From contig JAGBCL010000049.1 of NCBI GenBank assembly GCA_018110825.1, forward strand, positions 1 to 54,676: DNA of 54,676 bases. Direction: 5' to 3'. The position numbers were made by a program, and so were the translations under genes. Of this stretch, positions 1-54,676 are shown one piece after another; position 1 is the first letter of the stretch, and each line of letters starts with the position of its first letter. This DNA comes from Oscillospiraceae bacterium (GTDB lineage Bacteria > Bacillota > Clostridia > Oscillospirales > Ruminococcaceae). The notes beneath the pieces were generated by a model. The model was not told the DNA's origin, did no database searches, and saw nothing but the letters and a program-made list of their open reading frames with translations.

Positions 1-118
1 ATGTGAAAAGTGGAATGTGAAATGAGGAATTAATGTTGTCGGCTTTGCCGACAATTTAAAAATCGTCCGCCAAAGGCGGGCACAATAATTTCACTTTCCT
101 CATTCCTAATTCCACATT
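1..118. repeat. Family-1 palindromic intergenic repeat, copy a
   Basis: About 118 bp lying just beyond the stop codon of the capsid-like gene. The outer arms are inverted and imperfect (GGAATGAGGAATTA-like on both sides). Between them are two short hairpins, TTGTCGGC/GCCGACAA and GTCCGCC/GGCGGGC. A near-identical copy lies at 42298-42411; shorter relatives are at 2422-2493, 40997-41116 and 49501-49585. No open reading frame is conserved. It may extend past the left edge of the window. Confidence 0.8.
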
Positions 119-127
119 TGCTAAGAT

Positions 128-139
128 AAATTATAATTT
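128..139. repeat. 12-bp palindrome AAATTATAATTT at capsid stop
   Basis: Perfect palindrome AAATTATAATTT overlapping the TAA stop (138-140) of the capsid-like gene. The same 12-mer occurs at 1231-1242, 38556-38567, 39154-39165, 45493-45504 and 46014-46025, in four of those cases as the terminus of a large hairpin-array element. Confidence 0.7.
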
Positions 140-1103
140 ATGCGATATTAAGAACCTTAACTGCGTCTGCGGAGATTACAGAGAAGCCTGCGTTTACTGC
201 AACAGCTGCTGCTTCGGAAAGCTTGGAGATAAGCTTGTCAACCTCAACAACAACCTCACCGCCTCTGATAAGTTCAAGTGCACAGGTCTTGTCCATACCG
301 ATTGCAATGTCGTCTGCAACTGCAGAAGAAACCACGATTTCTGCACCAAATGGTGTAATCATATTGCCGCCGTTTGTTGTTACAGCCTTGTTCATCTCGT
401 CAAATGCGAGAATCTTTGCAGCAGTAGCAGGGGAACATACAACAGCATTCATTTCGCAGTTTGTGAACTTGCCCCAGAAAGCCGCAAGCTCAGAATAGTT
501 GAACTCGCCGCCAGTCATTGCAACTTCTTCCGCTGTTGCTGTAACCGCTGTGATTGCCGCTGTTTCAATTGCCTTTGCAAGCTTTGCACCTACAGCACGG
601 AGTGCTACCGCAAAAACGTCAAGACGCTGCTGTCTGATTGCTTCGTATGGAGCATTGATGAGACGTGCAAACTTCTTGAGTGCGATTGGTGCAGATGTGA
701 GGGAAATGCTGCTTTCAGGAAGTGCACCGCCAACAGCAATTTCAGCATCATATGCTGTTTCACCGTCAGAAAGTACGATACCACGGCAGTCAATGCCGTC
801 AGCAATGCTCATTGCCGCTGTAATCTTGTTTACACAGCCGCTGTTAAGGCCGCTTTCTACAGCACGTCTTACAAACTCAGGGAAAAGAAGTGCGCTTTCT
901 GCAGACTGGAAGAACTTGTCCACCTTGTCAGCATTTACACCCTTAACCTTGATGTCGAAACGCTTCAGCTGACGTTCAAAAGCGTCAAGCTTAGCAAGAC
1001 CGTCTGTGTAGTTTTCAGATGGGTCAAGTGCTTCAAGTGCCTGAGAAAAAGACTTGCCTGAAAGATTATAAAGACCCTTTTCGATTTTGATAGAATTAAA
1101 CAT
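138..1103 (-). CDS. Phage major capsid-like protein
   Basis: A 321-residue protein in the position expected for the major capsid protein, directly after the portal gene in transcription order. The start ATG at 1103 is chosen because GGAGG lies 8 nt upstream; a longer reading to 1175 has no ribosome-binding site. Residues run from a helical N-terminal part (FSQALEALDP) into an Ala/Val-rich body with the segment NGGNMITPFGAEIVVS, which resembles the P-domain strands of HK97-fold capsids. I infer capsid mainly from gene order and composition. No protease or scaffold gene lies between portal and capsid. An encapsulin-like shell is an alternative. The stop codon overlaps a 12-bp palindrome (128-139). 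Confidence 0.6.
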   Translation of the reverse strand: MFNSIKIEKGLYNLSGKSFSQALEALDPSENYTDGLAKLDAFERQLKRFDIKVKGVNADKVDKFFQSAESALLFPEFVRRAVESGLNSGCVNKITAAMSIADGIDCRGIVLSDGETAYDAEIAVGGALPESSISLTSAPIALKKFARLINAPYEAIRQQRLDVFAVALRAVGAKLAKAIETAAITAVTATAEEVAMTGGEFNYSELAAFWGKFTNCEMNAVVCSPATAAKILAFDEMNKAVTTNGGNMITPFGAEIVVSSAVADDIAIGMDKTCALELIRGGEVVVEVDKLISKLSEAAAVAVNAGFSVISADAVKVLNIA

Positions 1104-1177
1104 AATAGTATTCCTCCTGTTGATTTGTTTGATAAATTGGGATTTGTCGCACAGAAATGTTATATCGTTGTGCAAAC

Positions 1178-1242
1178 TACGGTGTTTTTGCGAAGCAAAA
1201 ACCCGTAAACGAACGCTTGCGTTCGTTTTTAAATTATAATTT
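1178..1242. repeat. Family-3 two-hairpin repeat, copy 1
   Basis: Two adjacent hairpins in the portal-capsid junction. The first is TACGG-t-GTTTTTGC gaa GCAAAAAC-CCGTA. The second is ACGAACGC/GCGTTCGT. It ends in the palindrome AAATTATAATTT (1231-1242), whose last base is the first base of the portal stop codon. Related copies are at 24591-24655 and 50781-50838, with different but still complementary stem sequences. Confidence 0.7.
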
Positions 1243-2405
1243 TACATCCCAATTTCCTTTTCGATTTTCGCCGCCTGAGCGTTGTGAAGTCTTGCCTGTG
1301 CAAGAACAGCCTCGTCCTGAAGATTGATGTTGTCCCACTCCACGGAAACAGTACCCTCACCGCCGATAAGTGTAAGGTAAGTGTTGCAGACCTGCTTGAT
1401 GACAGGTGTAAGCTGTCTGCGGTAGAATTCAAGCTCAGATGTGAGAATATCCGCCTGCTGAGAGGACATTCTCTCCGTTGAAGACCATGTCAGACCAAGC
1501 AGAAACGGCGGCACGGAAAGCTTTGCAACAATCTGCTCAAGAAGCTGACGAACGGGAATTTCCGTGTCGATAATCTGATTATCCGCACCGATAACCTTTA
1601 TCCCCACGTCACCCACCGCAACAAAGTCACGGACCTCGCCGCATCGCATAGCGTTCATTCCTTCGCTCCATTCCTTTGCAATCTGCTGTGCACGTTCCTT
1701 TGCAAAAGCCATTTCACTGCTGTCTGTCGGCTTGTAGGTTACAGCGTAACGCACGTTGCCCACACGGTCAAAGTTCTGACCGATGCACTGGTAAATTCTC
1801 ATCAGCACCGCCGAAATGCAGGGTAGACCACGGAGAATCGACTGACCGTCAGGATTCTTCGTATTCGGATTGAGTGCGCCGTACATAATAAACTGAGGAT
1901 TCTGCACAGAGTACCACTCCTCGTCCTCGCCAAGCATAAAATAACGTCTGTCGCAAGGGTTTGCCCCCGCACGGCAGCAGAAGCGGTTGATGTTCAACGG
2001 AGCAATTCCTTCAACGATGCCCGTCTTGTAATCAACAATCATTTCCGCCGCCGCTGAACCGTAAGTAAGCAGACTGTCGAGAAATGCGTCGGAAAAAGCG
2101 TAAAGCGAAACTCCGCCCGTACCCACGGGAATTTCCTCAATAAATCTGTCCATTTCCGCCTGAAAACGTTCATCAGTGCAGATAACCTTATAGCCGCCCA
2201 CAAGTCTGATAATTTTCTGAATTGCCGCATCAACAATCGGCACAGAATAACGCAGATTGTCATAAAGCTGACGTTCATTTGCACCGCCCGGCTGAAGCGT
2301 AAACAGATTTACACCCTTTTCTGCAAGTCTGCCGCCTGAAACAACACCGCATTCAATCGGCTGCACCTCATCATTGCGGCTCAGAAATCTTTTGATAATG
2401 TTCAT
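1242..2405 (-). CDS. Phage portal protein
   Basis: 387 residues, near the usual length of a compact phage portal. The portal forms the dodecameric ring through which the terminase pumps DNA into the capsid. Supporting signals are the segment SVPPFLLGL followed by STERMSSQQADILTSELEF near residues 305-335, typical of SPP1/PBSX-type portals, and an N-terminal hydrophobic-amphipathic segment DAAIQKIIRLVGGYKV. The gene follows the large terminase (stop 2486) in the usual terminase-portal-capsid order. Start ATG at 2405 has CGGAGG upstream. The stop codon touches the 12-bp palindrome at 1231-1242. Confidence 0.8.
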   Translation of the reverse strand: MNIIKRFLSRNDEVQPIECGVVSGGRLAEKGVNLFTLQPGGANERQLYDNLRYSVPIVDAAIQKIIRLVGGYKVICTDERFQAEMDRFIEEIPVGTGGVSLYAFSDAFLDSLLTYGSAAAEMIVDYKTGIVEGIAPLNINRFCCRAGANPCDRRYFMLGEDEEWYSVQNPQFIMYGALNPNTKNPDGQSILRGLPCISAVLMRIYQCIGQNFDRVGNVRYAVTYKPTDSSEMAFAKERAQQIAKEWSEGMNAMRCGEVRDFVAVGDVGIKVIGADNQIIDTEIPVRQLLEQIVAKLSVPPFLLGLTWSSTERMSSQQADILTSELEFYRRQLTPVIKQVCNTYLTLIGGEGTVSVEWDNINLQDEAVLAQARLHNAQAAKIEKEIGM

Positions 2406-2421
2406 AAATCCCTCCGAAATA

Positions 2422-2493
2422 AATGTGGGATTCGAAAAGTGAAGTTACGAATTGTTATGAATTCCGAATTCACCATTCCGAATTCCTAATTTC
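2422..2493. repeat. Family-1 palindromic repeat, copy e
   Basis: About 70 bp filling the gap between the large terminase and portal genes. It has family-1 sequences (AAAGTGAAG, AATTCCGAATTC, AATTCCTAATTT). The TAG stop of the large terminase (2486-2488) is formed within its AATTAGGAATTC end, so the repeat appears to provide the terminase stop codon. Confidence 0.6.
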
Positions 2494-3742
2494 TCTTAAT
2501 GTTTCCTGCCCAGAAGCCGCTCTCGTCACTGCGGAAAAACGGACTTGTCACAAAATACCTCATATCGTCCATAGCGTGGTCATTTTCCTTGATGGGAACA
2601 TCACCGCTGCGGCTTTCGTCCCAGCGGTACAAGGAAAATTCCCTCAGAATGTCCGTGCAGCTTTCACCAAACATAAGCCTGCCGTCCCTTAAAGCGTCGG
2701 AACATCGTCTTATGCCCGATACCACGTCATTCTGTGCCTTTGTAACGGGAAATCTGCCGTGACGACGGATACACTCAATAAAAGATGCCGCTGACGGGTC
2801 AACAATAACGCCCTCGACCCGTCTGTCGCCTATGAGCCTGCAAAGCCCCTCGTAATGTTCCTCGTCAGTCCTTGACATGCCTTCTCGTTTTGAACTGTAA
2901 TAATATTCGGCAATTCTGTACCACACCCCGTCATTTCTGCCCCATAAGCCGAAGGATGACGGATTGACCGTTCCGTAATCGCAGGAAACGACATACTTCT
3001 CAAAGCACTCGGGAAGCTTTCTTGCAACGTGCTTTTCCTCCGAGAAAACAGGATACACCAAACCCTCTGCCGCAACCCATTTCCCCAGCACGAACCTGTC
3101 ATAGAACGTGCCCGAATAAAGCCGCTTGTACCTTTCACGGACTTCCTCCGAAAGTGACGGATTGTCGTCCATTGTAAAGTGCAGGTACAACGCATTCTTC
3201 TCCCTCGCCCTGAGCACCCACTCACGATAAAACCAGTGATAAGGGTAAGAAGGATTACAGCTGAACCAGATTTTCGAGCCGCTTACCGAGCACCTCGCAA
3301 GCGCCTGCTCAACGAAAGAACGGGGCATAAGCACCACCTCGTCAAGCATCAGCCCGCTGAGGGTAATACCCTGAATAAGCGCCGCCGAGCCTTCGTCCTT
3401 GCCGCCAAAGAAATAGAAACGGTTTGTCCTGCCGCCCGCCGAAATGTCAGCGTAGCTTCCGCTTACCTTTTCGGTGCATCGGAAACCAAGCCCCCTCAGA
3501 TTTGACAGCAGCGGCACAATAACATTTCTTCGTAACGACGTAACCGTCTTGCCGCAGATTGCAAATGCACCGCCGTCAAAATTCGCCATCGCCCATGCCG
3601 CAAAGGAAAGCGACATACATAACGTTTTGCCGCTTCGCACAGCACCATCGCATATAACAGCGTCACAATTCTTATAGCGTCCCGTCCTCCACCAGGTCAG
3701 CAGTGTAAGCTGTTTCTGAGAGAACTGCGTGAATTTCGCCAA
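2486..3742 (-). CDS. Phage terminase large subunit
   Basis: 418 residues, PBSX/SPP1-type terminase large subunit, the ATP-driven packaging motor and headful nuclease. The Walker A motif GAVRSGKT is at 33-40 and the Walker B motif LMLDE at 131-135. The C-terminal RNase H-like nuclease shows D255 (SCDYG), D315 (VDPSAAS) and D392/D393 (HAMDDMRY). All expected catalytic acids are present, so the gene looks intact. It lies 20 bp after the small terminase stop. Start ATG at 3742 is preceded by GGAGG. The last codons and stop run into a family-1 repeat. Confidence 0.92.
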   Translation of the reverse strand: MAKFTQFSQKQLTLLTWWRTGRYKNCDAVICDGAVRSGKTLCMSLSFAAWAMANFDGGAFAICGKTVTSLRRNVIVPLLSNLRGLGFRCTEKVSGSYADISAGGRTNRFYFFGGKDEGSAALIQGITLSGLMLDEVVLMPRSFVEQALARCSVSGSKIWFSCNPSYPYHWFYREWVLRAREKNALYLHFTMDDNPSLSEEVRERYKRLYSGTFYDRFVLGKWVAAEGLVYPVFSEEKHVARKLPECFEKYVVSCDYGTVNPSSFGLWGRNDGVWYRIAEYYYSSKREGMSRTDEEHYEGLCRLIGDRRVEGVIVDPSAASFIECIRRHGRFPVTKAQNDVVSGIRRCSDALRDGRLMFGESCTDILREFSLYRWDESRSGDVPIKENDHAMDDMRYFVTSPFFRSDESGFWAGNIKRN

Positions 3743-3762
3743 AATGCAAACCTCCGTTTCAA

Positions 3763-4239
3763 TTAATTTTCATTTTCAGCGGCCTTGTCAATAGCATCGA
3801 AGAAGCTCTGTGCAAGGTCGTCAACAGCCTTGCTGCTGCGGATTTCGTTAAGCTTTTCAATTGCCTTCAGTCTGTCCGCAAACTTTATTTCGCAGACACC
3901 CTTGCCGATTTTGAACTCGGCAACATTATAAAGGTCAAGCTTTCTTATATCCGCCTCAGTAAGCTCCTCAGGATTGCTCTCGGCAAGAATTACCGCATCA
4001 TTTATCCTGCCGTTGATAAGCCTTTCGAGAGCGTCCTCCGCAGTGCTTCCCACAGCTTTTTTCAGCGTAAGTGCCATTGAAGCAAGAAACCCGAATGCCT
4101 GAGGGTGAGAAAGAATTTTCATGCTCTCCTCATAAGCAGTTTCACGAGCAAACCCGCAGGCGGCGGCAGCCTCCTCAATGTTTCTGCTTCTGAAGAACTG
4201 GTACAGAAATCTTTTTTGTGCCTTGGTGAGATTTTGCAC
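3763..4239 (-). CDS. Phage terminase small subunit-like protein
   Basis: 158 residues. The GTG start at 4239 follows a strong AAGGGGGTGA ribosome-binding site; an in-frame upstream ATG at 4275 has none. The N-terminal part (LTKAQKRFLYQFFRSRNIEEAAAACGFARETAYEE, in two pieces) looks like a helix-turn-helix DNA-binding unit, as in small terminases that recognise pac DNA and load the large subunit. The rest is helical and acidic at the C-terminus (SFFDAIDKAAENEN). Position before the large terminase supports the call. It is the first gene of the four-gene phage module. Confidence 0.75.
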   Translation of the reverse strand: MQNLTKAQKRFLYQFFRSRNIEEAAAACGFARETAYEESMKILSHPQAFGFLASMALTLKKAVGSTAEDALERLINGRINDAVILAESNPEELTEADIRKLDLYNVAEFKIGKGVCEIKFADRLKAIEKLNEIRSSKAVDDLAQSFFDAIDKAAENEN

Positions 4240-4304
4240 CCATTCACCCCCTTTCCGTAAGACACCTTTGCGCATGTCTTACACCAAAAGGCTGAAAAAA
4301 CAAA

Positions 4305-4330
4305 AAAGTTGCACGCGAACGTGCAACTTT
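4305..4330 (-). terminator. Hairpin with U-tract upstream of the phage module
   Basis: Perfect 11-bp stem AAAGTTGCACG / CGTGCAACTTT with a 4-nt loop. On the minus strand it is followed by T6-G-T6. It lies between the permease terminator and the small terminase gene, so it would act as a second terminator or as a leader attenuator for the phage genes. Confidence 0.7.
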
Positions 4331-4411
4331 GAAAAAAATATTTTTTATAAGCATTTCTTTTTATAACAACAAACAAATTCCCAATGCAACTATTGAGAAT
4401 TATCACCTGCA

Positions 4412-4445
4412 AAAAAAGGACGGGCACAAGGTCCGTCCTTTTTTA
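4412..4445 (-). terminator. Intrinsic terminator of the purine-salvage operon
   Basis: Stem AAGGACGG / CCGTCCTT with T6 after it on both strands, immediately beyond the permease stop codon. It isolates the phage genes from the hpt-permease operon. Confidence 0.85.
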
Positions 4446-5810
4446 TTACAAGAATACATATTTAAGAACAAAGAGAACTGCAAGGATATACATGACAGGG
4501 GAGATTTCCTTGCGCTTACCGCAGATAAGGCTGATTACAACATAGGAAATTACTCCCATGGATATTCCCTCGGCAATACTATAGAACAGCGGCATTGCAA
4601 TTACACAGATATATGCAGGAATTGCAGAAGCGTAATTATCGCCGTCAAGCTTCAGATTTACTATGTTGCTGAACATAAGGAAGCCTACAATGATAAGTGC
4701 AGGTGCAGTTGCGAAAGATGGAATTGCTGTAAATACAGGTGCAAAGAACATAGAAACGAGGAACAGAAGGGCAGTTGTCATTGATGTAAGACCCGTTCTG
4801 CCGCCTGCCGCTACACCTGATGAGGACTCAACAAAGGTTGTGGTTGTAGATGTTCCGAGGATTGCACCGCCTGATGTTGCAATAGCGTCTGCAAGAAGTG
4901 CAGGTCTGATTCTCGGAAGCTTGCCGTCCTTATCAAGCATATCAGCCTTTGTGCTTACGCCGATAAGTGTGCCCAGTGTGTCAAAAAGGTCAACGAAAAG
5001 GAACGAACAGATTACAACTATGAAGTTGAAAATGCCAACGCCATTCATATCCACCTTGAAGCACTGACCAAATGTCTCACCCAATGTTGAGAAGTCTGTC
5101 ATGCCGAGGGTAGGGAACAAGGAATAGAATCCTGCGTCTGCATTCGGAACATAAATACCTGCTGCCTGACAAATCATGCCAAGCACCCATGTGCCGAGGA
5201 TACCAAAAAGGATTGCACCCTTGAAGCCCTTAATATACATAATAGCTGTAGCCAGCGTACCGATTACCGCAAGAACTGCACTGATGCCCGATGTGCTGAA
5301 ATTGTCGGTAAAGCTTGTGATTGTAACAAGAGTTGAACCGCTGTCAACGGTAAGCCCTGCATTCTGCAAGCCGATAAATGCGATAAACAAACCAATACCA
5401 ACCGAAACAGCATTTTTCAGCTGCATAGGAATTGCATTGAAAATTGCTTCACGGACATTGGTAAGGGAAAGAATTATGAATATAATGCCTTCCACAAAAA
5501 CTGCCAGCAATGCAACCTGCCATGAGTAACCCATTGCACCAACAACAGTGTACGCAAGATATGCATTAAGACCCATACCTGCGGAAAGTGCAAAGGGGTA
5601 ATTTGCAAGAAGTGCCATAAGTGCCGTACCGAGGAATGATGCAATACAAGTCGCAAGCAGTACAGCTGTCGAATTCATGCCTGCGTCACCGAGAATACTT
5701 GGGTTTACCGCAAGAATATAAGCCATCGTCATAAACGTGGTAAGACCAGCCATAACCTCAGTCTTTACATTTGTGTTGTTTTCTTTCAGCTTAAAAATCT
5801 TTTCAAGCAT
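4446..5810 (-). CDS. NCS2-family purine (xanthine/guanine/hypoxanthine) permease
   Basis: 454-residue polytopic inner-membrane proton symporter of the AzgA/PbuG branch of NCS2. It starts with EVMAGLTTFMTMAYILAVNP and carries the AGMGLNAYLAY segment near residue 77 that is characteristic of this branch. FDTLGTLIGVSTKADMLD is the conserved loop and SSSGVAAGGRTGLTSM is present. Multiple hydrophobic helices run to the C-terminus (MYILAVLFVLKYVFL). It starts 12 bp after hpt, so uptake of the base and its conversion to nucleotide are co-transcribed. Substrate among adenine, guanine and hypoxanthine is inferred from the hpt partner. Confidence 0.9.
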   Translation of the reverse strand: MLEKIFKLKENNTNVKTEVMAGLTTFMTMAYILAVNPSILGDAGMNSTAVLLATCIASFLGTALMALLANYPFALSAGMGLNAYLAYTVVGAMGYSWQVALLAVFVEGIIFIILSLTNVREAIFNAIPMQLKNAVSVGIGLFIAFIGLQNAGLTVDSGSTLVTITSFTDNFSTSGISAVLAVIGTLATAIMYIKGFKGAILFGILGTWVLGMICQAAGIYVPNADAGFYSLFPTLGMTDFSTLGETFGQCFKVDMNGVGIFNFIVVICSFLFVDLFDTLGTLIGVSTKADMLDKDGKLPRIRPALLADAIATSGGAILGTSTTTTFVESSSGVAAGGRTGLTSMTTALLFLVSMFFAPVFTAIPSFATAPALIIVGFLMFSNIVNLKLDGDNYASAIPAYICVIAMPLFYSIAEGISMGVISYVVISLICGKRKEISPVMYILAVLFVLKYVFL

Positions 5811-5822
5811 AGTATCTCCTCC

Positions 5823-6374
5823 TTATTCATTGCTGTATTCAGCTATGTAAGGTAAATTTCTGTAATGCTCTCCGCAGTCAAGACCATAGCCGATTACAAA
5901 ATAATCAGGAATTGTAAACAGTGTCATATCCGCCTTGAACTCCACAACACGTCTTTCAGGCTTGTCCAACAGCGTAACAACATTCAGCGAAAGAGGATTT
6001 CTCATTTTCAACATTTTTGTCACATCTTTGAGAGTACGTCCCGTATCAATAATATCCTCAACAATTACAACGTGATACTTGCTTACATCTTGTTCAAGGT
6101 CCATTGTAATTTTTACAACACCTGTTGATACAGTGCCCTCGTAGTAGCTTTTTGCACACATAAAACCAATTTCGCAAGGAACTGTTACCGCACGGCACAA
6201 ATCTGCCATAAAAACAAATGCACCCTTCAAAATGCTTACAAGAAGTATAGGACGTCCGTCATAAATGCTGTCGATATAAGCACCCGCCTTTTTTACCGCC
6301 TCGTCAATCTGTTCTTTTGTCACAAGCACTTTCTTGATTTTGCTGTTATAAGCCTCTATGGACAAGTTTTCCAT
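5823..6374 (-). CDS. hpt: Hypoxanthine phosphoribosyltransferase
   Basis: 183 residues. It converts hypoxanthine or guanine plus PRPP to IMP or GMP in the cytoplasm. The PRPP-binding loop VEDIIDTGRT is at 105-114, the LVSILKGAF segment at about 45-53, and the base-recognition region near PDYFVIGYGLD. ATG at 6374 is used, with GGGGGC upstream; an earlier TTG in frame is less likely. It is the first gene of the operon with the NCS2 permease and has a promoter at 6404-6433. Confidence 0.95.
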   Translation of the reverse strand: MENLSIEAYNSKIKKVLVTKEQIDEAVKKAGAYIDSIYDGRPILLVSILKGAFVFMADLCRAVTVPCEIGFMCAKSYYEGTVSTGVVKITMDLEQDVSKYHVVIVEDIIDTGRTLKDVTKMLKMRNPLSLNVVTLLDKPERRVVEFKADMTLFTIPDYFVIGYGLDCGEHYRNLPYIAEYSNE

Positions 6375-6403
6375 ACACAACGCCCCCAATTGTTTTTATA
6401 TAC

Positions 6404-6433
6404 ATTATACCACAACAAGAAGCTGTTTTTCAA
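6404..6433 (-). promoter_or_regulatory. Sigma-A-type promoter of hpt
   Basis: On the minus strand a TATAAT -10 (6404-6409) and a TTGAAA -35 (6428-6433) are separated by 18 bp. The leader is about 25 nt, too short for a purine riboswitch. Confidence 0.6.
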
Positions 6434-6455
6434 CTGTTTTTATATTTTTGCACAA

Positions 6456-6485
6456 AAAAAGAGAGACTCAAATGAGTCTCTCTTT
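6456..6485 (-). terminator. Terminator of first surface-protein gene
   Basis: Stem AAAGAGAGACTC / GAGTCTCTCTTT with a 4-nt loop, followed by T7 on the minus strand. Confidence 0.85.
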
Positions 6486-6504
6486 AAGCTATTACTAATT
6501 TAAA

Positions 6505-7158
6505 TTAGTTCTTCTTGGAAGCAACTGCAGCAGCACCAGCGAGAGCCATTACTACAGCGATAGCAGCTACAGGAGCATTGCCTGTTGCAGGAGCGTCTGT
6601 GGAAGCTTCTGGAGCAGCAGCTGCAGGAGCACCATTCTTCATGTATTCGCCGGATTCTTCTTCAGAAACGAGCTTGAATTCGCCCTGTGTAGAACCAGCA
6701 GAAAGTGTAACGTTTGTGATGTTAACGTGGCAAACCTGGAAAGCAAGACCAGCCTGTTCGCTGTCGCCGCCTTCGTAGTCAACGAATGTGGACCATACAG
6801 ACTCAGGAACTACGAATTCGATTGTTGTTGTATCCTTAGGAACGATGATAAAGCCGTCAGCCTTAGCGTAAGCTGTATCGGATGTGATGCCGTTGAATGT
6901 GATAGCATCCCAGGAAGAGCAGATGTTCATAGGCTTGAGGAGAGAGTTGATGTCGCCTACCAGTGGAGCTCTCTGCTCAACGTCGAGAACAACCTTAACG
7001 TCGCCGCCGATTGCTGCGAATTCAGCCTTAGGAATTACGGATGTTGCGCCCCAGTCGCCTGGATATTCGCCGATGGAAAGTGCAAATGTGTTAACAGCTG
7101 TCATTGTTACAGCCATTGCTGCTGCTGCGATAGCAGCTACAATCTTCTTAATTTTCAT
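6505..7158 (-). CDS. Exported surface protein with PATGN C-terminal sorting-like signal (array member 1)
   Basis: 217 residues. The signal peptide at 1-26 (MKIKKIVAAIAAAAMAVTM...) is followed by a domain of about 140 residues rich in beta-strand patterns, with a possible metal- or sugar-binding beta-sandwich; it is not identified. An Ala/Pro linker then leads to DAPATGN, a hydrophobic helix AIAVVMALAGAAAVA, and the tail SKKN. This is the architecture of sortase substrates, with PATGN in place of LPXTG. GGAGGA lies 7 nt before the ATG at 7158. It has its own promoter and terminator. Function is unknown; attachment to the cell wall is inferred. Confidence 0.75.
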   Translation of the reverse strand: MKIKKIVAAIAAAAMAVTMTAVNTFALSIGEYPGDWGATSVIPKAEFAAIGGDVKVVLDVEQRAPLVGDINSLLKPMNICSSWDAITFNGITSDTAYAKADGFIIVPKDTTTIEFVVPESVWSTFVDYEGGDSEQAGLAFQVCHVNITNVTLSAGSTQGEFKLVSEEESGEYMKNGAPAAAAPEASTDAPATGNAPVAAIAVVMALAGAAAVASKKN

Positions 7159-7211
7159 TGTTTTTTCCTCCAATTCATTTGACAGATTTACTGTCTAAAG
7201 TTAACATCTTA

Positions 7212-7240
7212 ATTATAGCACTAACGCTTAATAAACACAA
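7212..7240 (-). promoter_or_regulatory. Promoter of surface-protein gene 1
   Basis: Minus-strand TATAAT (7212-7217) and TTGTGT (7235-7240) with a 17-bp spacer. Confidence 0.6.
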
Positions 7241-7298
7241 CATCTTTTTTTTATAATTATTATAAAACTTTTTTGTGCAAAATATAGAACATATCAAC

Positions 7299-7312
7299 CG
7301 TAAACGTTTTCG
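7299..7312. promoter_or_regulatory. LacI-family/cre-like operator
   Basis: CGTAAACGTTTTCG is a near-palindrome that matches the CcpA cre core except at the two outer positions. It lies about 60 bp upstream of the -35 of surface gene 1. Catabolite or sugar control is inferred only. Confidence 0.35.
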
Positions 7313-7323
7313 CTTTGTATAAC

Positions 7324-7350
7324 AAAAAGGACGCTCGTATGAGCGTCCTT
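7324..7350 (-). terminator. Terminator of surface-protein gene 2
   Basis: Stem AAGGACGCTC / GAGCGTCCTT with a 4-nt loop and T5 on the minus strand. Confidence 0.85.
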
Positions 7351-7377
7351 GATTGCTTATGTTTATTGAAGTAAAAC

Positions 7378-8211
7378 TTAGTTTCTCTTCTTGGATACGA
7401 GTGCAGCAGCACCAGCGAGAGCCATTACAGCAGCGATGGAAGCAACAGCAACGTTACCTGTAGCAGCAACTTCTGTGGAAGCGTCAGCTTCTGGAGCAGC
7501 TTCTTCAACTACTTCTTCAGCAGGAGCTTCTTCTGTTGTAGCCTCTTCAGCAGGAGCTTCTTCTGTTGTAGCTTCTTCAGCAGGAGCTTCTTCTGTTGTA
7601 GCTTCTTCAGCAGGAGCTTCTTCTTCAGCAGCGGAAGCACCGTAAGCCTTCTGAGCAATTTCATTGCCGTCAGCATCGAAGAACTTAAGGTCAGAAATTG
7701 TTACTGTAATATTAGACATTGCTTCGTGGCTGGACCAATCCATAAATACGAGTTCAGAACCAACTTCGAGCTTTTCAGTACCAAGAAGGAACTTAGCAGA
7801 GTCTTCAAGTGTATATGTTGTGTTAGCCCAGTAAGCATTACCAGCTTCATCATAGTCAGGGCTGAGCCAGTAACCTGTGGAGTTCTTACAACCAAAGTAG
7901 CATCCGCCACCAAGACCATTACCAGCAGCTGTTCCTTCTGGAATTGTGTATGTAATCTTCCATGTAGCAGACTTTACAGCTGTAGGATCATCAAGGAGTT
8001 CCTGAGCTTCGATTCTTGCCTTAGCAGCAACACCGTTAGCTGTAGCTGTGAAATCAACCTTGTTTTCATCTGTTGCAATAATCTTAACAGTGTTAGGATC
8101 ATTGTCAGCATAGCTTGTGTTTGCCCAGTTTGTAGCGCTTGCGTTTACAGCCATCATAGAAACTGCCATAGCAGCTGCTGCGATAACTGCAGAAATCTTA
8201 GAAATCTTCAT
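7378..8211 (-). CDS. Exported surface protein with Glu/Ala/Thr repeat linker and AATGN anchor (array member 2)
   Basis: 277 residues. The signal peptide at 1-26 (ISAVIAAAAMAVSMMAVNASA) precedes a mature domain of about 170 residues with many aromatic and Asp residues (GGCYFGCKN, GYWLSPDYDEAG, VFMDWSS), resembling carbohydrate-binding beta-sandwiches without a recognised family match. It is followed by 10-residue tandem repeats of the type EEAPAEEATT and a C-terminus VAATGN-hydrophobic-SKKRN. ATG at 8211 follows GGAGGA. The promoter at 8264-8292 and the terminator at 7324-7350 make it monocistronic. Wall attachment is inferred. Confidence 0.72.
   Translation of the reverse strand: MKISKISAVIAAAAMAVSMMAVNASATNWANTSYADNDPNTVKIIATDENKVDFTATANGVAAKARIEAQELLDDPTAVKSATWKITYTIPEGTAAGNGLGGGCYFGCKNSTGYWLSPDYDEAGNAYWANTTYTLEDSAKFLLGTEKLEVGSELVFMDWSSHEAMSNITVTISDLKFFDADGNEIAQKAYGASAAEEEAPAEEATTEEAPAEEATTEEAPAEEATTEEAPAEEVVEEAAPEADASTEVAATGNVAVASIAAVMALAGAAALVSKKRN
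7523..7625. repeat. 30-bp coding tandem repeat
   Basis: About 3.5 copies of a 30-bp unit encoding EEAPAEEATT in the linker of surface protein 2. Near-identity of the units suggests recent expansion by slippage; copy number may vary between strains. Confidence 0.85.
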
Positions 8212-8263
8212 AAAATGTTTCCTCCAATTCATTTGCGGTTATTCCGCTAATTTAATATATTTT

Positions 8264-8292
8264 ATTATATCACCATATTTCAGTTTAAACAA
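8264..8292 (-). promoter_or_regulatory. Promoter of surface-protein gene 2
   Basis: Minus-strand TATAAT (8264-8269) and TTGTTT (8287-8292) with a 17-bp spacer. Confidence 0.55.
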
Positions 8293-8352
8293 TATGTTTT
8301 TTTTATAATTATTACTCTGATTTTTTGTTTATTTTATTGAAATTTAAAACAA

Positions 8353-8383
8353 AAAATCCGCCCCGTTAACCGAAGCGGATTTT
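8353..8383 (-). terminator. Terminator of surface-protein gene 3
   Basis: Stem AAAATCCGC / GCGGATTTT around a GTTAAC-containing loop, with T6 following on the minus strand. Confidence 0.75.
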
Positions 8384-8410
8384 ATACTTTTTGTTAAATA
8401 TGTTCCCGAA

Positions 8411-9010
8411 TTACTTCTTCTTGGAAACAACTGCAGCTGTACCAGCGAGAGCCATTACAACAGCCATTGCAGCGATAGGAGCGTTGCCTGTTGCAGGAGC
8501 TTCTGTTGTAGCTTCTGGAGCAGCTTCAGCAGCACCGCCGCCGAGACCGGAAACTGTGAATGTTACCTTAATAGAAGTAGAAACTGGTGTAGCCTGGTTT
8601 ACAGGAGGGTTATCCTTTGTAAGACCGTACTGATTGTAAATTTCAATTCTGTAGTTGCCCTTTTCTTCGATATCGCCGTACTGGATACCAGCAGCGTCGA
8701 AGGAAATTTCAGCGCCGTCAACCTCAACCTTGTCGAGAACAGCTGTAGCGTTAGGGTTTGCAGCGTACATGCCTGTGATATCAACAACGAATACACCGAA
8801 ATCAACAGCACCTGCAACGAGTGTGGATTCGATTGTGTACTGGCCGTCACCTGTTACTGTTGTAGCAGCTTCCCAGTCCTGAGCAGCCCATGCTGTATCA
8901 GCAAAACCGAGAACAGCCTGATATTCTTCAGCAGCGAATGCGTTAACAGCCATTGTGGAAACAGCAACAGCTGCAGCTGCGATAGCAGCGATAATCTTCT
9001 TGAGCTTCAT
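8411..9010 (-). CDS. Exported surface protein with PATGN anchor (array member 3)
   Basis: 199 residues. The signal peptide (KKIIAAIAAAAVAVSTMAVN) ends near AFA. The domain at 27-160 has W-rich and GDG.YT motifs (DTAWAAQDWEAATTVTGDG) that recur in array members 4 and 5, so these three share a beta-sandwich-like fold. The C-terminus is EAPATGN, AAMAVVMALAGTAAVV, SKKK. ATG at 9010 follows GGAGGA. Carbohydrate binding is a plausible but unproven role. Upstream lies a 29-bp element shared with member 4. Confidence 0.75.
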   Translation of the reverse strand: MKLKKIIAAIAAAAVAVSTMAVNAFAAEEYQAVLGFADTAWAAQDWEAATTVTGDGQYTIESTLVAGAVDFGVFVVDITGMYAANPNATAVLDKVEVDGAEISFDAAGIQYGDIEEKGNYRIEIYNQYGLTKDNPPVNQATPVSTSIKVTFTVSGLGGGAAEAAPEATTEAPATGNAPIAAMAVVMALAGTAAVVSKKK

Positions 9011-9059
9011 AATTAATTCCTCCAAAAATAAAAATATCTTACATTAAGATTGTAAACTA

Positions 9060-9065
9060 ATTATA
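9060..9065 (-). promoter_or_regulatory. -10 element of surface-protein gene 3
   Basis: Minus-strand TATAAT with no good -35 at 17 bp, consistent with dependence on an activator bound at the 29-bp element 29 bp further upstream. Confidence 0.45.
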
Positions 9066-9094
9066 CACCATTTTTTAAAAAAATCTATATTGAT

Positions 9095-9123
9095 TTTGTA
9101 TCAAATAATAACGATTACATTGT
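9095..9123. promoter_or_regulatory. 29-bp conserved upstream element, copy 1
   Basis: Exact 29-bp match to 9881-9909. It lies 29 bp upstream of the -10 of gene 3, and the second copy lies 30 bp upstream of the -10 of gene 4. It contains TTTGTATCAA and AACGATTAC. It is either a shared activator site or a remnant of a duplicated intergenic region. Confidence 0.6.
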
Positions 9124-9138
9124 AGGTTTTAACAAAAA

Positions 9139-9161
9139 ATCCCGCCTTTTCAGACGGGATT
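9139..9161 (-). terminator. Terminator of surface-protein gene 4
   Basis: Stem AATCCCG / CGGGATT, then T6 on the minus strand. Confidence 0.75.
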
Positions 9162-9171
9162 GATGTTGCTA

Positions 9172-9810
9172 TTACTTGCTTTTCTTTGCAGCGATTGCAG
9201 CAGCACCGGCGAGTGCCATTACAGCAGCCATTGCAGCAGCAGGAGCATTGCCTGTTGCAGGTGCATCAGTTGTTTCAGCAGTATCTGTTGTTGCTTCAGG
9301 AGCAGCGTCACCGAAAGATACGGAGAAATCTACTTCGAATGTATCAACTGGTCCGCCGAAGGAATAGCTGTCGCCTTCTTCAGACATGGAGCAGTCACCT
9401 GATTCAACAAAAGTTTCAGCCCAACCGTTAATCATACATACATCAATAACGCCGCTGTCAGGGTTTACAAGCTCATACTCTGTTTTTGTAGGAGTAAGTG
9501 TCTTGCCGTTTGCCTTGATGGAATTGATTGTAACTGTGCCACCGTTGAATGCTTCAGCAGCAGCGCCGCCTGTAACGTCCTTGATATAAAGAGTGATATA
9601 AAGGTTTTCACCGCCTGCGTTGAGAGTAACATTGTAGTCACCGCCGTCAGAGCTGATGTCGAAAGCATCGGACTCATAAAGTGTCCAGGACTCTGTATTC
9701 TGGGAATAAAGCTTACAGCTGACAGTTTCAGCAGCAAAAGCGTTTACAGCCATTGTAGAAACAGCAACAGCTGCAGCTGCAACAGCAGCAAGAATTTTTC
9801 TGATTTTCAT
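9172..9810 (-). CDS. Exported surface protein with PATGN anchor (array member 4)
   Basis: 212 residues. The signal peptide (KILAAVAAAAVAVSTMAVNA) and the tail (DAPATGN, AAMAAVMALAGAAAIA, AKKSK) are nearly the same as in member 3. The mature domain (SQNTESWTLYESDAFDISSD, LNAGGENLYITLYIKDV) is diverged but keeps the same strand pattern. A short Thr/Glu linker precedes the anchor. ATG at 9810 follows AGGAGG; a TTG two codons earlier is ignored. Likely wall-anchored; ligand unknown. Confidence 0.75.
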   Translation of the reverse strand: MKIRKILAAVAAAAVAVSTMAVNAFAAETVSCKLYSQNTESWTLYESDAFDISSDGGDYNVTLNAGGENLYITLYIKDVTGGAAAEAFNGGTVTINSIKANGKTLTPTKTEYELVNPDSGVIDVCMINGWAETFVESGDCSMSEEGDSYSFGGPVDTFEVDFSVSFGDAAPEATTDTAETTDAPATGNAPAAAMAAVMALAGAAAIAAKKSK

Positions 9811-9844
9811 AAACAAATCCTCCTATATTGATTTTAATATATTT

Positions 9845-9873
9845 ATTATACAACGGTTTGCCGCATATTTCTA
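9845..9873 (-). promoter_or_regulatory. Promoter of surface-protein gene 4
   Basis: Minus-strand TATAAT (9845-9850) with a weak TAGAAA -35 (9868-9873), 17-bp spacer. The 29-bp shared element begins 8 bp upstream of the -35. Confidence 0.5.
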
Positions 9874-9880
9874 TATCAAA

Positions 9881-9909
9881 TTTGTATCAAATAATAACGA
9901 TTACATTGT
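9881..9909. promoter_or_regulatory. 29-bp conserved upstream element, copy 2
   Basis: Identical to 9095-9123 and at the same distance from its -10 element. Confidence 0.6.
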
Positions 9910-9925
9910 GCAAATATACAACAAA

Positions 9926-9951
9926 ACGCCCTTTGCTTTCACAAAGAGCGT
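9926..9951 (-). terminator. Terminator of surface-protein gene 5
   Basis: Stem ACGCCCTTTG / CAAAGAGCGT with a 6-nt loop and one mismatch; the tract after it on the minus strand is T4-G-T2. Confidence 0.65.
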
Positions 9952-9958
9952 ATATGAA

Positions 9959-10954
9959 TTATTTCTTCTTTTTTGTAAGGAAAGCAACCAGTCCTGCAAC
10001 AGCCGCAGTAGCAGCCATAGGGGAGATAGGAGCATTGCCCGTATTCGGTGCTTCCGTATTATCATCAGCAGGAGCTGATTCACCGACATCCTGTTCACTG
10101 TCAGGAATATTCTCGTCGGAATCTGTCTGTTCATTTCCCGTGGTTGTGCTGTCGGATTCAGTTTCCTTATCGTCTGAAGCAGGCTTGTCTGCTTCAGTTT
10201 TTTTATCATCCGTTGTTGCATTGTCGGACTCACTGTTTTTGTCATCCGAAACAGGTGTATCAGTTTCGCTTCCCTCATCATCTGAAGCGGCACTGTCGGA
10301 CTCGTTTTTTTCGTCCGCCGAAGCTTCATTGTCAGCTTCGGTTTTCCCGTTATCATCAACCACATCCTCAGGTGTAACATCAGCAGGTTTATCCTGCTTA
10401 TCCTCTTCGGGTGCCTCAGCACTGAGCACGCCTGTGCCTGTAACCGTAAAAGTTACCTCCATGGATTTTATTCCGCTTGTCCAGTCGAGGCTGTACGCAT
10501 AATTTTCGCTTGCATCATTAAGCGGGTCAAAAATGCTTACCCTCATAAATCCGTCATCATTTACAGCAGCAATATTACTGTTTCCGGTGATTTCCTTACC
10601 GTCAGCCTTCACACTTTCAATGCTGATTTCAGCGTCGGGGTAATCAGCAAACGTGTTCTTGCCTGTTCCTTTGATATCCGAACTTAGGCAGAAGAAAAAG
10701 CCGTAATCCATTGCTTCCTTGAATTTAACCGAGGTTGTATATGTACCGTCACCTGTAATTTCGACAGGTGTTACGGAAGCAATTCCGATAGTATCCTTGC
10801 TATTCAGCCCGCTTCCCCAATAAACCTGATTACTCCATGTTTCATCAGCAAGATAGATTGAAGCGGAACCGATTGATTCGGCGTAAGCTATTACAGAAGT
10901 TAAAGAGACAGCTGCGCATGTTACTGCGGCAACAAGAATTCTTTTTAAATTCAT
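9959..10954 (-). CDS. Exported surface protein with long Asp/Ser/Glu linker and PNTGN anchor (array member 5)
   Basis: 331 residues, the longest array member. The signal peptide at 1-25 is followed by a domain at 26-185 (YLADETWSNQVYW, EITGDGTYTTSVKF, MEVTFTVTGTG) related to members 3 and 4. A low-complexity acidic linker of about 110 residues (SDDKNSESDNATTDDK-like) follows, then EAPNTGN, a hydrophobic helix and the tail KKKK. ATG at 10954 follows AGGAGA. The long charged linker would hold the folded domain away from the wall. Function is not identified. Confidence 0.72.
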   Translation of the reverse strand: MNLKRILVAAVTCAAVSLTSVIAYAESIGSASIYLADETWSNQVYWGSGLNSKDTIGIASVTPVEITGDGTYTTSVKFKEAMDYGFFFCLSSDIKGTGKNTFADYPDAEISIESVKADGKEITGNSNIAAVNDDGFMRVSIFDPLNDASENYAYSLDWTSGIKSMEVTFTVTGTGVLSAEAPEEDKQDKPADVTPEDVVDDNGKTEADNEASADEKNESDSAASDDEGSETDTPVSDDKNSESDNATTDDKKTEADKPASDDKETESDSTTTGNEQTDSDENIPDSEQDVGESAPADDNTEAPNTGNAPISPMAATAAVAGLVAFLTKKKK

Positions 10955-11066
10955 ATAAATTCTCCTATGTAAAATATATACATTATAATTATAACGTATT
11001 ATCTTCTGAAAATCCATACCGCATTTATAACAAATTTAACCAATTAAATTATACAGCTCAAACAAA

Positions 11067-11092
11067 AAGCTCCGCCTTTTCAGACGGAGCTT
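11067..11092 (-). terminator. Terminator of surface-protein gene 6
   Basis: Stem AAGCTCCG / CGGAGCTT with T5 on the minus strand; the same loop CCTTTTCAGA occurs in the terminator at 9139. Confidence 0.8.
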
Positions 11093-11107
11093 CGTGACAA
11101 GTATAAA

Positions 11108-11401
11108 TTACTTAGCCTTCTTAGCAACAACTGCAGCAGCAGCGAGTGCAACAGGGATTACAGCGAGAGCAACTGCAGAGTTACCTGTTGTTGGGTTTTC
11201 AACCTCAACTTCTTCAGCAGGTTCTTCAGCTGGTTCTTCAACTTCAACTTCCTCTTCTGTTACTTCTTCTTCAACTACTTCTTCTGTTACTTCTTCCTCG
11301 AGAACTTCTTCGTTACCCTCAGTAGCAGCAGCAAAAGCTGTCATAGCGAGCATAGATGTAGCTACAGCGCAAGCAGCGATAGCAGCAAGAATCTTCTTCA
11401 T
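11108..11401 (-). CDS. Minimal exported protein: signal peptide, acidic spacer and PTTGN anchor (array member 6)
   Basis: 97 residues with no folded domain. The signal peptide (MKKILAAIAACAVATSMLAM) leads straight into about 45 residues of Glu/Val/Thr/Pro repeats, then ENPTTGN, a hydrophobic helix and KKAK. ATG at 11401 follows AGGAGG. A promoter is at 11455-11483. It may be a decoy, a spacer or a charged surface coat protein. Alternatively it is a remnant whose domain was lost, but the reading frame, promoter and terminator are all intact. Confidence 0.7.
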   Translation of the reverse strand: MKKILAAIAACAVATSMLAMTAFAAATEGNEEVLEEEVTEEVVEEEVTEEEVEVEEPAEEPAEEVEVENPTTGNSAVALAVIPVALAAAAVVAKKAK

Positions 11402-11454
11402 ATTAATTTCCTCCTATTAATAATATACATATAGTTTGTCTTAACTATGTTGTA

Positions 11455-11483
11455 ATTATAACACAATAAGCCTACAAATCCAA
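11455..11483 (-). promoter_or_regulatory. Promoter of surface-protein gene 6
   Basis: Minus-strand TATAAT (11455-11460) and TTGGAT (11478-11483), 17-bp spacer. Confidence 0.55.
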
Positions 11484-11620
11484 TTGCTAAATTAACAATA
11501 TTTCAAATGAATATTGCGTATCCTTTGTTTGTTATCTACAAAAACAATGAAATTTTTCACTCAAAAATGAAAATTTGGTTACAGTTTTTGTTACTTTTTC
11601 CAATAATCTTATTCAAAAAA

Positions 11621-11648
11621 GAGGGGACTTATCTGATGAAGTCCCCTC
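11621..11648 (-). terminator. Terminator of the ribosomal superoperon
   Basis: Stem GAGGGGACTT / AAGTCCCCTC with an 8-nt loop and T6 on the minus strand, just after rplQ. Confidence 0.9.
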
Positions 11649-11659
11649 AGTAAAACCAA

Positions 11660-12004
11660 TTAGTCAACCAGTGAAATGATAGCCATTTCAGCTGCGTCAC
11701 CGCGTCTTGGTCCAATCTTGATGATTCTTGTGTAACCGCCGTTTCTGTCAGCGTACTTTGGTGCGATTTCATCAAAAAGCTTCTTTACAACGTCTTCCTT
11801 AGTAACGTATGCAAGAACCTGACGCTTGGAGTGAAGATCGTTTGTCTTAGCTGTTGTAATCATCTTTTCAGCCATAGAACGAACTTCTTTAGCTCTGGTT
11901 ACTGTTGTTTCGATTTTGCCGTTTTCAAGCAGATATGTTACCATAGCTCTGAGCATAGCTTTTCTATGGTCGCTTGTGCGGCCCAGTTTTCTGGTTCCCG
12001 GCAT
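11660..12004 (-). CDS. rplQ: 50S ribosomal protein L17
   Basis: 114 residues, full bacterial length. The N-terminus [18 protein letters not shown] is diagnostic of L17, which sits near the exit tunnel of the large subunit. AAGGAGTGA lies upstream of ATG 12004. It is the last gene of the superoperon, 28 bp after rpoA, followed by a strong terminator. Confidence 0.97.
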
Positions 12005-12032
12005 TTATATTCACTCCTTACCTATCAATGTG

Positions 12033-12986
12033 TTATTCCTCTTCAGAGCTAAGGTCAAAGCCCAGTGACTGGAGCTTCTCCTTAACTTCGTCGAAGGATT
12101 TCTTACCAAGGTTTCTTACCTTCATCATTTCCTCTTCGGACTTGTTGATGAGGTCGTCAACCGTATTAATTCCAGCTCTCTTCAAACAGTTGAAGGAACG
12201 TACTGACAAGTCAAGTTCCTCAATGGTCATCTCAAGGATTTTTTCCTTACCCTTGTCGTCCTTTTCAATCATGATTTCTGTGATTGCGGACTCGTCTGAA
12301 AGCTCTGTGAATGGCTTCAGATGCTCAATGAGGAGATTGGCTGCCTGTGAAACTGCTTCCTTAGCGGAAACTACGCCGTCAGTCCATACTTCAAGAACGA
12401 GCTTGTCGTAGTCTGTTACCTGACCAAGACGTGTATCCTCTACAGTGTAGTTCACCTTCAGTACAGGGGTATATATGGAGTCAACCGCGATTACGTCGAT
12501 ACCGAAGTTGAAAAGCTGCTTATTCTTTTCGGCAGGAACATATCCGCGTCCCTTGTCGATAGTGATTTCCATATAAAGCTTAGCGTCCTTGCCGAGAGTA
12601 GCAATATGCATTTCCGGAACAAGAATATCCACTTCGGAGTCGGTTTTAATGTCACCCGCAGTAACTTCGCACTCATCTTCCGCTTCGATATAAACTGTCT
12701 TTGGACCCTCGCCGTGAAGCTTTGCGATAAGACCCTTGAGGTTCAGAACGATTTCAGTTACGTCCTCCTTAACGCCGGGTACAGTAGACATTTCGTGACG
12801 TACGCCGTCAATCTTTACAGATGTTACAGCCACGCCCGGAAGTGATGAGAGCAGAACACGTCTCAGGCTGTTGCCGAGAGTGTGTCCGTAGCCACGCTCA
12901 AGCGGAGCAACAGTAAATTTGCCGTAGGTTCCGTTGCTTTTAAGTTCGACGGTTTCAATTTCCGCCTTCTGAATTGGTTCAAGCAT
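12033..12986 (-). CDS. rpoA: DNA-directed RNA polymerase subunit alpha
   Basis: 317 residues. The N-terminal dimerisation domain contains [20 protein letters not shown] near 33-52. The C-terminal domain (about 245-310) has the helix-hairpin-helix ending [15 protein letters not shown] that contacts UP elements and activators. AGGAGGG precedes ATG 12986. It lies between rpsD and rplQ, the standard alpha-operon order, so polymerase and ribosome synthesis are coupled. Confidence 0.98.
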
Positions 12987-13031
12987 GATAAAACCCTCCT
13001 ATTTCGAATTGCGGATAACGTATTCAGCCTA

Positions 13032-13628
13032 TTACTTGGAGTACAGCTCGACAATAAGGTGTGTCTGTGTCTCGTAGTCAAGGTCTTCAACGCTTGGCAT
13101 ACGAACAACCTTTGCAGCAAAGTTTGCCTTGTCAGCTTCGAGCCAGAGAGGAACTACTCTGCCGGATGTCTGCTCAACAGTTTCCTTGAACTTGTCATAG
13201 CTGCGGCTCTTTTCGCAAAGTGCGATTACGTCGCCAACCTTAACACGATAGGATGGAATGTCAACTCTTTCACCGTTTACTGTGAAGTGACCGTGGGAAA
13301 CGAGCTGTCTTGCTTCTCTTCTTGTGAGAGCCATACCCATTCTGAATGCAATGTTATCAAGTCTGGATTCGAGGATAGTGATAAGGTTGTCACCAGCCTT
13401 GCCTTCCATCTTTTCAGCAATCTCAAAGTAGTGGTAGAAAGGCTTTTCAAGAACACCGTAGATGAACTTGAGCTTCTGCTTTTCCTTGAGCTGCATGCCG
13501 TATTCAGAAACCTTCTTCTTGTTGTTACCGCCTGGGTTTCTGTTGGATTCCTTGGAGATACCCATTACCATAGGGCTGATGCCGAGGTATCTGCATCTCT
13601 TAAGAATTGGTTCTTTATTTAAAGCCAT
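13032..13628 (-). CDS. rpsD: 30S ribosomal protein S4
   Basis: 198 residues. S4 nucleates 16S rRNA folding and can repress its own operon. The S4 RNA-binding domain spans about 88-150 (SRLDNIAFRMGMALTRREAR). Only one Cys (C12) remains in the N-terminal region, so this is the zinc-free type. It is 21 bp after rpsK. Confidence 0.97.
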   Translation of the reverse strand: MALNKEPILKRCRYLGISPMVMGISKESNRNPGGNNKKKVSEYGMQLKEKQKLKFIYGVLEKPFYHYFEIAEKMEGKAGDNLITILESRLDNIAFRMGMALTRREARQLVSHGHFTVNGERVDIPSYRVKVGDVIALCEKSRSYDKFKETVEQTSGRVVPLWLEADKANFAAKVVRMPSVEDLDYETQTHLIVELYSK

Positions 13629-13649
13629 TACAAATACACCTCCAATAGA

Positions 13650-14051
13650 TTAGACGCGGCGTCTCTTAGGTGGACGGCATCCATTGTGTGGGATAGGAGT
13701 AACGTCCTTGATGAGCTTAACTTCAAGACCAACTGTCTGAAGAGCTCTGATTGCAGCTTCACGACCAGCGCCAGGACCCTTTACGTAAACCTCAACAGTC
13801 TTGAGGCCGTGTTCCATAGCAGCCTTTGCAGCTGTTTCTGCAGCAGTCTGAGCAGCAAATGGTGTAGACTTCTTGGAGCCTCTGAAACCGAGTCCGCCAG
13901 CGGAAGCCCAGGAAATTGCGTTACCCTGAATATCAGTGATAGTTACGATTGTGTTGTTGAAAGTGGACTGGATATGAACAGCGCCATTTTCAATGTTCTT
14001 ACGTTCACGACGACGTCTAACAACGGTCTTCTTACCCTTAACCTGTGCCAT
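13650..14051 (-). CDS. rpsK: 30S ribosomal protein S11
   Basis: 133 residues. S11 forms part of the platform near the Shine-Dalgarno helix. The body contains [15 protein letters not shown] and [14 protein letters not shown], and the C-terminal basic tail is [10 protein letters not shown]. It lies 15 bp after rpsM with AGGGAGGG upstream. Confidence 0.98.
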
Positions 14052-14066
14052 TGTTCATTTCCCTCC

Positions 14067-14435
14067 TTACTTCTTCTTATTAGCGATTGTCTTAACAGGA
14101 CCCTTACGAGTTCTAGCGTTTGTCTTAGTTCTCTGACCTCTTACTGGAAGGCCCTTTCTGTGACGAACACCTCTGTAACAACCGATTTCAACCAGTCTCT
14201 TGATGTTGAGTGCAACATGTCTTCTGAGGTCACCCTCTACTTCAAAATTGTGGTCAATGTAATCACGGAGCTTAGCTACATCATCATCGGAGAGGTCCTT
14301 AACTCTTGTATCAGGGTTAACACCTGTGTTTGCGAGGATGATTTCAGCAGATTTACGACCGATACCGTAGATGTAAGTGAGACCGATTTCGACTCTCTTA
14401 TTCTTAGGAAGGTCAACGCCTGCAATACGTGCCAT
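14067..14435 (-). CDS. rpsM: 30S ribosomal protein S13
   Basis: 122 residues. [22 protein letters not shown] and the helix-two-turn-helix [11 protein letters not shown] are characteristic; the basic C-terminus RTNAR-like segment ([11 protein letters not shown]) reaches toward the P-site tRNA. It is followed by rpsK and preceded by rpmJ. Confidence 0.98.
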
Positions 14436-14479
14436 TTACAATACACCTCCATATTGGATTTGAATACGAATTTTGTTTA

Positions 14480-14593
14480 TCAGCCCTGACGCTGCTTGTG
14501 CTTAGGGTTTTCGCAGATAATCATAATCTTGCCTTTTCTTTTGATAACCTTGCATTTTTCGCAGATAGGCTTAACTGAAGGTCTAACTTTCAT
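14480..14593 (-). CDS. rpmJ: 50S ribosomal protein L36
   Basis: 37 residues ([20 protein letters not shown] then [17 protein letters not shown]). C11, C14, C27 and H32 form the zinc site of the Cys-containing L36 type, which in many bacteria is replaced by a zinc-free paralogue under zinc limitation. It sits between infA and rpsM as usual. Confidence 0.97.
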
Positions 14594-14626
14594 TAAAATT
14601 ACCGCCTTTCTGATTGAATAACTTTA

Positions 14627-14845
14627 TTACTTCGCTCTCCAAGTAATTCTGCCCTTTGTGAGGTCATATGGTGACATCTCAACTGTTACCTTGTCGCCCG
14701 GAACTATTCTGATATAGTTCATTCTGAGCTTACCGGAAACATGAGCAAGAATTTTGTGTCCGTTTGCAAGTTCAACCTGGAACATTGCATTAGGCAGAGC
14801 TTCTATGACTGTACCCTCAATCTCAATAACATCTTCCTTAGACAA
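14627..14845 (-). CDS. infA: Translation initiation factor IF-1
   Basis: 72 residues, the standard length, one S1/OB-fold domain ([19 protein letters not shown]). It binds the ribosomal A site during initiation. It lies between the KOW protein and rpmJ. Confidence 0.97.
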
Positions 14846-14883
14846 GTGAATGCCTCCTTTGGATATTTCGATTTCGGCAGGAC

Positions 14884-15126
14884 TTACTCATTTCCCGTGT
14901 ATTCACGCAGGAAGCTTCTCAGTCCTTTGTCTGTCAGATTGTCAAGATTTATTTCCGCCTTAGTGAAAGCAACGTGCCTGATGTTCTTCTTTTTGGGAGC
15001 ACTGAGCTTACGCTCCTTGCCGTCCGCAAGATAAACAAAGCCGTCCTTTACGGAAGTAACCGCCATAAAGCGGCCTTCCTCTCTTCCAGCCATGGCTCTG
15101 ACAATCATTCCGGGTTTTGCCTCCAC
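14884..15126 (-). CDS. KOW-domain RNA-binding protein (L14e/L6e/L27e-like)
   Basis: 80 residues. The N-terminal KOW-like strand pair [17 protein letters not shown] is followed by a lysine-rich segment ([14 protein letters not shown]). Clostridia commonly carry this small protein between map and infA. It probably binds RNA or ribosomes; its exact role is not established. It starts 12 bp after map. Confidence 0.85.
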
Positions 15127-15138
15127 AGCATACCCTCC

Positions 15139-15894
15139 TTAAATTGTGGGCTTTGTAAGAATTACAGGCCCGTCGGGTGTAACTGCGATTGAATGCTCAA
15201 AGTGAGCAGAAAGTGAGCCTGACTTGGTCAATACAGTCCAGCCGTCGGGAAGGGTTTTTACATCCTCACCTACCGCATTAATCATCGGCTCGATAGCGAT
15301 TGTCATTCCCGCAACCAGTCTTGGTCCGTGACCTGCCTTTCCGAAATTCGGAACTTCAGGTGACTCATGGAGCTGTCTGCCCAGACCGTGACCGATAAAC
15401 TTCTTGACAACGCCGTATCCATAAGCTTCACAGTGCTCCTGAACCGCATGACCGATGTCACCGATTCGGTTTCCGACGATTGCCTGTTCAATTCCCTTGT
15501 ACAGGCTTTCTTCGGTAACTTTGAGAAGCTGCTGTGCCTCTTCTGAAATTTTACCTACGGCAAAGGTATAAGCGGTATCTCCGTGGAAGCCGTCAATATA
15601 AGCACCCACGTCGATGCTGACAATGTCACCATCCTGGATTCTCACCTTCTTGGAAGGGATTCCGTGGATAACCTGATTATTGATGCTGATGCAAGCGGAA
15701 GCGGGGAAGCCGCCGTATCCTAAGAAGGAAGGCTTTGCACCATTCTTGACAATGTAATCGTGGATTATCTTGTCAAGCTCAAAGGTTGTCATACCGACTT
15801 TGATTGACCTGCCGCCGAAGTGGAGTGCGTTGCCGGCAATAATGCCTGCCTTACGCATTTTCTCCAGTTCGGATTTGGATTTAACACTAATCAT
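15139..15894 (-). CDS. map: Type I methionine aminopeptidase
   Basis: 251 residues. Metal ligands D95, D106, H169, E202 and E233 are all present, with H77 as the substrate-side histidine. It removes the initiator Met from nascent proteins. No N-terminal zinc-finger or SH3 extension is present (type Ia). It lies 15 bp after adk. Confidence 0.97.
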   Translation of the reverse strand: MISVKSKSELEKMRKAGIIAGNALHFGGRSIKVGMTTFELDKIIHDYIVKNGAKPSFLGYGGFPASACISINNQVIHGIPSKKVRIQDGDIVSIDVGAYIDGFHGDTAYTFAVGKISEEAQQLLKVTEESLYKGIEQAIVGNRIGDIGHAVQEHCEAYGYGVVKKFIGHGLGRQLHESPEVPNFGKAGHGPRLVAGMTIAIEPMINAVGEDVKTLPDGWTVLTKSGSLSAHFEHSIAVTPDGPVILTKPTI

Positions 15895-15909
15895 TTTATC
15901 ACGCTTTTC

Positions 15910-16542
15910 TTACGCATTTACTGCCTTGAGAACGAGAGCGGAAGTTTCCTTGACCTCGTCCTGACCCTCAACCTTTACAAGCTTGCCTCTTTCATCATAG
16001 AAAGCAGCAAGAGGAGCAGTCTGCTCGTGATATGTGCGGAGTCTTTCGATAACTGTTTCAGGAGCGTCGTCCTTACGCTGTACAGCATTTCCGTCGCACT
16101 TATCGCACTTGCCCTCAACCTTAGGAGGGTTGAATTCGATGTGGTAGGAAGCACCGCACTTGTCGCAAACGCGTCTGCCTGAGAGTCTGCCCTGGATGGT
16201 TTCATCAGCAACCTCGATGGAGATTACCTTGTCGATGTTGATACCCATAGCTTCGAGAGCCTCAGCCTGTGGAACAGTTCTTGGGAAACCGTCCAGAATA
16301 TAACCGTTCTTGCAGTCGTCCTCAGCAATTCTGTCCTTGAGAATACCGATTACAACTTCATCAGGAACGAGAGCACCGCTCTCCATGAAACTCTTAGCCT
16401 TAAGACCGCATTCTGTGCCGTTCTTAACAGCCTCACGCAGAATGTTTCCTGTAGAAATCTGTGGGATACCCAGCTTTTCGCTGATAACCTCAGCCTGTGT
16501 ACCCTTGCCTGCGCCGGGAGCGCCTAATAAAATCAGGTTCAT
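15910..16542 (-). CDS. adk: Adenylate kinase
   Basis: 210 residues. The P-loop GAPGAGKGT is at 7-15. The lid carries four cysteines (C126, C129, C146, C149), the zinc-binding form usual in Gram-positives. It balances AMP, ADP and ATP. ATG 16542 follows GGAGGA; an upstream in-frame TTG overlaps that site and is rejected. Confidence 0.97.
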   Translation of the reverse strand: MNLILLGAPGAGKGTQAEVISEKLGIPQISTGNILREAVKNGTECGLKAKSFMESGALVPDEVVIGILKDRIAEDDCKNGYILDGFPRTVPQAEALEAMGINIDKVISIEVADETIQGRLSGRRVCDKCGASYHIEFNPPKVEGKCDKCDGNAVQRKDDAPETVIERLRTYHEQTAPLAAFYDERGKLVKVEGQDEVKETSALVLKAVNA

Positions 16543-16582
16543 ATTTATATCCTCCAATCAAGTTTCATTTAACGGTTTAATC

Positions 16583-17884
16583 TTATTCAAGGAAGCCCTT
16601 ATGATGACGCATCATCATCTGGGATTCCAGAGTTCTTACTGTTTCCAGAACAACGCTTACAACGATGAGGATTGATGTACCGCCCATTGCGATGCCCAGC
16701 TGCGGGAATGCCATATTTGTAATGATAGGGAATATAGCAATTACGCCGAGGAAGAACGCACCAACAAGAGTAATCTTGTTGAGGATTCTCTGGATATAGT
16801 CGCTTGTAGGCTTACCGGGACGGATACCCGGGATACCGCCATTGCTCTGACGGAGGTTGTTAGCAATCTCAATCGGATTGTACTGCATAGAAACATAGAA
16901 ATAGTTGAATGCAATAATCAGCACAAAGTAAATTACAGCATACCATGGGCTGTTATAGCTAAAGAAATTAATGAAGCCTGCGTAGAACTTTTCGCCAAAA
17001 GTCTGCGGATTAGCCGCAACTGGCTTGAACATTTCGATTGTAGAAGGCAATGACATGATAGCCATTGCGAAGATGATTGGCATAACGCCGCTCATTGCAA
17101 TCTTAATCGGAATGTGTGTGCTCTGTCCGCCGTACTGCTTTCTGCCAACAACACGCTTAGCGTACTGAACAGGAATACGTCTTTCAGATTCGTTCATGAA
17201 TACGATGAATCCGATCATGAGTACAAACATAACAAGTATAAACGGAATAGCGATATACATTGCCTTGTTTGTAGATGCGTTTACAAACATATTCATGATA
17301 GCAGTAGGACCTCTTGAAACGATACCTGCAAAAAGAATCATTGAAATACCGTTGCCGATACCCTTTTCATTGACTCTGTTACCAAGCCATACAACAAGAC
17401 TTGCGCCCGCTGTGAAAGCAAGGATAATTACAGCTGCAGTGAATATGCCCTGGAAGCCGCCTGTGTACTGGAGCGCGTGCTGATTCTTAAGTGTAAGATA
17501 ATACGCATAAGACATAATCAGTGCAATTGCCAGCGCAACAAAGTTTGAAATCTTCTGAAGCTTCTTTCTTCCTGACTCGCCTTCCTTCTGGAGATTTTCC
17601 AGCGGAGGAAGAGCATATGTCAGAAGCTGAACAATAATTGAAGCGTTGATATACGGCTGAATTGCAAGTGAGAAGAGTGTACCCTGAGAAAGAGCACCAC
17701 CGGAAAGTGTGTTCATATAACTCAGGAAGTTACCCTCCTTGAACATATCTGCAATCGCTGCCGGGTCGATAAACGGAACCGGAACGTGACAGCCGATTCT
17801 GAAAATGAGGATAATGAGTAATGTGTAAAGGATTTTATTCCTTAACTCCGGAACCTTCCAAGCGTTAATGAAGGTCTTCAGCAC
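16583..17884 (-). CDS. secY: Protein translocase subunit SecY
   Basis: 433 residues with ten predicted membrane helices, from KILYTLLIILIFRIGCHVPV onward. It is the channel of the Sec system that would export the surface proteins in this window. The GTG start at 17884 lies one base after the rplO stop, with GAGGTGA as the ribosome-binding site inside the end of rplO, which suggests translational coupling. Confidence 0.97.
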   Translation of the reverse strand: MLKTFINAWKVPELRNKILYTLLIILIFRIGCHVPVPFIDPAAIADMFKEGNFLSYMNTLSGGALSQGTLFSLAIQPYINASIIVQLLTYALPPLENLQKEGESGRKKLQKISNFVALAIALIMSYAYYLTLKNQHALQYTGGFQGIFTAAVIILAFTAGASLVVWLGNRVNEKGIGNGISMILFAGIVSRGPTAIMNMFVNASTNKAMYIAIPFILVMFVLMIGFIVFMNESERRIPVQYAKRVVGRKQYGGQSTHIPIKIAMSGVMPIIFAMAIMSLPSTIEMFKPVAANPQTFGEKFYAGFINFFSYNSPWYAVIYFVLIIAFNYFYVSMQYNPIEIANNLRQSNGGIPGIRPGKPTSDYIQRILNKITLVGAFFLGVIAIFPIITNMAFPQLGIAMGGTSILIVVSVVLETVRTLESQMMMRHHKGFLE

Positions 17885-17885
17885 A

Positions 17886-18326
17886 TTACATCACCTCAGC
17901 CTTCCCGCCTGCCTTCTCGATTTTCTCCTTAGCTGATGCGGAGAAAGCAGCAGCCTTTACTGTAAGATTTACATTCAGCTCACCCTTACCGAGAATCTTA
18001 ACCTTTTCGTCAAGCTTCTTGATAAGACCTGCAGCCTTGAGAATTTCATTGTCTACAACTGTACCTTCCTTGAAGTTAGCAAGTGCGGATACGTTGATTA
18101 CTGTTACGTCTTCAGCGAAAATGTTGTTGAAACCTCTCTTAGGAATTCTTCTTGCGAGAGGCATCTGGCCACCTTCAAAACCTGGTCTTACACCGCCGCC
18201 GGAACGAGCGTTCTGACCCTTGTGACCCTTACCAGCTGTTTTACCCCAGCCGGAACCGTGACCTCTGCCGATTCTCTTAACGTCTTTGTTAGAACCTGCA
18301 GCAGGGGATAATTCATGAATTTTCAT
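17886..18326 (-). CDS. rplO: 50S ribosomal protein L15
   Basis: 146 residues. The Gly-rich basic N-terminus [20 protein letters not shown] is diagnostic. It contacts 23S rRNA late in assembly. Its last codons contain the secY ribosome-binding site. Confidence 0.98.
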
Positions 18327-18350
18327 AGCTTTCGCACCTCCTTGCAGTAA

Positions 18351-18527
18351 TTATGCTTCGGTAACTTCTACAAGGTGACAAATCTTCTTGATCTTACCCA
18401 TTGTAGCATCGTTATCAGGCTGTACTGTTACGTCGCCGATCTTACGGAGTCCGAGGGAAGCAGCAGTTGCAGCCTGAGGCTTCTTAACGCTGTTAAGGCT
18501 TCTTACAAGCTTAATCTTCTTTGCCAT
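18351..18527 (-). CDS. rpmD: 50S ribosomal protein L30
   Basis: 58 residues beginning MAKKIKLVRSLNSVKKPQAA and ending KKICHLVEVTEA. The central segment SLGLRKIGDVTVQPD is typical. It lies between rpsE and rplO, the normal spc-operon place. Confidence 0.97.
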   Translation of the reverse strand: MAKKIKLVRSLNSVKKPQAATAASLGLRKIGDVTVQPDNDATMGKIKKICHLVEVTEA

Positions 18528-18541
18528 TTCTGTCGTCCTCC

Positions 18542-19054
18542 TTAACCTAAGATTTCCTTAACGGACTTGCCTCTTACTTCAGCAACTTCCTTAGCGCTTC
18601 TGCACTGTGCAAGACCATTGATTGTAGCTCTAACTACGTTGCAAGCGTTGTTGGAACGAAGGGACTTTGTTCTGATGTCCTTGATACCTGCCATTTCGAT
18701 TACGGCACGAACTGGACCGCCTGCGATAACACCAGTACCGGGAGCAGCTGGCTTCATAAGAACTCTACCTGCACCGAAAGCACCGATAATTTCGTGTGGA
18801 ATTGTTGTTCCCTTGAGGGAAACCTTAATTAAATTCTTCTTAGCATCTTCGATACCCTTGCGGATTGCATCCGGAACTTCACCGGACTTACCCATACCAA
18901 AGCCAACAGTACCGTTGCCGTCGCCTACTACAACGAGAGCAGCAAACTTGAAGATACGTCCGCCCTTAACAGTCTTGGATACTCTGTTAATAGCAACAAC
19001 CTTCTCGGAGAGCTCAAGTGTAGAAGCATCTATCTTAGCGTTTGCCAAAATCAT
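18542..19054 (-). CDS. rpsE: 30S ribosomal protein S5
   Basis: 170 residues. The N-terminal double-stranded RNA-binding-like domain includes [19 protein letters not shown]; the conserved glycine loop follows at [14 protein letters not shown]5 affects decoding accuracy. It is 14 bp before rpmD. Confidence 0.98.
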
Positions 19055-19079
19055 TACCTCCTTGTTTGTTAATGCCTGA

Positions 19080-19439
19080 TTAGAAGTTCAGGCCGCCCTT
19101 TCTTGCACCCTCTGCAAGCTCAGCAACTCTGCCGTGGTAGAGATAGCCTGCACGGTCGAATACAACGTCCTTAATGCCCTTTTCTGCAGCCTTTGCAGCA
19201 ATCATTTCGCCAACCTTGAAAGCGCCTTCCTTGTTGCCGCCGTTGCCGTCAAAGCCCTTTTCCATAGAAGAAGCAGCGCAAAGTGTTACGCCTGCAACGT
19301 CATCGATGAGCTGAGCATAGATGTTCTTGGAAGAACGGAATACGTTGAGTCTTGGGCACTCAGCTGTACCGCTGATCTTGGAACGAACTCTGATCTGTCT
19401 CTTAGCTCTTGCAGCTTTTCTGTTAATCTGCTTTACCAT
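19080..19439 (-). CDS. rplR: 50S ribosomal protein L18
   Basis: 119 residues. The basic N-terminus ([20 protein letters not shown]) and [14 protein letters not shown] identify this 5S rRNA-binding protein. A 121-bp gap with A/T-rich sequence separates it from rplF; no terminator was seen there. Confidence 0.97.
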
Positions 19440-19560
19440 GATAATTTCAACTCCTTTTCAAACGGAGAATAGTAGTCGCAATATATAAATATATGAAATA
19501 TATTTTTGTATCCGACTGTCCCATTCTCTAATAATAGGATTTTTCTTAACAGGAAGGGGA

Positions 19561-20106
19561 TTACTTCTTACCCTTACCAGCCTTACCTTCCTTACGGATG
19601 ATTCTTTCGCCCTGATAGCGAATACCCTTGCCCTTATATGGCTCAGGTGGTCTCTTCTCTCTGATTTCAGCAGCAACCTGACCAACAACCTGCTTGTCAA
19701 TACCGTTAACAACGATTGTTGTAGCGTTTGGAACTTCAATTGTGATGCCGTCGATTTCAGGAACAACTACCTGATGTGAGTAACCGAGGTTCATAACGAG
19801 ATCCTTGCCCTGCTTAGCTGCACGGTAACCGATACCTTCGATTTCGAGAGTCTTCTTGTAACCGTTTGTTACGCCCTCTACCATGTTGCCGATGAGAGTT
19901 CTTGTAAGACCGTGGAGAGACTTGTGCATCTTGTTTTCAGATGGACGCTCTACGATGATTTCTGTACCTTCAAGCTTGATAATCATATCAGCATTGAATG
20001 TGTTTGTGAGTGTACCCTTAGGTCCCTTTACTGTAACGGTAGTGCCGTCGATCTTAACATCAACGCCTGCAGGAACAGTAATAGGCTTCTTACCAATTCT
20101 GGACAT
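19561..20106 (-). CDS. rplF: 50S ribosomal protein L6
   Basis: 181 residues with two L6 repeats. MSRIGKKPITVPAGV starts it and the C-terminal signature PPEPYKGKGIRY is present. It binds near the sarcin-ricin loop. Confidence 0.98.
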   Translation of the reverse strand: MSRIGKKPITVPAGVDVKIDGTTVTVKGPKGTLTNTFNADMIIKLEGTEIIVERPSENKMHKSLHGLTRTLIGNMVEGVTNGYKKTLEIEGIGYRAAKQGKDLVMNLGYSHQVVVPEIDGITIEVPNATTIVVNGIDKQVVGQVAAEIREKRPPEPYKGKGIRYQGERIIRKEGKAGKGKK

Positions 20107-20120
20107 TTACTTGTTCCTCC

Positions 20121-20519
20121 TTACCATACGAATGCAAGGACTTCGCCGCCGACATTGAGCTCTCTAGCCTTCTTGTCAGTCATAACGCCCTTGGAAGTGG
20201 AAACGATAGCAATACCGAGACCCTTCATTACTTTAGGCATATCCTCGCAGCTTGAATAAATACGAAGACCAGGCTTTGAAACTCTTCTCAGACCTGTGAT
20301 AACCTGAGACTTGTTTTCGCCGTACTTCAGTGTGATTCTGATGATGCCCTGCTTGCCGTCGTCAATAATCTGATAGCTCTTGATGTAACCCTCGTCTACG
20401 AGAATCTGTGTGATAGCCTTCTTCATATTGGAAGCAGGAACGTCAACTGTGTCGTGCTTTGCAGAGTTAGCATTACGGATTCTTGTGAGAATATCTGCAA
20501 TTGTATCTGTAATTTGCAT
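20121..20519 (-). CDS. rpsH: 30S ribosomal protein S8
   Basis: 132 residues. [20 protein letters not shown] begins the protein and [19 protein letters not shown] is the C-terminal signature. In other bacteria it represses the spc operon by binding mRNA; no such site is obvious here. Confidence 0.98.
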
Positions 20520-20574
20520 AACGGTTAACCTCCTTATATTACTTAAAAACAGTCTTTACGCTATTTCGTAAAGA

Positions 20575-20760
20575 TTACCAGCTTGCCTTCTTAACGCCAG
20601 GAATCTGACCGTCGTGTGCAAGCTCTCTGAAGCAGATACGGCAGATGCCGAACTTTCTCATGTATGCATGAGGTCTGCCGCAGATTTTGCATCTGTTGTA
20701 AGCTCTTGTGCTAAACTTAGGAGTTCTCTGCTGCTTAACTTTCATCGATGTTTTAGCCAT
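20575..20760 (-). CDS. rpsN: 30S ribosomal protein S14 type Z
   Basis: 61 residues, the short zinc-binding form. C24, C27, C40 and C43 make the zinc ribbon (CKIC...CRIC). It is the housekeeping S14 of Firmicutes and sits between rplE and rpsH. Confidence 0.98.
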
Positions 20761-20780
20761 TTCAATTACCCTCCTAAAAA

Positions 20781-21323
20781 TTACTTAGCGAACGGAGCGC
20801 CCATCAGCTCAAGAAGAGCCTTAGCTTCTTCGTCTGTCTTTGCAGTAGTGATGATGTTGATATCCATACCGCGAACCTTATCAATTTTATCATATTCGAT
20901 TTCAGGGAAAATAAGCTGTTCCTTGATACCTGTGGAATAGTTACCTCTGCCATCGAAAGAGTTGCCGTTGATTCCTCTGAAGTCACGTACACGTGGGAAC
21001 GCTACGTTGAAAAGTCTGTCGAGGAATTCGTACATGTTTTCGCTTCTGAGTGTAACCTTAACACCGATAGGCATGCCTTCACGGAGCTTAAAGTTAGCAA
21101 CAGACTTCTTAGCGCGGCATACTACAGGCTTCTGACCTGTGATAGCAGCGAGGTCTGTCATGATTGCGTCGATAACCTTAGCGTTTTCCTTAGCTTCGCC
21201 TGCACCGACGTTGATAACAACCTTGTCAATCTTAGGGATCTGCATTACGCTCTTATAACCGAACTTCTTCATTAAAGCAGGAGCCACTGTGCTGACATAG
21301 AGTTCCTTCAAATTAGATGCCAT
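20781..21323 (-). CDS. rplE: 50S ribosomal protein L5
   Basis: 180 residues. It binds 5S rRNA and contacts P-site t[22 protein letters not shown] is the N-terminal signature and [17 protein letters not shown] the C-terminal one. ATG 21323 follows GGAG; a TTG two codons upstream is not used. Confidence 0.98.
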
Positions 21324-21341
21324 TGTCAATTACTCCTTTCC

Positions 21342-21662
21342 TTAATAAGACTTGCCGCAGTCTGCGTGCTTGCAAACGCGAACCTTCTTGCCGTCCTCGA
21401 TCTTGTGAGCGAGTCTTGTAGGCTTGCCGCACTTAGGGCAAACAGCCATTACCTTACAAGCGTAAAGTGGAGCTTCGCACTTAACAATGCCGCCCTGCTG
21501 ACCCATCTGTCTTGGCTTAACGTGCTTTGTAACAATGTTGAGGCCCTCAACGATTACCTTCTGTTCCTTTGGAGAAACTTCGAGAACCTTACCCTGCTTA
21601 CCCTTGTCCTTACCAGAAAGGATAACTACTGTGTCACCTGTTTTAACGTGTAAATTATTCAT
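21342..21662 (-). CDS. rplX: 50S ribosomal protein L24
   Basis: 106 residues with an N-terminal KOW motif ([19 protein letters not shown]). The C-terminus carries a zinc-ribbon-like [10 protein letters not shown]...CKHADC pair. It starts large-subunit assembly. ATG 21662 follows GGAGGTG. Confidence 0.97.
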
Positions 21663-21677
21663 TCGTGACACCTCCAA

Positions 21678-22046
21678 TTAAAGTACTTCCGGAGCAAGAG
21701 AAAGAATCTTCATGTAATCCTTGTCTCTGAGCTCTCTAGCAACAGGTCCAAAAATACGAGTACCCTTAGGGTTCTTGTCTTCCTTGATGATAACTGCTGC
21801 ATTTTCATCAAAACGGATGTATGTTCCGTCCTCACGGCGGAGGCCCTTTGCGGAACGTACGATTACTGCCTTAACAACGTCGCCCTTCTTAACAACGCCG
21901 CCTGGTGTTGCTTTCTTAACGGAAGCAACAACTACATCGCCGATGTTCGCATATCTTCTGCGAGTACCGCCAAGAACTCTGATACACATAAGTTCCTTAG
22001 CACCTGTATTATCAGCGACTTTCAAATAAGTCTGCATCTGAATCAC
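21678..22046 (-). CDS. rplN: 50S ribosomal protein L14
   Basis: 122 residues, GTG start at 22046 with AAGGAG upstream. [20 protein letters not shown] is diagnostic. It sits at the intersubunit face and binds the silencing factor RsfS in other bacteria. A 132-bp gap before it contains a small hairpin (GGAAGC/GCTTCC near 22140). Confidence 0.97.
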
Positions 22047-22178
22047 AGCGATTAACTCCTTCCATTCAGAAGCTTCGGCTCAGAGGCTTATCGCCCCTGC
22101 CGATTCTTCTAATTTGTTTTAAAATGTTATAACCACGCTGGAAGCATCAACGCTTCCGTGTGTATCGTGCTTAGCCAA

Positions 22179-22436
22179 TTACTTAGCCTGCTCGATAACC
22201 TTAACAAGTCTCCATCTCTTATCCTTGGAGATAGGTCTTGTTTCCATAATTTCTACGCGGTCACCGATGTTGCACTGGTTGTTTTCATCATGAGCCTTGA
22301 GCTTGATTGTTCTCTTGATGATCTTTTTGTACAGTGGGTGCTGTACGTTATCAACGATTGCAACAACAATGGTCTTATCCATCTTGTTGGAAACTACCTT
22401 GCCAACTCTTGTTTTTCTAAGATTTCTTTCAGCCAT
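22179..22436 (-). CDS. rpsQ: 30S ribosomal protein S17
   Basis: 85 residues, OB fold. The segment [15 protein letters not shown] and the signature [18 protein letters not shown] are present. It binds 16S rRNA early in assembly. Confidence 0.98.
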
Positions 22437-22455
22437 TTTTGTTTCCTCCCTTCAC

Positions 22456-22653
22456 TTACTGTTCGGAAGCGGAACGCTCGCGGAGAATTGTCTTGATTCT
22501 TGCGATGTCCTTCTTCACAGCCTTGAGACGTGTAGGATTGTCGAGCTGATTTACAGCATGCTGAAAACGAAGAGCAAAAAGCTCCTTCTTAAGATCGGCA
22601 AGCTTGCTTTCAAGCTCAACAGTAGTGAATTCTCTTACTTCTGCAGCCTTCAT
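22456..22653 (-). CDS. rpmC: 50S ribosomal protein L29
   Basis: 65 residues, two antiparallel helices. [20 protein letters not shown] is the family signature. It lines the tunnel exit and helps dock signal recognition particle and trigger factor. Its start overlaps the rplP stop by one base. Confidence 0.97.
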
Positions 22654-23072
22654 TATTCGCTCGCCTCCTCTTTCTTAACAAACTTGCACTTGATAGGAAG
22701 CTTGTGCATAGCAAGACGCATAGCTTCTCTAGCAACTTCTTCAGATACGCCAGCAATTTCAAACATTACTCTTCCTGGCTTTACAACTGCAACCCAGTAT
22801 TCAGGTGAACCCTTACCGGAACCCATTCGTGTTTCAGCAGGCTTCTCTGTGATTGGCTTGTCAGGGAAAATCTTGATCCAAACCTGACCGCCTCTCTTGA
22901 TATAACGTGTCATAGCGATACGGGCAGCCTCAATCTGATTGGAAGTAATCCATGCAGGCTCGAGCGCCTGAAGACCGAAATCACCGTTGGAAACCTTGTT
23001 TCCGCGGTAAGCCTTACCTGTAAGACGGCCTCTGTGTACTCTTCTGTACTTAACTCTCTTTGGAAGCAGCAT
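22653..23072 (-). CDS. rplP: 50S ribosomal protein L16
   Basis: 139 residues. [16 protein letters not shown] begins it and [20 protein letters not shown] is diagnostic. It helps form the A site. It overlaps both rpsC and rpmC by one base, implying translational coupling. Confidence 0.98.
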
Positions 23073-23821
23073 TACTGATTACCTCCTTCTCTTCTTCTGT
23101 TGCCGCGGTTTTCACCGTTGCGACGGTTGTCGCCCTGACGACGAGGCTTCTTTTCTGTTCTCTCAGCCATTGCTCTAGCCTTAGCTACATCGCCCTTGAG
23201 AACTTCGCCCTTGTAAATCCAAACCTTGATACCGAGACGACCGTATGTTGTTGCTGCCTCAGCAAAACCGTAGTCGATGTCAGCACGGATAGTCTGGAGT
23301 GGAATTGTACCTTCGTGGTATGTCTCGGAACGAGCAATTTCAGCACCGCCAAGACGGCCGCTTACCATAACCTTGATACCCTTAGCACCAAGTTTCATAG
23401 CTCTGCCGATAGCCTGCTTCATAGCTCTTCTGAAGGATACACGGTTTTCGAGCTGAGCTGCAATGTTCTCAGCAACGAGCTGTGAATCCATGTCAGGAGA
23501 CTTAACTTCAACGATGTTGATAGCAACGGACTTCTTCATCATCTTTTCAACATCAAGACGAAGCTTTTCAATGTTCTCGCCGCCTCTGCCGATTACAATA
23601 CCGGGCTTAGCGCAGTGAACGTGAATTCTAACCTTGTCTGCGAATCTTTCGATTTCAATCTTTGGAACGCCTGCTGCGTAAAGGTTTTTCTTGATATAGT
23701 TACGAACGTTGTAGTCCTCAACCAGTGTATCGCCGAAAGTTGCCTTGTTTGCAAACCAGCGGGAATCCCAATTCTTAATAACGCCTACACGGAGACCGTG
23801 TGGATTAACTTTCTGTCCCAT
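23072..23821 (-). CDS. rpsC: 30S ribosomal protein S3
   Basis: 249 residues, longer than the usual 210-230 because of an Arg/Asn-rich C-terminal tail ([20 protein letters not shown]). The KH domain contains [15 protein letters not shown] near 75. S3 lines the mRNA entry channel, so the basic tail may touch mRNA; that is an inference. Confidence 0.97.
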
Positions 23822-23842
23822 TTAGTTTACCTCCCTTTCGAC

Positions 23843-24178
23843 TTATTCTCTTTCCTTTACCACAAGAGTAACATGGGAAGTTCTCTTGAGGATACGGTAT
23901 GCTCTGCCCTGTGCTCTAGGCATAATTCTCTTCATGATAGGTCCTGGGCAAACGAAACATTCGGATACATAAAGGTTATCCTTATCCATGCCGAAGTTGT
24001 TTTCTGCGTTTGCGATAGCGGACTTAAGAAGCTTCTCCAGGTATTCACAGGCAGATTTTGGTGTGTGCTGCAGAATCGCCATAGCAGTTTCAACGTCCTT
24101 TCCTCTGATGAGGTCGAGAACAATCTGAACCTTTCTTGGTGCGATTCGAGCATTTTTAAGATATGCTCTTGCTTCCAT
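23843..24178 (-). CDS. rplV: 50S ribosomal protein L22
   Basis: 111 residues. [20 protein letters not shown] begins the conserved part, and the hairpin loop [19 protein letters not shown] reaches the exit tunnel and is the macrolide-response region. Confidence 0.98.
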
Positions 24179-24198
24179 TTTAATTTCTCCTCTCTGCC

Positions 24199-24483
24199 TT
24201 ATTTCTTACCATTGTTGGATGTCTTGGAGCCTGCGTGGCCCTTGTAGGTTCTTGTTGGTGCGAATTCACCAAGCTTGTGACCTACCATATCTTCTGTAAC
24301 GTATACAGGAACGTGCTTTCTGCCGTCATGAACAGCGAATGTATGACCTACGAAGTCAGGGAAAATTGTAGAAGAACGGCTCCATGTCTTGAGAACCTTC
24401 TTTTCGCCAGCTTCGTTCATAGCGATTACTCTCTTGAGAAGGACCTCCTGGACGTATGGTCCCTTCTTAACGCTTCTGCTCAT
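24199..24483 (-). CDS. rpsS: 30S ribosomal protein S19
   Basis: 94 residues. [19 protein letters not shown] starts it and [20 protein letters not shown] is diagnostic. A 169-bp gap, unusually long for this operon, separates it from rplB and holds a repeat. Confidence 0.98.
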
Positions 24484-24590
24484 TGGTTTTCCTCCCCTCT
24501 GATTTTACGAGGCAAGATGTGCGGGAGAACTTACTCCCGAACATTCCTCTTTATGATTCCTAATGAGTAACTTATAAAAGTTATTTTATC

Positions 24591-24655
24591 AGGTAAACCG
24601 CGGTGTTTTGTGCGTCAGCGCAAAACCCGCATACAAAAGCTTTGCTTTTGTATTA
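24591..24655. repeat. Family-3 two-hairpin repeat, copy 2, inside the ribosomal operon
   Basis: First hairpin GCGG-t-GTTTTGTGCG / CGCAAAACCCGC; second hairpin TACAAAAGC / GCTTTTGTA. It begins at the rplB stop codon and lies in the 169-bp rplB-rpsS gap. Two further small stems (CGGGAG/CTCCCG near 24518 and TAACTT/AAGTTA near 24570) fill the rest of that gap. Confidence 0.7.
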
Positions 24656-25486
24656 CTTACCGTTTCTTCTCTTAACGATGAACTTGTCTGTTCTGTGGTG
24701 CTTCTTTCTTGTCTTATAACCAAGAGCTGGCTTGCCCCATGGTGTAACAGGACCTGGACGACCAACAGGAGACTTACCTTCACCACCACCGTGTGGGTGG
24801 TCGCATGGGTTCATTACAGAACCACGAACTGTAGGTCTGATGCCGAGGTGACGAGTTCTACCAGCCTTACCGATGCTTACGTTTTCGTGGTCAATGTTGG
24901 AAACCTGACCGATTGTAGCCATACAGTTTGCTGGAATCTTTCTCATTTCACCGGATGGAAGTCTTACGAGAACGTAAGCTTCCTCCTTACCCATGAGCTG
25001 TGCCATGTTACCAGCAGCACGAACGAGCTGAGCGCCCTTGCCTGGGTAAAGTTCGATGTTGTGGATGAATGTACCAACAGGGATGTCGCAGAGTGCAAGT
25101 GCGTTACCTGGCTTGATATCTGCACCCTTACCGCTGGAGATTACATCGCCAACAGCGAGACCGTTAGGAGCGATGATGTATCTCTTTTCGCCGTCCTCGT
25201 ACTGAACGAGAGCGATGAATGCGCTTCTGTTTGGATCGTATTCAAGAGTGAGCACTGTTGCGCTCATGTTCATCTTGTCTCTCTTGAAGTCGATAATTCT
25301 GTACTTTCTTCTGTTTCCGCCGCCTCTGTGACGAACTGTGATTCTGCCGTAGCTGTTTCTGCCGGCTGTCTTCTTAAGAGGAGCGAGAAGGCTCTTCTCA
25401 GGCTCTACCTTAGAGAGGCAGCTGTAATCAGTAACAGTCATCTGACGTCTTGCAGGCGTCGTTGGCTTATATGATTTAATTGCCAT
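24653..25486 (-). CDS. rplB: 50S ribosomal protein L2
   Basis: 277 residues. L2 supports peptidyl transfer and subunit joining. The signature [18 protein letters not shown] near 220 is intact, as is the C-terminal basic tail ([14 protein letters not shown]). The stop codon abuts a two-hairpin repeat. Confidence 0.98.
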
Positions 25487-25562
25487 TGCAGGTCATCTCC
25501 TTATTTTATTTTGTGATGTTTTGCGGAAGCTGTCCCTTCCATACTTACTCTTTAAGGAGTAA

Positions 25563-25853
25563 TTACATCATACCATCGAAGAATTCGATTGTCTTGGAAT
25601 CTTCAGCAAGAGTAACGATTGCTTTCTTCCAGTTAGGTGTGTAGCCTCTGCTCATACCCATTCTCTTAGCACGTCCTCTTACGTTCATGGTGTTTACCTT
25701 AGCAACCTTAACGCCGAAGAGTTCCTCAACTGCCTTAGCAATTTCAATCTTGTTAGCGTTCTTAGCTACTTTAAAGGTGTACTTGTTTTCCTGGAGGCCT
25801 TCCATGCTCTTTTCAGTGATGATAGGCTTGATTACGATATCCTGTGCCAGCAT
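25563..25853 (-). CDS. rplW: 50S ribosomal protein L23
   Basis: 96 residues. It is the main docking site for trigger factor and SRP at the tunnel exit. [21 protein letters not shown]-type start ([15 protein letters not shown]) and [14 protein letters not shown] are typical. Its start overlaps the rplD stop by one base. Confidence 0.97.
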
Positions 25854-26479
25854 TATGCGTACACCTCCTCAATCTTAGCAACTGCATCCTTAACAACGAT
25901 GAACTTGTCGTAGTTGAGAATGTCGTATACATTAATAGTGTTTACGAGAGCTGTCTTAACACCAGGGATGTTTGCTGCGCTCTTGATTACGCAGTTGTCA
26001 ACCTCAGGCATTACGATGAGAGCCTTCTTGCCCTCTGCCTCAATAGCCTTGAGCATTGCTACCATTGTCTTTGTCTTGTATTCTTCCATCTTGATGGAGT
26101 CGAGAACGATCATGTTGTTATCGAGCACCTTTGTGGAAAGAGCAGACTTCATAGCAAGTCTCTTGAGCTTCTTGTTTACTGTGAAACGGTAGCTTCTTGG
26201 CTTAGGTCCGAGAGCAATACCACCGTGTGTCCACTGTGGAGCACGGATGGAACCCTGTCTTGCGTGACCTGTACCCTTCTGTCTCCAAGGCTTTCTTCCG
26301 CCGCCTCTTACCTCTGTACGAGTGAGAGTAGACTGTGTACCCTGTCTCTGATTAGCGAGATAGTTTACAACCATTGTGTGCATAGCGGATTCGTTTGGAG
26401 TGATACCGAAAATTGCATCAGACAGCTCAATGTTGGAAACCTCTTTACCTGTCATATCCAGAACTTTAATACTAGGCAT
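25853..26479 (-). CDS. rplD: 50S ribosomal protein L4
   Basis: 208 residues. The tunnel-loop segment [19 protein letters not shown] is present at about 65-83. In proteobacteria L4 controls the S10 leader; whether it acts on the leader seen here is unknown. Confidence 0.97.
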
Positions 26480-26497
26480 TTCTGCTTCCTCCTTCCA

Positions 26498-27139
26498 TTA
26501 AGCCTTTTTCTTTACGCAGTCGCAAATAGTAATGATACCATTCTTAGGACCTGGGATAGCGCCCTTAACTGCGATAAGATTGTTTTCAGCGTCAACCTTA
26601 ACAACTTCAAGATTCTGTACAGTAACCTTCTCTGCACCCATGTGACCTGGGAGCTTCTTGCCCTTGAAAATACGGGAAGGAGAGGAACATGCGCCCATGG
26701 AACCTGCGTGTCTGTGAACAGGACCGGAACCGTGAGTTTCCTTGATTCTGGAGTTGTTGTTCTTCTTTACAGTACCCTGGTAGCCCTTACCCTTGGAAGT
26801 ACCGGAAACATCAACGATGTCACCAACTTCGAAGGAATCTGCCTTCAGGATTGTACCTACTTCGAGTTCTTCAGCGTTGTCGAGTCTGAACTCCTTGAGA
26901 GTTCTCTTTACTGCAACGTCTGCCTTTGCAAAGTGACCCTTGATTGGCTTGTTAGCAAGCTTTTCTCTGAGATCACCGAAGCCGAGCTGTACAGCGCTGT
27001 AACCGTCGTTTTCAACAGTCTTCTTCTGAACTACAACGCATGGGCCGACTTCTACAACAGTCAAGGGAATTACCTTGTTTGTTGCTTCATCGAAAATCTG
27101 TGTCATACCGATTTTCTTACCGATGAGTGCCTTTGTCAT
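26498..27139 (-). CDS. rplC: 50S ribosomal protein L3
   Basis: 213 residues. [20 protein letters not shown] begins it and [12 protein letters not shown]...[15 protein letters not shown] is the conserved loop next to the peptidyl-transferase centre. ATG 27139 follows AAAGGAGG; a longer in-frame start is rejected. Confidence 0.98.
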
Positions 27140-27222
27140 ACTTTTTCCTCCTTTGGTTATTGGTTGCATTTCTGCAACATGACCTGCGACTTAACGTCTT
27201 TGAGAAATGGTAAGCTTTGAAC

Positions 27223-27537
27223 TTACTTGATTTCCATTACAACGTCAACGCCAGCAGGAAGTTCAAGACCCTGCAGTGCTTCCATGGACTTATCAGATGG
27301 TCTGATAACGTCGATGAGTCTCTTGTGAGTTCTCATTTCGAACTGCTCACGGCTATCCTTGTACTTGTGAACAGCACGGAGAATTGTGATAATTTCCTTG
27401 TCTGTTGGGAGTGGGATAGGACCGGAAACTCTTGCACCGCTGCGCTTAGCTGCTTCAACAATCTTAGCTGCTGCTGCATCTACTACCGCATGGTCGTAAC
27501 CTTTGATTTTGATTCTGATTTTTTCATTGACTGCCAT
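27223..27537 (-). CDS. rpsJ: 30S ribosomal protein S10
   Basis: 104 residues. First gene of the superoperon. [20 protein letters not shown] and GPIPLPT are typical. S10 also serves as NusE in antitermination, which is of interest because a terminator-like hairpin lies in its own leader. The ribosome-binding site is AGGAGG. Confidence 0.98.
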
Positions 27538-27912
27538 TTGAATCGCCTCCTAATTAATCTCGATGATGTTTTCGGGGACGAGGTTTGTGATATTCATATT
27601 TACGTCACTTTCACGTCACACGTTACCGTGTGTTTCGCGACCAACTTATTAAAAAACCCGAAAAACAAGCTGTTTTCCGAGTACATTCAAACACAAGCTT
27701 ACCTTTGAGAAGACACAGGACTCCCCACGGTTTAAGCACACACAGTGTTCGATATCACAGCCGCCCGACTCTCAGGTCAGACATACTCCACGGAAATTCC
27801 CCTGCAAACCGCAGGCCACCTTCCGCTTCCTCGCAAAAACATATAAAATACGGTGTAATCAGCCACCGTAAACAGCTACAATTTCTGTAACTGTCGCAGT
27901 CACGCAAGAAAT
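27538..27912 (-). ncRNA. Long leader of the S10 ribosomal operon with a putative attenuator
   Basis: About 370 nt of transcribed leader between the promoter and rpsJ. In transcription order it has ACGGTGG/CACCGT-type stem (27851-27869), CTGC/GCAG, a candidate antiterminator strand AAGCTT (27695-27700), the terminator-like hairpin 27659-27679 with T6, a CACACG/CGTGTG stem (27617-27632) and a CTCG/CGAG stem just before the ribosome-binding site. I do not recognise a named ribosomal leader family. No ORF with a ribosome-binding site was seen. Confidence 0.55.
27651..27679 (-). terminator. Intrinsic terminator/attenuator in the S10 leader
   Basis: Nine-base-pair stem (one G-U) CGGAAAACA / TGTTTTTCG with a 3-nt loop, followed on the minus strand by GTTTTTT. 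AGCTT within it can instead pair with AAGCT of 27695-27700, giving mutually exclusive structures. Confidence 0.6.
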
Positions 27913-27941
27913 ATTATAGCACCAAAACCCAGTAATTGCAA
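27913..27941 (-). promoter_or_regulatory. Promoter of the S10 superoperon
   Basis: Minus-strand TATAAT (27913-27918) and TTGCAA (27936-27941), 17-bp spacer. The promoter lies within an inverted repeat, TAGCACCAAA (about 27917-27926) and TTTGGTGCTA (about 27945-27954). Confidence 0.65.
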
Positions 27942-28079
27942 GGGTTTGGTGCTATTTTTCGAATATTTTGATGTAGAATTTAAAAGAATTTGCAAACAGA
28001 TTTTTGTGCAACTTCACAAAACCGATTACACCCCGTATAAACCGTGCATAACAGGGGAATACTTAATAACTTTCTGTAA

Positions 28080-28733
28080 TTATCCTATCGGATTTTCCAG
28101 TTCTGTAACAGCATTTACGTCAAGCACTTCAATCATATAGGCGTAACTGTTTTCGCCGTCAGTATTGGTCTGGGTGAAATTCAGGAAATTGCCGTCCTTG
28201 TCAAATGTGTACGTCGTGGTAAAGCTGTCAAGAGAAGTTCCCAGTGCCTTGTTTATCTTTTCAGTGTCGTAAATGTAGGTATAGGTCACTTTCCCGTCAG
28301 CATCAGTATCAGAAGCCGACCCCGAAGCGTACAGATTTACATAGAAAAGCAAATCGCCCGTGGAGTAGGGGTGAGGATTTTCCACCGTGTACAGAACATT
28401 GCTCTGTGCACCCTCGCCGTCAGCAATCACATCGCCCTTTTCAACGACAAAGCTGACCTCCTTGCCGTCGCTGTACTCAACGCAAAGAGCACCGTCAACA
28501 ATTCTTTCGTAAAGATAGCTCTGAGTGCCGTCAGCGTTGTTCATAAACGAAAACACCTGGTCGGTCTCGTCCGTAGCAAGATTTGTCAGTACGTATCTTC
28601 CGCTTTGCCACGTCTTTGCCTCAGCAACAAACGCCTCGACCTGCTCTCTGCCTTCAAGCTCCACAACCTTCTTCAGCGAGCATCCCGTAAAACAGATACA
28701 TATTAATAATAATATAGGAATAATTCTTTTCAT
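28080..28733 (-). CDS. Small secreted lipoprotein of unknown function
   Basis: 217 residues. The lipoprotein signal MKRIIPILLLICICFTGC places lipidated C18 at the outer face of the membrane. The mature part has antiparallel strand patterns (TYTYIYDTEKINKALGTSL, YTFDKDGNFLNFTQT) but no recognised domain. The ATG at 28733 with GAGGT upstream is preferred; an upstream ATG at 28745 overlaps the GH26 stop as ATGA. It is coupled to the mannanase gene and both share the same ribosome-binding leader (GAGGT.CAGAATG), so a role with mannan use is plausible but unproven. Confidence 0.75.
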   Translation of the reverse strand: MKRIIPILLLICICFTGCSLKKVVELEGREQVEAFVAEAKTWQSGRYVLTNLATDETDQVFSFMNNADGTQSYLYERIVDGALCVEYSDGKEVSFVVEKGDVIADGEGAQSNVLYTVENPHPYSTGDLLFYVNLYASGSASDTDADGKVTYTYIYDTEKINKALGTSLDSFTTTYTFDKDGNFLNFTQTNTDGENSYAYMIEVLDVNAVTELENPIG

Positions 28734-28741
28734 TCTGTACC

Positions 28742-30523
28742 TCATTTATAATTCTTCAAATCAGGCAGTTCATCAAGCGTAAGCACCTTGTCACTGCCGT
28801 ACACTTCTTTAAGCATAGCCTTATCGGTGTACTCCTCATTATATTTCGAATTCTTCACCGCAAAGTCGCCGCACCACGTGTTGAACCATGCCCATTTCGT
28901 ATTCGCCGCAAATGCGTCCTCAACATCAAACAGAACGCCGTTTTCCGTAAGCGCAACAATCTTGTTGCTGTCACTGTACTCAGCCGCCTCTGCAAACTTT
29001 GAGGTCTGAGGCTGATAATTACGCTTGTCCGTATAAATATCCTCACCGATTATATCAACGTATTCGTCACCGGGATACCATTCCGCACTCTGTCCGTTGT
29101 AAACCCAGATAAGGTTGTCACAGCCGTAAACATCAGTAAGCTGTTCGTAAAGATAAACCCAGAGCTTTTTGTAAGCGTCAGCGCCCTTTGCACCCCACCA
29201 GAACCAGCCGCCCGAAGCCTCGTGCAGAGGTCTCCACAGAACAGGCACACCCTTTTCCTCCAGCTTGTTCAGCTGTTTTGCAATTTCCTCAATGTCCCTG
29301 TCAAGAAGCTTCTTGCCCTCAGGGTCCATGCCGTCCATAACCTTTGCAATGTCAAAATCAGTGTTTCTTGTGTAGAAACCGCCCCACCAGCGAGGATTGC
29401 CGTTCTCATCACTGCCGTCCTTGAGATATTCGGTAGGAGCATTCCAGTGCCAGCAGTAAGCAACAATACCGCCATGATTGGTGCTGAAATCAATAGCAAC
29501 ATCAACCGAGCTTCCTTTTGCACCGAGAGCAGTTCTTGAAGGGGAGTAGTCCATCATATCAAGTCCCAGCATAGCAGGGTACTTGCCTGTTTCCGCCTTG
29601 ATAGCCTTGAATTCGGGACCATCCACACCGTAATCGCAGACCTGACCCGAAATAATCTTCTCTCCGTAATTGTCACAAAGGAACCTGAACAAAGCCTTCG
29701 TTTCAGCAGTTGCATCAGGATTGATAAGCTCAGGGGTTACATCATATATTTCCTCGGAAATACCCTTTGCCGCTTCAACAGTCATCTTGTCGAGATAAAT
29801 CCAGCCCCATGATGACGTAAGCGTAATCTTGTGCTCACCCTTGTCAAGCATAACATTTGTAACCGTGCTGTCGGACTTCTTTTCATTAAGGTGCTTTACA
29901 GCACCTACATTCTTCCCGTCAACACTGATATTGTTTTCCTTGTCCGAGCCGATACCCTTGCCCGTGAAGGTAAGGTTGTACACACCGCTTTCTCCGATGT
30001 CAACCGTAAATTCAACGTACTGAGAATTATTCTCGAAACAGCCAATACCTTCACCGCCCGAAAAGCCATCAACAGCCTCCGTTTTCAAACCGCCGTAAAG
30101 CTTTGCATCCTCCGCCTCGATTACAATTTCCTCAGCAGACACCTTTTCAGCAGATACCGCCGTTGTTTTTGCCGTAGTTTCGGCAGCAGTTGTTTCAGCA
30201 GTTGTCGTTTCAACAGCAATAGTTGTTTCGGCAGCGTTTGTCGTTTCAGCTGCCGCAGAATCCGTAACCTCCGATATTTCGGAAACAGCTGACGTTTCAG
30301 ACATTTCAGCAGTCACGTCCGCAACGGACATCGTTTCCGTATCCGAAGCAACCTCCGCTGTTGTTTCGGCAGCTGTTTCAGTTTCAGCAACACTCTCTGA
30401 TTCCGCTTCTGCCGCAGTTGCAGCAGAAGAAACCGACGTGTTTTCAATAGCATTGCCGCCCGCATTGTCAGCCTTGCACCCTACAAGACACAAACACATT
30501 AATAATAGTACAAGCTTTTTCAT
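28742..30523 (-). CDS. Lipoprotein beta-mannanase, CBM35-GH26
   Basis: 593 residues. Lipobox LVGC gives lipidated C16. A Thr/Ala/Glu-rich linker (about 25-130) is followed by a CBM35-like module (133-253, IEAEDAKLYGG...GWIYLDKMTVE) and a GH26 catalytic barrel (about 265-580). The acid/base is E435 in WRPLHEASGGWFWWG and the nucleophile E527 in VALTENG. It would cleave beta-1,4-mannans at the cell surface. ATG 30523 with GAGGTG upstream is preferred over a longer reading. The gene ends ATGA-coupled to the lipoprotein. Confidence 0.92.
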   Translation of the reverse strand: MKKLVLLLMCLCLVGCKADNAGGNAIENTSVSSAATAAEAESESVAETETAAETTAEVASDTETMSVADVTAEMSETSAVSEISEVTDSAAAETTNAAETTIAVETTTAETTAAETTAKTTAVSAEKVSAEEIVIEAEDAKLYGGLKTEAVDGFSGGEGIGCFENNSQYVEFTVDIGESGVYNLTFTGKGIGSDKENNISVDGKNVGAVKHLNEKKSDSTVTNVMLDKGEHKITLTSSWGWIYLDKMTVEAAKGISEEIYDVTPELINPDATAETKALFRFLCDNYGEKIISGQVCDYGVDGPEFKAIKAETGKYPAMLGLDMMDYSPSRTALGAKGSSVDVAIDFSTNHGGIVAYCWHWNAPTEYLKDGSDENGNPRWWGGFYTRNTDFDIAKVMDGMDPEGKKLLDRDIEEIAKQLNKLEEKGVPVLWRPLHEASGGWFWWGAKGADAYKKLWVYLYEQLTDVYGCDNLIWVYNGQSAEWYPGDEYVDIIGEDIYTDKRNYQPQTSKFAEAAEYSDSNKIVALTENGVLFDVEDAFAANTKWAWFNTWCGDFAVKNSKYNEEYTDKAMLKEVYGSDKVLTLDELPDLKNYK

Positions 30524-30845
30524 TCTGCACCTCATACCACAAATGGGCGAACAGAGTCCGCCCATTCAAATCAATCTAAAACATTACACAAAGCCGCAAT
30601 GTTGTGCCAACCACGGACGTTTTACGGTTTTGCACTTACGAAAAATTTTTCACGGCAGTGAAAAAAGCAAAACTTAATTCACAACAAAGCCGTTGCACCG
30701 ATGCAACCCCGATGTATTTTCGCAACCCAACGCAAAGCCGCAACGTTGTGCAACCACGGACGTTTTACGGTTTTGCGCTTGCGCAAAATTTTTCACGGCA
30801 GTGAAAAAAGTAAAACTCCGAGAGCATACTAATGCCCAAAGGGCA
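30524..30845. repeat. Intergenic region with duplicated two-hairpin repeat (family 4)
   Basis: Two direct copies of about 88 bp, 30588-30676 and 30731-30817. Each has ACGTTTTACGGTTTTGC then a hairpin TTTTTCAC GGCA GTGAAAAA. The second copy also keeps TTTTGCGC TT GCGCAAAA, while the first has lost pairing there. A separate hairpin, AATGGGCG / CGCCCATT (30542-30566), lies directly upstream of the GH26 ribosome-binding site. No gene was seen. Confidence 0.7.
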
Positions 30846-30855
30846 TTAGTATGCT
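30822..30855. repeat. 15-bp perfect inverted repeat across the proS stop codon
   Basis: AGCATACTAATGCCC and GGGCATTAGTATGCT separated by 3 bp. One arm contains the last codons and stop of proS, so the other arm is a mirror of coding sequence. A weak T-rich stretch lies 7 bp beyond it on the minus strand, so it may also terminate transcription. Confidence 0.8.
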
Positions 30856-32291
30856 TTTCCCCAGTATACCATAGTCTTAGCAGGCTTGCCGCAGCAAACG
30901 CACTTATCGGAAAGGTTCTCCTGTTCGAAAGGAATACATCTTGAACCAACGCCTGTTACTTCCTTAACCTTGTCCTCACATTCCTCTTCGCCGCACCACA
31001 TAGCCTTTACAAAGCCGTCGCCGTTCTGTTCAAGTGCGGAAACAATTTCATCCATAGTTGTGCAGGAGTAAGTGTGCTTCTCACGGTTTTCGAGAGCCTT
31101 ACCATACATTCCCTCTGGAATTTCCTTGCCAAGCATATCAAGTACAGCGTCAACAACGTTGTCAAGCATTACGTCACGCTTTTCGCCGTTGTATCTTGTA
31201 GCTGCAACACACTTGTTATTCTCAATATCCTTAGGGCCGATTTCAATTCTTACAGGTACGCCCTTCATTTCATACTCAGCAAACTTCCAGCCAGGGGAGT
31301 TCTCGCTGTCGTCAATCTTTACACGAACACCAACAGCCTTGAGCTGATTTGCGATTTCCTCAGCCTTGTCAAGAACGCCTTCCTTGTGCTGCTGAATAGG
31401 AATAATGACAGCCTGAATCGGTGCAACAGCAGGTGGGAGAACAAGACCGTTGTTGTCGCCGTGTGTCATAATGATAGCACCGATAAGACGTGTTGTAACG
31501 CCCCAGGAAGTCTGATGAGGGAATACCTTCTTGTTTTCCTTGTCGGTGTACATAATTTCAAATGCCTTTGCAAAGCCGTCGCCGAAGTAGTGGGAAGTAC
31601 CGGCCTGAAGTGCCTTACCATCATGCATAAGAGCCTCGATTGCATAAGTAGCCTCTGCACCTGCAAACTTGTCGCTTTCAGTTTTCTTTCCCTTTACAAC
31701 AGGCATAGCAAGTGACTTTTCGCAGAACTCAGCGTAAACGTTGAGCATCTTTTCTGTTTCAACAATAGCCTCTTCAGCTGTAGCGTGGATTGTGTGGCCT
31801 TCCTGCCAGAGGAACTCTCTTGAACGGAGGAAAGGACGTGTTGTCTTTTCCCATCTTACAACGGAAACCCACTGGTTGTAAAGCTTAGGCAGGTCACGGT
31901 AAGAATGAATGATGTTAGCGTAGTGCTCACAGAAAAGTGTTTCGGAAGTAGGACGTACACAAAGTCTGTCCTCAAGCTTTTCGCTTCCGCCGTGTGTAAC
32001 CCACGCAACCTCAGGAGCAAAGCCCTCAACGTGGTCCTTTTCCTTCTGGAGCAGGCTCTCAGGAATGAACATAGGCATGCAAACATTTTCGTGACCTGTA
32101 GCCTTGAACATACCGTCAAGAATTCTCTGCATATTTTCCCAGATAGCGTAACCGTAAGGACGGATTACCATACAGCCCTTTACAGATGTGTACTCAATGA
32201 GTTCAGCCTTTTTAACAATATCGGTATACCACTTTGCGAAGTCCTCGTCCATAGAGGTAATCGCTTCAACTAACTTTTTATCCTTAGCCAT
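30846..32291 (-). CDS. proS: Prolyl-tRNA synthetase, archaeal/eukaryotic type
   Basis: 481 residues, the short type 3 form without the bacterial editing insertion. Class II motif 2 is [19 protein letters not shown] and a C-terminal zinc/cysteine region (CGEEEC...[18 protein letters not shown]) is present. It charges tRNA-Pro in the cytoplasm. It starts 2 bp after the small membrane protein gene. Its stop codon lies inside a perfect inverted repeat. Confidence 0.97.
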
Positions 32292-32293
32292 AA

Positions 32294-32590
32294 TTATTCT
32301 CCTTCATCGGTTGATTTATTTTCATCTTTAACAAGTCCGCTTTTTGCACCGTCGGGACGGTCCTCAAACAAGCTGTAGACCTTGTAATTATCTTCGTTAA
32401 TCTCTTCCTGCACCCTTTCGGGACTCGGGTCAGCAGGCTTGCCCATAAGCTTGTCGATAACTTTAGCAAGCTTCGGAGTAACCAGAGCAATAACCCACAC
32501 CAGCAAAAGAATACCGAGCATTGCACCACCGAACTTACTGTAAATCTTCAGCGACTCGTAATTTATAGCAAGCAATATTTCAGCAGACAC
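32294..32590 (-). CDS. Single-span membrane protein of unknown function
   Basis: 98 residues, GTG start with AAAGGAG upstream. One membrane helix (about 22-38, [17 protein letters not shown]) is followed by a charged cytoplasmic tail with Asp/Glu/Lys ([17 protein letters not shown]). It shares a transcript with proS. No family recognised. Confidence 0.7.
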
Positions 32591-32660
32591 AACCTCAACT
32601 CCTTTCGCAACAGATAGAATAATTATAGCACATCTTTTTTGAAATTACAACAGCATACTA

Positions 32661-33098
32661 TTAAAAAAACGGCACAAATTCGGTCTTTTCTTTGGCAATA
32701 ACACTTATAGGGTGAGCGTCACCGAAAACGATAACCCTGTCGCTGTGCTCCGCCATAATTTTGTCAGCAGCAGCGTAACAGCCTTTGTAGTAACATTTTG
32801 AAGCGAAAGTAACAGTTGTTTCCTTCCTTGCCTGCAGCGAATAATAATAGTCACGGTCTTTTTCACTCCAGTCAGCAGCCTGTTCTTCATAGGGAATAAT
32901 CAGATGCACCTTTGCACCAATCAATGCCGCGTCCGCCCCCGCCCACATCGGGATATACCTTTCGCAGTTGACGTAAAAATCAGTAAAACCCTCGTTATCC
33001 AATTTAAAAACGAGGGTTGCAAGCGTATGCTGTACCTTTTCGAGTTGTTCCTTTGAAAAGTTTTTCTCCTCGCCGGTTGAAACTATCGTGCAAGTCAT
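32661..33098 (-). CDS. SLOG/YpsA-like protein (tentative)
   Basis: 145 residues. It resembles DUF1273/YpsA-type SLOG proteins in its pattern: a helix, FTDFYVNCERYIPMWAGADAA, LIIPYEEQAADWSEKDRDYY, and a final SDRVIVFGD. SLOG domains bind nucleotide-like ligands; the classical glycine-rich loop is weak here (NCERYIP in place of GGA.G.D). Strong AGGAGG before ATG 33098. It is divergent from an XRE regulator across an operator-rich region. Confidence 0.55.
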   Translation of the reverse strand: MTCTIVSTGEEKNFSKEQLEKVQHTLATLVFKLDNEGFTDFYVNCERYIPMWAGADAALIGAKVHLIIPYEEQAADWSEKDRDYYYSLQARKETTVTFASKCYYKGCYAAADKIMAEHSDRVIVFGDAHPISVIAKEKTEFVPFF

Positions 33099-33128
33099 AG
33101 TTATACCTCCTGAATTATATTTGATTTA

Positions 33129-33191
33129 TTATAACATAATTCCGCAATATACGCAAGTGCGTACACGCATATGCGTAAGCGAATGTATAAT
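33129..33191. promoter_or_regulatory. Divergent promoter/operator region between SLOG-like gene and XRE gene
   Basis: Palindromes TACGCA-AG-TGCGTA (33150-33163) and ACGCATATGCGT (33165-33176). The minus-strand promoter for the SLOG-like gene uses TATAAT (about 33129-33134) with a TTGCGT -35 inside the first palindrome. A plus-strand TATAAT (33186-33191) serves the XRE gene. Confidence 0.6.
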
Positions 33192-33224
33192 AATATTAAA
33201 AACTATTTGGGGCAGGTGAGCATT

Positions 33225-33470
33225 TTGTCGGCAGTAAAAAATGCAGTTGTAAAGCGATTTGAACAAATATGCAGCGAACATGGTATTGCTAAAAATGAGC
33301 TTGCCAACATATCAGGTGTAACGCCCTCAACCGTGTATAGCCTTTTCAAAGAAGAACGTCAAAATGTTTCTATCACCACTATTAAAATTCTTTGCGACGG
33401 GCTTGGAATAACCCTCGGAGAATTTTTCAGTACACCCGAGTTCGATAATCTTGAACAAGAAATCCAGTAA
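33225..33470 (+). CDS. XRE-family transcriptional regulator (paralogue 1)
   Basis: 81 residues using a TTG start at 33225 preceded by AGGTGA; a longer frame from 33171 would begin upstream of the -10 element. The helix-turn-helix spans about 20-55 (IAKNELANISGVTPSTVYSL). It ends EFDNLEQEIQ, almost the same as the second regulator at 34086. It may repress the divergent SLOG-like gene and itself. Confidence 0.75.
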   Translation: MSAVKNAVVKRFEQICSEHGIAKNELANISGVTPSTVYSLFKEERQNVSITTIKILCDGLGITLGEFFSTPEFDNLEQEIQ

Positions 33471-33743
33471 CCGCTTGCTTTGCAGGCGGTTTTAATTTTG
33501 TAACTTCTCCGCATAGCGCTAGCAGGAGAGGGGTGAGGTTTAGGGAAAGAGAGTGCAGAGGGAAAACCGCAAGGAGAGGGGGGAGGGTGGCGTGCGTCCT
33601 TAGCGTTCGATGAACCCTCCCCCCTTTCCTGAAGGTTGTCCCTTTGCATATTACAGCGCAAAAGAATGTTATATTCTATAACATAAATCATAACATATAA
33701 TTATATTCATAGTCAAGATATAATTTATGTTAGAGGTGATATT
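33471..33743. repeat. Intergenic region: terminator and GC-rich structured repeat (copy 1)
   Basis: A terminator hairpin AACCGCTTGC TTT GCAGGCGGTT (about 33470-33493) follows the XRE gene. 33510-33648 is a purine-rich element with internal arms GGAGAGGGGGGAGGGT and AACCCTCCCCCC; an inverted copy lies at 34378-34521. Near 33669-33683 is GTTATA/TATAAC, and TATAAT at about 33717 is a possible -10 for the ribbon-helix-helix gene. Confidence 0.65.
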
Positions 33744-33938
33744 ATGGAAAAGAAATTGCAAATAACTAAAAAGGGAACCTTAAAAGGCGATGACGGGCAC
33801 AAAGTATTTTCCGTAAGAATTAAAGATGCTACTGTAAACAAGCTTGACGAAATCTCCATTCAAACAAACCGTTCACGAAATGAACTTATAAATATGATGC
33901 TTGAATTTGCACTTGACAATTATATCATTGAAGAATAA
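33744..33938 (+). CDS. Ribbon-helix-helix (CopG-like) protein
   Basis: 64 residues. KVFSVRIKDATVNKLDEIS forms the DNA-contacting strand and first helix, and NRSRNELINMMLEFAL the second helix. It binds DNA as a dimer; such proteins are often antitoxins or plasmid-copy regulators, but no toxin gene lies next to it. GAGGTGAT precedes ATG. An imperfect hairpin after the stop (near 33943-33976) ends in T-rich sequence. Confidence 0.8.
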   Translation: MEKKLQITKKGTLKGDDGHKVFSVRIKDATVNKLDEISIQTNRSRNELINMMLEFALDNYIIEE

Positions 33939-34012
33939 CCAAACCCGTTTGCGATTTTGATATTGCGGACGGTTTTGTTTATCATATAATAACACACTTT
34001 TGCCTTCTTTTC

Positions 34013-34073
34013 AACTCTATAGAGTTAAACTTTAAAGAGTTAATTTTGTACAATATGGATATACTGTACAAAA
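34013..34073. promoter_or_regulatory. Tandem operators upstream of the second XRE gene
   Basis: AACTCTATAGAGTT (34013-34026) and AACTTTAAAGAGTT (34028-34041) repeat with a 15-bp period. Next is a 9-bp inverted repeat TTTTGTACA (34044-34052) and TGTACAAAA (34065-34073), which ends just before the ribosome-binding site. These look like repressor sites. Confidence 0.55.
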
Positions 34074-34085
34074 GGAGCGTGTGTT

Positions 34086-34328
34086 ATGGATTTGACAAAT
34101 ACAATACAAAACCGTATTCGCCAGCTTTGTGCCGAACGAAATATTACAATAAACAAACTCTCCACAATCTGCGGCATAACCCAATCCACGCTGAACAATA
34201 TTTTCACCCGTCCGAACAACAAACCAACTGTTTCAACAATTAAAAAGATTTGTGATGGATTGAATATCACTTTGGTCGATTTTTTCAACACACCCGACTT
34301 CAATAATCTTGAACAAGAAATTCAGTAA
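34086..34328 (+). CDS. XRE-family transcriptional regulator (paralogue 2)
   Basis: 80 residues, a diverged copy of the regulator at 33225. Helix-turn-helix about 18-52 (ITINKLSTICGITQSTLNNI). C-terminus DFNNLEQEIQ. The terminator hairpin after it is the same as that after paralogue 1, so gene and terminator were duplicated together. AAAGGAG precedes ATG. Confidence 0.78.
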   Translation: MDLTNTIQNRIRQLCAERNITINKLSTICGITQSTLNNIFTRPNNKPTVSTIKKICDGLNITLVDFFNTPDFNNLEQEIQ

Positions 34329-34729
34329 CCGCTTGCTTTGCAGGCGGTTTATTTTTTATATCAACTATTCTTGGCAACCAGTACGAGGGGAACAACCTTC
34401 AGGAGAGGGGGAGGACTCACCAAGCACTATGGACGCACGCCGTCCTCCCCCTCTCCTTGCGGTTTTTCCCCTCGCGCTCTCTTTTTCCCTAAACCTCTTC
34501 CTCTCCTGCTAGTGCTATACGGTAATCTTTAACGTTTCCGCAAACGAAAAATCGGCAAAGGATAAGGGTTGAAAGGGAAAGGTCGGAGCAAACCAAACGC
34601 AAGCGTATGGTTAAGGGGAAAACCGCTAAGGGAAAAGGAAATGCCGATTTTTTGTCGGATTTTATTTGTTCCTTGTCCCTTATTAGGTTTCCCCCTCGAA
34701 TACCCCCACAAAGTATAAAAAAACAAAAA
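34329..34729. repeat. Intergenic region: inverted GC-rich repeat (copy 2) and long stem-loop
   Basis: 34378-34521 is the inverted copy of 33510-33648 (about 135 bp, similar over its length). 34547-34652 forms a stem-loop with arms AAAAATCGGCA and TGCCGATTTTT, then T-rich sequence. No gene was seen. Confidence 0.7.
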
Positions 34730-34812
34730 TGCACAAGACCAGTAAAAACGGACAATAGAAAAAATCCCCCTCCTGTGGTAGAATTAAAATAACTATCATA
34801 GGAGGAATTTTT

Positions 34813-35097
34813 ATGCCGAAAAAATATCAACATACATTAAAATTACTGCCACAAATCAAAGAAATGATATCAAAAGGAATGTCACATCGAGAAATCGAAA
34901 ATGCATTAGGATTAGTCGGAGATCGTCCAGTGCATAACTTACTTAAACGAGAACGCAAAAAAGAAATACAAGGTGTACCAAAACAACGTGGAAGAAAGCC
35001 AGCAAAAACATTACAAGAGTACAAATATGAAAATAAGCGATTAAAAATGGAAAATGAGTTATTGCGGGATTTTCTCTCGCTCACAGAAAGGAAGTGA
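34813..35097 (+). CDS. IS3-family transposase OrfA
   Basis: 94 residues. N-terminal helix-turn-helix (MISKGMSHREIENALGLVG) followed by a C-terminal leucine-zipper-like coil (YKYENKRLKMENELLRDFL). It would bind the terminal repeats. GGAGG lies before ATG. It ends in a GTGA overlap with orfB. Confidence 0.9.
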   Translation: MPKKYQHTLKLLPQIKEMISKGMSHREIENALGLVGDRPVHNLLKRERKKEIQGVPKQRGRKPAKTLQEYKYENKRLKMENELLRDFLSLTERK

Positions 35098-35948
35098 GAA
35101 CGTCAGTAAAATATCTTGTAATCTATCGTCACAAGGAGAAGCATGCCATCAGCGAAATGTGCAGATTCTTTGAGGTATCCAGAAGTGGATATTATGACTT
35201 TGTAAAGCGGATGGATATACCTGCAAAAGATTTGCCACTTGCAGAAAAGATAAGAGAATGTCAGGAAGAATGCGGTAAAACATATGGTTACCGCAGAGTA
35301 CATCTATGGCTTGAAAGGAATGGTATTCATCACAACCCTAAAACAGTACTTCGAGTAATGCAGAAATACAATCTTCTTTCGGTTGTCAGACGTAAGAAGT
35401 ATCATTATTACAGTCAGGCTCTGCACAAATATCCAAATCTGCTGAACAGGGATTTCAAAGCTGAAAGACCAAATCAGAAATGGGTTACCGATATTTCATA
35501 TATACATACACAACAGGGTGTATTGTACCTTTCAGTCATAAGGGATCTGTTTGATAACAGCATTGTTGCTTACAAAACAAGTACAACACAGAATGTTCAG
35601 CTTGTATTAGAAACAATTAAAGCTGCCAAGAGAAAGGAAAAGGTCACCGCAGAGTTGCAGCTCCACAGTGACCAAGGCTTTCAATACACATCTCATCCGT
35701 ATTTTAAGCTGACTCAATCATACAACATTATTCCGTCAATGTCAAGACGTGGAAACCCTTATGATAACGCTATGGCAGAAAATTTCTTTTCTATACTTAA
35801 AACAGAGTGCATTTATCGGGTTAAGCTCAAGACTTATGAGGAGGCTCGCCTCCTCATAAGTCAGTACATTGATTTCTACAACAACCAACGTATTCAACTT
35901 AAAACAAAACTGACTCCGTATGAAAAACGAAGTCAGTATGTTGCTTAA
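35094..35948 (+). CDS. IS3-family transposase OrfB (DDE integrase)
   Basis: 284 residues, rve-type catalytic core. D in WVTDISYIHT, D in HSDQGFQYTS and E in NAMAENFFSILK make the DDE triad; the HTH_21 region (CGKTYGYRRVHLWL) precedes it. The GTG start overlaps the orfA stop. No clear A6G slippery site was seen, so OrfB may be made by re-initiation or an undetected frameshift. Confidence 0.92.
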   Translation: MRTSVKYLVIYRHKEKHAISEMCRFFEVSRSGYYDFVKRMDIPAKDLPLAEKIRECQEECGKTYGYRRVHLWLERNGIHHNPKTVLRVMQKYNLLSVVRRKKYHYYSQALHKYPNLLNRDFKAERPNQKWVTDISYIHTQQGVLYLSVIRDLFDNSIVAYKTSTTQNVQLVLETIKAAKRKEKVTAELQLHSDQGFQYTSHPYFKLTQSYNIIPSMSRRGNPYDNAMAENFFSILKTECIYRVKLKTYEEARLLISQYIDFYNNQRIQLKTKLTPYEKRSQYVA

Positions 35949-36041
35949 AACTTAATATTCGCACCATAGAGGGGTGTTTTTGTACTGTACGTACAATTTG
36001 GGGCGGTGCAAAACGGAACAGGGGTTAAAACCTTAACTAAA

Positions 36042-37184
36042 TCAGTTAACGATTGTCTTTTCAGTTTCCTTATCAAAGATGTGAACCTTGTTAGGATCGA
36101 TAGCAACCTTGATAGTATCCTGTGGACGAGCTGTGGAACGTGGGTCAACACGAGCTGTGAGAGGAATACCTTCGCAGTTGAGGTAAAGGAATGTTTCAGC
36201 ACCCATCATTTCAGTGATTTCAACGTTAGCGTCGATTACACCTGTCTTAGCAGCGGAGAGGAACATTTCTTCATCGTGAATGTTTTCAGGACGAACACCC
36301 ATGATGATTTCCTTGTCAACATAGTTGTCGAGAGTAATCTCGTCAATCTTGGACTCAGGAAGTTCAACATAGTACTTCTTACCACGGGATGTCTTAGTAT
36401 CTTCAGAACCGAATTCGATTGTGAACTTGCCTTCAATCTTTCTGAGAACTGCGTCAACGAAGTTCATCTGAGGTGAACCCATGAAGCCTGCAACAAACTG
36501 GTTAACAGGGCTTGTGTAGAGGTTCTGTGGGGAGTCAACCTGCTGAATGAAACCATCCTTCATAACTACGATACGGTCACCCATTGTCATAGCTTCAGTC
36601 TGGTCGTGAGTTACGTAGATAAATGTTGTACCGAGCTTCTGGTGGAGCTTGGAAATCTCTGTTCTCATCTGAGCACGGAGCTTAGCATCGAGGTTGGAGA
36701 GAGGTTCGTCGAGGAGGAATACCTGTGGCTCACGAACGATAGCACGACCGAGAGCAACACGCTGTCTCTGACCACCGGAGAGAGCCTTTGGCTTTCTGCT
36801 GAGGAGGTGGGAGATATCGAGAATTCTTGCAGCTTCTTCTACCTTACGGTTGATTTCGTCCTTAGGAACCTTACGGAGCTTAAGACCGAAAGCCATGTTA
36901 TCATATACAGTCATGTGTGGGTACAGAGCGTAGTTCTGGAATACCATCGCAATATCTCTGTCCTTAGGAGCAACGTCATTAACAAGACGATCGCCGATAT
37001 AGAGTTCGCCTTCGGAAATTTCTTCAAGACCTGCGATCATACGGAGAGTAGTGGACTTACCACAACCGGATGGACCAACGAGGATGATAAATTCCTTGTC
37101 GCGGATTTCAAGGTTAACGTCGGAAACGGCAACAACGCCGCCTGGGTATTTCTTATAAATGGATCTGAGTGATAAACTAGCCAT
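36042..37184 (-). CDS. ugpC: Sugar ABC transporter ATP-binding protein (UgpC/MsmX type)
   Basis: 380 residues. Walker [10 protein letters not shown], signature [14 protein letters not shown], Walker [14 protein letters not shown]-loop [11 protein letters not shown], then the C-terminal MOI/TOBE regulatory domain. ATG 37184 with GGGAGGT upstream is used instead of 37220. No permease or binding-protein genes are near, so it likely powers several oligosaccharide importers, as MsmX/MsmK do. Promoter TTGATG/TATTAT at 37243-37270. Confidence 0.92.
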
Positions 37185-37242
37185 TCTGAACGGACCTCCC
37201 AAAAAAATTAGTCTTGCCAAATCTTATACTTCTTTGGCTATG

Positions 37243-37270
37243 ATAATATAATACCAAATTTCCGCATCAA
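37243..37270 (-). promoter_or_regulatory. Promoter of the sugar-ABC ATPase gene
   Basis: Minus-strand TATTAT (37243-37248) and TTGATG (37265-37270), 16-bp spacer. Confidence 0.45.
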
Positions 37271-37350
37271 ATTTCAAGTTGCTTATTAACTAAACTTCTA
37301 AAGCCTTGTTTATTAAGTTTGACGAAAAAATGACAAATGAAAAATTTTCA

Positions 37351-38085
37351 TTATTTTTTTGCATAAATTTTTTCCATTTCATTGTGCAAAATTTCACGAC
37401 ACTCACCAAGCCCCAATTTTTCGTCAAGTTCAAGCCCTCCAATCTGAACACGCTTCAGATAGGTAACCTTATTTCCAACAGCCTCAGCCATGCGTTTCAC
37501 CTGATGGAACATTCCCTCGTGCAAAGTAATGTAAACCTCATTCGGATTATCTGTTATTTCCATCAAGGCAGGCTGACACACATCACCGCCATCGATTTCC
37601 ATACCGCTTGCAAAAGCCTCAACATCGCTTTCCGTCGCAGGCTTTTCAAGCACCGCAAAATACTTCTTGTCAACGTGCTTTTTAGGGGAGAGAATCTCGT
37701 GCGCAAAAACACCGTCATCCGTAATCAGTGCAAACCCTTCAGTATCCTTGTCAAGACGGCCCGCAGGGAACAGCCCCTGCCTGCGCAGTTCGGGCGGAAT
37801 AAGCTCCAGCACCGTTTCGGTGAGTCTGTCCTTTGTGGCACAGATTACCCCTGCGGGCTTGTTCAGCATAATATATATATATTTTCTGTAAACAACCTCT
37901 CTGCCCTCGGAAACAACTGCATCCGTATCAGGATTGATTTTCATATCAAACAGCTTTGCAGTCTGCCCGTTGACGGTTACAAGACGCTTTTTGATAAGCT
38001 CCTTGGCATCGTTGCGGGAAATATTCAGCTGGTTGGACAGAAACCTGTCCAGGCGGAGATTACCCGCATTTGAACCCTTAGCCAT
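37351..38085 (-). CDS. rsuA: 16S rRNA pseudouridine synthase, RsuA type
   Basis: 244 residues. N-terminal S4-like RNA-binding domain (RLDRFLSNQLNISRNDAKEL), catalytic Asp in GRLDKDTEGFALIT, and C-terminal HQVKRMAEAVGNKV. It isomerises a 16S rRNA uridine (position 516 in E. coli). RluB-type 23S activity cannot be excluded from sequence alone. Start ATG 38085 has AGGAGG upstream. Confidence 0.85.
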   Translation of the reverse strand: MAKGSNAGNLRLDRFLSNQLNISRNDAKELIKKRLVTVNGQTAKLFDMKINPDTDAVVSEGREVVYRKYIYIMLNKPAGVICATKDRLTETVLELIPPELRRQGLFPAGRLDKDTEGFALITDDGVFAHEILSPKKHVDKKYFAVLEKPATESDVEAFASGMEIDGGDVCQPALMEITDNPNEVYITLHEGMFHQVKRMAEAVGNKVTYLKRVQIGGLELDEKLGLGECREILHNEMEKIYAKK

Positions 38086-38100
38086 AATTCCTCCTAAAAC

Positions 38101-38148
38101 AAAAAGGGGACGGGAACAACGCCTGCGTTGTCTGACCGTCCCCTTGAA
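38101..38148 (-). terminator. Terminator after the acidic Cys-rich gene
   Basis: Stem AAGGGGACGG / CCGTCCCCTT with inner stem ACAACGC/GCGTTGT; T5 follows on the minus strand. Confidence 0.8.
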
Positions 38149-38161
38149 TATATGAACTTAA

Positions 38162-38434
38162 TTATTCGCCCTTGATTGTTTCATCAATTTCAGCAAGGTC
38201 TTCTTCTGTCAGTTCAGCAACATCAGCATCAAGGCTGTCAAGCTCAGAGAGGTCATCAGCATCGCCGCAGCAGTCGCAGTCACATTCGCACTCATCGAAA
38301 TAGAGCTCGTCCTCATCGTCGAAATCATAATCGAACTGTTCGATTTCCTCACGTTTTTTCATAGCATACATAGCAGCAGCCGCACCTGCAGCAGCAGCGC
38401 CTACAGCAAGAAGAATAGAACCGAATACTTTCAT
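38162..38434 (-). CDS. Small acidic Cys-rich membrane-anchored protein
   Basis: 90 residues. ATG 38434 follows AAAGGAG; a longer frame runs into the upstream repeat and is rejected. An N-terminal Ala/Gly-rich helix (ILLAVGAAAAGAAAAMYA) may span the membrane. The rest is strongly acidic, with a Cys cluster DECECDCDCCGDADD (about 47-61) that could bind metal. No family recognised. Confidence 0.65.
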   Translation of the reverse strand: MKVFGSILLAVGAAAAGAAAAMYAMKKREEIEQFDYDFDDEDELYFDECECDCDCCGDADDLSELDSLDADVAELTEEDLAEIDETIKGE

Positions 38435-38555
38435 TAAAAACAACTCCTTTTTGATAATAGGGATTAATGTACTTGAATTTATAGTTATAGTATACCACAT
38501 AACAAAAGAAATTACAATACTTTTTGAGCAAATTTTTACAAAAGGAATTCGGGGC

Positions 38556-39165
38556 AAATTATAATTTAGCACAACAATAACTATCAGTGTTAGCGAAGCG
38601 GCATTAAAAGTTTCGTCCACCTTTTCAAAGGTGGTAGGGGTCAAGGGGGCAACGCCCCATTGGTCGCCAAAACCATTCTTCGAATGGTCTACGCAAGCGG
38701 CGAAATACCCCTTGCAGTCAAAAACGGAGCAGGAGGTGAGGAAACCGACAGGTTTCCGATGGAGAAAAGAGTTCCGCTTTGCGGAACTCTCAGACAATGC
38801 TTTGCATTGTCTTGGACAATGACCGCTTCTCCTTGTTGCAATCACATCAAAATCATCTCTCAAAAACGTGCCAGTGGCACGTTTTTGACGCACTTTATCT
38901 TTATAACTATACAAAAGCAGCAACTTCGTTGCTGTTAGGGATTTTCTCTCTTGCAGAAAATCCCTCTTTCGCAACACAGTTGCGAAATTCACCCTTTAGA
39001 TGCGCTTAAAGCACGCCTGCGGGCGAGGTTAAGCATTTCGCTGCCTGCGGACAGCGATTTAGGGGCGTTGCCCCTAAAAACCCTACCAAAGGGGACACCG
39101 TCCCCTTTGGAAACCCATAGCCGCATTGCTAACACTGCAACAAATCGTGCGCTAAATTATAATTT
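38556..39165. repeat. Family-2 hairpin-array element, copy A
   Basis: 610 bp filling most of an 816-bp gap. Both ends are AAATTATAATTT within imperfect terminal inverted repeats of about 47 bp (38556-38602, 39119-39165). Inside are about twelve consecutive hairpins, e.g. AGTTCCGC/GCGGAACT, GACAATGC/GCATTGTC, AAAACGTGCC/GGCACGTTTT (38862-38886), GGGATTTTC/GAAAATCCC (38938-38964), AGGGGC/GCCCCT. Short frames on the plus strand lack ribosome-binding sites and are not conserved as protein. Confidence 0.8.
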
Positions 39166-39250
39166 CCCCCACTTGTGCATAAACAAATCCGCCGCACAGG
39201 TCACCCCATGCGGCAGATACTCTCTCTTAACGAATATTGGAAATATCGTT

Positions 39251-40267
39251 TTATCCTAAAATATATACATTTACGTCACGTCTGCCCCAGTTGTAGCACT
39301 CGCTCTCTGTGTCCATATAAAGGTCAACAAGAACTCTGCCACTTCTCATTGCACTGCCCGTATCCTCTGCAACTGCATAACCGTATGTTCTTGTGCCGTC
39401 TACGGAAACAATGTAAAGCTCTGTTCCGTAAGGAATTACCTTAGGGTCAACAGCTACATAGCCAACCTGCGGAACCTTACCTGTGGAAGTGATTGAACCT
39501 GCTGCTGCGGAGTAAGCTGTTGCCTCACCCGTAATCACATCAACATAATTCACCGGAATACCGTTTGCATCAAGCTCAACGTCCTTGCTGCCGCTTGTCT
39601 GACCTGCAGGAACAGCCTTTTCATAAACAGGCTCTTCCATTGTGCCTATAACGATAACCTCGTCAACAGGCTCTGTAATATCTTCATCAATGACGTCGGA
39701 GGAAACAAGCTCACCGTCTATATAAACGTGACGGAAAGTTGTTTCGACCTCGCCTTCTTCACCGTCAACTACAGTTTCGGTATATCCGACGAGCTGCTCG
39801 TCGTCTTCTCGATACTTTGTAGCGTATTCAATAACCTCAACCTGTACTTCTTCAACAATGTTGACGCGGTTTATAATAATTTCGGTTCCGCTGCCTAAGG
39901 GCTCGCTCAAACCGATATTGATAAGGTCTTCATTTTCCACCTTGACGCCTGCCGCATCAAGAGCATCAGCAACATTACCTGCACACTTTACACAGATGTT
40001 CTTTCCGTCAACTGCAATAGTAACATCAAATTCCTTAGCAGGCATTTCAGCAACAACAGCTGCCTTTTCTGTTCCTGCAGGAAGTGCTGTAAGGGCAACA
40101 GCTGTGTCCTCTTTATTCATAACAGCCGCCGCACAGATTGAAACAGTGCCGATTGCAAGGGCACTTACGGTTGTTACAACAGTTTTGATTTTTAAGTTCT
40201 TTAAGATTTTCTTACAATTTTCCGCAGTGTCGTTGATAACAGAGCGTTTATTTGCATTATTACTCAT
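39251..40267 (-). CDS. DUF348-G5-3D cell-wall protein (RpfB/YabE-like)
   Basis: 338 residues. A membrane anchor (28-50) is followed by a DUF348 domain (81-125), a G5 domain (about 133-209) and a C-terminal 3D domain (247-337) with the three conserved Asp (AVDP, EDTG, VDLYMD). Such proteins are lytic transglycosylase-like enzymes acting on peptidoglycan during growth. It has a consensus promoter at 40347-40375, so it is probably well expressed. Confidence 0.88.
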   Translation of the reverse strand: MSNNANKRSVINDTAENCKKILKNLKIKTVVTTVSALAIGTVSICAAAVMNKEDTAVALTALPAGTEKAAVVAEMPAKEFDVTIAVDGKNICVKCAGNVADALDAAGVKVENEDLINIGLSEPLGSGTEIIINRVNIVEEVQVEVIEYATKYREDDEQLVGYTETVVDGEEGEVETTFRHVYIDGELVSSDVIDEDITEPVDEVIVIGTMEEPVYEKAVPAGQTSGSKDVELDANGIPVNYVDVITGEATAYSAAAGSITSTGKVPQVGYVAVDPKVIPYGTELYIVSVDGTRTYGYAVAEDTGSAMRSGRVLVDLYMDTESECYNWGRRDVNVYILG

Positions 40268-40346
40268 AAAGGACTCCTTTCAAAATTTATTGCACACATT
40301 CGGTTACAATATAGTTACAAAAGTAACCGTTCAGCAACTTTTTAAC

Positions 40347-40375
40347 ATTATAGTTATCACACCGCTGTTTGTCAA
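40347..40375 (-). promoter_or_regulatory. Consensus sigma-A promoter of the 3D-domain gene
   Basis: Minus-strand TTGACA (40370-40375) and TATAAT (40347-40352) with a 17-bp spacer, a perfect match to consensus. Confidence 0.8.
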
Positions 40376-40737
40376 GACTTTTCAAAGCCACATTTTTGTG
40401 CATATTACACAAAAACGCTGTAAAAAGCTGTATATTTAAAGGAATTAAATTCCATTTATCGTGGGAGAGTGTCAAAATCCACAGCAATTTTTTAGACATT
40501 TCCGCTAAATCGGCTTTCGGGTAAAACCCGCAAATTGCCATAAAAAAGAAATTATGTAAAATACAGTAATTTATGTTGACAATTTTCAGGCTGTTTTTAA
40601 CACTTCCGACGTTTTGTTTCGGCAAAACTGACAAATCTGTCTTGTGTTTTTGTAGCATTTTGGTTTGAAATTTTTGTGTCAATTTCCGCAACCCCTGAAA
40701 AAACCTGGATTTGAGCGCATAAAACGATAAAAAACTA

Positions 40738-40766
40738 TTTACTATTCCGTAATTATATATTATAAT
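40738..40766 (+). promoter_or_regulatory. Promoter of the 57-residue membrane peptide
   Basis: TTTACT (40738-40743) and TATAAT (40761-40766) with a 17-bp spacer on the plus strand. Confidence 0.5.
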
Positions 40767-40805
40767 AGTATAGGAAAACAACTTCATTAAAGAAAGGAAT
40801 TTATT

Positions 40806-40979
40806 ATGGAAAACAACATCGAAAAAAGAAACGAATCCATTGAAATGCTGAAAACAACAATCGCAGTATGTGCAGCACTGGTGCTTTTCCTTGCATCCGC
40901 AGGCTTTATTGTGTACAAGTCCATTTCCGCCTACCGCCACAACGAACGCTGGAAGGACTACGACGAATGTGGCATCTGA
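40806..40979 (+). CDS. Small single-span membrane peptide
   Basis: 57 residues, start MENNIEKRNESIEMLKTTI, one membrane helix (about 19-38, AVCAALVLFLASAGFIVY), then a charged tail ending DYDECGI. AAAGGAA precedes ATG and a promoter lies 40 bp upstream, so it looks real. No family recognised. Its stop codon sits in a palindrome (ATCTGAAGCC/GGCTTCAGAT). Confidence 0.65.
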   Translation: MENNIEKRNESIEMLKTTIAVCAALVLFLASAGFIVYKSISAYRHNERWKDYDECGI

Positions 40980-40995
40980 AGCCGAAGGCTTCAGA
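40970..40995. repeat. Inverted repeat across a stop codon
   Basis: ATCTGAAGCC GAA GGCTTCAGAT; the first arm includes the last Ile codon and TGA stop of the 57-residue gene. Confidence 0.8.
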
Positions 40996-40996
40996 T

Positions 40997-41116
40997 GAAT
41001 GAGGAATTAGGAATGCGGAATTAGGAATTAATGAGTTCGGCTACGCCGAATATGCTTAATATTTGTCAGCTGCAATGCTATAATTTCACTTTTCTAATTC
41101 CTAATTCCAAATTCCA
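40997..41116. repeat. Family-1 palindromic repeat, copy c
   Basis: About 120 bp with AGGAATTAGGAAT arms and a TTCGGC/GCCGAA hairpin. It fills the gap between the small peptide gene and the amidohydrolase and leaves about 20 bp for the ribosome-binding site. Confidence 0.75.
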
Positions 41117-41136
41117 GAAAGGATACTATTATATAG

Positions 41137-42297
41137 ATGTTTTTATACAATGCTAAAATTTATCCGCAGGGCAAAAATGCATCTGCAATCCCTTGCGGTT
41201 ACATTTACATCGAGGACGGCAAAATCGCTAACGTTGCCGCAGGTACACCTCTCAAAGTTACCGACGAGGATATCGACCTGCACGGTCTGCGTGTTTATCC
41301 GGGCTTTATCGACATCCACACCCACATGGGTCTTATCGGTGACGGACAGGGTGCAGAAGGGGAGGACGTCAATGAGGACAGCGACCCCATTACTCCACAC
41401 CTGCGTACAATTGACGGGCTTTGCTTTACCGACGGCTATTTTGCCGACGCTGTAAAGGCAGGCGTGACAACCTGCGTAACGGGTGTAGGCTCAACCAATC
41501 CAATCGGCGGCGACCTTATCGCCGTACACACAAGCGGCAGATGTGCCGATGAAATGCTTGTGAAGCGTGTGGGAATAAAATTTGCTCTCGGTGAAAATCC
41601 GAAATCGACCTTTGCCGACAGAGACACCGCCCCTATCACACGAATGGCAACCGCTGCACTTATCCGTGAAGCACTCTACAAGGCAAAGCGTTACGCTCAG
41701 GACAAGGCTGACGCTGAAGAAAGCGGCGAGTCCCTGCCCGAGTATGATATAAAATCCGAGGCGCTTATTCCGCTTCTCAATCGTGAAATCAAGGCGCATT
41801 TTCATTGCCACCGTGCCGATGATATCATGACAGCGGTACGAATTGCCGAAGAATTCGACCTTGACTACGTCCTTGTACATTGCACCGAGGGGCACAAGGT
41901 TGCCGACCTGCTTGGCGAAAAGGGTGCATCTGCGGTTGTCGGGCCAATCATCTGCGACAGGGGAAAGCCCGAGCTTGCAGGTCTGACCGTAGCAAACGCA
42001 GGCATACTATATAATAATGGTGTGGACGTTGCAATCTGCACCGACCACCCAGAAGTGCCGATACAGTATCTTCCCGCAAGTGTCGCTTTCTGCGTAAAAG
42101 AAGGCTTGCCAAAAGAAGCGGCAGTCCGTGCCATAACATCAACAGCGGCAAAAATCGCAGGCATTGACAGCCTTGTGGGTGATATCGCCGTGGGACGGCT
42201 TGCTGACCTTACAATTACAGACGGCGACCCGCTGGAAATTATGACGAACGTAAAAATGACAATTATCGAAGGTAAGGTTGTTTACAATAAAATGTGA
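41137..42297 (+). CDS. Amidohydrolase (imidazolonepropionase-like)
   Basis: 386 residues, metal-dependent TIM-barrel hydrolase. The metal motif HTH is at 61-63 (FIDIHTHMG), with later ligands in AHFHCHRADD, LVHCTEGHK and CTDHPEVP, and the C-terminal GDIAVGRLADLTITDGDP strand typical of the superfamily. Substrate cannot be told; a cyclic amide or dipeptide is likely. AAAGGA lies 13 nt before ATG, rather far. It is followed by fumarase alpha on the same strand. Confidence 0.85.
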   Translation: MFLYNAKIYPQGKNASAIPCGYIYIEDGKIANVAAGTPLKVTDEDIDLHGLRVYPGFIDIHTHMGLIGDGQGAEGEDVNEDSDPITPHLRTIDGLCFTDGYFADAVKAGVTTCVTGVGSTNPIGGDLIAVHTSGRCADEMLVKRVGIKFALGENPKSTFADRDTAPITRMATAALIREALYKAKRYAQDKADAEESGESLPEYDIKSEALIPLLNREIKAHFHCHRADDIMTAVRIAEEFDLDYVLVHCTEGHKVADLLGEKGASAVVGPIICDRGKPELAGLTVANAGILYNNGVDVAICTDHPEVPIQYLPASVAFCVKEGLPKEAAVRAITSTAAKIAGIDSLVGDIAVGRLADLTITDGDPLEIMTNVKMTIIEGKVVYNKM

Positions 42298-42411
42298 AAA
42301 GTGAAAAGTGGAATGAGGAATTAATGTTGTCGGCTTCGCCGACAATTTAAAATTCGTCCGCCAAAGGCGGACACAATAATTTCACTTTCCTCATTCCTAA
42401 TTCCACATTTT
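42298..42411. repeat. Family-1 palindromic repeat, copy b
   Basis: Begins directly after the TGA stop of the amidohydrolase and is nearly identical to 1-118 (differences such as TTTGCCGAC versus TTCGCCGAC). It ends about 20 bp before the fumarase start. Confidence 0.85.
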
Positions 42412-42431
42412 CCAAAAGAAAGGATGTTATC

Positions 42432-43274
42432 ATGCGTGAAATAAACGTAACAGAAATAGAAAACGCTGTTCGTGACCTGTGTATCAAGGCAAACCGCTTT
42501 CTCCCCAAGTCCCTTGTGGACTGCATAGGCTGTTCGGTAAGCTGTGAAAAGTCACCGACGGGCAGGGAAGTTCTTGCCGACCTGATGAAAAATATCGAGG
42601 CGGCTGAAACGGAAAATCTCGCTGTCTGTCAGGACACGGGAATGGCTGTAATTTTCCTTGACATCGGTCAGGACGTCCACTTTGTCGGCGGCTCGCTTTA
42701 CGAGGCAATCAACAAAGGCGTGTCCCGCGGCTATACCGAGGGTTATCTCCGCTGTTCAATCGTATCCGACCCTATTGAGCGTGTCAACACGGGGGACAAC
42801 ACTCCAGCCGTAATACATACACGTATTGTTGACGGCGACAAGGTTTCCATTTCCGTTTGCCCAAAGGGTTTCGGCAGTGAAAATATGTCAAAAATGAAGA
42901 TGTTTACGCCTTCCGCAACAATCGAGGAAATTGAGAATTTTGTCGTTGAGGTTGTGTCCGTTGCAGGAAGCAACCCCTGTCCGCCAATGGTTGTTGGCGT
43001 AGGTATAGGCGGCGATTTTGAGCACTGTGCTTATCTTGCAAAGAAGGCTTTGTGCCGTGACGTTGCCGAGAAAAATCCGAAGCAGCTTTACGCTGACATG
43101 GAAAAGAATATTCTTGTCAAGTCCAATAAGCTTGGCATTGGCCCTCAGGGCTTCGGCGGAACAACTACCGTTCTCAGCGTTGCAATCGAGCAGGCACCCA
43201 CACACATCGCAGGTCTGCCCGTAGCTGTAAACATCGGCTGCCACGTTACAAGACACGCTCATAAGGTACTCTGA
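42432..43274 (+). CDS. Class I fumarate hydratase alpha subunit / tartrate dehydratase alpha-like
   Basis: 280 residues. Cysteines C66 (AVCQDTGM), C183 (NPCPPMV) and C270 (NIGCHVTRH) would hold a [4Fe-4S] cluster used to dehydrate a hydroxyacid. The full-length enzyme needs a beta subunit, which is not next to this gene: it is followed by a terminator and an opposing gene. AAAGGATG precedes ATG 42432. Confidence 0.88.
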   Translation: MREINVTEIENAVRDLCIKANRFLPKSLVDCIGCSVSCEKSPTGREVLADLMKNIEAAETENLAVCQDTGMAVIFLDIGQDVHFVGGSLYEAINKGVSRGYTEGYLRCSIVSDPIERVNTGDNTPAVIHTRIVDGDKVSISVCPKGFGSENMSKMKMFTPSATIEEIENFVVEVVSVAGSNPCPPMVVGVGIGGDFEHCAYLAKKALCRDVAEKNPKQLYADMEKNILVKSNKLGIGPQGFGGTTTVLSVAIEQAPTHIAGLPVAVNIGCHVTRHAHKVL

Positions 43275-43397
43275 TTTGGGAGAGATATCATAAGCCATTG
43301 AGGGAGACCCTTTCTTCAGAAAGGTTTGCCCCAGTAGTTCACGGTATCTCTCGCAAAACAAAAGCACCTCTTTCGAGGTGCTTTTTCTTTTTCAGTT
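43275..43397. terminator. Hairpins and bidirectional terminator after the fumarase gene
   Basis: GAGAGATA/TATCTCTC arms (about 43281-43352) enclose CCTTTCT/AGAAAGG. Then AAAGCACCTC TTTC GAGGTGCTTT (43361-43384) with T-tracts on both sides terminates the fumarase gene and the opposing small gene. Confidence 0.75.
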
Positions 43398-43592
43398 TTA
43401 TGCTCTCACATCAAGGATGCTGCCCTTAGCGCCGGGGAACTTAGGAACAGAATCTATCATCTTCATCAAGCCCTGTGCCATTGTCTCTGTTGTTTCCATC
43501 GACTTTTTAGCCATTGCTGTACTAAGACCCTGTGCAAGCTTGGCGTTACTCATGCCTGTTGACATCTGAGCAATTGAAGTCATCATATCCAT
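43398..43592 (-). CDS. YjfB-like small protein
   Basis: 64 residues, Met-rich helical N-terminus (MDMMTSIAQMSTGMSNAKLAQ), ending GAKGSILDVRA. It resembles the YjfB family of putative motility-linked peptides. AAAGGGG precedes ATG. It follows a soluble chemoreceptor gene on the same strand, which fits a signalling or motility context; the evidence is moderate. Confidence 0.6.
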   Translation of the reverse strand: MDMMTSIAQMSTGMSNAKLAQGLSTAMAKKSMETTETMAQGLMKMIDSVPKFPGAKGSILDVRA

Positions 43593-43623
43593 AACGACAT
43601 CCCCTTTCTGAAAAAATTATTTC

Positions 43624-43652
43624 CAAATAATTCCCTATGGGAATTATTCAGA
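43624..43652. repeat. Inverted repeat across the PocR-receptor stop codon
   Basis: AATAATTCCC and GGAATTATT arms around ATAG on the minus strand; the first arm contains the TAA stop (43644-43646) of the gene. A second hairpin (ATTATTT/AAATAAT plus T6) just beyond it would terminate transcription. Confidence 0.75.
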
Positions 43653-44648
43653 CATATTCTTGATTTCACCGAGAAGCTCAGCAAAGCCGTTGAGGTCAGC
43701 GATACACTTGTCAACAACTTCCTTGGTATTCATAACTTCTTCGTTCATACCCTGTGAGTAATCACCGATATGCTGCATTGTCTTTTCAATCTTATCAGCG
43801 GATACCTTACTTGTTTCAGCAAGATTACGAACTTCCTGAGCGATTACGCCGAAGCCTTTACCGCTTTCCTTGGCTCTTGAAGCTTCGATGGAAGCGTTGA
43901 AGCCGAGAATCTTTGTATTGAGTGCGATATCCTGAATAACCTTGACTGTGCCCTTTGTGGAAGCAACTTCAGCAGCAGTATCTTCAGCAATCTTGTTTAC
44001 GCTTTCGAAAGTCTTGGCAAGAGTGTTGATACGCTTAACTGTGCCCTCAACAATTTCCTCAGCCTCGGCAACCTTTGCAGCCATGCCTCTGTTGATTGAA
44101 GCAAGACCTGTGTTGGACTGGTTAGCCATATAGTTGCTGTAAGCAGTCTGGGAAAGAACCTTTGCAATTGTGCAGAGGAAATCAGCAGCAAGGTCAATCT
44201 GCTTCTTTTCAACAATCTTGACCTTTCTGAGTGCTCTTATGTATTCATCAGGGTCGATGTCGAGCTCCTTTGCAATCTTGCGGAACTCATTTTCATCAGG
44301 CTTTTCAGTAAGAACCTGTCCGCCGATGAAGGAACCGATGAACTGACCGTTTACCATAATAGGAGCAGCAAAGTCAACGAGACCTGCATGGCAGAAATAA
44401 GCTGCAGCACAGCCTGTACGCATAGTCTGCTCGCCGCCTGACTTGTCACAGCTTTCGCATCTTGCGCAGCCGAGGCGGGACTTTCTTGTATAGTTCATGC
44501 AGAAATCGGTAAAGTTGCTGCCTTCTGTAACAGCGTTGCCGTCAGCGTCTGTTGTAAGTGCAGCCATACCTGTAAGGTTAGCGAAGCTGTCCTGGATTTC
44601 CTGGAGAGTCGCAACATCTATCAAATCAGTAAGTCTAATATCAGCCAT
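43644..44648 (-). CDS. Soluble chemoreceptor-like protein with PocR sensory domain
   Basis: 334 residues, no membrane helix. The N-terminal PocR domain (about 6-165) has the Cys set C50, C61, C64, C67 and C80, C86 suited to metal or ligand binding. The C-terminal methyl-accepting signalling hairpin has its tip near 243-280 (NASIEASRAKESGKGFGVIA). It would sense a cytoplasmic metabolite and signal to CheA. ATG 44648 follows GGAG. Promoter at 44713-44741. Confidence 0.88.
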   Translation of the reverse strand: MADIRLTDLIDVATLQEIQDSFANLTGMAALTTDADGNAVTEGSNFTDFCMNYTRKSRLGCARCESCDKSGGEQTMRTGCAAAYFCHAGLVDFAAPIMVNGQFIGSFIGGQVLTEKPDENEFRKIAKELDIDPDEYIRALRKVKIVEKKQIDLAADFLCTIAKVLSQTAYSNYMANQSNTGLASINRGMAAKVAEAEEIVEGTVKRINTLAKTFESVNKIAEDTAAEVASTKGTVKVIQDIALNTKILGFNASIEASRAKESGKGFGVIAQEVRNLAETSKVSADKIEKTMQHIGDYSQGMNEEVMNTKEVVDKCIADLNGFAELLGEIKNMSE

Positions 44649-44712
44649 AATAATAACTCCATTCTCCATATACGGAAAAATTGGTATAGTACACCCATAC
44701 CTTTGTACTATT

Positions 44713-44741
44713 AGGATACACTATTTGCTATGATTTGTCAA
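44713..44741 (-). promoter_or_regulatory. Promoter of the PocR receptor gene
   Basis: Minus-strand TTGACA (44736-44741) and TATCCT (44713-44718), 17-bp spacer. Confidence 0.6.
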
Positions 44742-44815
44742 GAAATTTTACCTTGGCTTAGAAAAATATGTTAAACTTGCACATAAATCAGTACAGTTTA
44801 CTGTGCGGCAAAGCC

Positions 44816-45475
44816 TTATTTTCCGCCCAATACCGCTTCGGCAAGCTGCAAAGGCGTATCAAAGACGTACTCCGCACCTGCATTTTCAAGTTCATTTTCT
44901 TCAGCGTAACCGAATTTTACTCCCGCACAATCAACACCGCAGGACTTTGCTCCGATAACATCGTGCTTTCTGTCACCAATCATCAGCACCACGCTCTTGT
45001 CAGGGTTGCCCAGCCTTTTCAGACACTCTTCAATAACTTCGGATTTTGCGTTGCGTACGCCGCTTAATTCCGCACCCGTTACAACCTCGAAATACTTAGC
45101 AAGGTCAAAATGTTCAAGAATACGGCATGCGTAAATTTCAGGCTTTGAGGTTGCAACAGCAAGACGCTTTCCGCCGTTTTTCAGCAGCTCCAAAGCTTCG
45201 GGAATCCCATCATAAACACGGTTTTCGAAAATTCCCTTTACAGGGTAACGCTCACGATAAGCCGCAACCGCCTTCACAGCATCCTCACGGCTCAATCCGT
45301 AAAAATCCATAAACGAGTCAATCAGCGGCGGACCGATAAATCGGAGCAGCTTTCTTCTGTCAGGCTCAGTAATGCCCAGCGAATTGAGAGCATGCTCCGC
45401 ACAATTGACAATTCCCTCCGCCGAGTCGGTAAGCGTACCGTCAAGGTCGAAAAGGAGAATATCGTAGTTCTTCAT
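44816..45475 (-). CDS. HAD-family phosphatase (phosphoglycolate phosphatase-like)
   Basis: 219 residues. Motif I FDLDGTLTDS (nucleophile D10, acid/base D12), motif II VATSKPE, and motif IV MIGDRKHDVIGA are present, so the enzyme should be active. Substrate unknown. AAGGAAGG precedes ATG 45475. Immediately upstream lies a family-2 element whose end carries TATAAT on the gene's strand. Confidence 0.88.
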   Translation of the reverse strand: MKNYDILLFDLDGTLTDSAEGIVNCAEHALNSLGITEPDRRKLLRFIGPPLIDSFMDFYGLSREDAVKAVAAYRERYPVKGIFENRVYDGIPEALELLKNGGKRLAVATSKPEIYACRILEHFDLAKYFEVVTGAELSGVRNAKSEVIEECLKRLGNPDKSVVLMIGDRKHDVIGAKSCGVDCAGVKFGYAEENELENAGAEYVFDTPLQLAEAVLGGK

Positions 45476-45492
45476 AGTAACCTTCCTTTGGT

Positions 45493-46025
45493 AAATTATA
45501 ATTTAGCGTACGATTTGTTGCAGAGTTAGCAACGCGGCATTAAAAGTTTCGTCCACCTTTTCAAAGGTGGTAGGGGTCAAGGGGGCAACGCCCCATTGTC
45601 GCCGCTCGCAAGCGGCGAAATTCCCCTTGCCGTCAAAAACGGAGAAAGGGGTGAGGAAACCGACAGGTTTCCGAGGGGAAGCGACCAAGAACGCTTCCCC
45701 TTGTATAGCTTACGAAAAAATTATTTCTTCAAAACGTTCCAGTGGAACGTTTTGAACGTACTTTATCTTTATAGCCCTACAAAAGCAGCAACTTCGTTGC
45801 TGTTAGGGATTTTCTCTCTTGCAGAAAATCCCTCTTTCGCAACACTGTTGCGAAATTCACCCTTTAGATGCGCTTCTCGGGCAGCGCCTGCGGGCGCAAG
45901 TAAGCGTTTCGCCCTCTGCGGAGGGCGACTTAGGGACGCTGTCCCTAAGTACCCTGCCAAAGGGGACACAGTCCCCTTTGGAAACCCATGAATTTGCTTA
46001 TCAACTGCTCGCTAAATTATAATTT
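45493..46025. repeat. Family-2 hairpin-array element, copy B
   Basis: 533 bp between the HAD and mfd genes. Ends are AAATTATAATTT; the left 38 bp match the right end of copy A (inverted) at 36 of 38 positions. Hairpins correspond to copy A but with paired changes, e.g. AAAACGTTCC/GGAACGTTTT (45731-45753) and AGGGAC/GTCCCT. The right end overlaps mfd and includes its TAA stop. Confidence 0.8.
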
Positions 46026-49000
46026 GTTTTCCCTCATAACCTTAATAACTTCCTGCATCAGCTCGACAGGCTTCTCGCCCTTCATCTTCACGGCGATGTA
46101 CGGCTTGTCACCTGCTCCGTTGACCGTGACACGGTTTCTGAAAGCCGTAGTCAAAGCATTTATCTGCGACATTTCCGCCATTTTCAGATAGAAATACATT
46201 ATGCCGCCCTTTTGCGAAATCTCTGTAATTGTCAAATCGCTTGCCATATTTCGAACAAGCGCAACATTGATAAGCCCCTGAATTGCCTTAGGCGGGTCAC
46301 CGTAACGGTCAATCAGCTCATCAAGCAAATCCATACTGTCCTCATCTGTGCGGACAGCCGCAATCTTGCGGTACATATCAAGTCTGCCTGCAAGGCTCTC
46401 GATATAGTTTTCAGGAATGTGTGCTTCAACCTGAATGTCAATCAGACAATCCTCAGGCTTCGGCGGCGGCATCTCACCCTTTTCCTCGGCAATAGCCTCG
46501 CCCAAAAGCTGTAAATACATATCGTAACCAACCGCCTCCATATGTCCGTGCTGCTTGCCGCCGAGAATTGAACCTGCTCCACGGATTTCCAGGTCACGCA
46601 GGGCAATTCTGAAACCGCTGCCGAACTGCGTAAACTCACGGATTGCATCGAGTCTGCGTGTTGCGATTTCGGTAAGGGACTTGCCCCGTCTGAATGTGAA
46701 GTAGGCAAAGGCACGTCGGTTTGAACGTCCAACACGTCCACGGAGCTGATACAATTGCGACAGACCGAGATTGTCAGCGTCCTCAATGATAAGCGTGTTC
46801 ACGTTAGGCACGTCAACGCCCGTTTCGATAAGCGTTGTACACACAAGAATATCAATTTCGTGCTCAATAAGCTGACGCCAGATTTCTGACAGCTTTTCCT
46901 CACCAATCTGACCGTGAGCAATACCAATCCTCGCATCGGGAACAAGCTCCTGAATTTTCGACGCACACAAATCAATGCTGTCGATACGATTGTGGATATA
47001 GTAAACCTGACCGCCTCGGCGGAGCTCCTTGGTAATCGCCTGTGCAATTACCCCCATATTATGCTCAATAACATAAGTCTGCACTGGGTGACGGTCGATA
47101 GGCGGCTCCTCGATAACGCTCATATCACGGATACCGCTCATCGCCATATTCAGCGTACGGGGAATAGGTGTTGCAGAAAGGGTCAGCACGTCAACCCCTG
47201 CAAAGGCTTCCTTGAAGCGCTCCTTGTGGGCAACACCGAAACGCTGTTCCTCGTCGATGATTACCAGACCGAGATTGAGGAATTTTACGTCCTTCTGAAC
47301 AAGTCTGTGCGTGCCGATAATCATATCAATTTCGCCCCGCTTCAGCTGACGGAGGATTTCCTCCTGCTGTTTCGGAGTACGGAAACGTGACAGCAGTTCA
47401 ATCTTCATCGGGAAATGCTCAAAGCGTTTCAGTGCCGTCTGATAGTGCTGCCACGCAAGAACAGTTGTCGGTGCAAGAATTGCACACTGCCTGCTGTCCT
47501 CCATGCACTTGAATGCCGCACGGAAAGCAACCTCGGTTTTACCGAAGCCAACGTCGCCGCAGAGAAGTCTGTCCATAGGGATAGGCTTCTGCATATCCTC
47601 CTTGATTTCCTGAATGGAGCGAAGCTGGTCATCGGTTTCGGAGTAGGGGAAACGTGCCTCGAAGTCGTGCTGCCAGTCGTCGTCCTCGGAGAAAGCAAAG
47701 CCCTGCGTCTGACTTCTCTTTGCGTAAAGCTTGATAAGCTCGTCAGCCATATCTTTTACAGCCTTTTTAACACGGCTTCTTGTTTTCTGCCACTCCATTG
47801 AGGAAAGCTTGTTAAGCTTAACCGAGCCGTTGTCCCTCGGACCGATATATTTCGACACCATATCAAGCTGGTTTACAGGCACATACAACACGTCTGTACC
47901 TGCATACTGAATGGTGATATAATCCTTTGTAATGCCCTCCATTTCAAGCTTGCGTATGCCAACAAACTTGCCGATACCGTGCAATGCGTGTACCACAAGG
48001 TCGCCCTGCACAATGTCGGAAAGGGACTTGATTTCCTCGCCCTTTTTGGCTTTCTTGAACTTCTTTTTTGAGTTTGCCGCCCTCGCCTGCGTGATAAGCA
48101 CCGTCTTTATGTCGGGGTAATCGTAACCTGAGCTTACACAGCCCGTTGTCAGCAGGACGTGTCCCTTTGCAAGTGCGGATTGCTCCGTCATTATTGAGCA
48201 GGAAATCCCCTCGTCCTGCAAGTCCTTTGCAATAATCGGCAGGGTCTTTTCCGAGCCTGCCATAACAATTGCGGAGTAACCGTTTCCGCAGTAGGACTGC
48301 AAATCCTCGATAAGCTGTCGGATTTCGCCGCCCCAGGGTGCTGTCTGATTTGCAGTAGCGGAAATAAGCTTCTTGAAACGCAAATCCGCACCACGGAGAA
48401 ACGTGTCAAAATGAAGCAAAGAGAAATGGCAAGCCTTTGAGTAAATCTCCCCGAAATCCAGCAGGTAGCCCTCCATACCCTTGCAGAGCTCACCTGTTTC
48501 AAGGAGCATTTTCAAGTCCTCGGCATGATGCTTCATAACGCTTGCGGACTTTTCAAGGCAGTTTGCGTACTCGCAGAAAATTACGGGACTTGCCCCGTCG
48601 AGGTAGTCGAAAATAGTCTCCGTCTTTTCGTAAGCAAAGGGCAGATACTTGTCAATGTTGCCAAGCTCAACGCCTGTATTCACACGGTCAATGTCCTTTG
48701 CCAAAGCGTTGCGGACAATCTCGGTACGCTTGCCCCTTGCCGCTGACGAAAGCTTTTCGATAACCGATTTGAGATGGTCAGCATCATCAAAAAGCGTTTC
48801 CATTGCAGGGGAAATCTCAACGCTGTCGAGAAGCTTCTCGTTGCGGCGCTGTGTTTCGATATCAAAGTTTGCGATTGAGTCAATCTCGTCGCCCCAAAGC
48901 TCAATACGTACAGGCTGTGCACTTCCCACGGGGAAAACGTCTGCAATTGCACCACGCACTGCAAACTGACTTACGCCCTCCACCTTATCGCAGCGTGTAT

Positions 49001-49481
49001 AGCCTGCCGCAATCAGCCGACGTGTAAAGTCCTCAAGCTTTACCTCGCCGCCGCTTTCAAGGGTAATCGTCCTTGATTTCAGCACCTCGCAGGGCAGGGT
49101 AGCCTGCATGACAGCCTCTGCAGAAGCACAGACAAAAATTTTCTCTCCACGTGCAAGTCTGCTCAGTACACCAAGACGTGCGTGCTCATATTCACGGGAC
49201 ACGGTTTCCACGGCTGTGAAAGTGAAATCTTTTGCAGGATAGGTATACGCGCAAACCTCGCCGCACATTGCATTCAAATCCTCAGCAAGCTTTGAAGCCG
49301 CCGCTTCCGTGTCAAAAATCATCAGCACGAGTGCGTCCGTAAGCAAGCCGAGAGCAAACTGTGCCTTGTGAATTGCCGAAACGCCCGAAACGGAAACGGG
49401 TGTGTGCCCGAATTTCACCGCTTCAAGCATATCACGGTACGGCGTAAAATTTTCTATTGCAGATTTAAAGATAGTTGACAT
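46017..49481 (-). CDS. mfd: Transcription-repair coupling factor
   Basis: 1154 residues, full length. UvrB-homology N-terminus, then the RNA polymerase-interacting domain, then RecG-like helicase with Walker A GDVGFGKTEVAFRAAF and Walker B IDEEQRFGV, and a C-terminal TRCF domain. It removes stalled RNA polymerase and recruits UvrA. The last two codons and stop (AAA TTA TAA) lie in the end of a repeat element. AGAGGT precedes ATG. It follows pth, as in other Firmicutes. Confidence 0.97.
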   Translation of the reverse strand: MSTIFKSAIENFTPYRDMLEAVKFGHTPVSVSGVSAIHKAQFALGLLTDALVLMIFDTEAAASKLAEDLNAMCGEVCAYTYPAKDFTFTAVETVSREYEHARLGVLSRLARGEKIFVCASAEAVMQATLPCEVLKSRTITLESGGEVKLEDFTRRLIAAGYTRCDKVEGVSQFAVRGAIADVFPVGSAQPVRIELWGDEIDSIANFDIETQRRNEKLLDSVEISPAMETLFDDADHLKSVIEKLSSAARGKRTEIVRNALAKDIDRVNTGVELGNIDKYLPFAYEKTETIFDYLDGASPVIFCEYANCLEKSASVMKHHAEDLKMLLETGELCKGMEGYLLDFGEIYSKACHFSLLHFDTFLRGADLRFKKLISATANQTAPWGGEIRQLIEDLQSYCGNGYSAIVMAGSEKTLPIIAKDLQDEGISCSIMTEQSALAKGHVLLTTGCVSSGYDYPDIKTVLITQARAANSKKKFKKAKKGEEIKSLSDIVQGDLVVHALHGIGKFVGIRKLEMEGITKDYITIQYAGTDVLYVPVNQLDMVSKYIGPRDNGSVKLNKLSSMEWQKTRSRVKKAVKDMADELIKLYAKRSQTQGFAFSEDDDWQHDFEARFPYSETDDQLRSIQEIKEDMQKPIPMDRLLCGDVGFGKTEVAFRAAFKCMEDSRQCAILAPTTVLAWQHYQTALKRFEHFPMKIELLSRFRTPKQQEEILRQLKRGEIDMIIGTHRLVQKDVKFLNLGLVIIDEEQRFGVAHKERFKEAFAGVDVLTLSATPIPRTLNMAMSGIRDMSVIEEPPIDRHPVQTYVIEHNMGVIAQAITKELRRGGQVYYIHNRIDSIDLCASKIQELVPDARIGIAHGQIGEEKLSEIWRQLIEHEIDILVCTTLIETGVDVPNVNTLIIEDADNLGLSQLYQLRGRVGRSNRRAFAYFTFRRGKSLTEIATRRLDAIREFTQFGSGFRIALRDLEIRGAGSILGGKQHGHMEAVGYDMYLQLLGEAIAEEKGEMPPPKPEDCLIDIQVEAHIPENYIESLAGRLDMYRKIAAVRTDEDSMDLLDELIDRYGDPPKAIQGLINVALVRNMASDLTITEISQKGGIMYFYLKMAEMSQINALTTAFRNRVTVNGAGDKPYIAVKMKGEKPVELMQEVIKVMRENKL

Positions 49482-49500
49482 AAAATACCTCTGTTCAAAT

Positions 49501-49585
49501 TTGAAATTGGGAATGTGGAAAGTGGAATTGAAAAAACTGACCGTGTGTAATTAATTCCTAATTTCACTTTCCTAATTCCAAATTC
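49501..49585. repeat. Family-1 palindromic repeat, copy d
   Basis: About 85 bp between mfd and pth with GGAATGTGGAAAGTGGAATT and CTAATTTCACTTTCCTAATT arms; it abuts the pth stop codon. Confidence 0.7.
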
Positions 49586-50215
49586 TTAACTATTATACAA
49601 GTTCATCGCCTCGTCGGTCTTGCCCTTTACCATAAGCTCAACCGAAGCAACAGCCTTGTCTGTGCCCTCGTTCATCTTTTCCATTTCTTCCTTTGTAAAA
49701 TGGGACAGCACCCAGTCAGCAAGGTTGTAATCCTTGTGCGGCTTCTTGCCGACGCCGATTTTCACGCGTGGGAAGTTGTCAAATCCCGTAAGATAAATAA
49801 TGGACTTGATACCATTGTGACCGCCGTCCGAGCCTTTGCGGCGGATGCGGATAAAGGACGGCTCAAGGCTGATATCGTCATAGCAGACAATAACCTTTTC
49901 GGCAGGAATCTTGTAGAAATTCATCGCCTCAACAACCGCCTCGCCGCTGTTGTTCATAAAGGTTGTAGGCTTCATCAGCAGGCAGGGCACACCGTTCACC
50001 ACAGCGTCAGCCGTGTTGGACTTGAAGCGGAGTTTTTTTATCTGCACGCCGCACTTTTCCGCAAGCTTGTCAATAGCCATAAATCCCGCATTGTGACGTG
50101 TACCGTCATATTTTTCGCCTATGTTGCCCAAGCCGACAATGAGATACTCAGGCTTTGCACCGACAGGCGCTTCCTTTTCCTTGCTAATCTGATTGAAAAT
50201 ATCGAAAATGCTCAT
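49586..50215 (-). CDS. pth: Peptidyl-tRNA hydrolase
   Basis: 209 residues. It frees tRNA from prematurely released peptidyl-tRNA. The core begins at EYLIVGLGNIGEKYDGTRHN, with the catalytic His, after an N-terminal extension of about 20 residues not found in most homologues. ATG 50215 with AAAGGA upstream is used; longer frames run into the repeat. Confidence 0.96.
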   Translation of the reverse strand: MSIFDIFNQISKEKEAPVGAKPEYLIVGLGNIGEKYDGTRHNAGFMAIDKLAEKCGVQIKKLRFKSNTADAVVNGVPCLLMKPTTFMNNSGEAVVEAMNFYKIPAEKVIVCYDDISLEPSFIRIRRKGSDGGHNGIKSIIYLTGFDNFPRVKIGVGKKPHKDYNLADWVLSHFTKEEMEKMNEGTDKAVASVELMVKGKTDEAMNLYNS

Positions 50216-50910
50216 TTTATTGTTCCTTTCAAAAGTTGTAAAACCCCAAAATAACGGGTTTCCAAAGGGTGTGCGCACCCTTTGGTGGGGTCTTTAGGGG
50301 CAACGCCCCTGAATCGCTCGTCGCAACGAGCGAAACACCCCTATCGTTCAAAAACGGAGAAAGGGGTGAGGGAACCGACAGGTTTCCGATGGGGAAAAGA
50401 GTTCCGCTTTGCGGAACTTTCGGACAATGCTTTGCATTGTCTTGGACAATGACCGTCCCTCCTTGTATGGTTTACGCAAAAACCTTCCTCCCAAACGTGC
50501 CAGTGGCACGTTTGGGACATAGTTTACCTTTATCATCAAACAAAAGCAGCAGCTCCGCTGCTGTTAAGGACGCCCTCTCTTGCAGGGCGTCCCTCTTTGC
50601 AACAAGTTGCAAATTCACCCTTGCGGAGCGCTTAAAGCACGCCTGCGGGCGAAGTAAGAATTTCGCTCTCCTGCTCAAAACAAACAAGTTTGTTTGCGAT
50701 TCAGGGGCGTTGCCCCTAAAAACCCCACCAAAGGGGACACCGTCCCCTTTGGAAACCCATTATCTTTTAGGTTACCAAAAAACTACGGCGTTTTGCGAAG
50801 CAAAACCCGTAACCGAAAACTTGTTTTCGGTTTTAAACCACGATAACCCCTAATCCGCACACATAGGGTATGCGGACAAGGGGTGAATTACTATATGTAT
50901 TATATCGGAA
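50216..50910. repeat. Family-2 element copy C and family-3 copy 3 between prs and pth
   Basis: 50255-50760 is the third hairpin array, without AAATTATAATTT but bounded by GGGTTTCCAAAGGG (50256-50269) and CCCTTTGGAAACCC (50745-50758). Stems differ but remain paired: GGACGCCC/GGGCGTCC (50568-50592), CCCAAACGTGCC/GGCACGTTTGGG (50490-50516). 50781-50838 is a family-3 repeat (TACGG.GTTTTGC/GCAAAAC.CCGTA then CCGAAAAC/GTTTTCGG). 50845-50885 is a CCGCATA/TGTGCGG-type hairpin after prs that may be its terminator. Confidence 0.75.
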
Positions 50911-51873
50911 TCAGGTGTTGAAAAGTGGGGAAACAGGCTTGTCAGCGTAAATTCTCTGGATAGCCTGTGCAAATACAGGTGCTACAGGGAGTGTTGTAAT
51001 CTTGTCAATCTGCTTTTCCTTTGGAAGTGCGATTGTGTCGAGAAGTACGAGTTCCTTGATTACGCTGTTCTGAATTCTTTCGATAGCAGGACCTGAAAGT
51101 ACGCCGTGTGTTGCACAAGCGTAAACTTCCTTTGCACCGCCGATTTCGATGATAGCCTTTGCAGCGTTGCAGAGTGTACCTGCTGTGTCAATCATATCAT
51201 CAACGAGAACAACGCTCTTATCTCTTACGTCACCGATAATGTTCATAACCTCACAAACGTTAGCCTTCTGACGGCGCTTGTCAACGATTGCGAATGGTAC
51301 GCCAAGACGCTGAGCAAAGTTTCTTGCTCTTGTTACGGAACCGAGGTCAGGGGATACAACCATTACGTCGTCCTTGTTGTCCTTGAACTTTTCAACGAAG
51401 TATGGCGCAAGAATCGGCACACCGAGGAGGTGGTCAACAGGGATATCAAAGAAGCCCTGAATCTGTGGGCAGTGGAGGTCCATGGAAAGAACTCTGTCTG
51501 CACCTGCTGCTGTGATAAGGTCAGCAACGAGCTTTGCGGAAATCGGGTCTCTTGCCTTAGCCTTTCTGTCCTGACGAGCGTAGCCCATGTAAGGAATAAC
51601 AGCTGTAATTCTACCTGCGGAAGCTCTCTTGAATGCGTCAATCATAATGAGGAGTTCCATAAGGTGGTCATTTACAGGTGAGCTTGTGGACTGAACAACG
51701 AAAACGTCGGAGCCACGAACGGATTCCTGAATGGAAACGGAAACTTCACCGTCAGAGAAGGTTACAACCTCGGACTGACCAACAGGAAGACCAAGGTTCT
51801 GTGCGATTTCAGCAGCTACCTTAGGGTTTGAGTTTGCGGTAAAAATTTTAATATCCTTGCCGTGCAGATTCAT
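50911..51873 (-). CDS. prs: Ribose-phosphate pyrophosphokinase
   Basis: 320 residues. It makes PRPP, the substrate used by the hpt product in this window. ATP/ribose-5-phosphate motifs include SMDLHCPQIQGFFDIPVDHL and the PRPP loop VVLVDDMIDTAGTL. It lies 78 bp after glmU. Ends near 50911 before a long repeat region. Confidence 0.98.
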   Translation of the reverse strand: MNLHGKDIKIFTANSNPKVAAEIAQNLGLPVGQSEVVTFSDGEVSVSIQESVRGSDVFVVQSTSSPVNDHLMELLIMIDAFKRASAGRITAVIPYMGYARQDRKAKARDPISAKLVADLITAAGADRVLSMDLHCPQIQGFFDIPVDHLLGVPILAPYFVEKFKDNKDDVMVVSPDLGSVTRARNFAQRLGVPFAIVDKRRQKANVCEVMNIIGDVRDKSVVLVDDMIDTAGTLCNAAKAIIEIGGAKEVYACATHGVLSGPAIERIQNSVIKELVLLDTIALPKEKQIDKITTLPVAPVFAQAIQRIYADKPVSPLFNT

Positions 51874-51951
51874 TTTAAAAAATCCCCTTTACAAAATTTA
51901 TACTATAGTTATTTTAATTGCAAATTGCATTTGCAAATTATGCCTTGATTA

Positions 51952-53334
51952 TTACTTCTTCTTTTTCAGCTTTCTCTCAGCAAAGCCTTCCTTGATGCAC
52001 TGCTTGCCGCGTTCAATACCAAGTGCACCGTCAGGGACGTCCTCGGTAATTGTCGAGCCTGCCGCTGTGTAAGCGCCGTTGCCGATTTTAACGGGAGCAA
52101 TAAGGTTCGTGTTGCAGCCGATGAAAGCACCGTCACCGATTACGGTTCTGTACTTGTTTGCACCGTCATAGTTGCTTGTAACCGTGCCGCAGCCGAAGTT
52201 CACGCCGCTTCCCACGTCGCTGTCGCCAACGTAGGTAAGGTGGGAAATAGAAGTCTTTTCACCGATTGTGGAGTTCTTGACCTCAACGAAGTCGCCGATT
52301 TTAACACCCGACTTGATATGGCTGTTAGGTCTGATATGTACGAACGGACCAATCTTTACGCCGTCCTCAATTCTTGACTCGTAAGCCTGAACGCTGTTGA
52401 GGATTGTCTTATCGCCAACGGTGCAGTTCTCCACAACCGTATTCGGACCAATCACGCAGTCACAGCCGATAACCGTATCGCCGCGGAGGATTGTGCCCTG
52501 TAAAATGCGTGTACCTGCTCCCACAACGACATCCCTGCCGATTGAAACGCCGTCCGTGCAGACAAACTCCACGCCGTCGTCCATAAGCTTTTCGATAACC
52601 GCCATTCTTGCCGCATCGTTGAGCTTCAGCAGACCTTTTCTGTCGTTTGCACCCATAACCACATTCGGGTTAGGTGAAATATAAGCGTCAGCACGATAAC
52701 CTGCTCCGATAAGGATTTCCACCGTATCGGTAAGGTAATACTCGCCCTGAGCATTGTTCGGCTCAAGCTTGTCAAGTGCCTCAAGAAGCTTTTCCACGTC
52801 AAACCAGTACGCACCCGAATTAATCTCACGGATTGCCTTCTGCTCAGCACTTGCGTCCTTTTCCTCAACAATAGCGGAAATGCCGTTTTCGGTACGGATA
52901 ATTCTTCCGTAGCCCGTCGGATTGTCAATTTCAGCGGTAATAACCGTAACAGCGTTACCCTGTGAGGTGTGCTGTTCAAGTGCCGCCTTTATGGTATCCT
53001 CATCAACAAAGGGAGCGTCACCGCACAGCACGATAACGTTGCTGCCGATGTGCTTTTTCAGCCACTCTTCAGTCATCATAACAGCGTGACCCGTACCCTT
53101 GCGCTGGAGCTGGAAAACAGTTTCGCATCTGCCGTCAAGGTAATTCTCGATAACCTCGGAATTGTACCCCGTAACGACACACATATCGTCAACTCCCGCC
53201 TTTTCGCATGCCGACATGACCCATTTCAGCATAGGCTCGCCCAGCACCTCGAACATAGGCTTCGGAAGCTCCGATTTCATTCGTTTTCCCTGACCCCCTG
53301 CAAGAATTACAGCGCAGGAAATTGAATTACTCAT
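51952..53334 (-). CDS. glmU: Bifunctional GlmU (UDP-GlcNAc pyrophosphorylase / GlcN-1-P acetyltransferase)
   Basis: 460 residues. N-terminal uridyltransferase with LAGGQGKRMKSELPK (11-25) and a C-terminal left-handed beta-helix (GVKIGDFVEVKNSTIGEKTS repeats) with the acetyltransferase site near GAFIGCNTNLIAPV. It supplies UDP-GlcNAc for peptidoglycan. First gene of glmU-prs-pth-mfd. Promoter at 53427-53455. Confidence 0.97.
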   Translation of the reverse strand: MSNSISCAVILAGGQGKRMKSELPKPMFEVLGEPMLKWVMSACEKAGVDDMCVVTGYNSEVIENYLDGRCETVFQLQRKGTGHAVMMTEEWLKKHIGSNVIVLCGDAPFVDEDTIKAALEQHTSQGNAVTVITAEIDNPTGYGRIIRTENGISAIVEEKDASAEQKAIREINSGAYWFDVEKLLEALDKLEPNNAQGEYYLTDTVEILIGAGYRADAYISPNPNVVMGANDRKGLLKLNDAARMAVIEKLMDDGVEFVCTDGVSIGRDVVVGAGTRILQGTILRGDTVIGCDCVIGPNTVVENCTVGDKTILNSVQAYESRIEDGVKIGPFVHIRPNSHIKSGVKIGDFVEVKNSTIGEKTSISHLTYVGDSDVGSGVNFGCGTVTSNYDGANKYRTVIGDGAFIGCNTNLIAPVKIGNGAYTAAGSTITEDVPDGALGIERGKQCIKEGFAERKLKKKK

Positions 53335-53656
53335 AGTATAATTCTCCCGATATATAAATTTTTGTAAATTTTCACAAGAAATGCCATATATTCAACATTA
53401 CCATACACGGCACATAACTACTGTATATTATGCCATATTTGAAACGAAATTTCAAGCGGATTTCACGTCTTTCCGATACATTTATTTTTATTGTGCAAAG
53501 TATACAAAAAGAGGCTGGTAAATTTCTTTCGATTTGGTATGGAAAAAGTGCCAATTATCTGCTATAATATATCTATGACCGTGTGCCTTGAAAAAGACGT
53601 GTTTGAAAGCAATTTTGAACAGCACGGTAAACTTAATTTTATTGGAGGTAATACCA
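53335..53656. promoter_or_regulatory. Divergent promoter region of glmU and ppdK
   Basis: Minus-strand promoter for glmU: CATAAT (53427-53432) and TTGAAA (53450-53455), 17-bp spacer. Plus-strand promoter for ppdK: extended -10 TGCTATAAT (TATAAT 53563-53568) with a weak -35; leader about 85 nt, no obvious riboswitch. Confidence 0.6.
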
Positions 53657-54676
53657 ATGGCAAAGCAGTATTGTTATTTGTTCTCCGAGGGTAACGCTAA
53701 CATGCGTGAAATTCTCGGCGGTAAGGGTGCTAACCTTGCAGAAATGACCAACATGGGTCTTCCTGTTCCACAGGGCTTCACAATTTCCACTGAAGCTTGC
53801 ACAGCTTACTACGATGACGGCCGCAAGATTAATGACGAAATTCAGGCTCAGATTAACGAATATATCGTTAAGATGGAAGAAGTTACAGGCAAGAAGTTCG
53901 GCGACAAGACTAACCCTCTTCTCGTTTCCGTTCGTTCCGGTGCTCGTGCTTCCATGCCTGGTATGATGGATACAATCCTCAACCTCGGTCTTAACGAAGA
54001 CGTTGTAAACTACATGGCTGAAGCTTCCAACAACCCACGTTGGGCTTGGGACTGCTACAGAAGATTTATCCAGATGTACTCCGACGTTGTTATGGAAGTT
54101 GGTAAGAAGTACTTCGAAGAACTCATCGACGAGATGAAGGAAAAGAAGGGCGTTACTCAGGACGTTGAACTCACAGCTGAAGACCTCAAGGAACTCGCTG
54201 GTCAGTTCAAGGCTGAATACAAGTCCAAGATCGGTGAAGACTTCCCAACAGATCCTAAGGAACAGCTCATGGGTGCTGTAAAGGCTGTATTCCGTTCTTG
54301 GGACAACCCACGTGCTAACGTATACCGCCGTGACAACGATATCCCTTACTCCTGGGGTACTGCTGTAAACGTACAGATGATGGCATTCGGTAACATGGGT
54401 GACGACTGCGGTACAGGTGTTGCATTTACTCGTGACCCTGCTACAGGTGAAAAGAAGCTCATGGGTGAATTCCTTACAAACGCTCAGGGTGAAGACGTAG
54501 TTGCCGGTGTTCGTACACCAATGCCTATCGCTCAGATGGAAGAAAAGTTCCCTGAAGCATTCAAGCAGTTCACAGATGTTTGCGCTACACTCGAAAACCA
54601 CTACCGCGATATGCAGGATATGGAATTTACTGTTGAACACGGTAAGCTCTATATGCTCCAGACAAGAAACGGTAAG
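53657..54676 (+). CDS. ppdK: Pyruvate, phosphate dikinase (5' part, cut by window edge)
   Basis: First 340 codons, no stop before the window end. It starts MAKQYCYLFSEGNANMREIL, then GGKGANLAEMTNMGLPVPQG and SVRSGARASMPGMMDTILN, the N-terminal ATP-grasp domain. It interconverts PEP and pyruvate with PPi and ATP in glycolysis of many Clostridia. GGAGG lies before ATG. Codon use is highly biased, suggesting strong expression. Confidence 0.97.
   Translation, partial: MAKQYCYLFSEGNANMREILGGKGANLAEMTNMGLPVPQGFTISTEACTAYYDDGRKINDEIQAQINEYIVKMEEVTGKKFGDKTNPLLVSVRSGARASMPGMMDTILNLGLNEDVVNYMAEASNNPRWAWDCYRRFIQMYSDVVMEVGKKYFEELIDEMKEKKGVTQDVELTAEDLKELAGQFKAEYKSKIGEDFPTDPKEQLMGAVKAVFRSWDNPRANVYRRDNDIPYSWGTAVNVQMMAFGNMGDDCGTGVAFTRDPATGEKKLMGEFLTNAQGEDVVAGVRTPMPIAQMEEKFPEAFKQFTDVCATLENHYRDMQDMEFTVEHGKLYMLQTRNGK

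Follow-up and report, generated by a model that had tools for sequence, protein, structure and literature searches.

IS1272, a member of the IS1182 family, is a hairpin-targeting element. Its transposition depends on structure, and its targets are stem-loops of unrelated sequence (Wan et al. 2017, PMC5678879). In the part of that report available to us, IS1272 replaced the target hairpin, and three new insertions came without a target duplication; duplication of the whole stem-loop at both ends (pathway b of the model) is drawn there as a possibility and not reported as an outcome (PMC5678879). Pneumococcal BOX elements are described as modular intergenic repeats of 67-637 bp with terminal inverted repeats and variable modules, which form stem-loops if transcribed (PMC3049150). 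Bacterial MITEs are described as short and gene-free, with terminal inverted repeats, many copies and polymorphic insertions (PMC10969869). Template-switch hairpins keep perfect stems by multi-base matched changes without visible intermediates (PMC8794818).

The window (the whole stretch of 54,676 nucleotides analysed here, from an Oscillospiraceae bacterium) carries three copies, A, B and C, of a hairpin array that has traits in common with each of these systems. As with IS1272, half-elements in related MAGs have the ends of an IS1182-family transposase gene and adjoin terminator hairpins, and pathway b corresponds in appearance to some of the loci in these MAGs, 4 of 34 in one set and up to 10 of 44 in another. 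In contrast to IS1272, the elements are gene-free and are themselves hairpin arrays, and the copies in the window have other ends and no duplication. They resemble BOX in the traits listed above but come from another host and, as far as BOX is described in that source, differ in having two homologous halves, diverged and inverted with respect to each other, on either side of a palindrome, and in stems that differ between copies as blocks. They share all the listed traits of MITEs, but contain some twelve hairpins, and in several of these the loops are conserved and the stems change in concert. The resemblance to template-switch hairpins lies in the matched changes; these were, however, described for RNA genes (rRNA) and not for a mobile repeat family, in the part of the source at hand. 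Fungal mitochondrial double-hairpin elements and cyanobacterial small dispersed repeats are hairpins that multiply, insert into other repeats and keep their loops although their stems vary. They are much smaller than the elements here and belong to an organelle or to another phylum; they are not known to be linked to terminal repeats or a transposase.

A, B and C probably represent a genus-wide family of non-autonomous, non-coding, MITE-like mobile DNA in Ruminococcus-type gut bacteria, in which stems are kept by block change at the DNA level and in which the half-elements of three related MAGs (G006, RGIG8511 and SUG2049) are moved by an IS1182-family transposase.

Architecture, coding capacity and distribution

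In a full copy, two half-modules that have diverged from each other lie in inverted orientation on either side of a central palindrome (c); half-modules also occur on their own. Each half comprises outer hairpins (o1-o2-o3), a GGTGA linker and two hairpins (l5-l6 or r5-r6), followed by c, and terminal inverted repeats enclose the full element. Copies A (38556..39165), B (45493..46025) and C (50248..50769) are full elements (left half, centre, right half) on the plus strand, which is the strand of the left half. Copy B sits between the 3' end of mfd and the start of a HAD-family gene, and the mfd stop codon lies inside its terminal repeat; copy C, of the short end type, sits between prs and pth. 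The terminal inverted repeats of A are at 38556..38571 (left, plus strand, AAATTATAATTTAGCA) and 39150..39165 (right, minus strand), those of B at 45493..45508 (plus) and 46010..46025 (minus). The ends of A and B, inverted repeats as in MITEs, correspond to AAATTATAATTTAGC. The ends of C differ and form a short repeat, AAAATAACGGGTTTCC...GGAAACCCATTATCTTTTA (by inspection). An earlier note on this DNA had placed C at 50255-50760; the copy is present there, and the short repeat gives the better bounds.

The internal parts are given for copy B. Its left half (plus strand) contains hairpins o1 (45553..45570, CCACCTTTTCAAAGGTGG), o2 (45582..45594) and o3 (45599..45618), all three assigned by inspection, followed by the Shine-Dalgarno-like linker l4 (45641..45654, GGAGAAAGGGGTGA), hairpin l5 (45655..45672), which has the loop GACA and a stem that varies among copies, and hairpin l6 (45675..45700). 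The central palindrome (CAAAACGTTCCAGTGGAACGTTTTG, plus strand) is at 45730..45754. On the minus strand follow hairpins r7 (45786..45802), r6 (45806..45832) and r5 (45835..45855), the latter two in positions homologous to l6 and l5, and the Shine-Dalgarno-like linker of the right half (45856..45865, AAAGGGTGAA on that strand). The right outer hairpins, given on the plus strand, are o3 (45909..45928), o2 (45932..45946) and o1 (45957..45981), with o3 and o1 assigned by inspection. In A and C, the loops of l6 and o3 hold extra hairpins. Over an ungapped block of 122 nt, B is 89% and C 77% identical to A. Copy B folds far better than shuffled versions of itself, with z -12.58 on one strand and -12.65 on the other, and 0 of 100 shuffles reached its level.

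That the hairpins of the three copies correspond to one another and that their paired arms change together, as the earlier note had proposed, is confirmed. The four arm pairs that it quoted all occur in the hairpins of the copies it named, within a few bases of the positions it gave: GATTTTC/GAAAATC in A (38940) and B (45808) with GACGCCC/GGGCGTC in C (50569); CGTGCC/GGCACG in A and C with CGTTCC/GGAACG in B; AGGGGC/GCCCCT in A, and also in C, with AGGGAC/GTCCCT in B; and CAGCAAC/GTTGCTG in A and B with CAGCAGC/GCTGCTG in C. The copies themselves are real, but they are three among 20 full or partial copies read in the same genome, which has 36 match segments.

The elements are non-coding, as had also been suggested. 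The ORFs over A, B and C (102, 131 and 194 aa) contain no transposase gene and have only stretches of 21-35 residues in common. A leader peptide, starting at a GTG or ATG after the linker, was considered and rejected: the l5 stem has 7 or 8 bp, so that the frame is lost with such changes of hairpin length, and the ORFs of the three copies share short stretches only.

The family is dispersed among related genomes, as a copy count proposed in the earlier note now bears out. The right-half model matches at least 19 of 21 genomes of the genus and the left-half model at least 4 of 148 from a sample of the whole family; candidates were capped in many genomes, so that copy numbers and absences are approximate, and the left-half survey used stricter filters. 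In G006, at least 117 right-half model matches were found among 150 scored candidates. Those genomes of relatives that carry titles are all MAGs. A search of IMG/VR with one pattern gave 0 matches and thus does not support viral spread. The earlier note had itself named a MITE with hairpins explained otherwise as the finding that would overturn its reading. This is largely what was found, except that none of the open-licence PMC papers found describes this family.

Mobility, element ends and terminator hairpins

The elements are dispersed, they are present or absent between close relatives, they invert in place and their half-modules are reused. As in MITEs, insertion at an orthologous site is polymorphic (copy C): in 10 of the 12 relatives compared, nothing in the prs-pth gap matches A, B or C (of 20 relatives, 8 were left out because prs had no match or pth was missing from the stretch). 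Among those with an empty gap is G017, whose prs protein is 100% identical, while G007 and G009 have a half-element there. The counterpart of copy A in G004 is inverted at the same locus, with collinear flanks.

Of 37 terminal repeats, 30 have TA immediately outside them, whereas in the window 5.3% of AA are preceded by TA. This TA may be a target-site duplication or may belong to the repeat. Neither A nor B has a clean counterpart site without the element. The sequence AAATTATAATTT was considered as a target duplication because an unrelated MITE of 145 bp carries it. This was rejected, as variants are inverted between the two ends; likewise, the non-palindromic end variants at L045, L056 and L072 are inverted and not direct (by inspection).

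The half-elements of G006, RGIG8511 and SUG2049 have their ends in common with the IS1182-family transposase gene L369 (by inspection), which matches NF033551 at 392 bits (cut-off 270). The ends of L369 are TCAGCTTGTCGAAAAAG...TTTTTCTACAGGCTGA and adjoin a terminator hairpin; its left flank is not visible because the left end coincides with a contig end. Sites similar to these ends number 55 in G006 at up to 2 mismatches, against 0 for a reversed-pattern control. Four PF13751 loci were found; among the three compared for their ends only that of G012 matches, and the fourth (L371) is below the cut-off. In RGIG8511, 14 of 16 right ends lead into a stem of at least 7 bp (641 of 4000 in the control), and in G006 11 of 15 do so (825 of 5000).

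At four of 34 loci (L120, L159, L187 and L189) the whole terminator hairpin is present at both ends of the element, against 0 of 1122 cross-locus pairs. Flanking duplications in G006 were scanned over 58 of 60 loci (L336 and L337 were left out), with 44 elements kept with their flanks, and occur in 10 of these, against 44 of 1892 in the control; one hit (L310) is an AT-rich match and not a hairpin, and another (L298) is a weak hairpin. The other 34 of the 44 have no detectable flanking duplication. The most likely enzyme for the half-elements of these three MAGs is a transposase of the IS1182 family with stem-loops as its recognised targets. It would insert beside the hairpins of intrinsic terminators and could duplicate an entire hairpin, as the shared ends and the duplications observed suggest.

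G006 itself has no PF13751 match, and the end sites listed for it include no facing pair 1-3 kb apart, as sought for an autonomous element. The copies in the window lack IS1182-type ends, and 0 of the 16 copies tested in its genome have a flanking hairpin duplication. With their other ends (TA followed by AATTATAATTTAGC for A and B), they are presumably moved by another transposase. That genome has no match to PF13751, PF13358 or PF01797, and no autonomous partner with the same ends was found among these families. An IS630 partner was rejected, PF13358 being found in 0 of 21 genomes.

Stem pairing and its possible causes

Stems are 98-99% Watson-Crick paired. In searches that themselves required a degree of pairing (up to 2 mismatches allowed in l5, a score for r5 and r6, and 8 or more of 11 in c), Watson-Crick pairs make up 821 of 824 in l5 (0 GT, 0 AC), 914 of 922 in c, 296 of 296 in r5 and 327 of 336 in r6. 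One set of loci was used without L289, which is truncated at the end of its contig (19 of 20 loci). Among the 2378 pairs of these four hairpins, GT (5) and AC (6) are both very rare and about equal. In 24 tRNA genes, a small control with stems cut by position, which may inflate the last figure, G-T accounts for 15, A-C for 3 and other mismatches for 15 of 288 pairs. An excess of GT over AC, the mark of wobble-tolerant, strand-specific pairing in conserved structured RNA, was thus not found in l5, c, r5 and r6, judged by this small control. Pairing in l6 is freer (1028 of 1120 Watson-Crick, GT 8, AC 78, other 6), with AC mostly in one loop-closing column (52 of 79 distinct rows). This column was left out of the comparison, and the remaining distinct rows lean to GT (7, against 4 AC). 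G-U occupies 3 of 363 cells in MAFFT alignment A1 and 11 of 412 in A2, where part of these cells come from rows one base out of register.

With many more copies, a check that the earlier note had proposed, the arms co-change beyond a tree-aware null: of 29 pairs tested, 7 lie above all values from 60 null alignments (79 distinct rows of 107, from 112 halves before filters). Outside the helices, only the coupling of the linker with l6 has E below 0.05. Linkers are of class AGGAGG or AAGGGG, and this class agrees with that of the l6 arm in 48 of 49 distinct combinations, and four l5 types occur with both linker classes. Alternative pairing in RNA or in DNA would give such a match. Stems vary, but the loops of l5 and r6 are conserved, as is the GGTGA linker, and this suggests a function in which they are recognised.

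Much of this might be expected of a large structured RNA (a cis-acting 3'-UTR or intercistronic element, or an sRNA), with each half as one domain under selection for pairing and the linker pairing alternately with the 3' arm of l6 as a switch. The conserved loops, the tree-aware covariation and the linker coupling are consistent with it, as are the loss of any reading frame and the orientation of right halves, most of which run in the sense direction of the gene upstream (left gene + 19, - 5 of 33; in G006 + 12, - 4 of 44). We nevertheless consider it unlikely. Left halves occur in either orientation relative to the left gene (+ 36, - 37 of 112), copy A is inverted in G004, insertions are polymorphic, GT does not exceed AC as it does in tRNAs, and, in agreement with the earlier note, which had recognised no known RNA family, Rfam has no match (whole window at gathering scores; copy B with E up to 1). 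Stems are also replaced between identical flanks. In G006, 15 copies identical over 72 nt of flank carry six r5 hairpins with four different stems (among the 25 commonest flank/stem combinations, 45 elements), and these stems are unrelated but perfect, e.g. GCCGC and GCAACC. The outer arms of c there (n=44) are GCC/GGC in 21, GCA/TGC in 21, mixed in 1 and other in 1, and combine with most r5 types. As copies with identical flanks bear unrelated perfect stems, the stems change as blocks, and the matched changes point to hairpins exchanged or repaired whole at the DNA level more than to a conserved RNA. RNA selection, which the earlier note had offered beside cruciform DNA for the coordinated double changes, is not the best reading of the covariation: it is not supported by G-T at about the level of A-C, wholesale stem differences with identical flanks and the inversion of A.

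Under the preferred reading as mobile DNA, stems would stay perfect because hairpins change as whole blocks, probably by template switching within a hairpin together with whole-hairpin exchange between copies. Template switching by itself, as quasi-palindrome correction during replication on any hairpin, without function or a specific recombination enzyme, would make the covariation purely mutational; this is possible, if rather doubtful. The mechanism is published (PMC8794818), intermediates are near zero, arm indels are coordinated, and the duplicated terminator stems of L285 and L315 have diverged by matched changes. Correction, however, copies one arm onto the other and alone gives no unrelated r5 stems with identical flanks; it also leaves conserved loops, spread and terminal repeats unexplained. 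Elements of the REP/BIME type, mobilised in single-stranded form by a RAYT (Y1) transposase, would likewise be hairpin-rich, mosaic, intergenic and present in many copies, but are very improbable here: Y1_Tnp was found in 4 of 21 genus genomes and in none of the window's genome, G004, G001, G003 and G006, all with many copies, and terminal inverted repeats and hairpin target duplications are present, neither of which Y1 elements are known to make. More speculatively, and with low probability in our view, the stem-loops themselves may be the exchangeable unit. A structure-recognising transposase of IS1182 type, or linked repair, would swap stem-loops and drop them into stem-loops, so that arrays assemble, nest, invert and diversify with flanks fixed, and host terminators are captured or duplicated.

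Consequences for RNA discovery

The family is a warning for RNA discovery: tree-aware covariation is strong, yet replacement of DNA hairpins as blocks explains the signals at least as well. If stem-loops are indeed exchanged, the covariation used for calling RNAs would here be a by-product of mobile DNA hairpins. Its sequences are also evidence that a terminator hairpin can be duplicated as a whole by elements whose ends are of IS1182 type. With its at least 117 model matches, G006 makes both the covariation warning and the terminator duplication testable.

Structure and distribution of the hairpin arrays

The three repeats with matched arm changes proposed in the earlier note (A, 38556-39165; B, 45493-46025; C, here bounded at 50248-50769) are real. 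In the copies read, a half consists of hairpins o1, o2 and o3, a GGTGA linker (Shine-Dalgarno-like in sequence), hairpins l5 and l6 and the central palindrome c, past which a mirror half with r5, r6 and r7 follows. The two halves are homologous in plan and occur as L-c-R, L-c-c-L, R-c-R or lone halves. The l5 loop is GACA or GATA, that of r6 mostly GCAAGAG. Additional hairpins are found inside the l6 loop of A and C and inside o3 of copies A, H, C, I and M (for l6 and o3 together, at about 38760-38830, 50395-50460 and 50660-50700), which looks as though hairpins serve as insertion targets in their own right.

Copy B folds with -244.9 kcal/mol on the plus strand and -243.4 on the minus strand (z about -12.6 on both); such equally strong folding is expected of a run of palindromes. 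Copy B has no Rfam match at E-values up to 1. The only gathering-level match in the window, an S10-Clostridia ribosomal protein leader (27761-27839, minus strand), lies outside the copies.

With copy B as DNA query, 36 segments were detected in its own genome, and reading resolved these into 20 copies, full or partial. In the first search of relatives, at least 18 of 41 genomes (own genome counted) and 2 of 21 genera had matches. The left-half covariance model (R1) matched at least four genomes in a family-wide sample of 148: the own genome, its congener G001, G143 and, weakly, G173. The right-half model (R2) matched at least 19 of the 21 genus genomes. Scanning GTDB contigs with a pattern returned 105 stretches, all from MAGs titled Ruminococcus sp., Oscillospiraceae bacterium or Clostridia bacterium; the scan of IMG/VR returned none. 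The titled genomes of relatives are all MAGs, and such assemblies break at repeats. The related genome G006 is a case of massive amplification, with 117 R2 matches among 150 scored candidates and identical cores in many copies.

Insertion sites and element ends

In 10 of the 12 relatives with a readable gap between prs and pth, neither A, B nor C finds a match there; this group includes G017, which has a 100% identical prs protein. G007 and G009 have half-elements in the gap, a left one and a right one. In G004, a counterpart of copy A is found at the same place with collinear flanks, the element being inverted (blastn 1-562 versus 2036-1541). TA stands just outside the terminal repeats in 30 of 37 cases, against a background of TA before 5.3% of the AA dinucleotides in the window. 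Where both neighbours were called, positions between divergent genes are occupied by 0 of 24 left halves, 1 of 14 right halves and 2 of 11 G006 elements.

Half-elements of G006 start CAGNYTGTCGA-like and finish with TTTATCGACAAGCTGA. This end pattern has 55 sites at up to two mismatches, while the reversed-pattern control has none. Scripted recognition assigned a left end to 9 and a right end to 15 of 45 elements, and the right end adjoins a hairpin in 11 of these 15 (control 825/5000); in the related MAG RGIG8511, this holds for 14 of 16 (control 641/4000). A whole terminator hairpin is present on both sides of the element at L120, L187 and L189 (RGIG8511) and L159 (SUG2049, another related MAG), so that duplication is seen in 4 of 34 loci versus 0 of 1122 cross-locus pairs. 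Scored in G006, flanking duplication affects 10 of 44 elements versus 44 of 1892 in the control, one of the ten not being a hairpin. Five G006 loci (L278, L281, L285, L297, L315) have an intrinsic-terminator hairpin on both sides of a half-element, and the pairs at L285 and L315 have since diverged by matched two-arm changes.

G012 has an IS1182-family element of 1491 bp as far as the contig end (NF033551, 392 bits, cut-off 270). Its ends are TCAGCTTGTCGAAAAAG and TTTTTCTACAGGCTGA, the latter adjoining a terminator hairpin. Wan et al. (2017, PMC5678879) reported stem-loops as the targets of IS1272, which takes their place, and drew duplication of the entire stem-loop as an alternative; the terminator-duplicating loci resemble that alternative. 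It is possible that long or hairpin-containing repeats are already known for other IS1182 members; a limited literature search yielded no such description. The window copies have ends that differ from these IS1182-type ends, show flanking duplication in 0 of 16 cases, and searches with PF13358, PF01797 and PF13751 found no transposase partner for them. The IS1182 account is thus shown for core relatives only and does not cover A, B and C.

A second MITE of about 145 bp, unrelated to the arrays (AATGTGAAAAGTGG... with a CGGCTTTGCCG hairpin), is located at 1-139, 40998-41134 and 42291-42430, and in loci L074, L076, L077 and L078. The four copies elsewhere in the genome are bounded on both sides by AAATTATAATTT, which is also the end of arrays A and B; from this shared sequence, a single transposase may move both. 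A third dispersed repeat has two hairpins (AACGAACGC..GCGTTCGTT and TACGGGTTTT..AAAACCGTA) and is located at 1180-1230 and, between prs and C, at about 50780-50850, with further copies in L047, L081, L200 and L207. Its stems likewise vary among copies.

Covariation and the origin of stem changes

For the 79 distinct left halves, 7 of the 29 pairs in helices score above every value from 60 tree-evolved null alignments. Of the top nine covarying pairs, only one is not a helix pair; it joins the linker to l6 (E 0.017). Covariation scores are 0.321 versus 0.123 shuffled for left halves and 0.496 versus 0.213 for right halves, with 0 of 500 shuffles as high in either. The arms therefore change together, as had been proposed; the attribution to RNA-type compensation is not supported, given the near-exclusively Watson-Crick stems and the whole-stem replacement in G006. 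Watson-Crick pairs make up 821 of 824 in l5 (GT 0, AC 0), 914 of 922 in c (GT 1, AC 4), 296 of 296 in r5 and 327 of 336 in r6 (GT 4, AC 2); tRNA genes in the fetched loci, for comparison, have 15 GT and 3 AC in 288 pairs. Fifteen G006 copies are identical in the 72 nt around r5, yet their r5 hairpins, all perfect, are of six kinds and have four different stems (including GCCGC and GCAACC). For the outer arms of c, G006 has two matched forms with 21 elements each and one mixed form, and either matched form is combined with most r5 types. Stepwise compensation would not easily produce such patterns.

The element may still have an RNA role, as the linker class (AGGAGG or AAGGGG) agrees with the l6 arm class in 48 of 49 distinct combinations, and right halves prefer the sense orientation. 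The class agreement spans the l5 hairpin, four types of which are found with both classes (e.g., 45641-45700), and alternative pairing between linker and l6 is possible.

As for the stems, template switching is described in PMC8794818 as a route to matched multi-base changes. Stems of these mobile elements would change through template switching within hairpins, with swapping of entire hairpins among copies as a likely complement. The loops of l5 and r6 are conserved, and therefore the hairpins are still constrained by something, be it RNA or protein.
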